A DNA stretch of 64,000 bases, taken from assembly GCA_029982205.1 (NCBI GenBank), contig JARRCM010000005.1, positions 23,387 through 87,386 on the forward strand, written 5' to 3'. Every line of letters starts with the position of its first letter. Positions within the stretch are counted from its first letter, which is position 1. Position numbers and translations under genes: made by a program. Below are positions 1 through 64,000 of this stretch, in pieces. The notes below the pieces were generated by a model, which had not been told where the DNA came from, ran no database searches, and was given only the letters and a program-made list of their open reading frames with translations. The DNA comes from Thermosediminibacterales bacterium. Its GTDB lineage: Bacteria > Bacillota > Thermosediminibacteria > Koleobacterales > JARRCM01.

Positions 1-835
1 CTTTCCTACGGCCGCGTGCAGCTTCGACTTCAAACCTTGTAAACACCGACATGTCCGGTTCTGCGCCCGGTACTTCTACAAAAGTCGTAAAAGGAACGGT
101 TGCTTCCATAAAATGCACCGGTTGTTGAGGCTCTCCTTCTGGTGCTACTCCAACATATAAAACATTTACTCTGAATGTTCCATCAACGATCACTTTGTCT
201 TCTATTACCTTGACTTCTTTTTCTTCAACAGCAAAATCCACTTTAATTATTTCTTCAATATCCGGCTTTCCTTCTGGTACCGTTATGTCATCTTTAACAA
301 TTGTCTGGTTATAGTCTTCTCCGATAACATCCTCTAATTTTAAAGTCTCTTTTAAAACCTGTAAGTCTTCAGGCCCGGTGGCATCTGTAACTATCTCCAC
401 TTGAACAGATTCAGTAACTTTTGCAGAAAGCTGTAAGACAATCCTTACATCAGCAATTCTGGGTGAATCTACATCAAACTGTACATATTCAATTTCAGCA
501 TTCACTCTTACATCCATATCTGGTTTTGCCCCAGGCACCTTAATAAAATTACTAAAACTAATACTCCCCTCCATAACATGTACAGGTTGGTCTCCTTCAG
601 CAACATCTGCTACATACATAACCTTAACATCTATGCTGCCTTCTATTATCACTTTGTCTTCTATCACTTCTGTTTCTATATCTGCGGTGTTAAGTTTTGC
701 ATCCACAGAAAGAACTTTTAGAATATCAGGCTTGCCGTTGGGAACAGTTACCGTGCCATCAACCATAACCTGGGTTTTAGCTTCAGCCACCACCTGGGTT
801 ACTTTAAACAGGTCTTTTACCACCTGAACTCCCAT
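1..835 (-). CDS. DUF3794/SPOCS-repeat protein (spore coat morphogenetic type), C-terminal part beyond window edge
   Basis: Open minus frame from ATG at 835 to the window edge (absent from the ORF track because it has no stop). Translation starts MGVQVVKDLFKVTQVVAEAKTQVMVDGTVTVPNGKPDILKVLSVDAKL and has repeated 'VPxGKPDIxxIxxVD' and 'VPGAxPDM' units. GGAGGT RBS just upstream. Confidence 0.8.
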   Translation of the reverse strand, partial: MGVQVVKDLFKVTQVVAEAKTQVMVDGTVTVPNGKPDILKVLSVDAKLNTADIETEVIEDKVIIEGSIDVKVMYVADVAEGDQPVHVMEGSISFSNFIKVPGAKPDMDVRVNAEIEYVQFDVDSPRIADVRIVLQLSAKVTESVQVEIVTDATGPEDLQVLKETLKLEDVIGEDYNQTIVKDDITVPEGKPDIEEIIKVDFAVEEKEVKVIEDKVIVDGTFRVNVLYVGVAPEGEPQQPVHFMEATVPFTTFVEVPGAEPDMSVFTRFEVEAARGRRK

Positions 836-950
836 TATAATCTTTACCTCCTTTCACTATTGCATAATACTCCTTACTTATATAATAATATATGCTTAGT
901 TATCCAAATATGCCACATTTTGAATCCCAGGTGTTTATAAAATAAAAAAC

Positions 951-968
951 GAGGCACAAACTGCCTCA
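951..968 (-). terminator. Rho-independent terminator of the CAP-domain gene
   Basis: GAGGCA...TGCCTC stem followed on the minus strand by a T-rich run (GTTTTTTATTTT). Confidence 0.6.
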
Positions 969-988
969 TCTTTTACAATTATGATTTT

Positions 989-1771
989 CTATTTTCCGAT
1001 AAAGGTCTGTGTGAACATTTTTCCATACGGGCCTCCAACTGCGATTCCTATGCCAATATGTGTAAAGTTCGGGTTCAGTATATTACTTCGATGGCCGGGA
1101 CTGTTCATTAATGCTTTATGTGCCCTCTCTACATCAGGTGCACCGGCAAGGTTTTCACCCGCATAACGATATGACACTCCAAAAGAGTTTAGCATATCAA
1201 AAGGTGAACCATATGTTGGTGAATTATGAGCAAAATAATTGTTTTCAATCATATCTTTACTCTTTAATCTAGCAATTTTAGTAAGTTCTAAATCAGGTTT
1301 TAACGGAGGCACACCAGCTTTTATTCTTTCTGCGTTAACCAGTTCAAGCATTTTCTGCTCGTCTTCAGTAAGCCCTTGAACTTTAAGTTTATCAGGTGTC
1401 TGTTTGGCTTCCTCCTGCTCAGGATCTGAGATTTGATCCGCTGGGGGCAGAGAAATCTTAGGAATAACAAATTTTGAAGGCAAATTAATAGGTATCTTAA
1501 AATAGAATGTTTTATTATAGTATCGTTTTCCGTCTTCTTGTATTATGTAGTTTGCTTTATAATCTATCGGTTTTATGTAATTTTCATCAAAATCAAAAAC
1601 AGAGTCTCCAGATTTTTTTTCTATTATATGCCAGTTTCCATCTATGCCTTTAATTAATCTGAGAGTGATTTGAGTGCTGTATGTAGCTGCATCTGCAGTA
1701 TTAACTGGAACCAAAATCGTTAACAAGAACACAAAAAACAGTAACCCTACAAGTTTAATGCTCCTTTTCAA
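989..1771 (-). CDS. Secreted CAP-domain (SCP/YkwD-like) protein
   Basis: N-terminal signal peptide; C-terminal CAP motifs 'NNYFAHNSPTYGSPFDML', 'YAGENLAG', 'NSPGHRSNILNPNFTHIGIG'. Confidence 0.9.
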   Translation of the reverse strand: MKRSIKLVGLLFFVFLLTILVPVNTADAATYSTQITLRLIKGIDGNWHIIEKKSGDSVFDFDENYIKPIDYKANYIIQEDGKRYYNKTFYFKIPINLPSKFVIPKISLPPADQISDPEQEEAKQTPDKLKVQGLTEDEQKMLELVNAERIKAGVPPLKPDLELTKIARLKSKDMIENNYFAHNSPTYGSPFDMLNSFGVSYRYAGENLAGAPDVERAHKALMNSPGHRSNILNPNFTHIGIGIAVGGPYGKMFTQTFIGK

Positions 1772-2075
1772 AAAAAATCCCCCTTTGTATAGTTTTTGCT
1801 AAATACCCTTTATTCACCGATACACCCTTGTTTTAGTTTAGCATTAAAACTTTAATATTATCAAGCTCCGCAGATTCCTCAAAATCTGTAAAATCGACTA
1901 TCACATCCTATTTTATGTTAACATGTGCACTCGCCTCAAACCAGCTGCTGTTTAGGCGTTTTAAAGGTATCATGGCAAAAAATTCATTAGCAGATACAAA
2001 CATTTTATGTAAACCGATCCAGTGTTCTATAAAAAAACACTCACGGCTTGTAGACATGAGTGCTTTATGTATGGT

Positions 2076-2585
2076 TTATATTCTTTTCATTGAAACTATT
2101 TCCTCAAAATGTTTCTTAGGAAATGAAACTGAAATTACCGGAGTTTTGTTGTTTTTTTCAGAAAGGTTTATTTTTAAGACCTTTCCTTCACAAACTTCAG
2201 CTCCTCTCCTGTTAACCATTGTCACCTTATCCCCGATAGAAGGCAGAGGATAGTATTCATACGGGAATACAATCAGCGCTTCGGTATCAGAATAAGTATA
2301 ATCCTTCACATATATTGCAAGGCCCGGACATGCAGCAATACACAAGCCACAGCCAATACATTTTTCCACATCTAAGGTGGGAAGGTTTGTAATAGGATGA
2401 CCAACCACAATTGCTCCTTTGGGGCATGCGGTTTCACATGGATTACACGGAATCGCTTCAATGCACTCTATTATTGCTATGGGCCCTTTTTTCATATGAT
2501 GCTCATCCGGAAAACCCGGAGAACCTTTAAGTTCTTCAAGAGAGGGTGAACCTATGGTTTTTAGACAATTTGTTGTTGATGACAT
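2076..2585 (-). CDS. 4Fe-4S ferredoxin-type subunit of multisubunit amino-acid dehydrogenase (cluster 1)
   Basis: Two Cys clusters 'CNPCETACPKGAI' and 'CIGCGLCIAACPGLAI'; paralog of 32482..32997. Confidence 0.8.
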   Translation of the reverse strand: MSSTTNCLKTIGSPSLEELKGSPGFPDEHHMKKGPIAIIECIEAIPCNPCETACPKGAIVVGHPITNLPTLDVEKCIGCGLCIAACPGLAIYVKDYTYSDTEALIVFPYEYYPLPSIGDKVTMVNRRGAEVCEGKVLKINLSEKNNKTPVISVSFPKKHFEEIVSMKRI

Positions 2586-3736
2586 CTTATTTCCCTCCTG
2601 CTTGTTATCAATTCCTGCTTTTTGATTCTCCTCATTTTCCCAAATGGACCCTGCCTTAACGCATCTAAGCGTTCCCTTACTTCATTACACAACTTTTCCT
2701 TTTGCTTGCTGGAATAAAACCCTAAAGAAGCTGCAGCATTAATCCCTGCTAATCGGCCTTCTTCCATTGCACTACTGGCTTCTTCAATTCCAGTTATGTC
2801 ACCTGCAACATATATGCCTTGTATGGTTGTCTCCATGTTTTCATCATGAAGGGGCACAAATCCCCCAAGTTCAGGAATGTATTTAAACTTGCAGCCTGCG
2901 ATCCATGCGAGTTCAGCAAGCGGTGTTAACCCTGTAGCTATACAGATCGTATCAACCTCAAACACCTTTTCAGTTCCCGGAATAAATTCCCATTTATCGT
3001 TTAACCTACCAATAACCGCACCTTCAACCTTGTTTTCTCCCAACGCCCTCAAAATAGTATGTGATGTATAAAAAGGCACGCCAGCCCTGCAAACTTTTGC
3101 TGTGTGGACTCCATATCCACCAAGTCTTGGTGAAGCCTCTACGATTGCAGTTACTTCACAGCCTGCCTGCAGTAACTGGTAAGACACTATAACACCCACA
3201 TTGCCCGAACCAATCATCAAAACCTTTTTCCCTGGAGCAACTCGATGGATGTTTATAAAGGTCTGGGCGGCTCCAGCTCCCATAACTCCAGGAAGTGTCC
3301 ACCCCGGAAAATGTATTGAATTTTCCATGGCGCCTGTTGCCAGAACAATTCGCTCTGACAATAACTGGACAGATTCGGTTTTATTTTTGACTGCCCACAG
3401 CAATTTGTTTTGTTCAATTCCACAGACCTCGGTATTAAGCCAAACCTCAATTCCCAGTTCCTGAGCTTCCTTTAAAAGCTGTTTCCCTATATCGATACCT
3501 CTAACTCCTGCCTTGTGCTCCTTTGACCCAAAAAACTTATGTATCTGTTTAAAAAGCTGTCCCCCGGGCCTTGAGTTTTCATCGATTAAAACCACCTGTG
3601 CCCCTGCTTTTGCAGCTTCAATAGCAGCTGATAATCCGGCCGGCCCTCCGCCGATAACAGCTATAGATGTCTTATACACCGTTTTCACCTCTTTTCCATT
3701 CACCAACTCCTTTTTGAGTTTCGATAACCATACCAT
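2561..3736 (-). CDS. NAD(P)/FAD-dependent oxidoreductase subunit (cluster 1)
   Basis: N-terminal 'AVIGGGPAGLSAAIEAAKAG', second dinucleotide site 'VLMIGSGNVG', C-terminal 'GIYVAGDITGIEEASSAMEEGRLAG'; paralog of 32978..34096. Confidence 0.85.
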   Translation of the reverse strand: MVWLSKLKKELVNGKEVKTVYKTSIAVIGGGPAGLSAAIEAAKAGAQVVLIDENSRPGGQLFKQIHKFFGSKEHKAGVRGIDIGKQLLKEAQELGIEVWLNTEVCGIEQNKLLWAVKNKTESVQLLSERIVLATGAMENSIHFPGWTLPGVMGAGAAQTFINIHRVAPGKKVLMIGSGNVGVIVSYQLLQAGCEVTAIVEASPRLGGYGVHTAKVCRAGVPFYTSHTILRALGENKVEGAVIGRLNDKWEFIPGTEKVFEVDTICIATGLTPLAELAWIAGCKFKYIPELGGFVPLHDENMETTIQGIYVAGDITGIEEASSAMEEGRLAGINAAASLGFYSSKQKEKLCNEVRERLDALRQGPFGKMRRIKKQELITSRREIRCHQQQIV

Positions 3737-4001
3737 CTTCTACAGGGGTTATGCATGTCCTTACATTCGGAACTCCGTTAACTGTCATAATACAGTCGGT
3801 ACACCTTCCTATCCCGCAAAATATCCCGCGGGGTGAATGGTGCTTTTTGGTATATCTGAATTGTTTTCGGCCGTTCGCCAATAACGCTGCTGCAATCATT
3901 TCCCCTTCATAAGCTTCCATTTCTTCCCCGTCAACAATGATTTTAACTTTTTTTGCTTCTTTTAAGTCCTCTAATATTATATGATGTTTAATCCTGTTCA
4001 T
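3672..4001 (-). CDS. (2Fe-2S) plant-type ferredoxin subunit (cluster 1)
   Basis: 'GIFCGIGRCTDCIMTVNGVPNVRTC' (Cx4Cx2Cx11C); paralog of 34078..34395. Confidence 0.85.
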   Translation of the reverse strand: MNRIKHHIILEDLKEAKKVKIIVDGEEMEAYEGEMIAAALLANGRKQFRYTKKHHSPRGIFCGIGRCTDCIMTVNGVPNVRTCITPVEDGMVIETQKGVGEWKRGENGV

Positions 4002-4018
4002 AAACTAAATCAATCCTT

Positions 4019-4900
4019 TCAGGGTTCTATGACACCTAGGTCAATCAAATTCTGTTTTAAAACCTTCTTTACTTCTTCATCTGCCTCCGAAAGGGGCAGC
4101 CTCAAGCCTCCAACATCAAAACCTTTTATCTTCAAAGCAGCTTTTACCGGGATTGGGTTTGCAGTAATAAACAGGTTTTTAAAAACATCTAAAAGCCTCA
4201 AATGAATTTTTGACGCCTTATTTACATCACCTGATATATATGCTTCAATCATCTCACTCATATCTCTTCCAACAACATGGGAAGCAACACTTACAATACC
4301 ATAACATCCTATAGATAACATGGGAAGAGTAAGTGAATCATCACCGCTGTAAACTATAAATTCTTCAGAGGTTTCTCTTAATATTTTGCCTGCTTGGTCA
4401 AGATTGCCGCTGGCTTCTTTTAGGGCTACAATGTTCTTGATTTTAGAAAGCTTTATTACTGTTTCTGCAGTCATATTTATGCCTGTCCTTCCAGGTACAT
4501 TATAAAGCATCAATGGAAGTGAAACATTTTCTGCTACAGCTTTAAAATGTTTATATAAACAATCTTGATTCGGTTTATTATAATAAGGGACAACTGCCAT
4601 AAGCCCGTCAACCTTGCATTTTTCCGCCTCAACAGCCAGCTGGATGGTATTTCGGGTGGAATTAGTGCCGATTCCTGCAATAATAGGGACATTTATTTTC
4701 TCTTTTAAAACCTTAAAAAGCTCAATCTTTTCTTGATTTGTAAGGGTTGGCGCTTCCCCTGTTGTTCCTGCAACTACTAATGCAGTAGTTCCTTCATCTA
4801 TTAAATATCGGGCAAGGTCAACCGCTTTATCAAAATCCACTTCTAATTTATCATTAAAAGGAGTAACCATTGCTGTTAATAATCTACCCCATGTTTTCAT
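4019..4900 (-). CDS. Dihydrodipicolinate synthase / N-acetylneuraminate lyase family protein (DapA-like)
   Basis: 'GTTGEAPTL', 'PYYNKPNQ', 'YNVPGRTG', 'ALKEASGN' motifs; translationally coupled between BFD-like and 2Fe-2S subunits. Confidence 0.85.
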   Translation of the reverse strand: MKTWGRLLTAMVTPFNDKLEVDFDKAVDLARYLIDEGTTALVVAGTTGEAPTLTNQEKIELFKVLKEKINVPIIAGIGTNSTRNTIQLAVEAEKCKVDGLMAVVPYYNKPNQDCLYKHFKAVAENVSLPLMLYNVPGRTGINMTAETVIKLSKIKNIVALKEASGNLDQAGKILRETSEEFIVYSGDDSLTLPMLSIGCYGIVSVASHVVGRDMSEMIEAYISGDVNKASKIHLRLLDVFKNLFITANPIPVKAALKIKGFDVGGLRLPLSEADEEVKKVLKQNLIDLGVIEP

Positions 4901-5225
4901 TTGAAGTCCCCCTTATTTTTTTCTCTTCAAACAACCCAATTCGTACCGGGCGAACCGGCTTTCGATAAGTGGAAGGCATTAATTCTTCAAGCTTCCGGCC
5001 AGTTTTCCTGCTCAGGATTCGAGCTACGTTCTTTCTGCACGTTCTGCCCTGACACAATCCCATACCTGCTCTGGTCCATCTTTTAACTTCATTTAAAGTC
5101 GTTGCGCCATTGTCAATGGCTTCTTCAATTTCTTCTACGGTAACCTCTTCACACCTGCATACAAAATTTTTTGTTTCATCCATTTGATAATCCCTCATTT
5201 CTAAATAAATAGAATTACTTTTCAT
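4884..5225 (-). CDS. BFD-like (2Fe-2S)-binding subunit (cluster 1)
   Basis: 'VCRCEEVTVEEIEEAIDNGATTLNEVKRWTRAGMGLCQGRTCRK' (CxC...CxxxxC); paralog of 32207..32485. An internal Met start is possible. Confidence 0.8.
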   Translation of the reverse strand: MKSNSIYLEMRDYQMDETKNFVCRCEEVTVEEIEEAIDNGATTLNEVKRWTRAGMGLCQGRTCRKNVARILSRKTGRKLEELMPSTYRKPVRPVRIGLFEEKKIRGTSNENMG

Positions 5226-5943
5226 TAAAGGTTTTCCAATATGTTCTCACATCTTTGATCAGATTTTCAATATGTTCAATCATGCTTTTTTCACTCTCAT
5301 CAGGGTCTCCTTTTTTTAATGCTTCCAGTATTTTTCTGTGCGAAACCATGTAGGGCGCTCCTACCTTTTCCCTCAGGTACTCAAAAATCTCTGACTGCTG
5401 ACCTGATAAAGAAATGATGTGATATAGCGTTTCTAAAACCTTGTTACGAGATGCCCTTGCAATAGCTTTGTGGAAATCCAGGTCGTTTTGAGAAATGCTT
5501 TTATGCATCCTGTAATTGTTTTCCTGTGTTTCCAAAATTCTTTCCAGCTCAGCAATTTCCTCCTGTGTAATGTTTTCTGCTGCCAGACGGGCTGTAGTGC
5601 GTTCAATAGACTTTCGGGCCTCAAGGATCACCAAAAAATCCTCTAAAACCTTTGTATTTATATATTTTTCTAGTTTCTTTTTATGAAATTCAATTTTGTT
5701 AATAACATTCGTTGTTTTGATAGCTTCTTCACCTTTTTTTGTAATAACCCTTCCCCTAAATTTTTCTTTTTCTAGATAGCCCATTTTTTCAAGTTTATTA
5801 AGAATTCGTCCTACGGTAGCAGAACTAACAGAATAACCTTTCTCTGATAATTTATCTGCTATCACCCAGGAGCCTACTGGTTCATTGCTGTCTCGAATTA
5901 TTTCTAATACTAAAAGTTCTTTTTCATCAATGTTTTTTCCCAC
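5215..5943 (-). CDS. FCD-domain transcriptional regulator with NrpR/HTH_12-like N-terminal winged helix
   Basis: N-terminus 'DSNEPVGSWVIADKLSEKGYSVSSATVGRILNKLEKMGYLEKE'; C-terminus 'NDLDFHKAIARASRNKVLETLYHII...HRKILEALKKGDPDESEKSMIEHIE', typical of FCD. Confidence 0.75.
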   Translation of the reverse strand: MGKNIDEKELLVLEIIRDSNEPVGSWVIADKLSEKGYSVSSATVGRILNKLEKMGYLEKEKFRGRVITKKGEEAIKTTNVINKIEFHKKKLEKYINTKVLEDFLVILEARKSIERTTARLAAENITQEEIAELERILETQENNYRMHKSISQNDLDFHKAIARASRNKVLETLYHIISLSGQQSEIFEYLREKVGAPYMVSHRKILEALKKGDPDESEKSMIEHIENLIKDVRTYWKTFNEK

Positions 5944-5967
5944 ATTCTCACTCCCTGTAAAGAATTA

Positions 5968-5995
5968 TTAGAAGGGGAATTGATTCCCCTTCTAA
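5968..5995 (-). terminator. Perfect 13-bp hairpin downstream of symporter gene, terminator or processing site
   Basis: TTAGAAGGGGAAT TG ATTCCCCTTCTAA between symporter stop and regulator start; minus strand continues TAATAATTCTTT. Confidence 0.5.
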
Positions 5996-6018
5996 ATATG
6001 ATTGGTATTCCAAACCCT

Positions 6019-7467
6019 CTATGCCTCCGTAGAAACACTTGGATCAGCTGTTTTCCCCCGTGTCAAACTCGAAACTACGACAATCAAAATCGTTGACACA
6101 ACAAGAGCGATAATAACCCTATTGGGGCCTAATGCAGAAATTTGTGTTAACACAGAACCTGCAATCAAGCCGATTCTAGCTCCCCAAGGAGTGATTTTGC
6201 TGTTTTTCTTGCCCATTTCAAAAGGTTCATTTGGCCTTTCTTTCCACAAAAGCCCAACTATCAAGAGAGGTACAAGGCCACCACCTGCCATCGCATACGC
6301 CTTCGAAAACAGGCCTATAATTGTCTTGGCATAAATAGCAGCCAGTGCTGCAAAAATTCCTATAATAACCGTAAAAGTAGTAGCATATTTAACCAGCTCT
6401 TTGTCAGTTGCATCAGGCTTGAAAGGCTTGATCAAATCGTTTACTATCAATATGGCGGCAGAATTGAGGTTGGAATCGGCTGATGACATCCCGGCAGCTA
6501 ATATCAACACAAAAATCATTGCTGAAATTCCTACGGGAACATAATTGAGCATAAACCAAGGCATAGCATCATCTGGTTTGAGACCCTGGTTCAGGGTTAA
6601 TATGACCATTCCTACAAGTGCCGTCAACATAACCATAATAATAGCGATTATACCGCTGAAAAGTAGGCCGTTTCTGGCTGTTTTCCCATCTTTTGCTGAA
6701 AAACACCTCTGCCAGTATATCTGGGCTGCTAATATTCCGATACACCCTGTAACAAGCTTGGTTACAAGTGTCATTGGCGGAACATTTGAAAAACTCCACA
6801 GCTCCGCTTTCCCAACCGCAGCCATTCTTGCTCCTAATTCAGCAATACTCCAGTGGACAGGAGAAAACGCATAGATATAAAAAGCGGTTCCGAAAATGAG
6901 TACTAAAATCCCTTGAATCAGGTCAGTCCACACAACCGAGTAAATACCCCCGAGAGTAGTATACAGTATAAATACAGCCGAAAAGAACAGTATTATTGGA
7001 ATTGGATTTGCACCAGTTACAATGTTAAATATCGTTCCAAAACCCTTGCCCTGGCCTCCTACCCAGGCAATCATTATCATAGATGCAAGCAGACCGCCTA
7101 ATGCTCTTGTAACTTTATCTCTAACCAATAAATCATCTATCATTTCTGTAAAGGTGTTATATGTAAATCTACCAGCCAAAGCAGCAAACACTAATGCGAA
7201 AACTATCTTTGACCCTTGCTCTCCTAATATGAATGCGATATGAGGCAGACCCAGCGAATAACCTTTACCTGCATGACCGACAAAATTCCCTACTCCCATA
7301 ATTGTAGCAAATTGAGTACAGAAAATAAGATAAATCGGGAATGTCCCGCCACCTATGGCGTAATGGCTAAAACTAGACGTGGCTTGGTTGCTAACCTTCC
7401 ATGAAACATAGAGAAATGCTCCACACATAACTAACGTAATCACCCATAACAAAACGCCTAAACTCAA
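6019..7467 (-). CDS. Sodium:solute symporter (SSS/PutP-like family)
   Basis: Multi-TM protein with SSS-like segments 'GGIYSVVWTDLIQGILVLIFG' and 'AAGMSSADSNLNSAAILIVNDL'. Confidence 0.85.
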   Translation of the reverse strand: MSLGVLLWVITLVMCGAFLYVSWKVSNQATSSFSHYAIGGGTFPIYLIFCTQFATIMGVGNFVGHAGKGYSLGLPHIAFILGEQGSKIVFALVFAALAGRFTYNTFTEMIDDLLVRDKVTRALGGLLASMIMIAWVGGQGKGFGTIFNIVTGANPIPIILFFSAVFILYTTLGGIYSVVWTDLIQGILVLIFGTAFYIYAFSPVHWSIAELGARMAAVGKAELWSFSNVPPMTLVTKLVTGCIGILAAQIYWQRCFSAKDGKTARNGLLFSGIIAIIMVMLTALVGMVILTLNQGLKPDDAMPWFMLNYVPVGISAMIFVLILAAGMSSADSNLNSAAILIVNDLIKPFKPDATDKELVKYATTFTVIIGIFAALAAIYAKTIIGLFSKAYAMAGGGLVPLLIVGLLWKERPNEPFEMGKKNSKITPWGARIGLIAGSVLTQISALGPNRVIIALVVSTILIVVVSSLTRGKTADPSVSTEA

Positions 7468-7604
7468 GATTTTTCTCCTCCTTTAATTAGATTCAGGTCT
7501 TAAAACCGAAAAATTATTTGACTATTTTCCTATCACCTCCCAATTTGCCCCAGACCTCTTTAGTATGGCTTATAGTACAACTCTCAGTTAGTTCCTATAA
7601 AACC

Positions 7605-8792
7605 TTAACTTGGTTTACAATGCGTTTTCAGTCTGTCGGGGCTTAATTCATCCACCGGCAGTGATAGAGTTTCTCCACAAATCATTTGCGCCATTATCTT
7701 CCCGGTAATAGGAGCTAGAGCAATCCCATCTCCTTCATGGCCGGCGGCTATGAAAAAACCTTCTTTATCCTTTACTTCACCTAAAAAAGGTTTCCCATCA
7801 ATTGAAGCAGGCCGAAGACCAGCAAATGTGCGAATTATATGTACATTTCTTAAAACAGGGAAAAACTTTAATACCTGAGATAGTATATTACTAATCCCTT
7901 GATAGGTAGTCTTAGTATCAAAACCGACAAATTCTCGTGTCCCACCGATCAAATAATTCCCATCAAGCGTCTGAGTAAAAGAAAGGCCAATCCCCAACTC
8001 TGCAAGAATCCTGTCTCTTTTTTCAGCTAAAACAGGGTCAAGCTTTGTTACAATATAATCCGCATCCCAAATATTTGTTTCCCCAACACAGGGAATCTGT
8101 TCGGTGACGGCTATTTGGCCTTTTTTAGGTTTTATAGGGATTTCTACTCCCGCAAACTTTCCTACCTCAGCCGCCCATGCACCTGCAGCATTTATTACTA
8201 CCTCGGCATGGTAACATTTATTATTATCTGTTACAACTTCCCAATATCCATTAGAGAGTTTTTTTAATGCCGTTACAGAAGATGGTTTATCTATTTCCAT
8301 ACCTCTTTCTATGCTTTTCATGTAGAAACCCTTCATTACTCTAAGAGGATTTACTTGAGAATCAATAGGGCTATAGGTCGAAGCTATAACCCTGTCATTC
8401 ACCAAAGGCTGTTTCTTTTTTACATCCCGTTTATCAATCAACTCCACATCCAGCCCGTAAGACCTTTGTTTTCTAACAAAATCTTCCATTATTTTTAATT
8501 GTTCCTGATTCTCTATTAAAATCATCCCACCCCTAGTCTGAAACTCTAAATCCGTATTCAGTTCTTCAGATAGGCATTTATACATTTCAAAGCTTTCTAA
8601 CGCCATTTGGAGCAAAATGCCGGGCTTTTTCGATTGGAGAAGTATCATGTCATCACAGGCGCCTGAGGATCCCGAACCGATTTCTTTTTTTTCAAGCATC
8701 AAAACTTTTTTGCCCTTTTTAGTCAAATAATATGCGGTTGATAAACCTATGATTCCTGCGCCAATTATTATAACATCAAAAACTTTTTTCAT
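7605..8792 (-). CDS. DadA-like FAD-dependent oxidoreductase (D-amino acid / sarcosine / proline dehydrogenase type), cluster 1 catalytic subunit
   Basis: 'DVIIIGAGIIGLSTAYYLTKKGKKVLMLEK' and C-terminal 'GLRPASIDGKPFLGEV...FIAAGHEGDGIALAPITGK'; paralog of 31026..32210. Confidence 0.85.
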   Translation of the reverse strand: MKKVFDVIIIGAGIIGLSTAYYLTKKGKKVLMLEKKEIGSGSSGACDDMILLQSKKPGILLQMALESFEMYKCLSEELNTDLEFQTRGGMILIENQEQLKIMEDFVRKQRSYGLDVELIDKRDVKKKQPLVNDRVIASTYSPIDSQVNPLRVMKGFYMKSIERGMEIDKPSSVTALKKLSNGYWEVVTDNNKCYHAEVVINAAGAWAAEVGKFAGVEIPIKPKKGQIAVTEQIPCVGETNIWDADYIVTKLDPVLAEKRDRILAELGIGLSFTQTLDGNYLIGGTREFVGFDTKTTYQGISNILSQVLKFFPVLRNVHIIRTFAGLRPASIDGKPFLGEVKDKEGFFIAAGHEGDGIALAPITGKIMAQMICGETLSLPVDELSPDRLKTHCKPS

Positions 8793-8810
8793 AATTATCT
8801 CCTCTCCAGC

Positions 8811-8837
8811 AGCTGCTAATCATTGTATGAGTAGCTT
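8811..8837 (-). promoter_or_regulatory. Imperfect inverted repeat in the dadA-like 5' leader (operator or leader candidate)
   Basis: Minus strand AAGCTACTCATACAATGATTAGCAGCT; 21/27 identical to the AOR leader repeat at 9010..9036. Confidence 0.55.
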
Positions 8838-8845
8838 TTTCTTTT

Positions 8846-8874
8846 AATATACTATCTCATTCACATTTTGTCAA
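8846..8874 (-). promoter_or_regulatory. Sigma-70 type promoter for the dadA-like gene cluster
   Basis: Minus strand TTGACA-N17-TATATT. Confidence 0.75.
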
Positions 8875-8969
8875 TACTAATTTTTTAATGTTCTGAATTA
8901 AATACATCAGTTAATAAATGCATAAGTTCAAAAATACTTAATATTGATTTAAATTCTAACATTTTTTTG

Positions 8970-8998
8970 TTGACCTCAAACTTTTTATAATTTATAAT
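8970..8998 (+). promoter_or_regulatory. Sigma-70 type promoter for the AOR gene
   Basis: TTGACC-N17-TATAAT. Confidence 0.75.
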
Positions 8999-9007
8999 TA
9001 ATTTAAA

Positions 9008-9039
9008 CCAAGCTGCTCATCTTGTGATGAGCAGCTTGG
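9008..9039 (+). promoter_or_regulatory. Perfect 14-bp inverted repeat at the 5' end of the AOR transcript
   Basis: CCAAGCTGCTCATC TTGT GATGAGCAGCTTGG, starting about 10 nt downstream of the -10 box. Confidence 0.7.
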
Positions 9040-9113
9040 AAAATAAAATTAAATTAGCTGTATATCAGTTAATTAAAGTTTTTAAATTAATATTTAGAGA
9101 AGGAGGTCAAAAA

Positions 9114-10919
9114 ATGTTTGGAAAAATATTGAGCATAGATTTAACATCCGAACAAGTTACTGTCGAAAGAGTAGAACATTCAATAATAGAAAAATTCATT
9201 GGAGGAAAAGGTTTAGGAGCTTATTTATTATATAAATCTTTAAAAGGTGGCGAGAATCCTTTTTCTCCTCAAAACCCCTTAATTTTTTTAACCGGACCTT
9301 TAACAGCAACAACATTTCCTACATCAGGACGGTTTGTTGTTGTCAGCAAATCCCCTCTTACCGGCATTTATGCTGATTCTCATGCTGGAGGTGCTTTCGG
9401 TAATGAGTTGAGAAAAACAGGTTATGACGCCATCATTATAAGAGGAAAAAGCCCACAGCCCAAATTTATCTGGATAAATGACGGCAAAGTAGAGATTAAA
9501 GATGCAGAAAAAATTTGGGGGTTGTCTGTTGGCAAAACTATTGATGAACTAAGAAAAATAACAAATAGTAAAGCACACATTGCTTGTATTGGACCTGCTG
9601 GTGAAAGGCTGGTGAAGATTTCAAGTATAATGATGGACAAAGACAACGATACTCAAAGAGCAGGAATAGCCGGCAGGGCTGGTTTGGGAGCTGTTATGGG
9701 TTCCAAAAATCTTAAGGCTGTTGTAATTAAAGGCGCAAAAAAAATAGAATATTATGACAACAAAAAATTTAATGAGGTTAGCCTGGCTGCTTTTAAAAAA
9801 GTTAAAAACAACTCATTTATACCCAATAGGAGAAAGTATGGAACTTCATACTGGGTTGAACCTATGAATAAATACGGATATTTGCCTACGCGAAACTTTC
9901 AACAGGGATTTATCAAAGATGGCGAAAAATTATATTCTTCCTACATGAATAAACTTGTTAAAAGGCATGTCACATGTTCCAACTGCCCTATAAGATGCGG
10001 AAAGACATTACCATTAAATAACACAGAAGTAAAAGTGGAATATGAAAGTATTGCGTTACTAGGTAGTAACAACGGAATAAAAGACATCAAAGATGTTGCC
10101 AGAGCTGTTTGCTTGTGTAACGATCTGGGATTGGATACCATATCCACAGGAAATGTTATAGGGTTTGCCATGGAATGTGCAGAAAAAGGAATTTTAAAGG
10201 ATGCCCCCCGTTTTGGGGATTCAGAAAAACAGAGAGAATTAATTATAGATATTGCATATAAGAAAAACCTGGGCAAAATACTCTCTGAAGGCGTAAAAAA
10301 GGCTTCAGAAACGATAGGAGAAGCTACATATAAATTTGCTATACATGTTAAAGGATTAGAATTGCCCGGATATGAACCCAGAACCTCATGGGGAATGGCT
10401 TTGGCATATGCAACTTCAGATAGAGGTGGATGTCATCAAAGGGCATGGACTGTCAAATTAGAACTTGAAGGAATCCTTAAAAAGTTTTCTTTTGAAGACA
10501 AACCCCAATTTATAAAAAGCGTTCAGGACGAAAGGGCTGCTGCATATTCACTGCTTTTATGCGATTTTCTTCCTTTCAGCACGGAAGATGTATTAAGTGC
10601 AATCAAATATTCTACCGGATCAAACTTTAATGAGCGGGACTATTTAAAGGCAGGGGAAAGAATATGGAACCTGATAAGGCTCTTTAATCTGCGTGAAGGA
10701 TTATCCAGAAAAGACGATACCTTACCAGGCAGAATGTTTGAAGACAAATTGATATTACCAATGGAAACTAACGGGAAAAAGAACATTGTTTTATCCAAGG
10801 AAAAATTTGAAAAAGCACTGGATGATTACTATGAATACAGGGGATGGAACAAAAATGGAGTTCCATCAAAAGAAAAGTTAATTGAGCTGGGGTTAGACGA
10901 TATTAGCTGTTACATTTAA
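9114..10919 (+). CDS. Aldehyde:ferredoxin oxidoreductase (tungsten-pterin family)
   Basis: 'MFGKILSIDLTSEQV...GGKGLGAYLLYK', 'VVSKSPLTGIYADSHAGGAFGNELRKTGYDAIIIRGKS', Fe-S motif 'CSNCPIRC'. The ORF track start (9024) lies upstream; ATG at 9114 follows GGAGGT. Confidence 0.9.
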   Translation: MFGKILSIDLTSEQVTVERVEHSIIEKFIGGKGLGAYLLYKSLKGGENPFSPQNPLIFLTGPLTATTFPTSGRFVVVSKSPLTGIYADSHAGGAFGNELRKTGYDAIIIRGKSPQPKFIWINDGKVEIKDAEKIWGLSVGKTIDELRKITNSKAHIACIGPAGERLVKISSIMMDKDNDTQRAGIAGRAGLGAVMGSKNLKAVVIKGAKKIEYYDNKKFNEVSLAAFKKVKNNSFIPNRRKYGTSYWVEPMNKYGYLPTRNFQQGFIKDGEKLYSSYMNKLVKRHVTCSNCPIRCGKTLPLNNTEVKVEYESIALLGSNNGIKDIKDVARAVCLCNDLGLDTISTGNVIGFAMECAEKGILKDAPRFGDSEKQRELIIDIAYKKNLGKILSEGVKKASETIGEATYKFAIHVKGLELPGYEPRTSWGMALAYATSDRGGCHQRAWTVKLELEGILKKFSFEDKPQFIKSVQDERAAAYSLLLCDFLPFSTEDVLSAIKYSTGSNFNERDYLKAGERIWNLIRLFNLREGLSRKDDTLPGRMFEDKLILPMETNGKKNIVLSKEKFEKALDDYYEYRGWNKNGVPSKEKLIELGLDDISCYI

Positions 10920-10927
10920 TGTTTTTA

Positions 10928-11944
10928 TTAAAACTTGACTTTTAGCTGTTCCATTACTGAATCTATAGGGTTTACTATCGAAGCCTTTTCAGAACCGGCA
11001 AACAGAAGGCCCACAGCCATATTGTTTTCATCCAAGACAAGTGAACCGCTGTCTCCCCCCTGAGCTAACGGCTCGGTTACTAATTGGTTAGCAAACACTG
11101 CATATTCACTGCTTTCCGAATCACCCATCAAAACCCTTATAGTAGCATTTATAACTTTTATTTTGCCTGTTGTTACACCGCTGCTTCTGCCGCTTTTCCT
11201 AACAGCCAAACCTACTTCGGCAGAAGCAGTTCCTTTTACAGTTCCTAATTCTAAAATATCGGAACGAATTATGTCTTGAGATACAGGCTTAGCTAAAGCC
11301 GCGTCCACCAAATTTTCTTTTCCTGATAGCTTCATAAATTGAACCCTGTAATTCGGTTTCAGCATGCTCAACATAAAGTTTGAAAACTCCTGGACAAAAG
11401 ATGCCACAGAACATTGAGTTGCTTTTTCCTCTTTTATTACAGGCACAAACCTGTAAAGCCTTGCTATAACATCTTTGTTTGTGCCTCCGTCATATGGCCC
11501 GGGCTGTAAAATCGGGTCTCCTATAGCAGACCTTCCGTCACTTCCATCTGTTGCATTTGCAAGAACATGGTTGTTTGATAAAATCAATGGCTCTCCCGTT
11601 TCAGCATCTTTAACAACCGCTCCAAATGTCCCGGCAGTTATTTTATAGTGGCCTATGCTTATACCCGGCCTTGCCGGTCGCTGTTTAGCTGTTCTGTCCT
11701 GGATTAATAATTTGACATCCCCTACTTCAATCACATCTGTATTTGCTTCCGCAATAGTTTCCGGTATTATTTCATCTCTATGAAGTTTTTGTTTTGGCAG
11801 TTTTTTTCTTACCAAAACCATAAGCGCAGGTTTATAAGTAACCTTATTCCTTGAAATTTTATAACCTATGCCTACTCCCAAAACATTTTTCATAGACATT
11901 AATCTATATTTATATCGGCGCAGCGCTTTCTGTGCCCTCTCCAC
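10928..11944 (-). CDS. Trypsin-like (S1-type fold) serine peptidase, no evident signal peptide
   Basis: 'AGTFGAVVKDAETGEPLILSNNHVLAN' (His), 'LVDAALAKP' (Asp), 'QGGDSGSLVL' (Ser). Confidence 0.7.
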   Translation of the reverse strand: MERAQKALRRYKYRLMSMKNVLGVGIGYKISRNKVTYKPALMVLVRKKLPKQKLHRDEIIPETIAEANTDVIEVGDVKLLIQDRTAKQRPARPGISIGHYKITAGTFGAVVKDAETGEPLILSNNHVLANATDGSDGRSAIGDPILQPGPYDGGTNKDVIARLYRFVPVIKEEKATQCSVASFVQEFSNFMLSMLKPNYRVQFMKLSGKENLVDAALAKPVSQDIIRSDILELGTVKGTASAEVGLAVRKSGRSSGVTTGKIKVINATIRVLMGDSESSEYAVFANQLVTEPLAQGGDSGSLVLDENNMAVGLLFAGSEKASIVNPIDSVMEQLKVKF

Positions 11945-12005
11945 ATCAAATCCTCCTTTACGATATCGTTTAATTTATAATATTTATAAAGAAGGATTTT
12001 TGTGA

Positions 12006-12034
12006 AAAAAAAATAACCCCAGAAACTCCAGGGT
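12006..12034 (-). terminator. Rho-independent terminator of veg
   Basis: Minus strand ACCCTGGAGTTTCTGGGGT followed by TATTTTTTTTT. Confidence 0.65.
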
Positions 12035-12036
12035 CC

Positions 12037-12306
12037 TTAAACAACATTTTTTATTTTTCGCTGTCCTTCTTTCACTGTTATCTCAACTGTTTCAGTCAGA
12101 ATATCGGTATAGCTATAAGAAACTCTTCTGGAAGAATTGTTTTTGTCGTCTATCTTTACTACAAAAATATTAGGATATGTCTTTTCTATTATTCCTTCTT
12201 TTTCAAAGGTTTTTCTTCTTCCTCTGTTTGCTTTTAATTTAATCTTTTTTCCAACTACAGATTCAATGTTTTTGCGGATTTCTGCCAATGTGTTCTTCGC
12301 CGCCAT
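12037..12306 (-). CDS. veg: Veg family protein
   Basis: Small basic protein 'LAEIRKNIESVVGKKIKLKANRGRRKTFEKEGIIEKTYPNIFVVKI'; next to yabG as in Bacillus. Confidence 0.9.
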   Translation of the reverse strand: MAAKNTLAEIRKNIESVVGKKIKLKANRGRRKTFEKEGIIEKTYPNIFVVKIDDKNNSSRRVSYSYTDILTETVEITVKEGQRKIKNVV

Positions 12307-12389
12307 TTAACCACCTTCTTTTAATTGATACATGTATCTGTTTTAACATTGCGCAAAAAGGATAATAACAAATGCGCAAAACTATATAT

Positions 12390-12418
12390 AGTTTAACATA
12401 TTTTGTTGGCATTGTCAA
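12390..12418 (-). promoter_or_regulatory. veg promoter
   Basis: Minus strand TTGACA-N17-TAAACT upstream of veg. Confidence 0.65.
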
Positions 12419-12516
12419 TTAAAATAAAATTATACCAAAAGGTGTATTTGATTGTCAAATGAGTTTCAACCTTAAAATCCAAATCTCAAAAACAAAAAAC
12501 GTGTTTTTGTAATCTT

Positions 12517-14301
12517 TCATCCCGTATAATACCTTTTTATCCCTTTTAAAATCCCTTCCGCTGCGCGGTTTAAAAATTCCTCATCTTTTAACTTCTCTTC
12601 CTCTTCTGGATTCGTTATAAACACAACTTCAACAAGCACAGAAGGCATATTAGTCTCACGCAGCACAAAGAAATTTGCTTCTTTAACACCCCGGTCTTTT
12701 GTATTCAGTTCTCTTACAACTTCTTGCTGTATCGATGTAGCCAGTTTTCTGCCCTCTCTGTCACCGGGATAGTAAAACGTCTCAGTCCCGGAGGCTGCGG
12801 GATTTTCATGACCGTTTTGGTGAATGCTTATAAACAAATCGGCTGCTGCATCATTTGCTATCCTGGTTCTTTCTGCAAGAGACACATAAACATCTTTAGA
12901 ACGGGTTTTTATCACATTACAATCTTCATTTTTCAATTTTTCCTCTAGAAATGCTGCAATTTTTAGATTTACGCTGTCTTCTGATAGACCCGTAGGCCCT
13001 TGGGCAGACCCTTTGCCTCCATGCCCGGGATCTATTACTATTTTTTTGCCTTTTAAAGGTTTTTGGGGGGTAGGTTTTAACATTTCTTTTATTTCTATGC
13101 CTGTATAGTAAAAACTTAATATCTCATTAAATTTTTTCCCTTCCCTTGCCATGCCATCAGCTCCGTACTGACACATACCGACACCATGGCCATAACCCAT
13201 TATATTCAGACTTAATTCGTTTATCCTCCATCCAAACCTTGTTGATGGAAGGTTTAAAAGCTTTCTTAACTCTTTGCCTTCAAAAACTTTTCCTTTTATT
13301 ACTGCTCTTTGGAGTCTTCCGCTGTTGGTACGCTGGATTTCTTCAATCAAACCCGGAACATCCAACCCTTCAACAAAATTTGTATTTTGATCTTGTAGAT
13401 TCAATTTTCTTAATAATTCATCGACAGTAATCTTCTTTTGAGTTTTCCAAAACGGAGAATGATTGCAGTAATTACATTCAACTTTTCTTAAATAAGAAAC
13501 TTTGTTGCCCCAAACATTTTCTGAGTCTTCGGTAAATCCTCCACATGTCGAATGATATACAGCTTCAATGGGAATATCGTTATATGTTATTATTAATCCT
13601 TTTGTCGCATCAACAGCAAGGGATATTTTATGCCAGTTTTTACTGAAATCATATCCCCAAGCTTGTTGTAACATGCTTTCAGATTTCCATCCCTGGCAGT
13701 GTTTGCTGTCGTCACATATATCAGCCTCGGGATTCAGCCTGCATCCTTTTCCCCCGAAAAGTTTCATCCTTTTCACAGCAAAGGTTCGAGCGGCCATGGC
13801 CTGGGCTTTTAAGGCTTCTATATGAAAACCAGACGGCATTTCAGCAGCCACAACGCCTTTCACATAATCTTCTAGTTTCATAATTTTTACCTGGTTTTTC
13901 CTTGTTAAAAAAACTTTTATAAAAACTTCACCGTTTTTTTTTGAATAAATAAACACAGTTTGTTTATCACTATCCCATTCTACATATGCTTCAAGATTTT
14001 CAGCAAGAAACCTTAGTGGCACCACGGTAATACCGTGTTCTATCTTAGGCGCGATCGGAAAAACTTTACGTTCTCCGTTCACAGTTGCAATTTTTTGGCC
14101 TACCTTAAACTGTATCTTAATACCATTTTTTATAACCTTAACCTCTTGATTCGCCGCAAGCCAAATTACCGATGCTCCTAAAGATTCAGCTATATCCCTA
14201 ACACCAATCATTATATGATTTTGTTCTATTATTGGGGGAATCTTCAAGTTTAATTTTTTCCCATCTACGAAAATATCAACTGCCATTGCCATGACCTCCA
14301 A
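12517..14301 (-). CDS. Fusion protein: copper-amine-oxidase-N-like domain + SpoIID/LytB domain + N-acetylmuramoyl-L-alanine amidase (Amidase_3)
   Basis: N-term 'VPLRFLAENLEAYVEWDSDKQTVFI'; middle 'VKGVVAAEMPSGFHIEALKAQAMAARTFAVK...GYGHGVGMCQYGADGMA'; C-term 'KIVIDPGHGGKGSAQGPTGLSEDSVNLKIA...FISIHQNG...VEVVFITNPEEE'. Confidence 0.9.
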   Translation of the reverse strand: MEVMAMAVDIFVDGKKLNLKIPPIIEQNHIMIGVRDIAESLGASVIWLAANQEVKVIKNGIKIQFKVGQKIATVNGERKVFPIAPKIEHGITVVPLRFLAENLEAYVEWDSDKQTVFIYSKKNGEVFIKVFLTRKNQVKIMKLEDYVKGVVAAEMPSGFHIEALKAQAMAARTFAVKRMKLFGGKGCRLNPEADICDDSKHCQGWKSESMLQQAWGYDFSKNWHKISLAVDATKGLIITYNDIPIEAVYHSTCGGFTEDSENVWGNKVSYLRKVECNYCNHSPFWKTQKKITVDELLRKLNLQDQNTNFVEGLDVPGLIEEIQRTNSGRLQRAVIKGKVFEGKELRKLLNLPSTRFGWRINELSLNIMGYGHGVGMCQYGADGMAREGKKFNEILSFYYTGIEIKEMLKPTPQKPLKGKKIVIDPGHGGKGSAQGPTGLSEDSVNLKIAAFLEEKLKNEDCNVIKTRSKDVYVSLAERTRIANDAAADLFISIHQNGHENPAASGTETFYYPGDREGRKLATSIQQEVVRELNTKDRGVKEANFFVLRETNMPSVLVEVVFITNPEEEEKLKDEEFLNRAAEGILKGIKRYYTG

Positions 14302-14304
14302 TTT

Positions 14305-15183
14305 TTATTCATAAGGCGAGCGTGGAAGCCCTTCTCTTAATTTCCCTCTAGTTTGAAGCCCTCCTATGCCTTTTATTCCTGTTATGCTGCTGCTAATCAC
14401 ATCTTTTATGCTGATTGTTTCATTGATTGGTGAGTACGCAATCTTTTCGATTACAAAAACCGGATCAAGCGCATGAATAAATACTCTATGAGGTGAACTG
14501 GCGAAATTTGCACCTGCCGCCAATAATCCCTCATAAAACGACTGGCACGCCCCGGCAAAAATCACAAGGTCATCTAAAGCCGGTTCAAACTGCCGGGCTT
14601 TTTTTACACTTTCAATAAAATACTTAGAATTCCTATAACTATTTATATCGGTAAAACTTGATTTGTTTTTGTTTATTAATCCATCATGACCCGTAATCAC
14701 GAGTATATCAGGAGAATGTTGTTTTAATAACCGTGTTATCCTCTGTGGTTGTTCCCATTCAGGAATGTTTTCACCTACCGCTTCAATAAAAAGTTGTTTA
14801 TATGTGTTCATACAAATTTGTAGATATTCACCGTCTCCATCGATGTGCAATACTCGGCCCGGTCTATCAAAAAAATCTCTTTCATCCAATTTTATATTAC
14901 TTTTAGCAGTTCTCATTTGCCTGTAAATTTTTCTTCTAGAAAATATTTTCTCAAGACATTCATTACTGGCTCTTATATAATTTTTCTTGTATTCTCTTAT
15001 ATCCTGTGTAGTAACTTTTTCAAGGTCATCCAAGGGTGCATCTGCTAAGATTCTAAGTTCTAACCCCTTTAAAATCGCTTTTGCGTTGCCCTCCGACCCT
15101 ACTATATCGATGATTTTAAAATACACATCCCGGTTATAAGACTTACGGCTTACAACATCACCCACTTTTATTATCTCAGACAT
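14305..15183 (-). CDS. yabG: Sporulation peptidase YabG
   Basis: Family-like N-terminus 'KVGDVVSRKSYNRDVYFKIIDI'; 'RPGRVLHIDGDGEYL', 'ITGHDG', 'IFAGACQSFYEGLLAAGANFASSP'; synteny with veg. Confidence 0.9.
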   Translation of the reverse strand: MSEIIKVGDVVSRKSYNRDVYFKIIDIVGSEGNAKAILKGLELRILADAPLDDLEKVTTQDIREYKKNYIRASNECLEKIFSRRKIYRQMRTAKSNIKLDERDFFDRPGRVLHIDGDGEYLQICMNTYKQLFIEAVGENIPEWEQPQRITRLLKQHSPDILVITGHDGLINKNKSSFTDINSYRNSKYFIESVKKARQFEPALDDLVIFAGACQSFYEGLLAAGANFASSPHRVFIHALDPVFVIEKIAYSPINETISIKDVISSSITGIKGIGGLQTRGKLREGLPRSPYE

Positions 15184-15387
15184 TCCTGCCCCTCCCTTTT
15201 TTCTTCAATATCCCATACTTTTTAAATCAAAAAAGATCAAACATAAACCTTAATACAGAATATGTTCGTGGAATCCAGAACGTTACAGGGTGTAACAAGT
15301 TTGAATTCCATCAAATATAATAAATCAAAAAAATGTAACTCTAGAACAGTTTTTTGCTTAATGCTTCTAGGGAGGTTGGTTCTATAT

Positions 15388-16194
15388 ATGATAGCCGCTG
15401 TTGTGCCTGCTCAAAATGAAGAAGGCAGAATTACAAAAGTTCTGGATAGCCTATCAATCACTGGAGTAAACAAAACTTATGTTGTAATAAACGGTTCAAA
15501 TGATAATACTCTTCAGGAAGTTTTATCTTATAAAGGCTTAAAAACAGAAGTGATATATTTTCGCGAGAGTTTGGGTATTGATGTGCCAAGGGCCGTCGGC
15601 GCTTGGGCCGCTTATGATGAAAATGCGGAAATAATATTGTTTGTAGATGGAGATATGGTGGGTAATATTTCTAACAATTTAATAGAACTCATAAATTGTA
15701 TTAAAGAACATTCAGATATGGCGTTAACAAACTGCTATCCTAGCATACCTAAAGAAAGTGTTTTGACTTCAAAAATAATCTTTTTCCGGAAAATGTTAAA
15801 CCAAACCCTCGGTATTTTTGAAGAGATGGGAATAAGTATTCCATCACATGGTCCCCATGCGGTTTCACGCAAGTTTTTAAAAACCATACCTTTTAGGGAA
15901 CTGGCGGTACCCCCTGTAAGCCTTGCTATAGCAGTAAAAGAGAAATTAAAAATCACAGTTCCATTCACCATACCTCATTTTAAGCTTGGTTCAAAACTCA
16001 AAGATAAAAAGCACGCTTATTTAATCGCTGAAACCATAATAGGGGACTGTATAGAAGCAATGAATTTTTATAAAGGCAATCCCCGTGAAAGGATTTTCAA
16101 CGGTATAGTCTATAACGGTTATAACAGCTTTCGGAGGTGGGATATTTTAAATAAATTTCTAAAGAATAAATATAAGCCCTTATTTTTTCACTGA
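15388..16194 (+). CDS. Family 2-type glycosyltransferase
   Basis: 'MIAAVVPAQNEEGRITKVLDSL...ILFVDGDMVGN'. ORF track start at 15262; ATG 15388 has AGGGAGG upstream. Confidence 0.75.
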   Translation: MIAAVVPAQNEEGRITKVLDSLSITGVNKTYVVINGSNDNTLQEVLSYKGLKTEVIYFRESLGIDVPRAVGAWAAYDENAEIILFVDGDMVGNISNNLIELINCIKEHSDMALTNCYPSIPKESVLTSKIIFFRKMLNQTLGIFEEMGISIPSHGPHAVSRKFLKTIPFRELAVPPVSLAIAVKEKLKITVPFTIPHFKLGSKLKDKKHAYLIAETIIGDCIEAMNFYKGNPRERIFNGIVYNGYNSFRRWDILNKFLKNKYKPLFFH

Positions 16195-16210
16195 AAAAAT
16201 AAGGGCTTAT
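16172..16210. terminator. Bidirectional terminator between glycosyltransferase and ykuK-like gene
   Basis: Perfect 17-bp stem ATAAGCCCTTATTTTTT / AAAAAATAAGGGCTTAT with 5-nt loop. Confidence 0.85.
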
Positions 16211-16677
16211 TTTGTATATTTGTCAGCAACCTTTGTAGCACCACATGCATTAGGTTTTATTTTAACTCTATAACCGCTTCCCATAACCCATCCTACAACT
16301 TCTTTTATCAGTTCTTTTGTATCACCTTTCTGACCGATGTCTACATGAACCTCAAGGTCCATGTTTTTATATTTGGTTTGTTCTAATTTCTTTTTAATTT
16401 TGTCAACAACCTCAAGGGAAAGAGATGTTTCGGTAAATATTTTCTGTCTTAAATTTTTTATCTTACGCTGATAAAAACGTTTATAATAATATTTTGCGCC
16501 TTTACCTACACGGTGAACTATAATAGCTGTAACAAAACAAATATCATCTTTATTGTGAGAATCAGTTCCTATTATAATTTTGTAGCGGAAATTAGGTGCC
16601 TTTTCAACATATTTTATTATATCATCAAACACTTCATCGAGAGTCATACGGCCTTTGGTCGGGCTTATAAAATTCAT
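16207..16677 (-). CDS. YkuK-like ribonuclease H-like protein (DUF458)
   Basis: 'YKIIIGTDSHNKDDICFVTAIIVHRVGKGAKYYYKRFYQ', 'VHVDIGQKGDTKELIKEVVGWV'. Confidence 0.8.
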   Translation of the reverse strand: MNFISPTKGRMTLDEVFDDIIKYVEKAPNFRYKIIIGTDSHNKDDICFVTAIIVHRVGKGAKYYYKRFYQRKIKNLRQKIFTETSLSLEVVDKIKKKLEQTKYKNMDLEVHVDIGQKGDTKELIKEVVGWVMGSGYRVKIKPNACGATKVADKYTK

Positions 16678-16735
16678 AAAAATTCATTCCTTTAAAAACG
16701 TTTATTAATCACTATATACCAATATTAAGTATATA

Positions 16736-17611
16736 TTATAATTTGTTTGTTAGGCAAGTCTTTATACAATTACACAATTTGGCAAACTCTTCAATGTTTA
16801 AAGTTTCCCCTCTCCTGTTTTCATCAATATCTGCATTTTTAAAAACCTCAGAAACTTTTTCACGTTCAAGTTCCGGAAGTCCGCGGAGCAATGCGTTGCG
16901 TAATGTTTTCCGTCTATATATAAACGAAAATTTCACAACTTTAAAAAACAGGGTCTCGTCAATCACAGAAACAGGTGGGGTCTCTCTTACTTTAAGTTTT
17001 ACTATGGCAGAATCTACTTTGGGTCTGGGCATAAAAACAGTTTTCGGAACTAATGAAACAATTTCCGGTTTTGCGTAATAATTTACCGCCACCGATAACG
17101 CACCATAGTTCTTGTTCCCTGGAAAGGCCATAATTCTGTCAGCCACTTCCTTCTGTACTAAATATACCATAAGGGATATATCAAGCTTCTCTTCCAACAG
17201 TTTCATTATAACAGGTGTTGTTATATAATACGGCAGGTTTGCTACTACCTTGAATCCCTCGGGGAACTCTTCTTTTACAAGGTTTTTAAGATCCATTTTT
17301 AATATATCAGAATGAATTATTTTTACATTTCCACAATGGCTGACATTTGATTTTAAAGCAGGAATAAGATGCCTGTCAATCTCTACTGCCACTATCTTTG
17401 CTGCTTTTTTTGCTATCTGTAGGGTAACTGTTCCTAAACCGGCCCCTATCTCCAAGACCCTGTCAGTTTTAACCAGGTTGGCTTCGTTTATAATCTTGTT
17501 CAGTGTATTTTCATCTATCAAAAAGTTTTGCCCCAGACTTTTTATAAACCTTAGATTGTGTTCATCCATTATTTGTTTTATAACATGCGGGGATGTGAGT
17601 TTCTTTGTCAT
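16736..17611 (-). CDS. rsmA: 16S rRNA dimethyladenosine transferase RsmA/KsgA
   Basis: 'KSLGQNFLIDENTLNKI', 'LEIGAGLGTVT', 'VVANLPYYITTPVI', 'FIYRRKTLRNAL'. Confidence 0.97.
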   Translation of the reverse strand: MTKKLTSPHVIKQIMDEHNLRFIKSLGQNFLIDENTLNKIINEANLVKTDRVLEIGAGLGTVTLQIAKKAAKIVAVEIDRHLIPALKSNVSHCGNVKIIHSDILKMDLKNLVKEEFPEGFKVVANLPYYITTPVIMKLLEEKLDISLMVYLVQKEVADRIMAFPGNKNYGALSVAVNYYAKPEIVSLVPKTVFMPRPKVDSAIVKLKVRETPPVSVIDETLFFKVVKFSFIYRRKTLRNALLRGLPELEREKVSEVFKNADIDENRRGETLNIEEFAKLCNCIKTCLTNKL

Positions 17612-17660
17612 CCCTGCTCACCTTCCTCAATTTAAAGACAGGGCTGTTTTCTCTGCCTTT

Positions 17661-18668
17661 TTAGTTGTTTGCCAGTATATATACTTTTACCTTTCTACGG
17701 CCGTATTTTATTGCCTCTTCATGGGAATCGTAATAAAGGTCAATCCTGTTGCCTTTAATGGCGCTTCCGATATCAGCTGCAACAGCAAAGCCATAGCCTT
17801 CCACATAAAGTCTTGTTCCCAATGGTATAACCTTCGGGTCTACTGCAACAACCCCCTTCTGTGCGGTTATACCCGTATAAGTAATCCCATACTCCGGGTG
17901 ATCGGGGGTTTTCCCTGTTGACTCATAACCTGCGTCATAAGCCGTTGCAATCATATTCAAAACCTTCTTAAACCTGACTTCTTCTCCTCGGGAAGTAATA
18001 AAGGTATCAATTGTCCCATATTCAACTATTTTATCCTGGTGTTCCTTAATAATTTTTTCATCAACCACCTCACGGTTTACCTCTTTACCATCTTCATAAG
18101 TCACTTTGATGGTAAGTTCTTTAAGCCCCTCATGCCCTTGCTGTATCACACGAACTACCCCTTTTTCCAGCTGGTCATTCTTCTTTTTGATAAGATGATA
18201 ATAAATTCGTTTGTTTTCTTTTATAAAATCTTCTGTAACTCTTACCACTCTAATTTCTGAAGGTTTGTCTATGATGGAGTTTAAATCAGGTGTAACCTTA
18301 TCCTTGGGATTTAAAGCTATACCCGCATTTTTCAAAATTGCCATAACACTGTTTTGAACAGTCATTATAGTATGCTGTTTTCCATCTGCAAAAATTTTTA
18401 CTGGAAAAGCCCGGGTGATTTTTATTTCCATACCCTCTTTTAAAGGGCTTTCCAGAGAAGGTCGAACCAAATCCTCATCATGCAGCTTAATACCGGTCTC
18501 TTCCAGGACCTCAGCCACGCTGTTCTTCATGGTCTTAACTGTCAAAGTGTTGTTGCCATCAACTACAATAACCTGTTTTTGCATCCACATAAAAAGACTT
18601 ACGGCAAAAAGTATAAAAAGAGTTGCAGAAATGGCAATAATCGTGTGAATTGCGGATTTGTCATACAC
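17661..18668 (-). CDS. YabE-like cell-wall protein: DUF348 repeats, G5, 3D domain
   Basis: 'VKTMKNSVAEVLEETGIKLHDEDLV' repeats; C-terminal 3D domain 'MIATAYDAGYESTGKTPDHPEYGITYTGITAQKGVVAVDPKVIPLGTRLYVEGYG'. Confidence 0.93.
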   Translation of the reverse strand: MYDKSAIHTIIAISATLFILFAVSLFMWMQKQVIVVDGNNTLTVKTMKNSVAEVLEETGIKLHDEDLVRPSLESPLKEGMEIKITRAFPVKIFADGKQHTIMTVQNSVMAILKNAGIALNPKDKVTPDLNSIIDKPSEIRVVRVTEDFIKENKRIYYHLIKKKNDQLEKGVVRVIQQGHEGLKELTIKVTYEDGKEVNREVVDEKIIKEHQDKIVEYGTIDTFITSRGEEVRFKKVLNMIATAYDAGYESTGKTPDHPEYGITYTGITAQKGVVAVDPKVIPLGTRLYVEGYGFAVAADIGSAIKGNRIDLYYDSHEEAIKYGRRKVKVYILANN

Positions 18669-18770
18669 CTGCTTCCACCTCCCTATTTCAAAATCAGATG
18701 TGAGATATGACCACTAGATATTTTAACCAGATTATATAAAATTATAACAGTTTGCCTTTTGCTGTTAATT

Positions 18771-19361
18771 TCATTTCAAATAAGGCCTTACCCTGAGTTC
18801 TGCTCCAATATCCCGGGCAATATGACGGCATTTTTCAATATCTATTCCCGGAAGGTCTACTACAGATAAAATCACTTTTGGAATGTATTTTACACACTCT
18901 TTTGCAAAATCAAGAATTGATTCATACGCTTTTTCCCCGAATTCAGAACGGCACAGTTTATCATATTTCTGCGGACTTTCAGCGTTAAGGCTTATGGAAA
19001 CCGCATCCACCAGACCTTTCAACAGTGGAACAATGTTCTTGCCGTGGATAAGGTTGGCCTGTCCATTTGTATCTATTCGAACATAAGCACCTTTTTGTTT
19101 AAGATAGCGGCTAACTTCTAACACCACATCAAGTCTCATCAAAGGTTCTCCATACCCGCAAAAAACCACCTGTTCATATCCGGATGGGTCACCGACTGCT
19201 TTAATTATTTCTTCAACAGTAGGTTCTCTGTCCAGCCAGAGCTTATATCCTCCTACTCCTGGGCCTAGATTTCTCAGGCAGAAACTGCAGTTGCTACTAC
19301 ACCTGTTTGTTATATTTAAATAAAGATTTTTTCCTAATTTATATGCTATCAATTGAAACAT
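18771..19361 (-). CDS. TatD-associated radical SAM protein
   Basis: 'NITNRCSSNCSFCLRN' (CxxxCxxC), 'VVFCGYGEPLMR'; located directly downstream of tatD. Confidence 0.88.
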   Translation of the reverse strand: MFQLIAYKLGKNLYLNITNRCSSNCSFCLRNLGPGVGGYKLWLDREPTVEEIIKAVGDPSGYEQVVFCGYGEPLMRLDVVLEVSRYLKQKGAYVRIDTNGQANLIHGKNIVPLLKGLVDAVSISLNAESPQKYDKLCRSEFGEKAYESILDFAKECVKYIPKVILSVVDLPGIDIEKCRHIARDIGAELRVRPYLK

Positions 19362-19484
19362 CTCCTTATAGATTTTAATTTTATATATTTTTTAATTATA
19401 TTTTCTCAGTGCTAATATTTTATCATAGTTTCATGTTTGTTGCATCAATGAATTATATCCTATAATTTTCTGGCCAAAACTAAA

Positions 19485-19504
19485 GAAGACCCTGACGGGT
19501 CTTC
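19485..19504 (-). terminator. Terminator downstream of tatD
   Basis: GAAGACCC TGAC GGGTCTTC, minus strand continues TTTAGTTTT. Confidence 0.65.
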
Positions 19505-19514
19505 AAAACAGGTT

Positions 19515-20282
19515 TTATATGCCGAAAAGTTCCTCTGCATTTTTGGTTGTAGCGTCCGCAAGGGTTTCATACGAAATGCCTTTAAGTTCTGCAATCTTTT
19601 CGGCTACATGTATTACATAAGCAGGTTCATTTCTCTTGCCCCTGTGTGGCTGAGGAGTAAGATAGGGGCAATCTGTCTCAATTAATAAGCGTTCAAGTGG
19701 AATATTTTTGGCTACTTCCTGTAATCGCCGGGCGTTTGAAAATGTTACAGGACCTGCAATGGAAATATAAAATCCCATATCTATACATTCTTTAGCCATT
19801 TCCCAGCTGCCTGAAAAACAGTGCAGTACACCACCGATTCTACCTGCACGTTCATCTTTAAGAATTTTCAGGGTATCACCATGAGCGTCCCGGTCATGGA
19901 CAACAATAGGGAGATTTACCTGTTTGGCAAGGTTTATTTGATATATAAAAACTTTTTTTTGAACTTCTTTAGGTGAAAGGTTTCTGTAATAATCAAGACC
20001 TATCTCACCAACAGCTACTACCTTTTTTGAGTTCCTGCACAGGCTATACAGCTCTTCAAAAACCATTTCATCAGCATCTTTTGCATCATGTGGATGTACC
20101 CCTACAGCAGCAAACAGCATTTCATGATTTTCGGCCTGTTCCACTGCTTTAAGGGATGAAGGCAGGTCATATCCGATGTTTATAATCTTGTTAACATCGC
20201 TGGCTTTAGCCCGTTTTATAACCTTTTCAAAATCTTTTTCAAATTTCCTGTCGTTAAGATGGGCATGTGTATCAATTAACAA
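19515..20282 (-). CDS. tatD: TatD family metal-dependent hydrolase
   Basis: 'LIDTHAHLNDRKF', 'AVGVHPHDAKD', 'VAVGEIGLDYYRN', 'LLIETDCPYLTPQPHRGKRNEP'. Confidence 0.95.
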   Translation of the reverse strand: MLIDTHAHLNDRKFEKDFEKVIKRAKASDVNKIINIGYDLPSSLKAVEQAENHEMLFAAVGVHPHDAKDADEMVFEELYSLCRNSKKVVAVGEIGLDYYRNLSPKEVQKKVFIYQINLAKQVNLPIVVHDRDAHGDTLKILKDERAGRIGGVLHCFSGSWEMAKECIDMGFYISIAGPVTFSNARRLQEVAKNIPLERLLIETDCPYLTPQPHRGKRNEPAYVIHVAEKIAELKGISYETLADATTKNAEELFGI

Positions 20283-20297
20283 AACTTTCTTCCTCCT

Positions 20298-22223
20298 TTA
20301 TTTAACCCTTAACCCTGTATCAATCAATTTATCCGTAGTCAGCAGTGATAATTCACCTTCTTTTGAAACCGCCAGAATCATCCCCTTCGATTCGATACCT
20401 TTTAATTTGGCAGGTTTAAGGTTTGCAACAAGAATTACGTTCTTGCCTATTAGTTCTTCTGGCAAGTAGTGTTTTGCTATCCCTGATACTACCTGACGTT
20501 TTTCCCCACCAACATCAAGAATCAATTTCAAAAGCTTATCAGTTTTTTCTACTTTTTCCGCTTCTAATACCCTTGCTACTCTGAGGTCCATTCTGGCAAA
20601 CTCATCAATCGTTATCATAGCTTCTTTCTTGGGTTCAGCATCTTTGTCTTCTTTTTCATCGGCCTCTTTCAAGTCATCTTCAGCCTCTATCCTCGGAAAA
20701 ATGGGGTCCCCTTTGTTGATTTTTGTTCCTGCCGAAAGTTTACCCCATGTTTGGATGCTTTCCCATGTCTGAAGATTGCTGTCTTTAAGACCCATCTGAT
20801 ACCATATCTTCGGCGGTGTATTGGGCATAAATGGGCTTATCAACACAGATATTATCCTTATGGATTCAGCAAGGTTATAAAGCACTGTCGCAAGGCGACC
20901 TCTTTTTTCCTTATCTTTGGCAAGAATCCATGGAGTAGTTTCGTCAATGTACTTGTTTGTACGGGAAATCAGTTTCCATATCTCTGACAGTGCGTTGGAG
21001 AACTGCAGGTTATTCATCAATCCCTCTACTGTATGCGGGACTTTTAAAGCCATCTCTTTAAGTTCTTCATCAAATTTGCCGGTTTCACCGGGTTCGGGAA
21101 TGATACCATCAAAATATCTCTCAATCATTGCAAGTGTCCGATTTACAAGGTTGCCCAGATCATTTGCAAGGTCAAAATTTATCCTGTCTATAAGTGCCTT
21201 GTTCGAAAAAACCCCATCAGCACCAAACGGTATCTCCCTTAACAGAAAATATCTTATAGCATCAACTCCATATTTCTCAACCAAAACTTTAGGGTCTACA
21301 ACATTTCCTTTAGATTTTGACATCTTTCCTCCTTCAAGAATAAGCCACCCATGGCCAAAAACCTTCTTAGGCAAAGGCTGGCCTAACGCCATAAGCATTA
21401 TCGGCCAGATAATTGTATGAAAGCGAACAATTTCTTTACCTACAAGGTGAACATCTGCAGGCCAGTATTTACTGTATTTTTCATCATCATCACTCAAAAA
21501 ACCTAATGCTGTTATATAATTTGACAACGCATCAATCCATACATATATTACATGATCGGGATCAAAATCCACAGGAATTCCCCATTTGAAACTTGTCCTC
21601 GATACACACAGGTCTTCCAGACCAGGTTTCAGGAAGTTATTGATCATTTCATTTCTTCGAGATGCCGGTTGAATAAAATCCGGATTTTCTTCAATGTATT
21701 TTATCATTCGGTCTTGATACTTTGACAGTCTAAAGAAATAGGCTTCTTCCTTTATTAATTCCACCGGCCGGCCGCAGTCAGGACAGTTGCCGTTGTCCAG
21801 CTGCCTTTCGGTCCAAAATGACTCACAGGGGGTACAGTACCATCCTTCATAAATTCCTTTATAGATATCACCCTGGTCATAAAGTTTCTTAAAGATTTTT
21901 TGAACTGATTTTACGTGTCTTTCATCTGTTGTCCTAATAAAATCATCATAGGAAACATCAAGGGTATTCCACAAATCTTTTATCCAATCAACAATTTCAT
22001 CAACGTACTCTTTTGGCTGCATGCCCTTTTCTTTGGCGATTCTTTCTATTTTTTGGCCGTGTTCATCTGTTCCTGTAAGGAAAAAAACATCATAACCGGT
22101 AAGCCTCTTAAACCGTGCAGCAGCATCTGCAGCTACAGTAGTGTAAGAATGGCCTATATGAAGTTTATCACTTGGATAATAAATGGGTGTAGTAATGTAA
22201 AATGTTTTTTTGTTTTCTTTCAT
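20298..22223 (-). CDS. metG: Methionyl-tRNA synthetase
   Basis: 'TTPIYYPSDKLHIGHSYTTVAADAAARFKR', 'GTDEHGQKIE', 'KMSKSKGNVVDP', C-terminal tRNA-binding domain. ORF track start is 22259; ATG 22223 (MKENKKTF) has an AGGAGG RBS and the longer start falls in the T-box terminator. Confidence 0.96.
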   Translation of the reverse strand: MKENKKTFYITTPIYYPSDKLHIGHSYTTVAADAAARFKRLTGYDVFFLTGTDEHGQKIERIAKEKGMQPKEYVDEIVDWIKDLWNTLDVSYDDFIRTTDERHVKSVQKIFKKLYDQGDIYKGIYEGWYCTPCESFWTERQLDNGNCPDCGRPVELIKEEAYFFRLSKYQDRMIKYIEENPDFIQPASRRNEMINNFLKPGLEDLCVSRTSFKWGIPVDFDPDHVIYVWIDALSNYITALGFLSDDDEKYSKYWPADVHLVGKEIVRFHTIIWPIMLMALGQPLPKKVFGHGWLILEGGKMSKSKGNVVDPKVLVEKYGVDAIRYFLLREIPFGADGVFSNKALIDRINFDLANDLGNLVNRTLAMIERYFDGIIPEPGETGKFDEELKEMALKVPHTVEGLMNNLQFSNALSEIWKLISRTNKYIDETTPWILAKDKEKRGRLATVLYNLAESIRIISVLISPFMPNTPPKIWYQMGLKDSNLQTWESIQTWGKLSAGTKINKGDPIFPRIEAEDDLKEADEKEDKDAEPKKEAMITIDEFARMDLRVARVLEAEKVEKTDKLLKLILDVGGEKRQVVSGIAKHYLPEELIGKNVILVANLKPAKLKGIESKGMILAVSKEGELSLLTTDKLIDTGLRVK

Positions 22224-22260
22224 TAAAGTTCGCCTCCTTTGTTTAAAAAACCTTACCAAA

Positions 22261-22570
22261 CAAAAAACCCCCGCCCTTCATTAGGGACGAGGGAATGCCT
22301 CGTGTTACCACCCAAATTCGCCATAACCTCACGGTTAAAGCCTCTCTAAGTATTGAGCCGATACTCAATACCCTCGGTATTAACGGACCAGACTCTCCGG
22401 CTCAACCTAATAACCGATTATAGAGCTATAATCGGGGTTCAGCCGAGCGGTTCAGGGGCCATCTTCAATACAGCCTTCAACTGCCGGCTTTCACCTTTCC
22501 CGGCTCTCTTTTAAGTTTCACACTGTATTTACTCTTCCCGTCATCACCTTTTAGAATCAGGTTATGAAAT
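22261..22570 (-). promoter_or_regulatory. T-box riboswitch leader of metG
   Basis: Minus strand contains T-box core 'GGGTGGTAACACGAGGCATTCCCTCGTCCC' and terminator 'GGGCGGGGGTTTTTT'; likely specifier ATG in 'GAAGATGGCCCCTGAAC'. Confidence 0.92.
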
Positions 22571-22653
22571 TATATATTAAACTATACAGAAACTTCTGTT
22601 AGATGTCAAGTTGAATTGGTGTGTATGAATATATAAAAACATCAAAAATGGGG

Positions 22654-22682
22654 TTGACTTTTATTTACAATTCTGGTATGCT
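22654..22682 (+). promoter_or_regulatory. abrB-like gene promoter
   Basis: TTGACT-N17-TATGCT. Confidence 0.7.
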
Positions 22683-22714
22683 TTATACAAATGCTTGTCG
22701 AAACTTGTATAAAG
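22681..22714 (+). promoter_or_regulatory. Inverted repeat over transcription start / RBS region of abrB-like gene
   Basis: CTTTATACAA-N14-TTGTATAAAG, perfect 10-bp arms. Confidence 0.6.
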
Positions 22715-22725
22715 GGGGCGAATTC

Positions 22726-22965
22726 ATGAAATCCACCGGTATTGTAAGAAAAGTAGACGAACTGGGCAGGGTTGTATTACCTATTGAGCTCAGAAGGACT
22801 CTGAATATTGCTAAAAAAGACGCTTTGGAGATTTATGTCGACAATGACAAAATAGTATTAAAGAAATATGAACCTGCTTGCATATTCTGTGGCAATGTCG
22901 ATAATGTAGTTAATTTTAAAGGTAAAAACATATGCCATGACTGTTTAGAAGAATTAAGGAGCTAA
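22726..22965 (+). CDS. abrB: AbrB/SpoVT-type transition-state regulator
   Basis: 'MKSTGIVRKVDELGRVVLPIELRRTLNIAKKDALEIYVD' plus C-terminal CxxC pairs. ORF track start is 22621; ATG 22726 has GGGGG upstream. Confidence 0.95.
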   Translation: MKSTGIVRKVDELGRVVLPIELRRTLNIAKKDALEIYVDNDKIVLKKYEPACIFCGNVDNVVNFKGKNICHDCLEELRS

Positions 22966-22987
22966 AAAGCGCCGTCAGGCGCTTTTT
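22964..22987. terminator. Bidirectional terminator abrB/proC
   Basis: AAAAAGCGCC GTCA GGCGCTTTTT. Confidence 0.85.
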
Positions 22988-23807
22988 AGTTTTCATTACC
23001 CAGCTCTTTAGAACGCTTTTTAGCAGCAGCAACTGCTTTTACAAGGGAATCCTTAAATCCCAATTTATTTAAAACCGACAGACCTGCCATTGTTGTTCCT
23101 CCTGGTGAAGTCACTTTATTCCTTAAAACCACAGGTTCTTCACCGCTCTCTGCAGCCATCTTAGCAGCTCCTAAAACCGTCTGTATTGCCAGCTCCTTCG
23201 AAACATCTTTATTAAGCCCAGCTTGAACGCCTGCATCTATCAAGGCCTCTATCATCAAATAAACGTAAGCCGGTCCGCTTCCGCTAAGCCCTGTAACCGC
23301 ATCCATGTCTTCCTCATTAACAGTTACTACCCGGCCCACGGCCGAAAAAATCTGTTTAGCAATATCAATATGTTCTCTATCAGCCCATTTTCCTCCGCAT
23401 AATGCTGTGGCTGATTCTTTTATCATACATGAAGTATTGGGCATAGACCTTACAACCGCTGCTTTTTCTGTTAGAAAGCTCTCAATAAACGAAGTGCTAA
23501 TACCAGCGGCTACAGATACAACAACCTGGCTGCTTTTTATGTATTGCCCAATTTCTTCCAATAGTCCTTTTATATCCTGAGGTTTAACGGCCAAAATTAC
23601 AACATTCGATTTTTCTATCACTTCAAATTTGTCTCGGGTTATATCGATACCCCATTTTTCGTTCAATTTATGCAACCTTTCAACATTATTTCGGTTAGTT
23701 ATGATGATGTTTTCAGGCTTTATTTTTTCAGAAGTTAAAAGACCGCCGATAATGGCTTCTGCCATTGAACCGGCACCTATAAATCCTATAATCTTGTTTT
23801 TAAGCAT
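22986..23807 (-). CDS. proC: Pyrroline-5-carboxylate reductase
   Basis: 'IGFIGAGSMAEAIIGGL', 'AVKPQDI', 'VRSMPNTSCMI', 'DAVTGLSGSGPAYVYLMIEALIDAGVQAGL', 'VTSPGGTTMAGL'. Confidence 0.95.
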   Translation of the reverse strand: MLKNKIIGFIGAGSMAEAIIGGLLTSEKIKPENIIITNRNNVERLHKLNEKWGIDITRDKFEVIEKSNVVILAVKPQDIKGLLEEIGQYIKSSQVVVSVAAGISTSFIESFLTEKAAVVRSMPNTSCMIKESATALCGGKWADREHIDIAKQIFSAVGRVVTVNEEDMDAVTGLSGSGPAYVYLMIEALIDAGVQAGLNKDVSKELAIQTVLGAAKMAAESGEEPVVLRNKVTSPGGTTMAGLSVLNKLGFKDSLVKAVAAAKKRSKELGNEN

Positions 23808-23929
23808 AAAAAATTCCCCCCCTTAGTTGTTCATTTGAAAAATCAGAACTCTTGTATAAAAAATATCAAACAGGTTTGGTTAAGTCAAGCTATCATGATT
23901 TGAGTTTTAATGGTGGATGGTCACCTGAT

Positions 23930-24838
23930 TTATTCTAAATCGAATGACTCCCGGTAAACTTTTGTTTTGGGAAGGTTCCTATCTTTAGCAACCTTCTTAA
24001 TTGATTCTTTTTTAGGGATTCCCTGTTCTATATACATCTTTATGTGGTCTTTTATACTTATTTGTTCCCAGCAGGATGTCTGTTCCATTTTTTCTTTATT
24101 ACCGGAACCGGCCACCACAATAGTAAACTCCCCTCTTGGAGTTTTTTCTGCAAAATGTTTTAGAGCATCAGAAATATTTCCCCTAAAGACTTCTTCATAT
24201 GCTTTAGTCATTTCCCGGGCTATGGCCAGTTTTCTGTCTCCGAAAATCTCATACATTTGATTAAGGGTTTGTTTTAAACGGTGTGGAGATTCATAAAAAA
24301 CCATAGTCCGGGTTTCTGTTTTTAAATCCTTTAACCTTGACTCTCTATCTTTTTTGTTCCTCGGCAAAAAACCTTCAAATATAAACCTTCCCGTTGGAAG
24401 GCCTGATATTACTACAGCTGCTATCAATGCCGTCGGTCCGGGAATAGGCCTCACTTCAATACCTGCTTCAATGGCTTCTTTAACAAGGTCTTCTCCGGGA
24501 TCGGAAATTCCCGGCATACCCGCATCAGATACCATCACCACATTATTACCTGTTGTGAGTTTATCGATAATTTCATGTTTTCGATAGTTTTTGTTATGTT
24601 CATGGTAACTTATCAAAGGAACTTTTATTCTGTATCTGTTTAACAGTTTCAAGGTATGCCTGGTATCTTCAGCAGCAATAAAGTCTGCTTTCCGTAAAAC
24701 CTTCAGAGCCCTTATTGTTATATCTTCAAGATTTCCTATAGGAGTTGCGCATAAATATAAAATTCCTCGTTTTCCTTTATCTATTGTTTTATCACTGTCC
24801 ACTGTTAAGCAACCCCTGTCTTTCGGCGTTTTCACCAT
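23930..24838 (-). CDS. rsmI: 16S rRNA (cytidine-2'-O)-methyltransferase RsmI
   Basis: 'GILYLCATPIGNLEDITIRALKVLRKADFIAAEDTRHT', 'VSDAGMPGISDPGEDLV', 'YESPHRL'. Confidence 0.95.
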   Translation of the reverse strand: MVKTPKDRGCLTVDSDKTIDKGKRGILYLCATPIGNLEDITIRALKVLRKADFIAAEDTRHTLKLLNRYRIKVPLISYHEHNKNYRKHEIIDKLTTGNNVVMVSDAGMPGISDPGEDLVKEAIEAGIEVRPIPGPTALIAAVVISGLPTGRFIFEGFLPRNKKDRESRLKDLKTETRTMVFYESPHRLKQTLNQMYEIFGDRKLAIAREMTKAYEEVFRGNISDALKHFAEKTPRGEFTIVVAGSGNKEKMEQTSCWEQISIKDHIKMYIEQGIPKKESIKKVAKDRNLPKTKVYRESFDLE

Positions 24839-25565
24839 AAACTGACATTATCTGTTCAGAATAAACGCCTTTCTCTTTATATATATAGAGCGAAGGAAGC
24901 ACCTTCATTTCAGGATTGCCTCCTTTTACAGACTCTATTAATACCATGTTCGGCGGCGAATCAAACGTCGAATGGACAAACTTAATTTTCTTCGGTTCTA
25001 TTTTGTGTTTCTTCATATAGCAGAATATATCAGGCAATCGTCGGGTTCTATGTATCAAAAAAAATCTGCCGCCTTTTTTTAATAACATCCCCGCAGCACT
25101 AATAACCCCTTCAAGATTTACAAAAAGTTCATGTTTTGCACACGCTTTAACAGGGTCGGGATTTATTTTGCCCGTGCCTATTTCTCTAAATGGAGGATTT
25201 GAAACAACTACATCATATTTTCCTCTTCCAAGCTTTTGGGGAGCGTCTTTCATGTCCATTGAAAGTATCTCGATTTTATGTTCCAACCCATTTAATTTCA
25301 CGCTTCTTTCTGCCATATCCGCTACAGTATCCAAAATCTCGATACCGTATATCTTTTTGGCTGGTGTTTTTGCTGAAAGCAGTAGGGAAATAACCCCTGT
25401 GCCGCAGCCGAGATCTACAACTGTCTCGCCTTTTTTAACGGTCACAAAGTTAGACAACAATACGGCATCTATGGAAAAACAGTATGATTTGGGGTTTTGG
25501 ATTATTTTGAGGTTTTTACATACAAGGTCATCAATTCGTTCATTGGGTTTTAATAAATCCATCAT
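24792..25565 (-). CDS. tRNA1(Val) adenine-N6-methyltransferase-like (TrmN6/YabB family)
   Basis: 'VVDLGCGTGVISLLLSAK', 'VVSNPPFRE'; overlaps rsmI as in related genomes. Confidence 0.88.
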   Translation of the reverse strand: MMDLLKPNERIDDLVCKNLKIIQNPKSYCFSIDAVLLSNFVTVKKGETVVDLGCGTGVISLLLSAKTPAKKIYGIEILDTVADMAERSVKLNGLEHKIEILSMDMKDAPQKLGRGKYDVVVSNPPFREIGTGKINPDPVKACAKHELFVNLEGVISAAGMLLKKGGRFFLIHRTRRLPDIFCYMKKHKIEPKKIKFVHSTFDSPPNMVLIESVKGGNPEMKVLPSLYIYKEKGVYSEQIMSVYGENAERQGLLNSGQ

Positions 25566-25613
25566 TTACCAGTCTGGCCTCCTGTTTTTTAACATGTCCC
25601 ATAAAACCCTGCA

Positions 25614-27590
25614 TCATTGTTGAAAAACAAAACGCTGTATACGATGATTGCCTGAATCTGCGATAAGCAAACTGCCATCTTTATCAACCCACAAACCTTT
25701 AGGATAATACAGCTGTTTTGCCCCATGACCGAAACTGCCATATGAACCAAGATAATCGCCATCTGAAGAAAATTTCATTATTCTATGATTATAAGTATCG
25801 GATACGTATATATTATCCTGACTATCCACTGCTATGCCCTGAGGCCCATTTATATCTCCTTCTTCATCAGAAATTCCAAACCCATCTTCTTCACCGCCGC
25901 TGTGGCCGAACCTCAGCAGCAGTTTGCCTTTCGGGCTGAACTTAGTAATATTTCCGTCAAGGGAATTAAGCACATAGATTTCTCCCTGTGAATCAAAAAC
26001 GGCTTTAAATGGGTTTGGAGTCGGTAGCTCCCTTAAATACTCGCCCCTATTGTTAAATACCTGAATCCTGCTGTTATAAAAATCGGCGACATATATATCG
26101 TGTTCTTTGCTTATAGATATTCCAGTTGGGCCTTTTTCTATTCCATATGAATCATAAACTCCAAAATCACCCTTGCCTTCTCCTCTTCCGCCAAAACCTG
26201 ATTCAAAACGACCTTGTAGGTTAAATTTTTGAACCATATCTAAATCAAGTATATACACATAACCATTGGAATCTACCGCTATATCCTGCGGATTTGCAAA
26301 AAAACCTGAATTGTATCCGCTTGTAAATTCTGTTAAAAAACGCCCTTCTGAGTCAAATTTCATTGCTCTGAAGTTAAGCGGATCGTCAATGTATGGATCA
26401 CCGCTTAAAATATACACATTGCCATCATCATCTCCAGTCACGGCATGGGGAAACACAAAGGCTGATGAATATTTCTTGCTCCCTATACTGTAAAGATATT
26501 CTCCTTTTGAATCAAAAGCCTGAATTCGATGGTTATAAGGATCAACAACATAAATGATGTCATCTGAACTCACAGCCAAAGTGGTGGGCCCATTACTTCC
26601 GTATTGTTCGCCAATCTTTCCAAAACGACCTTCCCTGCTCCCCATCCCGCCAAATCTGGAAATCACCTTGCCATCAGAAGAAATCTTAAAAACATTATAA
26701 GAACCATAATCTGTCACATATAAACAGCTCTGACTGTCAACCCCTATATCTATAAGCTGTGTGAAAATACCGTTAACATCATCATTATTGATCTCTTTTT
26801 TAAATCTCCCTTTAGGGTCAAACACCTGTATCCGATTATTCAAGGTATCATTCACATAAATGTTACCTGATTTGTCTACACAAAGGCCATTTGGACCCAG
26901 ATAAAATTCCGAACCTTCTGCGCCTAACTCGCCAGGTTTCTCACCACGACCGCCTATTTTATCTATAACCCTACCTTCTTTATTTATTCTCCATATCTTA
27001 TCAAAACTTAACACTACTAATTCTCCTGAAGGGCTCAAGTCTATACTTCTGGGAACAAAACCGTCACTCTCGTCATCATTAAATTCTATCTTTTTCAGCA
27101 GACTGCCGTTAGAGCTGTAAACCCAGATACATCTTGACTCAATGTCAGAAACATATACACTTCCATCTACAGCCACCTCAATATCTGTGGGCATCTTCAG
27201 GCCATCAGATTTATCGGCCAATTTTCCCACGAAATTGCCGTGTTTATCAAACTTTTTAACCATGCCTTTAATGGAATACAGATCTATAACATAAATATCC
27301 TGATTTTTTCCAACTGCCAGGCTGACAGGGTAACCAATAACACTATCTTCTATTCCATAGACCACAGTCTCGCCGGTAAAATCCTCGGTTTCTGTTGATC
27401 CCTGCTCGGGTATGCTTTTTTCGTCTTTCTGGTCGGAATCGGTTTGGTTTTGCTGTTCAGGTTTGTTTGAATCATCCTTATAATAGTCAGATCCGGCTCC
27501 ATCGGTCCTACAGCCAACGAGAACAAATAAAATCATCGCCAAAACAAACAGTAATGCCAGTATTCTGGTTTTCACGGAGCATCCCTCCAT
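25614..27590 (-). CDS. NHL-repeat beta-propeller lipoprotein
   Basis: Lipobox 'LFVLVGCRTD'; many 'GIAVDSQDNIYVSDTYNHRIMKFSSDGDYL' repeats. Confidence 0.92.
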   Translation of the reverse strand: MEGCSVKTRILALLFVLAMILFVLVGCRTDGAGSDYYKDDSNKPEQQNQTDSDQKDEKSIPEQGSTETEDFTGETVVYGIEDSVIGYPVSLAVGKNQDIYVIDLYSIKGMVKKFDKHGNFVGKLADKSDGLKMPTDIEVAVDGSVYVSDIESRCIWVYSSNGSLLKKIEFNDDESDGFVPRSIDLSPSGELVVLSFDKIWRINKEGRVIDKIGGRGEKPGELGAEGSEFYLGPNGLCVDKSGNIYVNDTLNNRIQVFDPKGRFKKEINNDDVNGIFTQLIDIGVDSQSCLYVTDYGSYNVFKISSDGKVISRFGGMGSREGRFGKIGEQYGSNGPTTLAVSSDDIIYVVDPYNHRIQAFDSKGEYLYSIGSKKYSSAFVFPHAVTGDDDGNVYILSGDPYIDDPLNFRAMKFDSEGRFLTEFTSGYNSGFFANPQDIAVDSNGYVYILDLDMVQKFNLQGRFESGFGGRGEGKGDFGVYDSYGIEKGPTGISISKEHDIYVADFYNSRIQVFNNRGEYLRELPTPNPFKAVFDSQGEIYVLNSLDGNITKFSPKGKLLLRFGHSGGEEDGFGISDEEGDINGPQGIAVDSQDNIYVSDTYNHRIMKFSSDGDYLGSYGSFGHGAKQLYYPKGLWVDKDGSLLIADSGNHRIQRFVFQQ

Positions 27591-27709
27591 TTTATGTTAA
27601 TATTATTATTTCTACTTCTACAGATGTATTCCTTCTTTTAAACAGAAATGAGTGTTTCTAAAAATTATATGACGAACGGCCTGTCAAAAAGTTTCATTTA
27701 AAATTAAAT

Positions 27710-27731
27710 AAATCGGCCAAAAGGCCGATTT
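27710..27731 (-). terminator. Terminator downstream of YugP-like gene
   Basis: AAATCGGCC AAAA GGCCGATTT. Confidence 0.7.
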
Positions 27732-27756
27732 AATGTTTCATAATTTTTAAATCAAA

Positions 27757-28455
27757 TTAATCATTGTCTCTATAAATTCCTGCTATGGCCAGAAGTCTTA
27801 AAAGCTGCAGAACTGCCATTACTGTCGCTGCCACATAAGTAAGGGCTGCAGCCGAAAGCACTTTCCTTGTGTGAGGAACTTCTTCTCTCATTATAAAACC
27901 TCCAGCTTCTAAAGCCTCAATAGCACGGGAGCTTGCATTAAACTCTACAGGTAACGTAACAAGCTGGAACAATACCGCTGCAGCAAAAGCCAATATTCCT
28001 ATATACATTAAATTTCCGGAGCGAAAAATTAAACCCATAAAAAACAGTGGAAATGCCATTTGAGAACCTATATTTGCAATCGGTACTATTGAATTTCTGA
28101 TGGATAAAGGAACATAGCCAAGGTCGTGTTGAATGGCATGACCTGTTTCATGAGCAGCAACTCCAAGAGATGCAAGGGAACTTCCGCTGTATACCTCATC
28201 TGATAGGCGCAAAACCTTTGTGCGGGGGTCATAATGATCTGTAAGTCTGCCCGCGATTCTTTCAATTTTAACATCATATAATCCATGATTATCTAACAAT
28301 CTCCGTGCCACCTGAGCTCCTGTCAGGCCGCTTGAGGCCCTCACCCGCAGATATTTTGCAAATGTAGACTGAATTTTTGCCTGTGCATACATGGCAAGGG
28401 CTAAAGCCGGAAGAAGGATTATCATCGTAGGATCAAAATAAAAAGGGAAAAACAT
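27757..28455 (-). CDS. Membrane zinc metallopeptidase, YugP family
   Basis: 'VAAHETGHAIQHDLGY' (HExxH), 'LPVEFNASSRAIEAL', C-terminal TM segments. Confidence 0.92.
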   Translation of the reverse strand: MFFPFYFDPTMIILLPALALAMYAQAKIQSTFAKYLRVRASSGLTGAQVARRLLDNHGLYDVKIERIAGRLTDHYDPRTKVLRLSDEVYSGSSLASLGVAAHETGHAIQHDLGYVPLSIRNSIVPIANIGSQMAFPLFFMGLIFRSGNLMYIGILAFAAAVLFQLVTLPVEFNASSRAIEALEAGGFIMREEVPHTRKVLSAAALTYVAATVMAVLQLLRLLAIAGIYRDND

Positions 28456-28542
28456 TTTTCAACCCTCCTTTTTCAACCATAGTTTTGTTTATACCCCATA
28501 AGGGTATGCTTGCCTTAATTATATTCACACTTAATTAAAAAG

Positions 28543-29382
28543 TCAACTTTGCTGATCATCGTTTTTTTCAATAACTTCTTCAAAAGGAAACTCCAATATC
28601 TGATTTTCTTCATCTAGTTTCACTGTTACACTTTCTTTCACGACATTTACATCAACAACTTTACCTTCACCTTCAGGTGTAATAACCCTTTTACCTACAG
28701 CAGGCAGGTTTTCTCTTATTCCTTCATAAACATCACACTCATATTTAAGACAGCACATAAGCCTTCCGCAAAGGCCTGAAATTTTACCAGGATTAAGGGT
28801 AAGATTCTGCTGTTTTGCCATCCTTATTGAAACAGGATCAAATTCCCCTAAAAATGTAGCACAACACAACTGTCTGCCGCAAGGCCCTAAACCGCCCAGC
28901 ATCTTGGCTTCGTCACGCACTCCTATCTGTCGAAGTTCTATTCGGGTTCTGAAAACCGATGCCAGGTCTTTTACCAGCTCACGAAAATCTACACGGCCAT
29001 CAGCTGTGAAGTAAAAAATTATTTTGCTTCTATCGAAAGTATATTCAACATCCACTAGTTTCATATCAAGGCCGTGTTTTTCTATCTTATCAAGACATAT
29101 ATTAAAAGCTTCTTTTGCCTTTTTTTTGTTTTCTAAAACCTGTTGGCGGTCTTGTTCTGTAGCTTTGCGAATAACTTTTTTTAAGGGCAATACCAAATCT
29201 CCTTCCTTGACCTCTTTCGGCCCCACCACAACTTCACCGTATTCCAGCCCCCGGGCGGTTTCTACAATTACATATTCATGTGGTGAAGGATATTTATTGT
29301 TTTGGTAATCTTCCGGATTGCCTGGGTCAAAATAATATATCTTTCCTGCTTTTTTAAATCTCACTCCTACTACTGTGAACAC
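28543..29382 (-). CDS. ricT: PSP1 domain protein RicT (YaaT)
   Basis: 'RIELRQIGVRDEAKMLGGLGPCGRQLCCATFLGEF', 'GKISGLCGRLMCCLKYE'. Confidence 0.95.
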   Translation of the reverse strand: MFTVVGVRFKKAGKIYYFDPGNPEDYQNNKYPSPHEYVIVETARGLEYGEVVVGPKEVKEGDLVLPLKKVIRKATEQDRQQVLENKKKAKEAFNICLDKIEKHGLDMKLVDVEYTFDRSKIIFYFTADGRVDFRELVKDLASVFRTRIELRQIGVRDEAKMLGGLGPCGRQLCCATFLGEFDPVSIRMAKQQNLTLNPGKISGLCGRLMCCLKYECDVYEGIRENLPAVGKRVITPEGEGKVVDVNVVKESVTVKLDEENQILEFPFEEVIEKNDDQQS

Positions 29383-30370
29383 CTTTTTTTAACACCTCCT
29401 GTGTCTTCAGCAACATCTGAGTTAAGGCCAGTGAAATGTTTGCATTTGATTCAACAGCCTTTTTAGTCTTTTTTATATCATCTATTATTTTTAGAAGTTC
29501 CCGTAATTGCAAAGTTTCTGTTTGGGTTCTGATTTCTTCCAGTTTATCAATGTTTATATTTAATGTTTCCGTATTGGCTGCCTTAAATACCATAAGGTCA
29601 CGAAACCATAAAAGAAACATATCCAGAAAAATAAGTGCTTTTTCACGGTTCTGTTGAAACTTTTCCCCCAGAAAAAACGGGTAATCTTCCATAGTTTTTC
29701 TCAATTGATTTGCAGTTTTTATAACTTCTTCTCTAATTTCTTTAAATTCTTCAGAGTGAGCAAGCTTTACAGCCATTTCTAAAGAACCTTTTGAAAACAC
29801 CGATATGATCCTTGCTTCTTCAGAAGTCTTTTTCAAGTTACTGATAAGATAATCTTCGACAATCTTCCTTGGCAACGGTTTAAATTTAATAACCTGTGCA
29901 CGAGAAGTTACGGTAGGAAGAAAAAGATGCTGATTTGTTGTTAAAAGGATAATAACTCCATACAAGGGAGGGTCTTCAAGAGTTTTTAAAAGGCAATTAG
30001 AAGCTTCATCAGTCATTTTGTGGGCTTCCCTGATAATAAAAACCCTTTTATCTGCTTCATAAGGCTTTAAATTTATATCCCTTATGAGTTCACGTATTTG
30101 CTTTATCTTAATTGATGCGCCGTCAGGGCTAATAATAAACACATCAGGATGTATGCCTTTTTCAATCCTTAAACATGTGTTGCAAATACCACATCCATCA
30201 TAAACGGTTTTTTTACAATTCAGCGCCTGGGCAAATGCCACAGCTGTTTTCTGTTTTCCTACACCATCAGGACCAACAAACATATACGCATGTGATGGCC
30301 TCTGTTTTATAAGAGCATTTTGTAAACTCTTTAAGGCGTGTTCCTGACCAATAATATCCTTAAAAGGCAT
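29354..30370 (-). CDS. holB: DNA polymerase III subunit delta'
   Basis: 'IIGQEHALKSLQNALIKQRPSHAYMFVGPDGVGKQKTA', zinc module 'CKKTVYDGCGICNTC'; adjacent to ricT. Confidence 0.93.
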   Translation of the reverse strand: MPFKDIIGQEHALKSLQNALIKQRPSHAYMFVGPDGVGKQKTAVAFAQALNCKKTVYDGCGICNTCLRIEKGIHPDVFIISPDGASIKIKQIRELIRDINLKPYEADKRVFIIREAHKMTDEASNCLLKTLEDPPLYGVIILLTTNQHLFLPTVTSRAQVIKFKPLPRKIVEDYLISNLKKTSEEARIISVFSKGSLEMAVKLAHSEEFKEIREEVIKTANQLRKTMEDYPFFLGEKFQQNREKALIFLDMFLLWFRDLMVFKAANTETLNINIDKLEEIRTQTETLQLRELLKIIDDIKKTKKAVESNANISLALTQMLLKTQEVLKKGVHSSRSEI

Positions 30371-30387
30371 AAATACACCTTCCCGTT

Positions 30388-30837
30388 TTAAACATATAGG
30401 TCTATAAGCAAACCCCTTATCTCATTGATAAGTTCTAAAATTTTTAAAGTGGATTTTTCATTTTCCAGGAGGGCTTCTGTTAAATCCACAAGCTTTTGAT
30501 TCACCTTTTCTATTATAACATAGATTTTTTGTCTGCCTTCATTATCCCAAAAGCGCTTTTGTTTGGTAGAAAACATAGAACTTACGGCTTCATTTAAAAA
30601 CTCATGTATCAATCTTTTATATCTCACAAGTTCTTTAAGTGAAGAAGTGCTCTGTAGTATTTTCCCCTGTTCTTCAATATTTTCCAGCATATTTTGTAAA
30701 TGTTTGTTTGTATGCTCAGTTTGAATCTTAGCCATTTCAGCGGCAAAGCCGGAGGCATGCCGCATTTTTACCCCTGACTCTTTATCATATTCCTGAGAAG
30801 TTAAGCTTTTTAAAGGCATGTCTTTTGATATCTTCAT
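30388..30837 (-). CDS. YaaR family protein (DUF327)
   Basis: 'RYKRLIHEFLNEAVSSMFSTKQKRFWDNEGRQKIYVIIEKVNQKL'; yaaR-holB-ricT synteny. Confidence 0.88.
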   Translation of the reverse strand: MKISKDMPLKSLTSQEYDKESGVKMRHASGFAAEMAKIQTEHTNKHLQNMLENIEEQGKILQSTSSLKELVRYKRLIHEFLNEAVSSMFSTKQKRFWDNEGRQKIYVIIEKVNQKLVDLTEALLENEKSTLKILELINEIRGLLIDLYV

Positions 30838-31025
30838 AACCGCACCTCTTATTTCTGTATCTCATCAGCATTTACATACCTCTTAAATGCCGTTCTCGAC
30901 ATTGGCAAGGCTCGTACGTCTTCCTCCGATTATTGCTGATTGTGTAATATTATATGTGCAATACTGTATATTAATGATATTCTTCACAAAAATGTTTTTC
31001 CCTTTAATTTAATACCCCCTTTTAT

Positions 31026-32210
31026 TTATGCCTTTGGGTTGTTTTTTGTAAAACGCTCTAAAGCCAACCGACTAACGTCCATGAAAGTTTTTCCATCAAC
31101 AATCAGGTCTGACACAATTTTCCCTGTTACAGGTGACAGTGCTATTCCATCCCCTTCATGCCCTGCAGCAACAAAAAAGCCTTCAATACCCTCTACAGGC
31201 CCAATAATGGGCAGCCCATCGGGTGTATAAGGTCTTAATCCTGCAAACATGCGTATTATGTTCATACCCTTCAACCCGGGGACAAGCCTTGTGGCGTTCT
31301 TCAGTATCTCCTTCAAGCCTGTTCTGGTAACATCGGTGTTATAACCCACAAACTCCCGAGTTGCTCCTATCAAAATATTGCCTTTTTGAGTCTGGCTGAG
31401 AGAAAGGCCAACTCCTAATTTTATACCTGGATCACTGGAATTCTTCAAAATATCCGGATTGTACTTTGCTACAATATACCTGGCAGAAAGTACGTCTCCC
31501 ATCACATACGGAGCAACCTCTTCTGTTACAATAATCTGGCCTCGCCTTGGTTTTATTGGGATTGTTAGCCCTATCATTTCTGCGATTTTAGGTGCCCAGG
31601 CTCCTGCACAGTTAATCACAATTTCGCAGTCTATATCTCCCCTGCTGGTTTTAACCCCCTGTATTCTTCCATTTCTTTGTTTTATTCCAACCACTTCGGT
31701 ATGGAGCATAATCCCAGCTCCCTGTTTCCGGGCAGCTTTGGCGAACCCCAGGGTTAATTCAATAGAATTCACATGGGCATCCTGCGGGCTATAGGTAGAA
31801 CCTACAAGATGATGTGAAAGGCCTGGTTGAAGTTTTCGGGCCTGCTTTAAATCCAAAATTTCCACTTCAAGGCCTATCTGCTGCTGTCTTTTAACAAAAT
31901 CTTTCATAATCTCCAATTCTTCTTGTGTTTCAATCAGAATCATCCCACCCGTGTTTTCGTATTCTATGGGGTGTTCCAGCTCCGCTTCAAGGGTTTTGTA
32001 AATTTCTGCGCTTTTCATGGCTAATTGAAGATGAATCCCTGGATTTTTTGACTGTAAAATGATATCCTGGTCACACGCTCCAGAAGCCCCTGAAGCAAGG
32101 TCATTTTTTTCAATAAGCACAACCTCTTTGCCTCGTTTGGTTAGATAATAAGCTATCGAAGTTCCTATAACTCCTCCTCCGATTATCACAATCTCACTCG
32201 TCTTTTTCAC
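31026..32210 (-). CDS. DadA-like FAD-dependent oxidoreductase (cluster 2 catalytic subunit)
   Basis: 'EIVIIGGGVIGTSIAYYLTKRGKEVVLIEKNDLASGASGACDQDIILQSKNPGI'; paralog of 7605..8792. Confidence 0.86.
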   Translation of the reverse strand: MKKTSEIVIIGGGVIGTSIAYYLTKRGKEVVLIEKNDLASGASGACDQDIILQSKNPGIHLQLAMKSAEIYKTLEAELEHPIEYENTGGMILIETQEELEIMKDFVKRQQQIGLEVEILDLKQARKLQPGLSHHLVGSTYSPQDAHVNSIELTLGFAKAARKQGAGIMLHTEVVGIKQRNGRIQGVKTSRGDIDCEIVINCAGAWAPKIAEMIGLTIPIKPRRGQIIVTEEVAPYVMGDVLSARYIVAKYNPDILKNSSDPGIKLGVGLSLSQTQKGNILIGATREFVGYNTDVTRTGLKEILKNATRLVPGLKGMNIIRMFAGLRPYTPDGLPIIGPVEGIEGFFVAAGHEGDGIALSPVTGKIVSDLIVDGKTFMDVSRLALERFTKNNPKA

Positions 32211-32485
32211 GAATCTTCCCCCTTTATAACCTCTTCAATTTTTAAAGTTCTTACAGGGGGTCTTGTTCCGGGTTTTAATTCCTTGATGTCAGTTACTTCA
32301 GCCAGCATCTTTTCAATAAGCCTGCGGCAGGTCCTCCCCTGACACAATCCCATGGTTGCATGGGTTCTGTTCTTTACGCCTTTGATGGTCCTCGCACCAT
32401 CAGCTATAGCTTCCAAAATCTCTTCCCGGGTGACTTCCTGACAGCGACATATATAAACAGGTTTTTTCTCTTTCATTAACCTCAC
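32207..32485 (-). CDS. BFD-like (2Fe-2S)-binding subunit (cluster 2)
   Basis: 'ICRCQEVTREEILEAIADGARTIKGVKNRTHATMGLCQGRTCRR'. Confidence 0.85.
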   Translation of the reverse strand: MRLMKEKKPVYICRCQEVTREEILEAIADGARTIKGVKNRTHATMGLCQGRTCRRLIEKMLAEVTDIKELKPGTRPPVRTLKIEEVIKGEDS

Positions 32486-32997
32486 CTCTTCCTTTCAATG
32501 CTGCGGACTTCCAAGAAATACTTTTTAGGGACTTCAACGGTAACAAGAGCAGTAGCGTCAAATTGTTTCGAATTTCTAATTTTAACTACTTTTCCTTCAA
32601 CAACAAACTTCCCTTCTCTATTTACACACCTGACTGTCTCACCTGTTTTAGGCAGAGGATGGTATTCAAAAGGAAACTCTACAAGAGAAGTAGTGTTAGT
32701 GTAGTTTTTATGGACCTTAAAAATTGCAAGACCAGGACACGCCGCAACACAGAGCCCACATCCTGTACACTTTTCTCCATACAGCTTTGGAAGGTTTGTA
32801 ATGGGGCTTCCTACTTCAATGGCTCCAAAAGGGCACACAGTCTCACAAGGATTACACGGTATCTCCTGAACACATTCAATAAAAGCCACCGGGCCCTCTT
32901 CCAACCGATCCGCATCCGGCAAACCAGGAGATGATTTGAGTTCTTCCCATGAAGGAACACCTGTTTTTTTTATTCCTTTAGCCAATATCAGCACCAC
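32482..32997 (-). CDS. 4Fe-4S ferredoxin-type subunit (cluster 2)
   Basis: 'CNPCETVCPFGAI', 'CTGCGLCVAACPGLAI'. Confidence 0.85.
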   Translation of the reverse strand: MVLILAKGIKKTGVPSWEELKSSPGLPDADRLEEGPVAFIECVQEIPCNPCETVCPFGAIEVGSPITNLPKLYGEKCTGCGLCVAACPGLAIFKVHKNYTNTTSLVEFPFEYHPLPKTGETVRCVNREGKFVVEGKVVKIRNSKQFDATALVTVEVPKKYFLEVRSIERKR

Positions 32998-34096
32998 CTT
33001 CCATCATTTCAATCAGTTTGTCTTTTGCATCTCTTCGTTTTTTCCCAAAGGGCCCTGTCCTTAACGTATTTAGCCTTGCCCAAACTTTTTCCTTGAGGTC
33101 TCTGGCTTCCTCTTTGGAATACAGACCCAGGCTTTCTGCACACGCTATACCAGCCAGTCTCCCTTCTTCCATGGCAGAACTTGCCTCCTCTATTCCTGTT
33201 AAATCCCCGGCTGCGTATAGGCCTTTTATGGTTGTTTCCATGTTTCTATCATGTTTGGGAACATGGCCGCCCAGAGAAGGAACAAAAGCAAACTCACATC
33301 CTGCCAGCCATGCAAGTTCAGCTAGAGGGCTGAGGCCCACTGCAATACACACTGTATCAGCTTCTATTAATTTTTCCGTCCCTTTGATGGGTTTCCATTT
33401 TTCATCCAGTCCCACAATGACGGCTCCTTCAACACTGTTTTTCCCTATCACTTCCTGTATAGTGTAAGATGTGTATATTGGAACTCCAGCTCGCCGTATT
33501 TTGCTGGCATGGACTCCATAACCTCCAATTTCAGCTGCAGCTTCTATTAGGGCAATAACATCAGCACCTGCCTGAAGCAGTTGATATGATACGATCAATC
33601 CTACATTTCCGGAGCCTACCATAATGATTTTTTTCCCCGGAAGCACCCTGTGAACATTTATCATGGTCTGAGCTGCTCCCGCCCCCATTACTCCAGGAAG
33701 AGTGCACCCCGGAAAGGCCAGAGCGTTTTCCGAAGCTCCTGTGGCCAGAATAATCCTCTCCGCCTGGATTGCTTTTTCTCTTCCATCAGAGATGTAGCCT
33801 ATAACAAAATCCTTAAAAATGCTATAAACCGGTGAGTCCAGCAAAACTTTCACACCAAGTTTTTCAGTATCTTCAAGAAGTTTTTCTCCAATTCTGAAAC
33901 CTCTGGTTCCTGCCCTGTGTTCTCTCGAACCAAAAAACTTGTGTATCTGTTTAAACAGCTGACCACCCGGCTTATGGTTTTCATCCAAGAGAGTCACCTC
34001 ACCCCCTGCTCGGGCTACCTCAATTGCAGCAGCAAGCCCTGCAGGGCCTGCCCCTATTATGGCTACCTGTGTCTTTTTCATCTGCTTTCCCTCCAT
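32978..34096 (-). CDS. NAD(P)/FAD-dependent oxidoreductase subunit (cluster 2)
   Basis: 'VAIIGAGPAGLAAAIEVARAGGEVTLLDENHKPGGQLFKQIHKFFGS'; paralog of 2561..3736. Confidence 0.87.
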   Translation of the reverse strand: MEGKQMKKTQVAIIGAGPAGLAAAIEVARAGGEVTLLDENHKPGGQLFKQIHKFFGSREHRAGTRGFRIGEKLLEDTEKLGVKVLLDSPVYSIFKDFVIGYISDGREKAIQAERIILATGASENALAFPGCTLPGVMGAGAAQTMINVHRVLPGKKIIMVGSGNVGLIVSYQLLQAGADVIALIEAAAEIGGYGVHASKIRRAGVPIYTSYTIQEVIGKNSVEGAVIVGLDEKWKPIKGTEKLIEADTVCIAVGLSPLAELAWLAGCEFAFVPSLGGHVPKHDRNMETTIKGLYAAGDLTGIEEASSAMEEGRLAGIACAESLGLYSKEEARDLKEKVWARLNTLRTGPFGKKRRDAKDKLIEMMEGGADIG

Positions 34097-34395
34097 TTAC
34101 CAAGACCCTTCTGTGTCTCAATTACCATTCCATCTTCCACCAATGTAACACATGTCCTGACATTCGGAATTCCATTAACGGTCATCACACAGTCGGTACA
34201 CCTTCCTATTGCACAAAACACTCCTCTTGGTTGATTTTTTTTAGGTGTCTTCCGAAAGACTCTAATTCCTGCAGCCATCAAGGCTGCAGCGATGGGCTCA
34301 CCTTCTATTGCTTTAATTTTTTTTCCATCTACAACAATGGTAACGTTTTCCTTCCTTTTGTCTTCTCCTAATATGGGATGGTGTTTAACTCGCAT
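34078..34395 (-). CDS. (2Fe-2S) plant-type ferredoxin subunit (cluster 2)
   Basis: 'GVFCAIGRCTDCVMTVNGIPNVRTC'. Confidence 0.87.
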   Translation of the reverse strand: MRVKHHPILGEDKRKENVTIVVDGKKIKAIEGEPIAAALMAAGIRVFRKTPKKNQPRGVFCAIGRCTDCVMTVNGIPNVRTCVTLVEDGMVIETQKGLGKWRESR

Positions 34396-34483
34396 GTATC
34401 TCCTTCCCCCCTATTATTAAAAAACGTACATACAGTTTTCAGCCATATTCCCCTGAACTAACAATTTCAATAAACATGACCTC

Positions 34484-35116
34484 TTATTTCTGCATATTGT
34501 CCACAAGAGTAATCAGATGGGCCTCAATTTCTTTATACACCTCTTCAATGCTGTTTTCGGCATTTATAACTTTTATCCTGTCAGGTTCTCTTTCAGCCAG
34601 CATCAAATAACCGTTTTGAACCATCCGGTGAAATTCAAGGTCTTCTGTTTCAATCCTGTCAATTGATTTATTCATCTTTTTTCTCATTATACCGATTTCA
34701 GGCGATATATCCAAAACAAAAGTCAAATCAGGTTTTAAACCAAAAACGGCCAATTCATTTATCTTCTCAATTGTTTTAATGCCAAGGCCTCTGCTTATAC
34801 CCTGGTAAACAATACTTGAATCCAAAAATCTGTCACATATTACTACAAGACCATTTTTAAGTGCGGGTATAATAACCTGTTTTACATGTTGTGCCCTGGA
34901 AGCGGCATAAAGTAATGCTTCAACTTCGGGCTCCATATCGCTGTTGTTTTTATCAAGTAAAAGCCGGCGAATCTCCTCTCCTATAGGGGTGCCTCCGGGT
35001 TCTCTTGTTAGAATAAAATCCATTCCCCGTTTTTGAAAAAAATTTGTAATGAGTTTAATCTGCGTCGTTTTTCCTGAACCGTCAGGTCCTTCAAGGGTTA
35101 TAAAAAAACCTTTCAT
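34484..35116 (-). CDS. tmk: dTMP kinase
   Basis: 'GFFITLEGPDGSGKTTQIKLI', 'LTREPGGTPIGEEIRRLLLD', 'VICDRFLDSSIVYQGISRGLG'. Confidence 0.97.
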   Translation of the reverse strand: MKGFFITLEGPDGSGKTTQIKLITNFFQKRGMDFILTREPGGTPIGEEIRRLLLDKNNSDMEPEVEALLYAASRAQHVKQVIIPALKNGLVVICDRFLDSSIVYQGISRGLGIKTIEKINELAVFGLKPDLTFVLDISPEIGIMRKKMNKSIDRIETEDLEFHRMVQNGYLMLAEREPDRIKVINAENSIEEVYKEIEAHLITLVDNMQK

Positions 35117-36570
35117 TGTAAACTCTCCTCTACTGTTTTAATAGTTTCCAACCGGGTATCTTCCGGGCCGTGAAACTGAATGCCATTTTCCTCCATCTGC
35201 AGAATTAATTCAACGATTTCCGGCGTAATCCGTTCTCCCGGTGCCAGAAGAGGCACCCCGGGCGGATATGGAGCAACCGTCTCTGCACTTATTAAACCTG
35301 CTGCTTTCTTAAGTTCAACCCTCCTTTTATGTGCAAAAAACGCATCCCTTGGTATGATTTCAACTTTAGGGGCAGGATATACCCAGTCAGCTTTGTTAGT
35401 ACTTTCAACGGTTTTATTCATTCTAGCTATCGACTTAAGCGCATCAATTAAAGCCTCTATTTTATTAGGGTTATCACCACATGTTATTATAAAAAGCAGG
35501 TTGTCCCTATCGGCAAACTCCGGTTGAATTTTGTATTCATTTCTCAAAATATAAGCAACTCGTTTTCCGTTTAATCCCGAATCCCTCACATTTACTGTAA
35601 GTTTGGTATAGTCCGGGACAGCTATAGTAAAATCTCCTATCATAATCTGCGGTGAAAAAAGGCCTGTTATATTGTTGATACGAACCCTGGCGTCTCTAAC
35701 CATCGAAATTATCCTATCAAACTCCCTACGGCCCCGGGAAGAAACAAAAAACCGTGCAGAATCCAATGATGCCATCAGTAAATATGACGGGCTGCTTGAC
35801 TGCAAAACCTGCAGGGCTTTTTTCAGGCGTTCTAAGTCAATCATATTGCCTTTAACATGAAGCCAGCTGCTCTGGGTAAAGGAGCCAAGAATTTTATGTG
35901 GGCTCTGGCAGCATGCGTCTGCTCCTGCCTGCATTGCCGAAACCGCAAAATCTGGATGAAACCCAAGATGAGGGCCGTGTGCTTCATCAACAATTAAAGG
36001 GATATTATGTTCATGAACTATATCTGAAATTGATTTCAAATCATAACATATACCAAAATATGTAGGAGAAACAATAAAAAGCGCCTTTGCTCCAGGGTGT
36101 TTTTTTAACGTTTGTATAAGTGTATGTCTTGAAGGCCCTAGTACAAGCCCTGTTCTTTTATCAATTTCCGGCATCATATAGACAGGTGTTGCACCATTTA
36201 AAATCAAGCCGTTTATGGCCGAGTAATGACAGTTTCTGTCAATAACAACCTCCTCCCCCGGGCCGGCAGCCGCCATCAACATTGCTTCTACCCCTGTAGT
36301 AGCACCGTTTACAAGAAAAAACGAACGATCACTGCCATATACCTCAGAAAGCAGTTCTTGAGCTTTCATTATGGCCGCTTTGGGGTTATGTAAATCATCA
36401 AGACCATCAACTTCAGTCAGGTCATATAAAAAGACGTTTTTACCAAAAATATCTTTGATTGTTTTTTCTGCACCTTTCCCACCTTTGTGGCCCGGAGTAT
36501 GAAACCTCAACATGTTTTTTTTGTTATATTCTAGTAGTGCTTCAATCAGCGGAATATTATTATGTTTCAA
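35113..36570 (-). CDS. PLP-dependent Orn/Lys/Arg decarboxylase-family protein (YaaO/SpeA type)
   Basis: 'RFHTPGHKGGKG', 'FFLVNGATTGVEAMLMAA', 'DEAHGPHLGFH', 'QSPHKILGSFTQSSWLH'. Confidence 0.92.
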   Translation of the reverse strand: MKHNNIPLIEALLEYNKKNMLRFHTPGHKGGKGAEKTIKDIFGKNVFLYDLTEVDGLDDLHNPKAAIMKAQELLSEVYGSDRSFFLVNGATTGVEAMLMAAAGPGEEVVIDRNCHYSAINGLILNGATPVYMMPEIDKRTGLVLGPSRHTLIQTLKKHPGAKALFIVSPTYFGICYDLKSISDIVHEHNIPLIVDEAHGPHLGFHPDFAVSAMQAGADACCQSPHKILGSFTQSSWLHVKGNMIDLERLKKALQVLQSSSPSYLLMASLDSARFFVSSRGRREFDRIISMVRDARVRINNITGLFSPQIMIGDFTIAVPDYTKLTVNVRDSGLNGKRVAYILRNEYKIQPEFADRDNLLFIITCGDNPNKIEALIDALKSIARMNKTVESTNKADWVYPAPKVEIIPRDAFFAHKRRVELKKAAGLISAETVAPYPPGVPLLAPGERITPEIVELILQMEENGIQFHGPEDTRLETIKTVEESLQ

Positions 36571-36712
36571 AACAAATGTTTCCTCCCTGATTCAAATTTC
36601 TTTGGTCAGTTTTTATATTATTATAGAACACTGAATTGTTTTTTAAAAGACTTCAGAAAATATTTGATCGCATCATTTTAACGTAGCAAAATTTTAAAGA
36701 CAGACTTTGCCC

Positions 36713-37441
36713 TCAATGAACAATGTTGATTTTCAGGGTTTGTGGATACTGGTCAAAAGAGATTAATGTTAAACAAGCCTGCCATCCCGCTGTGGCCCAC
36801 AGATATGCTTTTTCAATGAATACCCCTCTTTTAGCCAGTTCCTTTTGAATCTCCAAATCAACCCTGGTGACACCTGCTTCGGGATGATTCAAAAGGATCT
36901 TTCGGATTCCCATTTGTAAGGCTTCATCTATAAGCTTTAAACTCTCTTCCAAAGAAAGGTGAGAAGTTGCTATACACACATCGCTGTCTCTAATAATCTC
37001 TAAAATCTCCTTCACTTCGGGTTTTATATCCCCTTTTTCATCGAATATCCTCTGTGGTTTAAGGGGTCTTGTTTCCGAATTGGTATTCATGTTGGAATAG
37101 TTGCAGCTTCCATAATGATTCAAGTGGTTTTGAGCTGAAATTGTGGGCATCCATACTACCCTTGCTCCCAATTTTACCGCGCAATCCACAGCATCGGGGT
37201 TAAATCCTCCTACGAAGGAATTCAACACAATGGAACCAATCAATATTTCCCTGCCCAGTCTTCTATTAACCAAATGGGCACGGAAAACAGTGCTGCCTTC
37301 ATGGGCCTTTAAGACAACGGCCCTCATCTCTGCCTTTAAGGCTTCCTGAGCCAGCTGAAAATCATCTACTGTGCGGGGAAACAATCCCGGTCCCGAGTGG
37401 ACATGAATGTCTATGCAGTTCTTGAGGATTTTAGAAGACAA
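36713..37441 (-). CDS. DUF6282-like amidohydrolase-fold protein
   Basis: 'CIDIHVHSGPGLFPRTVDDFQLAQEALKAEMRAVVLKAHEGSTVFRA', 'ARVVWMPTISAQNH'. Confidence 0.7.
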   Translation of the reverse strand: MSSKILKNCIDIHVHSGPGLFPRTVDDFQLAQEALKAEMRAVVLKAHEGSTVFRAHLVNRRLGREILIGSIVLNSFVGGFNPDAVDCAVKLGARVVWMPTISAQNHLNHYGSCNYSNMNTNSETRPLKPQRIFDEKGDIKPEVKEILEIIRDSDVCIATSHLSLEESLKLIDEALQMGIRKILLNHPEAGVTRVDLEIQKELAKRGVFIEKAYLWATAGWQACLTLISFDQYPQTLKINIVH

Positions 37442-37509
37442 ATTATTAACCCTCCCCTATTTCATTACATAAATACTCTTCTGTGTTTGTAGGATAAATA
37501 AATACACTA

Positions 37510-38421
37510 TTAGTGGACCAGAGGTTTATAGAAAAACGTCCTTCTGGAGGATATTAACTTTTCTTGATTAAACCACCAATCAGGTTGGATTGTTTTAAAA
37601 CTTACAATCAGTGCTTCTTCCCTGTCTTTTGAAGCTATCACAGGTTGATCCAATCCATATAGGGGATCCAACGTATATAGTGCACTTCTACCGAGATAAT
37701 TGTTTGAACTTCCTATAAAATTTGAAACAATGGTATACGCCTGTGAACTCATTGTTATTGAATCCCATAGACACATAGCTCCCTCTGGATATCTATTGGT
37801 CGAAATATTTTTATCTATTTTTATTTCCTTCCCAAAATCCCCATTCCAGGCAGAAGGAATAACAATGATATCAGCTCTTTTCACAGCCATTACCCCCGCA
37901 ACCTCCGGAAACGCTGCATCATATCCAATCATCACGCCAATTTTACCTAATTCTGTTGAGAAAACTTTAATTTCATCCCCGGGTTGAGCCCATTGTTTAT
38001 CTAATTCATTTAAATGAGTCTTTCTATATTTTCCTATAACGTCACCTTTAGGGCTTACCAACACTGCAGTATTATAAAGTTTGTCCTTATCCTTCTCAAC
38101 CATACCAAAAACAATATATAATGAGTAATCCTTCGCTATTTCTTTAAAAGTTCTTACAGTAGTACCATTTAAAGTTTCTGTCAGTTTACCGGCTTCTTCC
38201 AAACCCTTAACTGGACCCGTTGTGGCAAGCTCAGGTAAAACTATTAAATTCAATTTTTTATCTTCATTTTTAGCCTTTAAAATTGCATCCTTTATTAATT
38301 TTTTTATCTTAATAATGTTGGCTTCCTTATCATTAATCTCAGGTTCATACTGGAGAATTGCCACAGTTATATTTTTAGGAGTTGTATTTTTCGTATAATC
38401 CCATGATGAAATATAAAACAT
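37510..38421 (-). CDS. Carbon-nitrogen hydrolase (nitrilase superfamily) domain; probably the C-terminal domain of a disrupted two-domain gene
   Basis: 'ITVAILQYEPEINDKEANIIKIKKLI', 'LIVLPELATTG', 'GKYRKTHLNELDKQWAQPG', 'IGVMIGYDAAFPEVA'. Coding-like frame continues upstream of ATG to a TAG. Confidence 0.8.
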   Translation of the reverse strand: MFYISSWDYTKNTTPKNITVAILQYEPEINDKEANIIKIKKLIKDAILKAKNEDKKLNLIVLPELATTGPVKGLEEAGKLTETLNGTTVRTFKEIAKDYSLYIVFGMVEKDKDKLYNTAVLVSPKGDVIGKYRKTHLNELDKQWAQPGDEIKVFSTELGKIGVMIGYDAAFPEVAGVMAVKRADIIVIPSAWNGDFGKEIKIDKNISTNRYPEGAMCLWDSITMSSQAYTIVSNFIGSSNNYLGRSALYTLDPLYGLDQPVIASKDREEALIVSFKTIQPDWWFNQEKLISSRRTFFYKPLVH

Positions 38422-38453
38422 TAATTCTTTGTAAAGTTCGAGTCTTCTCTCCT

Positions 38454-38780
38454 TTAATCTCCTTTTTGCCTAGAGATTGTATCTACAAATGGTTCTATAG
38501 CCTTTCTATCCGCATAATAATAACCCGTTGTAGCCATTTCCGGAGTAACAATTAATTTTGCACCGTTTTGAGCAGCCTCTGTGACTACTTTTAATAAGGC
38601 TTCAACATTTTTATCTCGCTCATTTAGCTGCGGATTAAACTGTACCGCTGCCACTTTGATTGGTCCATTCAATTCACTTGCAGAGGTATCTTTTGTCAGA
38701 TTGTCACAACCTGCTATTAAAAGAGTTATTAAAGCAACAAGAATAAGGCTCAATACTTTTGCATTTCTTCTGAATTTCAC
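38454..38780 (-). pseudogene. N-terminal fragment of a lipoprotein carbon-nitrogen hydrolase
   Basis: Signal/lipobox 'LLIAGCDN' then nitrilase N-terminus 'IKVAAVQFNPQLNERDKNVEALLKVVTEAAQNGAKLIVTPEMATTGYYY'; stops abruptly after 109 aa, missing Lys and Cys catalytic segments. Confidence 0.7.
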
Positions 38781-38858
38781 AGTGTAATACCCCCCTTAAA
38801 AGCTTTTTTGCAGGATTAAAATTTTTTTGGGAGGCCATTAAGCCTCCCCAACCACTTT

Positions 38859-40244
38859 TTACATTCCCGTAACAACCTCTTCTTCGCCCGGCCGCAGTTC
38901 AGCAGCACCTTTGTTCTGCAACCCGTATTTCAGAGCCGTTACAGCCCACAGAGCAATACAGATGGCAACCAGCAGAGCACCTGCGAGAATTACGTTTCCT
39001 TTGGCAACATAAACAGGCAATATTGATATGAGAGCCAGCTCTATTACCGAAATGAACACGTATGCCATTCCATAATCCTCTAAAGTACCGCTCTTAAATT
39101 CGGGGTCCACAATTCTGAGAAGGGTAACACCCATTGCCACAACTCCCGTTGTCCAACCATATATGAAAATGGAACGTTCAAACCAGAAGTTGTGGAAAAG
39201 TTTTTTCCCAATAACCAGCACATAGAACACACTCCAGGCTATACCGATTAACACCATAATCAATATCGGAGCTGCATATTTTATAACAATGGAAATCTTA
39301 ATAGAAGCTACTCCAAAGGCAACAAGATAGTCCGTCACACTGCTGCCTATTCTTGTTATGATTTTCTTGTCAACGTAGTCCCCCAGACCAACAATGTTGA
39401 GTATCATCTGCAGAACAACTCCGGAAAGCATTGAGAGACACATCATGGGCAGGCTTATTTTAGGCATAATTGCTTTAAATGCATAGTATGAATAATATCC
39501 TCCTGCTGATGCTATAAGGACCAGTAGCAGATGCCAGGTAAGGGGATCTATTGACATGGGATTTACCGTCTGTTTACCTATTTCCTGTCTTTCATTCTCA
39601 GGCACTAACCCGGTCTGCATGCTTTCAGGCAATTCCTTGATGGTTTTAATAAATCTGGTGGCTCTTATCCTGGTTGCCAGGTTTATTAAAGCCAGGCCCC
39701 CTAAAATTCCAGAAAGCAGCCCTATTGTGGCAAAGGTCTGACCGATTGTCAGGGCTTCTCCCCAGCCCGCTACGTCTTTCAGGGTTCCACCTATTGCCGC
39801 TGCATAACCATGACCACCTACAAAACCGGCCGGCTGCAGAATGGAAAAAGCTTCTGGCACGTTAGGGAACAACTTACCGAGTATGATTCCACCAACCAAC
39901 AGAGCCACTCCGAATCCTCCGAATTCAGCGGCCATGTTCAATGTAAAGGTGTCTCCCACTTCATCTACAACCTTTTTAAAGGATGTCTTTTGAGTATTCC
40001 CTATAAACAGGGAAGCAAACAGCACAACAACCAGCATGTAGGCATAACTGGAAATCTTATCACTGAAAGGAAGCACGTTTAAAAACTGTTTTCCTAAAAA
40101 CAAACCCAGGAAACCAGCAATAAGGGATGACGGCAGGTAGAGGTTCTGTATAATCTTTACCTTTGATCTGAGATACTGGGCTATAAACAGCAGCACAGAC
40201 ATCAAAGCAAAATCCATCAGCATTGCATACGGCCCAAATTCCAT
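38859..40244 (-). CDS. Sodium/glutamate symporter (GltS-like)
   Basis: 'LYLPSSLIAGFLGLFLGKQ', 'NMAAEFGGFGVALLVGG', 'PAGFVGGHGYAAAIGGTLKD', multi-TM. Confidence 0.82.
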   Translation of the reverse strand: MEFGPYAMLMDFALMSVLLFIAQYLRSKVKIIQNLYLPSSLIAGFLGLFLGKQFLNVLPFSDKISSYAYMLVVVLFASLFIGNTQKTSFKKVVDEVGDTFTLNMAAEFGGFGVALLVGGIILGKLFPNVPEAFSILQPAGFVGGHGYAAAIGGTLKDVAGWGEALTIGQTFATIGLLSGILGGLALINLATRIRATRFIKTIKELPESMQTGLVPENERQEIGKQTVNPMSIDPLTWHLLLVLIASAGGYYSYYAFKAIMPKISLPMMCLSMLSGVVLQMILNIVGLGDYVDKKIITRIGSSVTDYLVAFGVASIKISIVIKYAAPILIMVLIGIAWSVFYVLVIGKKLFHNFWFERSIFIYGWTTGVVAMGVTLLRIVDPEFKSGTLEDYGMAYVFISVIELALISILPVYVAKGNVILAGALLVAICIALWAVTALKYGLQNKGAAELRPGEEEVVTGM

Positions 40245-40293
40245 ATTAATAACCCACCTTTCTTAAAAATTTATTTTTGTTATAAATGCTTCC

Positions 40294-40336
40294 AGAACCT
40301 CAGGACTTTAACCAAAGGCCTGAGGTATCTGGAAAT
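40294..40336 (-). repeat. Long imperfect inverted repeat between hydrolase and gltS-like gene (terminator/attenuator candidate)
   Basis: Minus strand CCAGATACCTCAGG...CCTGAGGTTCTGG; no strong U-tract. Confidence 0.5.
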
Positions 40337-40344
40337 TTTGTTCC

Positions 40345-41235
40345 TTATTTCCTCAAAATTTTCTCAAAGAAGCGGTTTAATTCTTCAACTAGTTTTTGAA
40401 ACACTGGCTTGTCTTCAAACATAAAATCGTTATGTTTTCCTTCAATAAGATAGAGTTGTTTGGGTTCTTTTGCTTTTTCGTAGAGGGAAAGAGCTTCATC
40501 CACAGGATGCAGAGCATTGTATTTCCCGTGAGCAATAAATATGGGTCTTGGAGAAATCTTAGCAACAACTTCTTCAGCATTGAAGTTACAGATGGATTCT
40601 CCCAGCACATATGCCGTTTGAGGCCCAAAACCGTCTACAGGCTCAAGATCCGCTTTAACTACATCCTCCGTATCCGGATCCAAGGGATAGAAGGTATAGG
40701 GGTTACCGTATTTGGATTCTCCCGTTGTCACTCGGCGAACTCTGTCTTCTTCCATCAATTTTTTCAATTTTAACCAGTCAACATAAGTATGCACGGATTT
40801 CATCCATCTTTCACCATTATAGAATCCGTTCAATGCAGCTACGCCCTTCACCCGTTCATCTTCAGCCGTTACTTTTGTAACTATAGCGGCACCCATACCC
40901 CAACCAATGAGGCCAATGTTATCAGGATCAACCTCATCCTGAAGCTGAGCGAAAGTGATAGCGTTTTTGATATCTTCCACTTCATTCTCAAGGCGGCAGT
41001 AACCGGGGTTGCCTTCACTCTTGGCAAAACCCCTGTAATCGAACCCTAGACACACATACCCGTATTTGGTTAGACCCCTGGAAAAAAGCCTGGGATAAAT
41101 AGCGTTCAAACCTAGATATCCCGAATTGGGTATTATACAGGGACGTTTCTCCCCTTCCTTGTAATCATCAGGCAGGTAGAGAGTCCCATCAAGCTTGCAA
41201 CCTTCACTGTAAAAGCTGATTCTCCGCTCTTTCAT
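40345..41235 (-). CDS. Alpha/beta-hydrolase-fold protein with atypical nucleophile elbow
   Basis: 'RPCIIPNSGYLGLN...GYVCLGFDYRGFAKSEG', 'NIGLIGWGMGAAIV' (Gly where Ser expected), 'PIFIAHGKYNALHPVDEAL', 'EGKHNDFMF'. Confidence 0.8.
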   Translation of the reverse strand: MKERRISFYSEGCKLDGTLYLPDDYKEGEKRPCIIPNSGYLGLNAIYPRLFSRGLTKYGYVCLGFDYRGFAKSEGNPGYCRLENEVEDIKNAITFAQLQDEVDPDNIGLIGWGMGAAIVTKVTAEDERVKGVAALNGFYNGERWMKSVHTYVDWLKLKKLMEEDRVRRVTTGESKYGNPYTFYPLDPDTEDVVKADLEPVDGFGPQTAYVLGESICNFNAEEVVAKISPRPIFIAHGKYNALHPVDEALSLYEKAKEPKQLYLIEGKHNDFMFEDKPVFQKLVEELNRFFEKILRK

Positions 41236-41288
41236 TTTTATCTCCTCCTCCGTCTTTTTATGTTTTTAATATCTTTTCATTTATAAAA

Positions 41289-41303
41289 GCAAGGATTGTG
41301 CCA
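41289..41303 (-). promoter_or_regulatory. Sigma-54 (-24/-12) promoter upstream of alpha/beta hydrolase operon
   Basis: Minus strand TGGCAC-AATCC-TTGC; matches TGGCAC-N5-TTGC exactly. Confidence 0.88.
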
Positions 41304-41369
41304 TTATTGTTTTTAATCGAAACCTTAAGGACAAAGGTCTTCACCTTTTAATAAAAAAGCTGGGATTTA

Positions 41370-41399
41370 AAAAATTTTTTACTTTAGTAAAAAATTTTT
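41370..41399 (-). promoter_or_regulatory. Candidate upstream activating sequence for the sigma-54 activator
   Basis: Perfect palindrome AAAAATTTTTTACT TT AGTAAAAAATTTTT about 70-100 bp upstream of the -24/-12 promoter. Confidence 0.65.
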
Positions 41400-41428
41400 G
41401 ACAACAACAAACAGCTGAACATAAAAAA

Positions 41429-41461
41429 CACTGAAAAGGGATTTATTAACCCTTTTCAGTG
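41429..41461 (-). terminator. Terminator of the kinase/regulator/SBP operon
   Basis: CACTGAAAAGGG...CCCTTTTCAGTG followed on minus strand by TTTTTTAT. Confidence 0.88.
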
Positions 41462-41485
41462 TCTTATTAAATCAAAATGGGCATT

Positions 41486-42427
41486 TCACTCAGCAATCAA
41501 ACCGTTTTTTACCAGCCATTCTCTTGCAACCACCGTAACATTCCTGTGCTCCATATCTATTAAATAATTTAAGTTTTTCATGCTTTTTTCATCCAGACGG
41601 GAGCTGATGTCCCGTAGATATCTTTCAAGCTCCGGAGATTTTTCTAACACTTCCTTACGGATAACAGGGGTGGCATCATAAACAGGGAAAAAGTGTTTAT
41701 CATCCTTTAAGGGTATGAGGTTGAATCCTTCTATCCGGCCATCGGTAGCAAAACCCACTGCTACATCTACCACTTTTTCTCTCAGGGAGATGTAGGTCAA
41801 ACCCGCTTCCATTTTTATTATATTTTCCTCAGGGAATTTGAAACCGTACTTTGCTTCAAGGCCTTTTAGGCCATCTTTACGACTGCAGAACTCTGCATTG
41901 GACCCAAACATCAAATCCTGAGAATGCTCGTTTGCATAAGCGGCCAGGTCCGTAAGGGTTTTAATCCCCTTGTTTGCTGCATCCTCTTTACGCATCAAGA
42001 TGGTGTATGTGTTATTGAAGTCTGCTCTATCAAGCCATACAATGCCTTTTGGGGCATCCAGGGTTTTTACTTTTGTATATGCTTTTTCAGGATCCGTTTC
42101 CTTGGGTTGTTCATTAAATAACATCAACCCTGTACCCGTATACTCCCAGTAGAGATCAACATAACCCTCTTCAAGAGCAGCTCGAACTGCCCTGCTTCCC
42201 ATTGTGACCACTTCCTCAACCTCAAACCCCTTTTCTCTCAAGTAAATGGAGGTGATTTTTGAAAGAATAATCTGTTCTGTGAAGTTCTTGCTTCCCACAA
42301 CTATCGTGCCCTTTTTGTTAATGTGAGAATTGATGTTATGGGATTCCCCACAGCCTGTCAAAACAGCTGATCCTAAAAGGATGCAGCTGATTATTATTAA
42401 TGTATATTTAAAATGCATTTTTTTCAT
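41486..42427 (-). CDS. Glycine betaine/choline-type (OpuAC-like) substrate-binding lipoprotein, orphan (no permease or ATPase nearby)
   Basis: Lipobox 'LTGCGES'; 'IVVGSKNFTEQIILSKITSIYLREKGFEVEEVVTMGS', 'DLYWEYTGTGLM'. Confidence 0.9.
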   Translation of the reverse strand: MKKMHFKYTLIIISCILLGSAVLTGCGESHNINSHINKKGTIVVGSKNFTEQIILSKITSIYLREKGFEVEEVVTMGSRAVRAALEEGYVDLYWEYTGTGLMLFNEQPKETDPEKAYTKVKTLDAPKGIVWLDRADFNNTYTILMRKEDAANKGIKTLTDLAAYANEHSQDLMFGSNAEFCSRKDGLKGLEAKYGFKFPEENIIKMEAGLTYISLREKVVDVAVGFATDGRIEGFNLIPLKDDKHFFPVYDATPVIRKEVLEKSPELERYLRDISSRLDEKSMKNLNYLIDMEHRNVTVVAREWLVKNGLIAE

Positions 42428-42452
42428 ATCCGTTCATCCTTTAGACAAAATT

Positions 42453-43826
42453 TTAACTGCGCAGATTGTATTTCTGAAGCTTATACATCAGGCTCTGCCT
42501 GGATATCTTCAACAGATTTGCAGCCCTGGCATAGTTACCATTACTTTTGTTGAGGGCTTCAACAATGAGGTGTTTCTCAACGTCTTCAACCTGTTCCGGC
42601 AGAGATTTTTTGGGGGATAGCCTTAACGTCAACCCCTTATCTCGGTAAAGGCTTTTCTGCTGCCATACTTCCACAGGAAAATCCTGAAGGAGAATCCTCT
42701 CTCCCCGACTCAAAACCGTCACTCGTTCAATAGCATTTTTTAGTTCCCTTATATTCCCGGGCCAGTGGTATTCCATCAATGCCTCCATCACATTGCTCTC
42801 TATATGAAAAGAGCGGCCCAGCTTCTTCTCCTGTTCTGAGAGGAACTGAGCTACCAGGAGAGGTATGTCCTCTTTCCTTTTTCTCAAGGGTGGAACCTTG
42901 ATGGTTACAATATTGAGCCTGTAGTAGAGATCTTCTCGAAATAAACCTTCTTCCACCATTTTGGATAAATCTCTGTTGGTGGCAGCAATAATCCTTACAT
43001 CCACCTTATGCACTCTGTTGCTTCCCAGCTGTGTAAAGCTTTTTTCTTGAGTTACCTGAAGGAGTTTGGCCTGCAGAGAAAGGGGTAGTTCACCTATTTC
43101 ATCCAGAAATATTGTCCCTCCATCGGCAGCGGCAAATTTTCCCTGGCGGCTTTCTGTTGCTCCGGTGAAAGCTCCCCGTACATATCCAAAAAGTTCACTT
43201 TCCAGTAGATGTTCCGGAATCGCAGCACAATTCACCGTTACGAAAGGTTTATCCTTCCGGCGGCTTTTCCCATGGATCTCCCCGGCTATCAGGCTTTTCC
43301 CCGTACCGCTCTCCCCCTCTATCAAAACATTTATATCACTGTCAGCCACCTTCTCGACCATATAATTTACCCGTTCCATAGCAGGGCTGCGGCTGATGAG
43401 GATGGTGTCTTTTTCTCTTGATTTGACCATTGCCCTCAACTTCTCGTTTTCTTCTTTCATCTGTATCCAGTTAAAAGCTCGTTCTAAGAACAGTTTTAAT
43501 TCTTCAAATTTGACAGGCTTACAGATGTAGTCGAATGCTCCCAGTTTCATGGCTGTAACGGCGCTTTCCACATTCCCATAGGCAGTTAAAATTATGGTTT
43601 TCACATCAGGGCAAAGGGAAGTCACTTTGGGTAGCACATCAAGCCCTGTCATATCAGGAAGCATAAGGTCCAACAGCAGCACCTTTACCTTCTCCCTTTC
43701 AAGCATGCACAGAGCTTCTTCACCGGTTCCCGCCTGCAGAACGTGATAACCTTCTTCCTCCAGTTCTAGAGCAAGGATCTTTCTTAATTTTATCTCATCA
43801 TCTACCATGAGAATTGTCTTCTTCAA
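42453..43826 (-). CDS. Sigma-54-dependent response regulator (NtrC/AtoC-type)
   Basis: Receiver 'LLLDLMLPDMTGLDVLP'; AAA+ 'GESGTGKSLIAGEIH', GAFTGA loop 'RGAFTGATESRQGKF'; Fis-type HTH 'NYARAANLLKISRQSLMYKLQKY'. Confidence 0.96.
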   Translation of the reverse strand: MKKTILMVDDEIKLRKILALELEEEGYHVLQAGTGEEALCMLEREKVKVLLLDLMLPDMTGLDVLPKVTSLCPDVKTIILTAYGNVESAVTAMKLGAFDYICKPVKFEELKLFLERAFNWIQMKEENEKLRAMVKSREKDTILISRSPAMERVNYMVEKVADSDINVLIEGESGTGKSLIAGEIHGKSRRKDKPFVTVNCAAIPEHLLESELFGYVRGAFTGATESRQGKFAAADGGTIFLDEIGELPLSLQAKLLQVTQEKSFTQLGSNRVHKVDVRIIAATNRDLSKMVEEGLFREDLYYRLNIVTIKVPPLRKRKEDIPLLVAQFLSEQEKKLGRSFHIESNVMEALMEYHWPGNIRELKNAIERVTVLSRGERILLQDFPVEVWQQKSLYRDKGLTLRLSPKKSLPEQVEDVEKHLIVEALNKSNGNYARAANLLKISRQSLMYKLQKYNLRS

Positions 43827-45969
43827 GTTTATCCCCTCCTGCTTCTAATTTGGGAAACACGCAAATCATTGTTGTTCCTTTATTGATTTCGCTTTCCACT
43901 GCAATGCTACCGTTGTGCTGATTGATGATCTCATGGACTATTGCCAGGCCAAGACCTGTTCCCGTCAGTTTGGTGGAGAAAAAGGGGTTGAAAATCCGCT
44001 GCAGATTGGATTTCTTTATACCCTTACCTGTATCTTTGATGTAAACACACCAGTTTCGTTTTTGTTCTTCAACGGCAATGGTAAGTTCCCCACCATTCTC
44101 CATGGCCTGCATGCTGTTTATGATGATGTTTAAAAAAGCCTGGGTAATTCTGTTTTTGTTGCCGTTGATCACAGCCTTTCCGGCCCTGTAGTTTCGATAC
44201 ACCGTAATGTTTCGGGCCTTAAAATTGCTCTGAAGGGCAGATATGAGTTCATCCAGGATCGGTATCAAATCCAGCGGCTGCAATTCTCCCGGGTCTCCTT
44301 TAGAAAGCTGCAGGAAATCCTGGAGCAGTTTATTCATCCTAGCGGCGGCTTCCAGGATATTGTCTACCAATTCTTCGGTATAGGCATCTTTTGACTCGTT
44401 TTTCTTCTGTCTTCGCTGCAGAGCCTCTGCCGCAGCAGAAACTATATTCAATGGATTTTTTATCTCGTGGGCTATTCCGGCCGTTAACTGGCCAAGAGCG
44501 GCTAGGCGTTCTGAACGATAAAGATGCTGCTGCAGTTTCTTAAGTTCCGCTACATCGCGAATAACCACTATTGCTCCTGAATTGTATGATTCTTGAAGAA
44601 ACAGCGGAGCACAGTAAAGCCTTACATCATGGTGCTGGCCTTTTTTGTCCAGTACATAGGTTTCCGCTTCATCCACTATTTCCCCTTTTTCTAACGTCTG
44701 GCGGAACAGCAGCTCCTCCCCCGGCTTCTTCAAATTCAAATCGAACAGGGAGCGACCTATAACCTCTTTTCGTGAATACAGGAGCAAATCCTCAGCTCCT
44801 CTGTTAAAGCTCCTGATAATACCCTTTTTATCGGTAGTAATTACGGCATAAGGAATGGATTCCAGAATCTGAAACAGGGATTTTTCCTTTCTTATAAGCT
44901 TGGAAGCCATTTGGTGCATTGTATTGGAGAGCACGGTAAGTTCATCTTCCGTATCCATTCTTTCAAAATTTACAGCTTCACCTTTGCTGTAGCTTTTGGC
45001 CTGTTCCGTTAATTTGATGATGGGCTGGACCACCCGGTTTGTCCCGGAATAAACCATGGCTATGGCAATAAAGATAATAACCACAAAACACTGAATCAAC
45101 AACCGGCTTAACCGTGCTGTGGGAATGAAGGCCTGGGTTACAGGTTCTCCTATTACAAGCCCGAGGTTTCCATAGGAAAGGGGGTAGTAGGATGCAATAA
45201 CCTTCCTATCATTAAGCTCACCCAACCATATACCATGTTTCCCTCTTCTTAAAGCATCGCTCAAATTGGTTTCTTCCACATCACTCCCAATAAGGGTTTT
45301 ATTCGTATGGACTATTATGTTTCCTTTCCCATCCAGCAGAAAACAGAACCCCTTTTCTCCCAACCTGCTCTGATAAAGAAAATCAGACAGCACTTCAAGG
45401 TTTAAAAAGGCAATGAAACCACCCTCAAAAACATCAGATGTTCTGGAAAGAGGGGTGGCAACCCCTATGGTTTTTCTACCATCCGGCAGAGTCATTATAT
45501 CTGTAACAAAAGGTGCCCTGCTCCATTTAATACGTTCAATGATAGAATCAAGCTTTAGCTCTGCTTCATCGAATTTGATTCTCGGAACTCTTTCAACTAT
45601 TTCACCCTTTTCGTTAAAAAACTGTATAAACAAATACCAGGGTTTAGTTGCCACAAGGTTTTCCATACGTTTAGTGAAAAAGGCATCATTACCTCTTTCG
45701 AAACTTGATTCATACATCATGAGATCATTCTCAATATCCAAAAAAATCTGTTTAAACTGCAGGCTGAGGGCCTTGTTCAGCAAATAATCTCTGTTTTCTA
45801 TTTCCCTGCGAAGGGCGGTTTTTGAGAAATAATCCACCAGCACCCATACCACAAAGAGGGATAGAAGCAAAACCACAAAAGTGAAGAGAAAATATTTTTT
45901 TGTCAGTTTTGTGCGAAAAATCCTCATCATCGATGCATCCCTCTCTAAAAAAATTCTTCTATTGAACAC
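43798..45969 (-). CDS. Sensor histidine kinase (extracellular Cache-like sensor, HAMP, PAS, HisKA, HATPase)
   Basis: TM-flanked N-terminal sensor, 'GIIRSFNRGAEDLLLYSRKEVIG' PAS, 'GQLTAGIAHEIKNPLN' H-box, 'NGGELTIAV', 'GKGIKKSNLQRIFNPFFSTKLTGTGLGLAI'. Confidence 0.95.
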   Translation of the reverse strand: MFNRRIFLERDASMMRIFRTKLTKKYFLFTFVVLLLSLFVVWVLVDYFSKTALRREIENRDYLLNKALSLQFKQIFLDIENDLMMYESSFERGNDAFFTKRMENLVATKPWYLFIQFFNEKGEIVERVPRIKFDEAELKLDSIIERIKWSRAPFVTDIMTLPDGRKTIGVATPLSRTSDVFEGGFIAFLNLEVLSDFLYQSRLGEKGFCFLLDGKGNIIVHTNKTLIGSDVEETNLSDALRRGKHGIWLGELNDRKVIASYYPLSYGNLGLVIGEPVTQAFIPTARLSRLLIQCFVVIIFIAIAMVYSGTNRVVQPIIKLTEQAKSYSKGEAVNFERMDTEDELTVLSNTMHQMASKLIRKEKSLFQILESIPYAVITTDKKGIIRSFNRGAEDLLLYSRKEVIGRSLFDLNLKKPGEELLFRQTLEKGEIVDEAETYVLDKKGQHHDVRLYCAPLFLQESYNSGAIVVIRDVAELKKLQQHLYRSERLAALGQLTAGIAHEIKNPLNIVSAAAEALQRRQKKNESKDAYTEELVDNILEAAARMNKLLQDFLQLSKGDPGELQPLDLIPILDELISALQSNFKARNITVYRNYRAGKAVINGNKNRITQAFLNIIINSMQAMENGGELTIAVEEQKRNWCVYIKDTGKGIKKSNLQRIFNPFFSTKLTGTGLGLAIVHEIINQHNGSIAVESEINKGTTMICVFPKLEAGGDKLEEDNSHGR

Positions 45970-46191
45970 ATTGAACCTGTAGCTTTACCTGATTTACCAT
46001 TGTCAATGGACTCAAAATCCCTCTTTTATGATATCTGTCTCCTACTCTCCTCTATATTCTATTTTTTATCGATTACCTTTTTCCCTGCTGCTTTTTATAC
46101 TAAAATTATACCAACAAAAAAATATTTTCACATATTATCAAAAATAAGTAAAAGCCCAGATTTCTCTGAGCTTTTACCGATAAAGCTTACT

Positions 46192-47118
46192 CTATTCCTT
46201 TTCACCACAGCGTTCCAGGAGAATTTCCCATCTTCGATCAACTTCAGCCTGAAGTTCATCAATAAGGTGGCGGTTTTCATCAGTAAACAGGTGTTTGAAC
46301 CGACCTTGAAGTTTTAACCATTCTTCTACAGGAACGCGTTTTTTGGGTTTATAAGTCAGTTTCCATTTCCCGTTCTCTACTTCGTATAACGGCCAGTACC
46401 TTGTTTCATAAGCAAGTTTCAATATTTTCACAATATCAGGAGTGTTATAACGCCATCCTCTTGGACATGGTGACATAACATTCAAGAAAGCAGGCCCATC
46501 TACCTCGAAAGCTTTTTTTGCTTTTTTGTAAAGGTCCTGCCAGTTTGCAGGTGATGCCTGTGCAACATATGGAATATGGTGTTCTGCCATTATAGCGGTA
46601 AGGTCTTTACGATACTGTTGTTTCCCGGGAATTACCTTTCCTGCAGGGCTTGTTGTGGTATCTGCTCCCATTGGAGTAGCGCTTGAACGCTGGATACCTG
46701 TGTTCATATATGCTCCATTGTCTACACAGACATATACCATGTTATGCCCTCGTTCCATCGCTCCTGACAGTGATTGTAAACCTATGTCGTAAGTACCACC
46801 GTCACCCCCGAAAGCTACAAACTTGATGTTTTCTTTGATTTTGCCTTTTTTCTTTAATGCTCTATATGCGGCTTCCACACCGCTGATTGTAGCAGCAGCA
46901 TTCTCGAAAGCATTATGAATAAACGAACATTTCCACGCTGTATACGGGTAAATTGTCGTAGCTACTTCAAGGCATCCTGTAGCCACTCCCACAACTACAG
47001 GGTCATCAACTGCACTTAAAACCTGCCTGACGGTGATTCCATGGCCACATCCGGCACAAAGCCTGTGTCCACCTGTCAGTATCTCTTCTTTCTTGGAAAG
47101 CTCTTTTAATGTTGCCAT
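46192..47118 (-). CDS. porB: Pyruvate (2-oxoacid):ferredoxin oxidoreductase beta subunit
   Basis: 'HRLCAGCGHGITVRQVL', 'FGGDGGTYDIGLQSLSGAMERGHNMVYVCVDNGAYMNTGIQRSSATP'. Confidence 0.92.
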   Translation of the reverse strand: MATLKELSKKEEILTGGHRLCAGCGHGITVRQVLSAVDDPVVVGVATGCLEVATTIYPYTAWKCSFIHNAFENAAATISGVEAAYRALKKKGKIKENIKFVAFGGDGGTYDIGLQSLSGAMERGHNMVYVCVDNGAYMNTGIQRSSATPMGADTTTSPAGKVIPGKQQYRKDLTAIMAEHHIPYVAQASPANWQDLYKKAKKAFEVDGPAFLNVMSPCPRGWRYNTPDIVKILKLAYETRYWPLYEVENGKWKLTYKPKKRVPVEEWLKLQGRFKHLFTDENRHLIDELQAEVDRRWEILLERCGEKE

Positions 47119-47131
47119 CGTTTAACACCTC

Positions 47132-48313
47132 CTATTCACGAACTCCTAAGTAAGTAACCAGTTTGTCATATTTGCCCTTATTAACAATCGCTTCTAAGTC
47201 TTCAAAAACCTTTTTAATATCTTGCGGCACTACATCTCGTCCACCTAATCCGTAAATATAATCAACTATTGTATTACCAGCATTCAAATCATACATAGCA
47301 GCCCTTATCGGCGCAAACATCGGCCCGCCAAAGTCTGAGAAGGTTTCTGCACGGTCCATAACTCCTATAGCCTTTACACCTTTCAGGGCTTCAGCTATTT
47401 CTTTATGTGGGAATGGCCTAAATACCCTGAGCTTTAGCAGGCCTGCTTTTTTGCCCTGAGCCCTCAGTTCATCAACCACATCTTTGGCTGTTCCGGCAGC
47501 AGAGTTCATCACAACTACAGCCATTTCCGCATCATCAAGTTTATATTTTTCGAAAAAGCCGTAATTTCTGCCGCTTATTTTTCCGAATTCTTTTCCAACC
47601 TCAAGAATCACTTCTTTAGCATTTTCCATCGCCTCGGCCTGCTGACGTTTATGCTCAAAATAGAAATCCTGCAGGTCAAGGGGACCAAATGTCACAGGAT
47701 TCTTAACATTTAGAAGATAGTAATCAGGTTTGTACTCACCCACAAATTTCTTAACGTCTTCATCACCAATAACTTCCAGGTTTTCAAGGGCATGGCTTAT
47801 TATAAAACCGTCCATCATTACCATTACTGGTAATAGCACTTTAGGATTCTCAGCAATTTTAACAGCCTGAATCAAATTATCATATGCTTCCTGAGCGTTT
47901 TCAGAATAGAGCTGAATCCATCCAGAATCCCTTGCCCCCATTGAATCACTATGGTCACAGTGTATGTTTATAGGTGCGCTTAAAGCCCTATTAACTACAG
48001 GCATAACAATGGGCAGACGGTTAGAAGCAGCTATGTAAAGCACTTCCCACATTAAAGCCAATCCATTTGCAGATGTAGCAGTCATTGCCCTTGCTCCTGC
48101 AGCAGAAGCCCCCACAGTAGCACTCATAGCACTGTGTTCACTTTCCACTGTTACAAACTCGGTATCTACCTGGCCGTTGGCCACAAAAGAAGAAAAGAAT
48201 TGAACTATTTCCGTCTGAGGTGTAATAGGATATGCAGCTACAACATCGGGATTTATTTGTTTCATGGCCTGAGCCACAGCCTCATTTCCTGTTAAAGCTA
48301 CTTTCATCTTCAT
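47132..48313 (-). CDS. porA: Pyruvate (2-oxoacid):ferredoxin oxidoreductase alpha subunit
   Basis: 'LTGNEAVAQAMKQINPDVVAAYPITPQTEIVQFFS', 'EFVTVESEHSAMSATVGASAAGARAMTATSANGLALM'. Confidence 0.92.
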   Translation of the reverse strand: MKMKVALTGNEAVAQAMKQINPDVVAAYPITPQTEIVQFFSSFVANGQVDTEFVTVESEHSAMSATVGASAAGARAMTATSANGLALMWEVLYIAASNRLPIVMPVVNRALSAPINIHCDHSDSMGARDSGWIQLYSENAQEAYDNLIQAVKIAENPKVLLPVMVMMDGFIISHALENLEVIGDEDVKKFVGEYKPDYYLLNVKNPVTFGPLDLQDFYFEHKRQQAEAMENAKEVILEVGKEFGKISGRNYGFFEKYKLDDAEMAVVVMNSAAGTAKDVVDELRAQGKKAGLLKLRVFRPFPHKEIAEALKGVKAIGVMDRAETFSDFGGPMFAPIRAAMYDLNAGNTIVDYIYGLGGRDVVPQDIKKVFEDLEAIVNKGKYDKLVTYLGVRE

Positions 48314-48337
48314 TTTTTCAAAACCTCCTTCCCTGTA

Positions 48338-48712
48338 TTAAACTTGTTCATTTTTTTGTTTATCTTCATCTGAAGCCATATCTTCATCCACAAAATCTAT
48401 AGCATTTGTTGGACATACACTAACACACACACCACAACCTTTGCAATGGTCATAATCAAACTCTTTAAACTTTCCGTCATCAGTAATTATGGCTACATCT
48501 GGGCAAAATCTCCAACACATTAAACAGTGAATGCATTTGTCCTCATTCCAAATGGGCCGTCGGGAACGCCAGTCACCGGTCTTATAAGACTCTGCATTAC
48601 CTGCTGTAGGTATTATTCCTCCTCTAACGAGGTCTTTCCATCCTTTATCAGGAGTTACGGCTTCGGCTGAATTTCTCCCTTCTCCCTGACCGAAATTCCT
48701 GTTAAAACTCAT
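48338..48712 (-). CDS. porD: Pyruvate:ferredoxin oxidoreductase delta subunit (2x4Fe-4S)
   Basis: 'CIHCLMCWRFCPDVAI', 'CKGCGVCVSVCPTNAI'. Confidence 0.9.
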   Translation of the reverse strand: MSFNRNFGQGEGRNSAEAVTPDKGWKDLVRGGIIPTAGNAESYKTGDWRSRRPIWNEDKCIHCLMCWRFCPDVAIITDDGKFKEFDYDHCKGCGVCVSVCPTNAIDFVDEDMASDEDKQKNEQV

Positions 48713-49287
48713 TCTGATTTCACCTCCTGATAGGCTCTTTCAATGGCTTTAATATTGCCATCTATAACTTCCGGTTTCGATTTAAATTTCTTTTTCAGCT
48801 GTCTTTTGGTATCTTCAAGGAAACCTTCAAATGGAATTATTCCTGTTGCTTTTATGAGCGCACCCATTAGAGGAGTGTTAGGAATGTTTTTACCAATAGT
48901 TTCTTCAGCAATTTTGCCAGCATCCACAGTAAATACTTTGCCTCCGCTGATTTTAAGTTTTTCCCTCATCTCTTGCGGGGTTTTGCTTGTGTTTATTACA
49001 AAAATACTGTCCTGTGCCCCTGCGGTCACATCTGCGGTACCTCCGATGAGAGTCGGATCTAAGATTACCACTACATCAGGATTTGCAATACTTGAATGAA
49101 TCCTTATTTCTTTATCACTTATTCTGTTAAATGCTGTTACAGGTGCTCCCATGCGTTCTGGACCGTATTCTGGAAACCCTTGAACGAATTTTCCTACTTG
49201 AGATGCAGACTGCGCCAAGAGAAGTGCAGCAGTTTTTGCTCCCTGGCCTCCTCTGCCATGCCAGCGAATTTCTATAACATTACTCAT
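48709..49287 (-). CDS. porG: Pyruvate:ferredoxin oxidoreductase gamma subunit
   Basis: 'EIRWHGRGGQGAKTAALLLAQSA', 'GFPEYGPERMGAPVTAFNRIS'. Confidence 0.92.
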   Translation of the reverse strand: MSNVIEIRWHGRGGQGAKTAALLLAQSASQVGKFVQGFPEYGPERMGAPVTAFNRISDKEIRIHSSIANPDVVVILDPTLIGGTADVTAGAQDSIFVINTSKTPQEMREKLKISGGKVFTVDAGKIAEETIGKNIPNTPLMGALIKATGIIPFEGFLEDTKRQLKKKFKSKPEVIDGNIKAIERAYQEVKSE

Positions 49288-49470
49288 TTTTTGTTTTCCT
49301 CCTTTCTTGATCTTTTTTCAAAAGCTCTTTATTGTAAAGCTTTTGGGGATTTTATATTTTTTAACGTCAAACCACCTCCTAAGCAATCATGTATGAAGTT
49401 GAATTTTAAATTTATTGTATTACAGAAAAGAAAACCCCAGGTGTACTATAATACAAATCCAGCTCTATTA

Positions 49471-49499
49471 ATACAGTTTTTGTATACAAGATACTGTAT
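49471..49499. promoter_or_regulatory. Nested palindrome upstream of por operon (operator candidate)
   Basis: ATACAGT ttt TGTATACA agat ACTGTAT: outer 7-bp arms plus internal perfect TTGTATACAA. Confidence 0.5.
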
Positions 49500-49570
49500 G
49501 ACTTTTTTTATTATAACAGCGTCTTTTATGTTAATATAACAGAAAAACAAACAAGGGTCAAATAAGAATT

Positions 49571-50047
49571 TTATTCAGTGACATCTACTTCTTTTCCTCC
49601 GGTTATTTCAATTAACTGATCAATATTAATCGGAAGTGCTGAATTCGCTGTTCCCGCGGCCACATATACTACATCAGACCTCCTGAGGCTTTTGTCAAGA
49701 TAAATTGTTACGGGATTCTTAAGGTCAAAAGGACATACTCCACCAATTGAATATCCTGTTATTTCTTTAACCTCTACTGGCTTGGCCAATTTGGGTTTAT
49801 GCCCTGTTATTTTTTTCAGTTTTTTGTCGTTTATTCTGACATCTCCTGCTGAAACCACCATAACATATTCGCATCCTGCTCTAAAAAGAAGCGATTTTGC
49901 TATTTGCCCTTGTTCCACTCCAAGTGTATTTGCTGCGGTTTCAACAGTGCTGGTATCTCCTTTAGGTATCAAGATCTTTAAACCCAAATCAAATTTATCA
50001 AGGTATTTTTGTAATCTTTCAACCGTTTCCCCTTTGCCCATTGTCAC
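49571..50047 (-). CDS. YbaK/EbsC family (Cys-tRNA(Pro) deacylase-like) protein
   Basis: 'TVETAANTLGVEQGQIAKSLLFRAG', 'GYSIGGVCPFDLKNPVTIYLDKSL'. Confidence 0.88.
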   Translation of the reverse strand: MTMGKGETVERLQKYLDKFDLGLKILIPKGDTSTVETAANTLGVEQGQIAKSLLFRAGCEYVMVVSAGDVRINDKKLKKITGHKPKLAKPVEVKEITGYSIGGVCPFDLKNPVTIYLDKSLRRSDVVYVAAGTANSALPINIDQLIEITGGKEVDVTE

Positions 50048-50136
50048 TATCCTCCTAAAGCAAAAAACACTTTGTTATAATATAACTTATATACAACCCA
50101 AAATCAATTAAAAAAGCAACTAATCATACGAGGACA

Positions 50137-50161
50137 TAAAAAAACAGTCCTGCGACTGCTT
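50137..50161 (-). terminator. Terminator downstream of bofA-like gene
   Basis: Minus strand CAGTCGCAGGACTG followed by TTTTTTTA. Confidence 0.65.
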
Positions 50162-50167
50162 TGAAGG

Positions 50168-50464
50168 TTACACCAGAATATATTTTAAAGCCACGAGGAG
50201 AACAACTCCGGGTATTCCTAAAAAACCAGCCACAAGAGCAGTTATGGGATTAATGGTTACATGAAGCCCTATATATGCCCCTGCAACATTTAACAACCAT
50301 AACATCACACCGCCAATAACCCCATTATACAGAAGCCTTAAAACAAACTTAACGGGAACAAATAAAATCCTACCAATAATGTATAGAAGTATCAGGCCAA
50401 ACGCATAAGCTATTAAAATAGAATAATCCATAAACGTTTCACCTCCGGTTAAAAAACCATCCAT
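50168..50464 (-). CDS. bofA: BofA-like pro-sigmaK processing inhibitor family protein
   Basis: Small two/three-TM protein '...GGVMLWLLNVAGAYIGLHVTINPITALVAGFLGIPGVVLLVALKYIL'; recR-yaaL-bofA synteny. Confidence 0.88.
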   Translation of the reverse strand: MDGFLTGGETFMDYSILIAYAFGLILLYIIGRILFVPVKFVLRLLYNGVIGGVMLWLLNVAGAYIGLHVTINPITALVAGFLGIPGVVLLVALKYILV

Positions 50465-50544
50465 ATGAAAACAGCCTTTCCATTTTTTATCTTTTAATAA
50501 ATATATATGCGAATAAAATCAAAAATTACCCATATATTTATTTA

Positions 50545-50817
50545 TTATAATCTTGCTTTTATATTGTTTTCTTTTGCTTTTTTTAAAAGATACATGTATT
50601 TTTTTCTGGCTGCTTCGTTTAAATATATGGCATAGTCAACCAGGTCAGGGTCTGTAACATTATCGAAATAGCTTTTTGCTGTAAACCATTCCTTTCTAGC
50701 CTGTTCCACAGCTTCAAAAAAATCAGGTTCCATCTCTTTTGGTAAACCATCATCTATTAATAAAATCTTTGATGATAATGTATTAAAAAACTTATATACA
50801 TAATCAGAAATCATCAA
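50545..50817 (-). CDS. YaaL family protein (DUF2508)
   Basis: 'AVEQARKEWFTAKSYFDNVTDPDLVDYAIYLNEAARKKYMYLLKKAKE'; between recR and bofA. Confidence 0.85.
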   Translation of the reverse strand: MMISDYVYKFFNTLSSKILLIDDGLPKEMEPDFFEAVEQARKEWFTAKSYFDNVTDPDLVDYAIYLNEAARKKYMYLLKKAKENNIKARL

Positions 50818-50871
50818 CAGATCAACCCCTTGCCTTTTTTAAAATTATAACCATTCCGGCAAGGGGTTATA

Positions 50872-51504
50872 CTATATTTCTTTACGCCCTTCCAGAGCTT
50901 TTGTTAATGTGACTTCATCAGTGTATTCCAAATCTCCGCCCACTGGAATCCCATGGGCAATCCTTGTAACTTTTATACCCAGGGGTTTTGTCAGGCGGGC
51001 AATATACATTGCAGTGGCTTCACCCTCTATATTGGGGTTAGTAGCAAGAATGATTTCCTTTATCTTTTCTTTTCTAATACGTTCAAGCAGTTCCTTAATC
51101 CTTATATCATCAGGGCCTATACCTTCCATCGGAGATATTGCCCCATGGAGGATATGGTAAAGCCCTTTATATTCTCGGGTTTTTTCCATTGCAAACACAT
51201 CTCTAGGATCTTCAACAATACAAATGATGCTTCGGTCGCGATTCGCAGCACTACATATTTTACATGGATCTGTATCTGTTAAATTTCCGCATACAGAGCA
51301 ATAAACTATTTTTTGTTTTGCATTTATAATAGCTTGAGCAAGCCTTTTAGCTTTATTTTCGGGAATGCTCAGTATATGAAAAGCCAACCTTTGAGCAGTC
51401 TTAGGGCCTATTCCGGGCAGCTTCCTGAACTCTTCAATCAAACGGGCCATAGGCTCGGCATATTGATGTAAATCAAAGTAAGTCATTTTTGTTACACCTT
51501 CCAA
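50872..51504 (-). CDS. recR: Recombination mediator RecR
   Basis: '[20 protein letters not shown]', zinc finger '[17 protein letters not shown]', Toprim '[20 protein letters not shown]'. Confidence 0.97.
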
Positions 51505-51522
51505 CCAGGCAAAAAATTTATT

Positions 51523-51861
51523 TTAAAAAATACCTGGAATATTTAACCCCCCGGTGATTTTAGACATTTCCTGTGCCACCATCTCTTCAGCTTTTCGAAG
51601 AGCTTCATTAACTGCAGCCAGCACCATGTCCTGCAGCATTTCAACATCGTCCGGATCTACTGCTTCAGGGGATATAATCAGTTCCACAAGTTCTTTCTTG
51701 CCATTAGCAACAGCTTTAACAGCTCCTCCGCCTGAAGCAGCTTCAACAGTCTGTTGTTCTAATTCAGATTGAAGCTTCTGCATCTCCTGCTGCATTTTTT
51801 TCACCTGTTTCATCATTTTACCCATATTCCCAAAGTTACCCATTCCTCTCATAACGCTCAT
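51523..51861 (-). CDS. YbaB/EbfC family nucleoid-associated protein
   Basis: '[76 protein letters not shown]'. Confidence 0.95.
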
Positions 51862-51900
51862 CTCCTTTTAAAATTTTAAGATATTCATTGTTTTAAGTCA

Positions 51901-53523
51901 CTATTTTTCATCAATAACTTTAATAATCTCCGCATCAAAAAGTTCATATGCCTTTTTTATAGCATCATCAATATTCTGCTGTGGGGCGGGTTTGTCTTTA
52001 ATTTTTGGTTTTGCCAAGTCATCTTCTTCGTCAAGCAATACAAAAGCCAGTCTATAGGCCTTTTTATAAACTTCATTAACCGCCTTTTCTATTACAGTCC
52101 GATCCTTTTCCGCCTTTTGTTTTGTTACTTCAAACCCCCAAAAACCTATCTCCAAAACATTCCCTTTTATGTTAACAGGCTTTGTTTTGGCTTCAACAAG
52201 AATAAAATATAAAGATATTTTGTCTTTCTTTATTATTTCCAGCACTTTAGGCCATAAGTCTTGTATTTCTTCAATCGTTTTGTCATTTATTCGGCTTTCA
52301 ATTCCCTTCAATTCACCATCTTCTTTATTATCAGTATCATCTTTATGTTCATTTTTAATCAAAGAAAAATCAGCGTTTTTTACTTTTCCCTCAAGTTGGC
52401 TTAAACGCTCGAGAATAGCATCAGGGGTATCATCAAGGCTTGGAAGGATAAGTTTGATGGCTGCAACCTCTACAACTGTTTGAGGATCTGATGACCATTT
52501 TACATCTCTTTCTGTTTCAGATAACACACCCAGAATTCTTGTAATCTTTTCTATGCTGAAACCTTTACTCTGAACCTCCAGTTCTTTTAATGCTTCATCA
52601 GATAAGTCCACCAGCATTTCTGGATCTTGTGCCACTTTTACAATCATCATGTTTCTAAAATGCAAAATAATGTCATTCACGAATTGATGAAGGTCTTTGC
52701 CATTTGCGGAAAGCTCTCCAATAAGTTTGAGAATCCCGCCTGTGTCTTTTCTTCTTATATGTTCTGCAAACTGAAACAACATCTCGTCATTTACAGTGCC
52801 CAATATATCAAAAACCGTTTCTTTGTCAATTCGCCCATCTGTATATAACATGCATTGATCCAGAACGCTTAAAGCATCCCTCATAGCACCACGGGAGTTT
52901 CGAGCAATAATTCTCAAAGCCTCGTCTTCTGCTTCAATACCATAGTGGTTTGTTATTATCTTCAACCTTCCAAGAATATCCTGGGTAGATAGCCGTTTAA
53001 AGTCGAAACGCTGACACCGGGAAAGGATTGTGGCAGGCAGCTTATGGGGCTCTGTTGTTGCCAGAATGAAAACTACATGTTTCGGAGGCTCTTCAAGGGT
53101 TTTTAACAATGCATTAAAAGCCTCTGTTGTCAGCATATGCACCTCGTCAATTATATATACCTTGTACTTGCCCTGGGTAGGCGGATAACCAACTTTATCC
53201 CTTAATTCCCGTATTTCATCAATACCCCTGTTTGAAGCGGCATCTATTTCGATTACATCCATCAAAATTCCTTGATTAATACCCTCGCAGATATTACAAA
53301 CATTGCACGGTTTTGGGGTAGGCCCGTTTACACAATTTAAAGCCTTCGCAAAAATTTTTGCAGTGCTTGTTTTTCCCGTACCGCGAATACCACAAAATAA
53401 ATAAGCATGAGATATACGTCCGCTTTTTATTGCGTTTGTCAGTGTTCTTGTTATATGCTCCTGCCCTATTACATCTTCAAAAACCTGGGGCCTCCATTCA
53501 CGATATAAAGCTCTGTACACCAT
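51901..53523 (-). CDS. dnaX: DNA polymerase III subunit gamma/tau
   Basis: 'ALYREWRPQVFEDVIGQEHITRTLTNAIKSGRISHAYLFCGIRGTGKTSTAKIFAKALNC'. Confidence 0.97.
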   Translation of the reverse strand: MVYRALYREWRPQVFEDVIGQEHITRTLTNAIKSGRISHAYLFCGIRGTGKTSTAKIFAKALNCVNGPTPKPCNVCNICEGINQGILMDVIEIDAASNRGIDEIRELRDKVGYPPTQGKYKVYIIDEVHMLTTEAFNALLKTLEEPPKHVVFILATTEPHKLPATILSRCQRFDFKRLSTQDILGRLKIITNHYGIEAEDEALRIIARNSRGAMRDALSVLDQCMLYTDGRIDKETVFDILGTVNDEMLFQFAEHIRRKDTGGILKLIGELSANGKDLHQFVNDIILHFRNMMIVKVAQDPEMLVDLSDEALKELEVQSKGFSIEKITRILGVLSETERDVKWSSDPQTVVEVAAIKLILPSLDDTPDAILERLSQLEGKVKNADFSLIKNEHKDDTDNKEDGELKGIESRINDKTIEEIQDLWPKVLEIIKKDKISLYFILVEAKTKPVNIKGNVLEIGFWGFEVTKQKAEKDRTVIEKAVNEVYKKAYRLAFVLLDEEDDLAKPKIKDKPAPQQNIDDAIKKAYELFDAEIIKVIDEK

Positions 53524-53601
53524 AATACCACCTACGGTTTAAAATACATTTTTATACTTCTTCTTAAAAGCTCTTTTTCCTTCTGGATTTTAAAATAAAA
53601 A

Positions 53602-53621
53602 AGGAGGAAATCCCTCCTCCG
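53602..53621 (-). terminator. Terminator of SRP RNA
   Basis: Minus strand GGAGGAGGGATTTCCTCC followed by TTTTTTATTTT. Confidence 0.75.
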
Positions 53622-53633
53622 GTTCAAATTTAT

Positions 53634-53901
53634 GCCGTGCACCCTACCTCGACTTTCCTCTACAGGCGTTACCCCGACAGTTAACTCTGATCAGGCACTC
53701 CTGCGGCACATGGAAGGGCTTACTTACCGCTGCTTCCTCCCGGACCTGACGGGGTTCATAAGTTTCCATTGCGCAGGACCCAATCTTCTTCGCCACTTAT
53801 CCGGGCCGGTCCCCACAGAGGAAAAGCCTCAGAAGGGAATTCAACCCCGCTATAGCGGATTGCGGGTTACAGGGCACCGCTACCTCCCCGTCTAGCACGG
53901 C
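53634..53901 (-). ncRNA. ffs: Signal recognition particle RNA (large bacterial type)
   Basis: Minus strand contains 'GTCAGGTCCGGGAGGAAGCAGCGGTAAG' apical core; ends pair (GCCGTGCTAGACGGGG... / ...GCACGGC); flanked by dnaX and tRNA-Ser/tadA. Confidence 0.93.
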
Positions 53902-53923
53902 AAACTTTTTGATTTATAAAATA

Positions 53924-53941
53924 AAGTGGTAATTACCACTT
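53924..53941 (-). terminator. Perfect 18-bp palindrome between tRNA-Ser and SRP RNA, possible weak terminator
   Basis: AAGTGGTAATTACCACTT followed on minus strand by TATTTTAT. Confidence 0.4.
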
Positions 53942-53951
53942 GCATTTTCAA

Positions 53952-54048
53952 TGGCGGAGAGAGCGGGATTTGAACCCGCGAGACGAGTTTAATCCCCGTC
54001 TACTCGCTTTCCAGGCGAGCGCCTTCAGCCAGACTCAGCCATCTCTCC
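53952..54048 (-). tRNA. tRNA-Ser(GGA)
   Basis: Minus strand GGAGAGATGGCTGAGTCTGG...GCTCGCCTGGAAAGCGAG...GGGTTCAAATCCCGC...CCGCCA; anticodon GGA, long variable arm. Confidence 0.95.
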
Positions 54049-54088
54049 ATAAAACTAATTTTATATATGCTAAACTGACATTTCTATC

Positions 54089-54183
54089 TGGCGGAGAGAG
54101 TGAGATTCGAACTCACGAGGCAGGTTCTGCCTGCCTACTCGCTTTCGAGGCGAGCGCCTTCAGCCAGACTCGGCCATCTCTCC
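54089..54183 (-). tRNA. tRNA-Ser(CGA)
   Basis: Minus strand GGAGAGATGGCCGAGTCTGG...GCTCGCCTCGAAAGCGAG...; anticodon CGA, CCA encoded. Confidence 0.95.
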
Positions 54184-54193
54184 ACACAAAATA

Positions 54194-54655
54194 TTAAGTT
54201 GCGTTTCTGAGCCCTTTAAAAAACTTTTTCATGATTTCGGAGCACTCTTTTTCTAAAATCCCGGAAACCACTTCTACTCTATGATTAAATCGTTCATCCT
54301 GCAGCAGGTTCATGAGTGTTCCACACACGCCTGCTTTCGGGTCAAACGCTCCGAATATCAATCTATCTATCCGTGCCTGGAGAATAGCTCCTGCACACAT
54401 CGGACACGGCTCTATAGTAACATAAATGGAACATCCGGTTAACCGCCATCCGCCTAAGGTCTTTGACGCTTCTTTTATAGCTAATATTTCAGCATGGGCG
54501 GTGGGGTCTTTTTGGGTTTCCCGAAGATTGTGAGCTCTGGCTATTATATTGCCATCATAAACTACAATTGCTCCTATTGGAACCTCACGCTTTAAAAAGG
54601 CTTTCTCAGCTTCTGCAAGAGCCTCTTTCATAAAAAAATCATGATTTATAAACAA
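54194..54655 (-). CDS. tadA: tRNA adenosine(34) deaminase TadA
   Basis: 'MKEALAEAEKAFLKREVPIGAIVV', 'DPTAHAEILAIKEA', 'TIEPCPMCAGAI'. Confidence 0.96.
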   Translation of the reverse strand: MFINHDFFMKEALAEAEKAFLKREVPIGAIVVYDGNIIARAHNLRETQKDPTAHAEILAIKEASKTLGGWRLTGCSIYVTIEPCPMCAGAILQARIDRLIFGAFDPKAGVCGTLMNLLQDERFNHRVEVVSGILEKECSEIMKKFFKGLRNAT

Positions 54656-54698
54656 TTCCTAAAAAACAACCTCCATTACCGGGAGTAATATTAAATGA

Positions 54699-54775
54699 TG
54701 GTGCGCCCGGGAGGACTCGAACCCCCGGCACGCGGTTTAGGAAACCGCTGCTCTATCCTCCTGAGCTACGGGCGC
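54699..54775 (-). tRNA. tRNA-Arg(CCT)
   Basis: Minus strand GCGCCCGTAGCTCAGGAGGATAGAGCAGCGGTTTCCTAAACCGC...GGGCGCACCA; anticodon loop TTCCTAA. Confidence 0.95.
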
Positions 54776-54787
54776 ATGTTTCGGAAA

Positions 54788-54864
54788 TGGTGCGCCCGGC
54801 AGGATTCGAACCTGCGACCTCCAGATTCGTAGTCTGTTACTCTATCCAGCTGAGCTACGGGCGC
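54788..54864 (-). tRNA. tRNA-Arg(ACG)
   Basis: Minus strand GCGCCCGTAGCTCAGCTGGATAGAGTAACAGACTACGAATCTG...GGGCGCACCA; anticodon ACG. Confidence 0.95.
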
Positions 54865-54876
54865 AAGACATAAAAA

Positions 54877-54971
54877 TGGCGGAGAGAGAGGGATTCGAAC
54901 CCTCGATACGGGTTTTAGCCCGTATAATCGCTTAGCAGGCGACCGCCTTCGACCTACTCGGCCATCTCTCC
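54877..54971 (-). tRNA. tRNA-Ser(GCT)
   Basis: Minus strand GGAGAGATGGCCGAGTAGGTCGAAGGCGGTCGCCTGCTAAGCGA...CCGCCA; anticodon GCT. Confidence 0.95.
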
Positions 54972-55096
54972 ACAATCAAACCGGAATCATCTCCGGTGAT
55001 ATATCATTATATCATAAACAAAAACATTTGTCTAATAATTAATTGATAGATATTTTTAAAACCGCATTTAACCTATGAAAAGTTATATTGCAAAAA

Positions 55097-55183
55097 TGGC
55101 GGAGGGGGTGGGATTCGAACCCACGGCCCTTTCGGGTCACTGGTTTTCAAGACCAGCTCCTTAAACCGCTCGGACACCCCTCC
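55097..55183 (-). tRNA. tRNA-Ser(TGA)
   Basis: Minus strand GGAGGGGTGTCCGAGCGGTTTAAGGAGCTGGTCTTGAAAACCAG...CCTCCGCCA; anticodon TGA. Confidence 0.95.
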
Positions 55184-55317
55184 TCAGTAACCGCAAGAGA
55201 AAGTATACCATATAAAGTTTTAATTGTCAATGAGCCCCGCAAACCATATTTTGCTCTAATTTCCTGCTTTTTTATCAAAACATAACTTCACACAAAACTT
55301 CAAAACCTGTTTAAATC

Positions 55318-55347
55318 TTATACAAGTTTTTATTCAAACTTGGATAA
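55318..55347 (+). promoter_or_regulatory. Near-perfect inverted repeat upstream of adhE (operator candidate)
   Basis: TTATACAAGTTT TTATTC AAACTTGGATAA, 12-bp arms with one mismatch. Confidence 0.6.
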
Positions 55348-55404
55348 AAAAACTTCAGATTAACAAACTAAAAGTATGAAGCAACACGAAAAGGAGGAAC
55401 AAAA

Positions 55405-58005
55405 ATGGATGAAAAAAACACTATACAGAGTGAAATATCTGATATGATAGAAGAACTTGCTGAAAAAGCCAAATCAGCACTTAAAGATATGGTTAAACTT
55501 AATCAGGAACAAGTAGATAAAATTGTTAAAGAAATGGCCCTAGCTGGGCTTGCCAATCATATGAGGTTGGCAAAATTGGCTGTTGAAGAAACAAAAAAAG
55601 GAGTTTATGAAGATAAAATCATTAAAAACCTCTTTGCCACTGAGTATATTTATCATAGTATAAAATATCAGAAAACTGTAGGAATTATTAATGAAAACGA
55701 AGAGGAGGATTATGTTGAAATAGCAGAACCTGCAGGTGTGATTGCAGGTATAACACCTGTTACAAATCCCACTTCTACAACATTATTCAAATGCTTAATT
55801 TCAATGAAAACAAGGAATCCAATAATTTTTGCATTTCATCCAAATTCACAAAAATGCAGCGCAGAATCTGCTAAGGTCATGAGAGATGCAGCTATCAGAG
55901 CAGGTGCCCCAGAACATTGTATTCAATGGATTGAAAAACCTTCCATAGAAGCCACTCAATTATTAATGAAAAACGACGGTATTTCATTAATACTGGCTAC
56001 AGGCGGGTCATCAATGGTCAAAGCTGCATACAGCGCAGGCAAGCCCGCTCTAGGAGTTGGCCCCGGTAATGTGCCGTGTTATATAGAGAAGACAGCAGAC
56101 ATAAAGAGAGCAGTAACAGATTTGATTTTATCAAAGTCCTTTGACAACGGCATGATTTGTGCATCTGAACAGGCAGTAATCGTAGACGAAGACGTCTATG
56201 AACCAGTTACATCATATATGAAAAAACATAACTGCTATTTTGTTAACGGAGAGGAAAAAAAGATGTTAGAGGCCCTTGTGGTTGAAGAAAAAACATGTTC
56301 AATCAACCCACAGATTGTAGGACAATCTGCTTATACAATCGCTAAAATGGCTGGATTTGAAGTTCCGGAAAACACCAAAATACTGGTTGCTGAAATAAAA
56401 GGAATAGGCCCTGATTACCCTTTGTCAAGGGAAAAACTAAGCCCTATACTGGCATGCTTAAAAGTTAAGGATTCAAATGAAGGAATTCAACGATCTGTGG
56501 AAATGGTTAACTTTGGGGGATCAGGCCATTCTGCAGTTATTCACTCAAATGATGATAATGTAATAAGCAAATTTGCTTCAAAGGTAAATACCGGGAGAAT
56601 CATAATTAATCAACCTTCCAGCCATGGAGCTATAGGAGACATATATAATACCACCATGCCTTCTCTTACCCTCGGATGTGGTTCTTTTGGCAGAAACAGC
56701 ACAACCGCCAATATAACCGCAGTAAACTTAATAAACAAAAAACGTGTGGCCCGGAGAAGATATAATATGCAGTGGTTTAAAATACCTGAAAAAATATATT
56801 TTCAACCTGGTTCTGTTCAGTATCTCTCGAAAATGCCGGATATTTCAAGAGCCTTTATTGTTACAGACAAAACAATGGTAAAACTAGGTCTTGTTGATAA
56901 AGTTCTCTATCATCTAAGAAAACGGATCGGCAGAAACTATGTACACTCAGAGATTTTTGACAAGGTGGAACCTGATCCAACTGTAAAAACAGTAATGGAA
57001 GGTGTTGAAGCTATAAACTCATTTAAACCTGATGTTATTATTGCCCTTGGAGGAGGATCGGCTATTGATACCGCTAAAGCAATATGGTTGTTTTATGAAC
57101 ATCCTGAAACAAACTTCGATGACCTGCGTATGAAATTTATGGATATCCGCAAAAGGGTGTTTAAGTTTCCTCCGCTTGGGAAAAAAGCCAAATTGGTTGC
57201 AATACCTACCACTTCAGGCACAGGATCAGAGGTTACATCCTTTACTGTTATTACTGACCCTGAAAACGAAACCAAATACCCGCTTGCAGATTACGAGTTG
57301 ACACCTGATGTAGCAATAATAGATCCTGAATTTGTTCAAACAATGCCTCCTAATGTAACTGCTGATACCGGTATGGATGTTTTAACACATGCCATAGAAG
57401 CATATGTTTCAGTTATGGCATCCGATTTTACTGATGCCCTTGCAATGAAAGCAATCCAAATCGTTTTTGAATACCTGCCGAGATCCTATAAAAACTCTAA
57501 TGACCTAAAGGCCCGTGAAAAAATGCATAACGCATCTTGTATAGCAGGTATGGCCTTTACAAATGCCTTTTTAGGAATCAATCACAGTTTGGCACACAAA
57601 TTGGGTGGTGAGTTTCATATATCACACGGCAGAGCTAATGCAATATTGCTTCCACATGTAATCAGATATAACGCTTCAGAACCAACTAAGTTCAATGCTT
57701 TTCCAAAATATGAACACTATGTTGCGGATAAAAAATACGCAGAAATAGCCAAATACCTCGGTCTGCCTTGTGGTAATACGGAAGAAGGTGTTAACAGCCT
57801 TATATCGGCAATAATAGACCTGATGAAAAAGTTAGAAATACCCCTTTCCTTAAAAGATTTTGGGATACCCGAAAGCCGATTTATGCAGGTTATAGATGAA
57901 CTAGCAGATAAGGCTTTTGAAGATCAGACTACTACAGCCAATCCAAGAATGCCCCTTGTATCAGAACTAAAAGATATTTATATAAAAGCCTATAACGGAT
58001 TATAG
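55405..58005 (+). CDS. adhE: Bifunctional acetaldehyde-CoA/alcohol dehydrogenase
   Basis: N-terminal ALDH '[39 protein letters not shown]' and C-terminal Fe-ADH '[15 protein letters not shown]', '[30 protein letters not shown]'. Confidence 0.96.
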
Positions 58006-58103
58006 ATTATAAATTATAAATAATTTCTAGAAATTGATAAGAATGTTTAAATAAATTTTGGGAAAAATACTTTTAAACCAAATTAAAAGGAGATGGTGAA
58101 TAT

Positions 58104-58349
58104 ATGGCTAAAATCCACTGTAGTATAAGTAATTGTCATTACTGGAAACAGGGAAACATTTGTGATGCAAGTGAAATATTTATAACATCAGACCAGTTTG
58201 GAGACACACAGCCGGACAACGTTGATGCACTTCAGGCATCAACAACACCGCAAACCCCTGTTAATTCAGGTATGGATTCCTGCTGTAAGACCTTTGTTGA
58301 TAAAAACGCTACTAATAAACACGGTGTCGATGGTATAATGAAAAGCTAA
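58104..58349 (+). CDS. DUF1540 domain Cys-rich protein
   Basis: 'IHCSISNCHYWKQGNICDASEIFITSD...DSCCKTF'. Confidence 0.85.
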   Translation: MAKIHCSISNCHYWKQGNICDASEIFITSDQFGDTQPDNVDALQASTTPQTPVNSGMDSCCKTFVDKNATNKHGVDGIMKS

Positions 58350-58361
58350 TGGTCACAAAAT

Positions 58362-58380
58362 TAGCCGGCAATTTGCCGGC
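58362..58380. terminator. Terminator between DUF1540 gene and serS
   Basis: AGCCGGCAATTTGCCGGCT hairpin at a convergent junction. Confidence 0.7.
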
Positions 58381-58383
58381 TGC

Positions 58384-59940
<1,557 letters not shown>

Positions 59941-60073
59941 TTAATATCAATAAATATTATATAACATTTAATATTTCAAATCAAATTTAAGTAGATTTTG
60001 TTTTATTCTTTTTATAGTATAATATATAAGCAAGTCAAGTTCACAAAAATATAAAAAGAAAAGGTGGGTAAAT

Positions 60074-61081
60074 ATGAAAGCAGGAAAACTACCTCATGAT
60101 GTTTTAAACAAGTATATATTTCCTTTCCTGGGATTTAAACGGCCTGAAGTGCTTGTTCACTCAAAATTCGGCGAAGACTGTAGTATTATAGATTTTGGGG
60201 AATATGTAGCAGTATTATCCACAGACCCTATAACCGGTGCGGGAAAAGATATAGGTCGCCTTGCAGTAAACGTTTCATGTAATGATATAGCAGCAAACGG
60301 CGCAGAGCCCATAGGTTTGTTAGTAACGATAATGTTTCCGACAGATACTACTGAGGAAAAAGTTAAAGATGTCATGGAACAGATTCATGCTGCTGCCAGT
60401 GACCTGGGAGTTGAAGTTTTAGGAGGGCACACTGAAATAACCCCTGCTGTTTCAAAAACAGTGATTTCATCCACGGCTTTAGGCCGGGCTTTAAAATCAG
60501 AATTTGTTACTTCTTCGGGAGCCAAACCCGGAGACAGTGTTATCATGACCAAAACTGCAGGTCTGGAAGGAAGTGCTATCCTTGCTACGGATTTTGAGGA
60601 ATTGCTAAAAAAAAGAATCGGCTATGCAAAGGTGAAACGTGCACAGGATTTTATTAAAAACATAAGCGTTGTTCCCGAAGGTAAAATTGCAGCTAAACAT
60701 GGTGCCACAGCAATGCATGATGTTACAGAAGGCGGGATTTTGGGTGCCGTGTATGAACTGGCCAGGGCATCAGAAGTAGGTATTAAGATATTTTCAGAAA
60801 AGATACCTATAGCTGAGGAAACCATTCAAATTTGTAAAATATTCGATATAGATCCCCTAAAGCTAATTTCAAGTGGTTGTATGATCATTACAACTCCTAA
60901 CGGTGAAAAATTAATATCAATTCTAAAGGATGCCGGAATACACGCAACAATTATAGGAGAAGTAACTGCAGGAGACAAAATAGTTTTAGTTAAAAACAGA
61001 TGTGAAGAACCTGTACCCCCTCCTGACCGTGATGAACTTTTTTCTGCTTTAGAAAAAATAGAAAACCTTAAAATAAAATGA
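60074..61081 (+). CDS. AIR synthase-related / HypE-like ATP-binding protein
   Basis: 'LSTDPITGAGKDIGRLAVNVSCNDIAANGAEPIGLLVTIMFP', 'GGHTEITPAVSKTVISSTALG', 'HDVTEGGILGAVYELA'. Confidence 0.85.
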   Translation: MKAGKLPHDVLNKYIFPFLGFKRPEVLVHSKFGEDCSIIDFGEYVAVLSTDPITGAGKDIGRLAVNVSCNDIAANGAEPIGLLVTIMFPTDTTEEKVKDVMEQIHAAASDLGVEVLGGHTEITPAVSKTVISSTALGRALKSEFVTSSGAKPGDSVIMTKTAGLEGSAILATDFEELLKKRIGYAKVKRAQDFIKNISVVPEGKIAAKHGATAMHDVTEGGILGAVYELARASEVGIKIFSEKIPIAEETIQICKIFDIDPLKLISSGCMIITTPNGEKLISILKDAGIHATIIGEVTAGDKIVLVKNRCEEPVPPPDRDELFSALEKIENLKIK

Positions 61082-61158
61082 AAATTTTTTAATAACAAGT
61101 GTATAAAAACCTCCAAAAATGGTTAATAATATAATGTAATCAAGGAGGTTTAGAGCTT

Positions 61159-61353
61159 ATGGGGGATATTGATATAATAGCTAAAATAGCTGATATGAAG
61201 CAAGTTGATTACCGCAACACTCTGGCCATTTCAAGCCTTATTGAACTCCTAATCGAAAAAGGAATAATTGAAAGAAGAGAAGTAGCACTAAAAGCCAGAG
61301 AGCTTGAACGAATGACTATAGCTGAAATCAGAGAATTGAGGGCCAAAAGATAA
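61159..61353 (+). CDS. Small uncharacterised helical protein (64 aa)
   Basis: AAGGAGGT RBS upstream, terminator directly after stop, coding-like composition 'MGDIDIIAKIADMKQVDYRNTLAISSLIELLIEKGIIERREVALKARELERMTIAEIRELRAKR'. Confidence 0.75.
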   Translation: MGDIDIIAKIADMKQVDYRNTLAISSLIELLIEKGIIERREVALKARELERMTIAEIRELRAKR

Positions 61354-61381
61354 AAGGCGCATTAACCGCGCCTTTTATCTT
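61352..61381. terminator. Bidirectional terminator between small ORF and luxS
   Basis: AAAAGGCGC ATTAACC GCGCCTTTT. Confidence 0.8.
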
Positions 61382-61820
61382 TTGCATTGAAATTTTCTAA
61401 AACAGCTTTCGCATACTCTTTCGCACCAAACAGGGAATGGTCTCTATAGTTTCCGCATTGTTTAGGGTTAACTGCCGGAACTTCTTCTGTTTCAATTATT
61501 CTTTTTAAAACACTTTTAAAATCTTCTTCAATTTCCTTTTCAGGCGAATCTCCGAATTTAATAAGATAGAATCCTGTCCTGCATCCCATAGGTGAAATAT
61601 CTATTATGTCATCCCTTATTTCCCTAAAATAAACTGCAAAAAGATGTTCAAGGGTATGTATTGCTCCTGTAGGTATCGCAGATGAATTTGGCTGAAGCAA
61701 TCTTAAATCATATTTTTGAACTACATCTCCTTTTAACCCTTTATATGTTTCAGATTTTCTCACATATGGCGCTTTAACATTTAGATGATCCAGCTCAAAA
61801 CTTTCTACCCTATATTTCAT
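61362..61820 (-). CDS. luxS: S-ribosylhomocysteine lyase
   Basis: 'ESFELDHLNVKAPYVR', 'GAIHTLEHLFAVYFR', 'ISPMGCRTGFYLI', 'QCGNYRDHSL'. ORF track start is 61880; MKYRVESF at 61820 preferred. Confidence 0.95.
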   Translation of the reverse strand: MKYRVESFELDHLNVKAPYVRKSETYKGLKGDVVQKYDLRLLQPNSSAIPTGAIHTLEHLFAVYFREIRDDIIDISPMGCRTGFYLIKFGDSPEKEIEEDFKSVLKRIIETEEVPAVNPKQCGNYRDHSLFGAKEYAKAVLENFNAKDKRRG

Positions 61821-61915
61821 AATAAAACCACCTCTTAAAAAACTTCTAACGACACCTTCACTCAGAAAACCCTGCTGCAAAACCTGCCTCGAGGGAGGTT
61901 AAACAGCCAAATCTG

Positions 61916-62353
61916 TTAAAGGCAGCATGCATTTGGTTCTTCTCGAAACTCCTTATACCTCTTATATGATAAACGGACAAGTGATTTGTCTTGGCTGTAT
62001 GTTATCCTCTCTACAGCTTCATCTATAGGAAAAAAACGACCATTTATAAATCCTTCGTTTCTATTTATTGTATAGTTTTTATCTTTAGCTTCCATTAGAT
62101 ACCAAATAATCTGATTACAAACAGGCCGCTGGCGGGAATAAGAATAAAATTCGTAACAGGTCTCGCCTACTGAAGAAATTATTTTCGCATCTAGCCCTGT
62201 TTCATGTTTTACACGATTAAGAGCTACTTCATATGCCATTTTCCCATGCCTTATTATACCTTTCGGTAGCACCCATTCACCTTTATCATTTTTTAATATA
62301 AAAACCTCGTCCTCGTAAAATACCACGCCGCCGGCACAGTTTCTAATTAACAT
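61916..62353 (-). CDS. NUDIX hydrolase
   Basis: 'CAGGVVFYEDEVFILKNDKGEWVLPKGIIRHGKMAYEVALNRVKHETGL' (Nudix box position, degenerate). Confidence 0.8.
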   Translation of the reverse strand: MLIRNCAGGVVFYEDEVFILKNDKGEWVLPKGIIRHGKMAYEVALNRVKHETGLDAKIISSVGETCYEFYSYSRQRPVCNQIIWYLMEAKDKNYTINRNEGFINGRFFPIDEAVERITYSQDKSLVRLSYKRYKEFREEPNACCL

Positions 62354-62579
62354 ATCTCAGCCCCCATTCATAATTTCTTAAATTAAAAATTCTACAGAGC
62401 CAGATGTTTTTCCTCTAATTCGTTTCAAAATATTTTTTGGTATTTTTTGATAATACAGTCTATATTTACATCTTTGTATTATTATTTGGTCAAATATTAT
62501 TTATTTAAAAAGCAGGAATTCAATTCATTTTTAACGAATATTTTCCTATCATTCTCAATTTTGTAGTAGGGGTGATCTA

Positions 62580-63428
62580 ATGGAAGAAAATTACAAAGGA
62601 ACACTTTTAGAATGCTTTGTTAGAGTTGCACCTTATATTAACGACCTTACTATAAGAGATATAGCCGTAGCAGTAACTGACCGCGAAAAATACCTTTGTT
62701 ATTATCCCGGAAAAAATATAGACCATGGAGTCAAGCCGGGAGATCCAGTAAAAAAAGGTTCGGTAGTTTATGACGCAATGGAAAACAAAAAACTCAAAGT
62801 TGCTAGGGTTGATGATAAAAGTCTGTTTGGAATAACATATATTGCTCTTGCAATGCCAGTATTAGATGAACATACAGGGACAGTTATAGGAGGAGTTGCT
62901 TTCCTAGAAAACACCGACCAGCAGGACACTTTAAGAAGTATGGCAGATGAAATTGCTTCCGCAACCCAAGAAGTAAGCGAATCTACCCAAAAAATAGCCG
63001 CTCAAGCTCAGGAATTAGCCACTCTTGGTCAAGAACTTAATAAGTTTGCAAACGATTCTTATCAACAGATTACAAATGTAGATGAAATTATTGATTTCAT
63101 TAAAGATGTCGCATCTCAAACCAATCTTTTAGGACTAAATGCTGCTATTGAAGCTGCAAGAGTTGGAGAGGCCGGTAGGGGTTTTAGTGTGGTAGCAGGT
63201 GAAATAAGGAAACTGTCATCAAAAAGCAGTGAATCAGTAGATAATATTCAATCACTACTCGAAAAGATAAAAAAGTCCAGTGAGCATATAAAGAAATCCG
63301 TTGACTCAGTGGACGCTATTGCCAGTGAACAAGCATCTCTCCTTCAATTTATCGTAGGATCGGTAGAAGAAATCAACTCCATGGTCGAAGAACTCTTAAG
63401 TTTAGCAGAGAGAATGAGTAATAAATAA
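62580..63428 (+). CDS. Soluble (no TM) methyl-accepting chemotaxis-type signalling protein
   Basis: MCP hairpin '[51 protein letters not shown]'; N-terminal approx. 110-aa sensor without TM segments. Confidence 0.9.
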
Positions 63429-63448
63429 ATGTTTTTGATTAATAACAA

Positions 63449-63490
63449 AAAAGGTCTTAGACCGTAGCGACTACGTTCTAAGACCTTTTA
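63449..63490. terminator. Terminator of rRNA operon / MCP gene
   Basis: AAAAGGTCTTAGACCGTAGCGACTACGTTCTAAGACCTTTT long stem-loop. Confidence 0.85.
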
Positions 63491-63506
63491 ATATAAGGAG
63501 AATAGG

Positions 63507-63622
63507 TATCGGCAGCGACTTACTCTTCCGGCCACTTACGAGGCAAGTACCATCAGCGCAGGAGGGCTTAACCTGTGTGTTCGGAATGGGAACCGGTGTA
63601 TCCCCTCCGCTATAGCCACCGA
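63507..63622 (-). rRNA. rrf: 5S rRNA
   Basis: Typical 5S sequence read on minus strand (CGGTGGCTATAGCGGAGGGGATACACCGGTTCCCATTCCGAACACACAGGTTAAGCCCTCC...). Confidence 0.95.
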
Positions 63623-63726
63623 AAATATTAAATTTACACACTGAAAATTACACAGTGAAGTACTACCTTAAAAGTAGAAGCAATACCTGAAGCTATTTCT
63701 AGCATCTAGTCTCCAGCTTCTAATAA

Positions 63727-64000
63727 GAGGTCAAGCCCTCGACCTATTAGTATCGGTCAGCTGAATACATTACTGCACTTACACCTCCGACCTATCTACC
63801 AGGTAATCTACCTGGGGTCTTACTCCTTTAGCAGGATGGGAAACCTTATCTTAGGGGGGGCTTCGCGCTTAGATGCCTTCAGCGCTTATCCCTGCCAGAC
63901 TTGGCTACCCAGCTGTGCCGATGGCTCGACAACTGGTACACCAGAGGTCTGTCCACCCCGGTCCTCTCGTACTAAGGGCAGCTCCCTTCAAGTTTCCTAC
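63727..64000 (-). rRNA. rrl: 23S rRNA, 3' end (truncated by window edge)
   Basis: Minus-strand 3' region ending ...GGTCGAGGGCTTGACC; plus strand shows 'GTACTAAGGGCAGCTCCC', 'CCTGCCAGACTTGGCTACCCAGCTGTGCCGATGGC'. Confidence 0.95.

Follow-up and report, generated by a model that had tools for sequence, protein, structure and literature searches.

The sequence TGGCACAATCCTTGC, located on the minus strand at positions 41289-41303 of the analysed 64-kb stretch of DNA (hereafter the window), is very probably a working sigma-54 promoter of a catabolic operon coding for an alpha/beta-hydrolase-fold enzyme, a GltS-like symporter, a nitrilase and a DUF6282 protein, with the neighbouring NtrC-type regulator acting as its activator. 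This assignment, which was made from sequence comparisons, is supported by the presence of rpoN, by the genome-wide placement of such sites, by the conservation of the promoter in two orthologous loci (L076 and L077) and by a probable activator site. The arrangement is ordinary for such bacteria, with two mildly unusual parts. The order on the minus strand is kinase, NtrC-type regulator, OpuAC lipoprotein, terminator, palindrome, promoter, hydrolase-fold gene, GltS-like symporter, nitrilase and DUF6282, and the features are the following:

43798-45969, minus strand: sensor histidine kinase (dCache - HAMP - PAS - HisKA - HATPase; Pfam, with HAMP slightly under the cut-off), overlapping the activator gene
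42453-43826, minus strand: NtrC-type response regulator (receiver - AAA+ with GAFTGA - Fis-type HTH; Pfam), TTG start
41486-42427, minus strand: OpuAC/OsmF-type solute-binding lipoprotein of 313 aa (domain search; lipobox LTGC read by eye)
about 41422-41462, minus strand: intrinsic terminator with a 13-bp stem, a 9-nt loop and a T run, at the end of the kinase-activator-lipoprotein transcript
41370-41399, no strand: 30-bp palindrome AAAAATTTTTTACTTTAGTAAAAAATTTTT, probable activator site (UAS), centred about 81 bp upstream of the -24 element
41333-41348, no strand: short inverted repeat AAAGGTGAAGACCTTT, about 37 bp from the promoter
41289-41303, minus strand: predicted sigma-54 -24/-12 promoter (motif scans, genome-wide placement), predicted start near 41277
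40345-41235, minus strand: alpha/beta-hydrolase-fold protein, first target gene, with the nucleophile Ser replaced (GWGMG)
38859-40244, minus strand: GltS-like sodium symporter (Pfam), a conserved partner in the locus comparison
37510-38780, minus strand: two-domain nitrilase lipoprotein gene, broken (Pfam and comparison with L076)
36713-37441, minus strand: DUF6282 protein, last gene of the conserved set (Pfam, locus comparison)

The first-pass annotation had described the site as a perfect TGGCAC-N5-TTGC on the minus strand; sequence, strand and coordinates turned out to be exact, and the site is indeed the only zero-mismatch match to this pattern on either strand of the 64 kb. It carries the GG and GC elements of TGGCAC/T-N5-TTGC, is intergenic and correctly oriented for the hydrolase-fold gene, and lies 53 bp (about 54 bp had been noted) before the ATG at 41235, which is preceded by a strong ribosome-binding site, GGAGGAGG. 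Since shuffled 64-kb windows contained a mean of 0.13 perfect matches and 12 of 100 shuffles had at least one, the string alone is only weak evidence in a stretch of this length. With up to two mismatches allowed, the window held 47 sites compared to 47.07 expected by chance; thus, the perfect site alone is exceptional, and the case for it has to rest on where it lies. The intergenic placement, the orientation and the 53-bp distance add much to the evidence from the string. A sigma-A consensus scan gave no match between 41235 and 41486, and neither a riboswitch nor a leader was detected in an Rfam search of the region upstream of the hydrolase-fold gene. Elsewhere in the window, we found two T-box leaders (59718-59936 and 22280-22553, both minus strand) and a gene for the large bacterial SRP RNA (53635-53900, minus strand) near a cluster of six tRNA matches.

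The assembly holding the window comprises 1.9 Mb in 49 contigs and is 86% complete. The rpoN gene, whose absence had been named as evidence against the promoter, is present in this genome (2.1e-62), and sigma-54 activators are encoded by about 20 genes (PF00158 gave 24 matches, some of them partial or weak). Genome-wide, three perfect TGGCAC-N5-TTGC sites were found compared to none for the reversed pattern; the respective numbers were 14 and 3 for TGGCAY-N5-TTGC, and 80 and 30 for sites with at most one mismatch. Twelve of the 14 TGGCAY-N5-TTGC sites are intergenic, and for 11 of these a gene on the same strand follows at 29-120 bp, the distance for the remaining one (C22) being 515 bp. Six of the 14 (C3, C17, C25, C29, C32 and C36) directly flank an activator gene, for which a rough model, taking 0.42% of the genome as flanking such a gene, gives a chance of about 1.6e-11 for six or more. 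The window site is one gene away from an activator gene and, if it is included, seven of the 14 sites are found beside activator clusters. The first or second genes downstream of the genome's sites include those for an acyl-CoA dehydrogenase, a CoA-transferase, an SSF symporter and an alcohol dehydrogenase; others code for a carboxymuconolactone-decarboxylase-family protein, for a permease of the NCS1 type with an S-Me-THD-like protein, and for an Nramp-like transporter with a further DUF6282 protein behind it. The latter DUF6282 gene (L061:10654-12908, C36) belongs to an operon with its own TGGCAT-N5-TTGC beside an activator gene. There are two clusters of the NCS1-type permease and S-Me-THD-like kind (L059 and L060, with C17 and C32), in which the sigma-54 site is divergent from the activator gene and the second S-Me-THD-like protein was judged by eye.

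The two closest orthologous loci both have a conserved sigma-54 promoter before the hydrolase gene. L076, from Clostridia bacterium SM3-B6.2, has the gene order of the window from the kinase through DUF6282, including a two-domain nitrilase, with identities of 64% for the kinase, 74% for the regulator, 56% for the lipoprotein, 70% for the hydrolase, 79% for the symporter and 66% for DUF6282. A perfect TGGCAT-N5-TTGC, TGGCATATTTATTGC, is found there at -66 from the hydrolase start, compared to -68 for the site in the window. L077, from Bacillus sp. FJAT-42315, has kinase and regulator genes inside the cluster and a perfect TGGCAT-N5-TTGC, TGGCATGATGTTTGC, at -59. Two further perfect sites in L077 precede a DUF6282 gene and a gene with glycine betaine monooxygenase as its best NCBIfam match (162.4 bits against a cut-off of 670), behind which lies a gene for a BCCT-type transporter. 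In L078, an activator gene is present and a one-mismatch site, TGGCTTGCTAATTGC, precedes the leading gene of the operon. Many other loci carry an RpiR-like regulator gene (judged by eye from the N-terminus) and sigma-A-like sequences before the hydrolase gene, without a sigma-54 site. Loss of rpoN was considered as the reason for these site-less relatives and rejected, since 10 of 11 genomes searched have rpoN. The gene set thus appears to switch its type of regulator, the sigma-54 site going with the activator gene. A search of the order, the class and the phylum for the hydrolase-fold protein yielded no further orthologs, so that conservation rests on the loci already collected.

The activator assignment was assessed from domain content and from the region upstream of the promoter. 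The GAFTGA loop attributed to the regulator is present (...ELFGYVRGAFTGATESRQ...), together with a receiver, an AAA+ domain and a Fis-type HTH, as in NtrC-type activators. Placing the site directly next to this gene was inexact, since the OpuAC gene intervenes and a terminator separates the two. This terminator (41428-41462) was missed by the terminator scanner because of its 9-nt loop and was confirmed by its fold (-24.9 kcal/mol versus -9.87 for shuffles; z = -5.4). Given its strength, the sensor genes and the target genes are most likely transcribed as two units, the newly recognised terminator keeping the hydrolase operon apart from the kinase, activator and lipoprotein genes upstream.

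The palindrome between terminator and promoter, also new here, is a probable activator site. Its arms are AAAAATTTTTTACT-N2-AGTAAAAAATTTTT, and L076 has a related palindrome, TGTAAAAAAAAATTTAC-TAAC-GTAAATTTTTTTTTACA, with the centre about 92 bp upstream of the -24 element; both palindrome-promoter distances were counted from the sequences and differ by about one helical turn. The two palindromes have the core TTTACTAAmGTAAA in common. Among 20,000 shuffled pairs, 62 shared a palindrome of such form, and none of 5,000 shuffles yielded one of this length. The perfect core is found once in the genome, at the window locus, and near matches to it are no commoner genome-wide than those to a reversed control. 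The palindrome has a very high A/T content and might instead be a bendable element or a weak terminator. L077 has the promoter, the kinase and the regulator, and lacks the lipoprotein gene and this palindrome core; neither is thus obligatory for sigma-54 control of the gene set. An activator site common to L077 was also considered: TAATTGTCAAAAT is common to the two promoters of L077, and near the palindrome the window has TTGTCAAAA, which is too short a match. The inverted repeat at 41333-41348 has a counterpart in L076, AAGGCAGAAGCCTT, at nearly equal distance from the promoter and with different arm letters.

An extremely improbable alternative is that the motif is a chance match, with the operon transcribed from a sigma-A promoter or reached by read-through of the lipoprotein transcript. 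The perfect sites in shuffled windows and the sigma-A-like sequences before the same gene in several distant relatives speak for it, but the orientation and spacing of the motif, its recurrence in L076 and L077 and the location of the genome's sites next to activator genes argue against chance, the terminator would block transcription from the lipoprotein gene, and the consensus scan left the intergenic region without a sigma-A candidate. That the promoter is real and responds to another of the genome's roughly 20 activators is very improbable as well: unlinked activators do control some regulons in Clostridiales (PMC6615313), yet the target has the regulator gene in its neighbourhood in all three loci (window, L076 and L077), and only at the window locus is the palindrome core perfect. 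The reading of a sigma-54 promoter driven by the neighbouring regulator is therefore preferred.

Two genes of the target operon deviate from their families. The hydrolase-fold protein has Gly at the Ser position of the GxSxG nucleophile motif of canonical alpha/beta hydrolases, and Gly or Ala is found there in all 13 aligned sequences (GWGMG, GWGVG, GWATG), in which a C-terminal KHN including the histidine is invariant; the aligned position in 7qjm is the Ser of GISLG. Since the Ser nucleophile is replaced, "hydrolase" here names the fold and no demonstrated activity. Compared to the L076 ortholog, the nitrilase gene lacks residues 102-289 (about 190, domain 1) and shows a frame change, reflecting either true decay or an assembly error; the break counts against the preferred reading. 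A literature search for DUF6282 found no study of this family.

The system resembles the sigma-54 regulons of Clostridiales (Nie, Dong and Yang 2019, PMC6615313) in its -24/-12 element (consensus TTGGCATNNNNNTTGCT), an activator beside a single target operon, a palindromic upstream site (here a probable one) and catabolic targets. Activators in that group are usually found beside their targets, 65% having one target operon (PMC6615313). The UAS-promoter distance there is typically 100-250 bp, and those in the window and L076 are slightly shorter. Two-component regulators, the type found in the window, make up only about 10% of Clostridiales activators, and none of the 39 activator groups listed names a hydrolase-GltS-nitrilase-DUF6282 target (PMC6615313). 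The best-scoring NCBIfam models for kinase and regulator are AtoS and AtoC, but the scores are far under the cut-offs (280.7 of 646 and 485.4 of 714, respectively) and the target genes differ. A single operon with genes for a kinase, a sigma-54 response regulator and a lipoprotein recalls QseE/QseF/QseG, in which the lipoprotein QseG is required for the kinase activity (PMC6075780); this likeness is drawn from operon make-up, and the window lipoprotein is an OpuAC solute-binding protein. With the quaternary-amine binding proteins OsmF, ProX and OpuCC it has the OpuAC domain and PDB relatives (ProX, OpuCC, EgtUC) in common, but it lacks adjoining ABC genes and scores 186 of a cut-off of 400 for the OsmF equivalog.

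In the window and in L076, a binding protein is thus encoded together with kinase and regulator, as the third gene of the sensor operon, and no ABC permease or ATPase gene lies beside it. Our literature searches found no clear description of such a kinase-regulator-OpuAC arrangement. By analogy with QseG, a sensory role of the lipoprotein is plausible, at a likelihood reaching at most an even chance because L077 manages without the gene. Somewhat less probable than its opposite is the full proposal that a betaine-type ABC binding lipoprotein has become detached from transport and now serves as receptor of a sigma-54 two-component system, which would make a three-component switch. The catabolic pathway so controlled would be an uncharacterised one, with a first enzyme of the alpha/beta-hydrolase fold that lacks the usual Ser nucleophile. 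Almost evenly balanced is the alternative, leaving the promoter unaffected, that the lipoprotein only transports with a distant ABC permease and the kinase senses alone. Members of the family bind betaines, choline and carnitine for uptake, many related genes adjoin ABC ATPase genes, and the kinase-regulator pair of L077 again fits this alternative. Relatives of the lipoprotein are found in 73 of 399 genomes of the phylum (this one counted), and 12 of 29 inspected loci had an ABC-ATPase motif within about 1.5 kb, in a motif test that left permeases mostly unscored. The position of the gene in the sensor operons, away from any permease or ATPase gene, and the finding of only one other OpuAC match, a weak one, in the genome speak against a role in transport alone.

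In the preferred reading of a sigma-54 switch, the kinase would sense an extracellular small molecule, either directly by its dCache domain or via the co-encoded OpuAC-type lipoprotein, and would phosphorylate the NtrC-type regulator. The phosphorylated regulator would bind the palindrome upstream of the promoter, make contact with the sigma-54 holoenzyme by its GAFTGA loop, and open the promoter at the expense of ATP. With the sensor operon stopping at its own terminator, the catabolic operon would be transcribed mainly when the activator is phosphorylated. The betaine theme, i.e. OpuAC here and BCCT transporter genes in L077 and L083, suggests that the ligand may be quaternary-amine-like.

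For a gene set of unassigned function, scattered in Firmicutes and a few other bacteria, these results supply a well-supported promoter together with an operon boundary and a probable activator site, and they suggest betaine-like compounds as a testable class of ligands. For the organism, the simple -24/-12 pattern is highly specific, and much of its sigma-54 regulon can be read almost directly from the genome.
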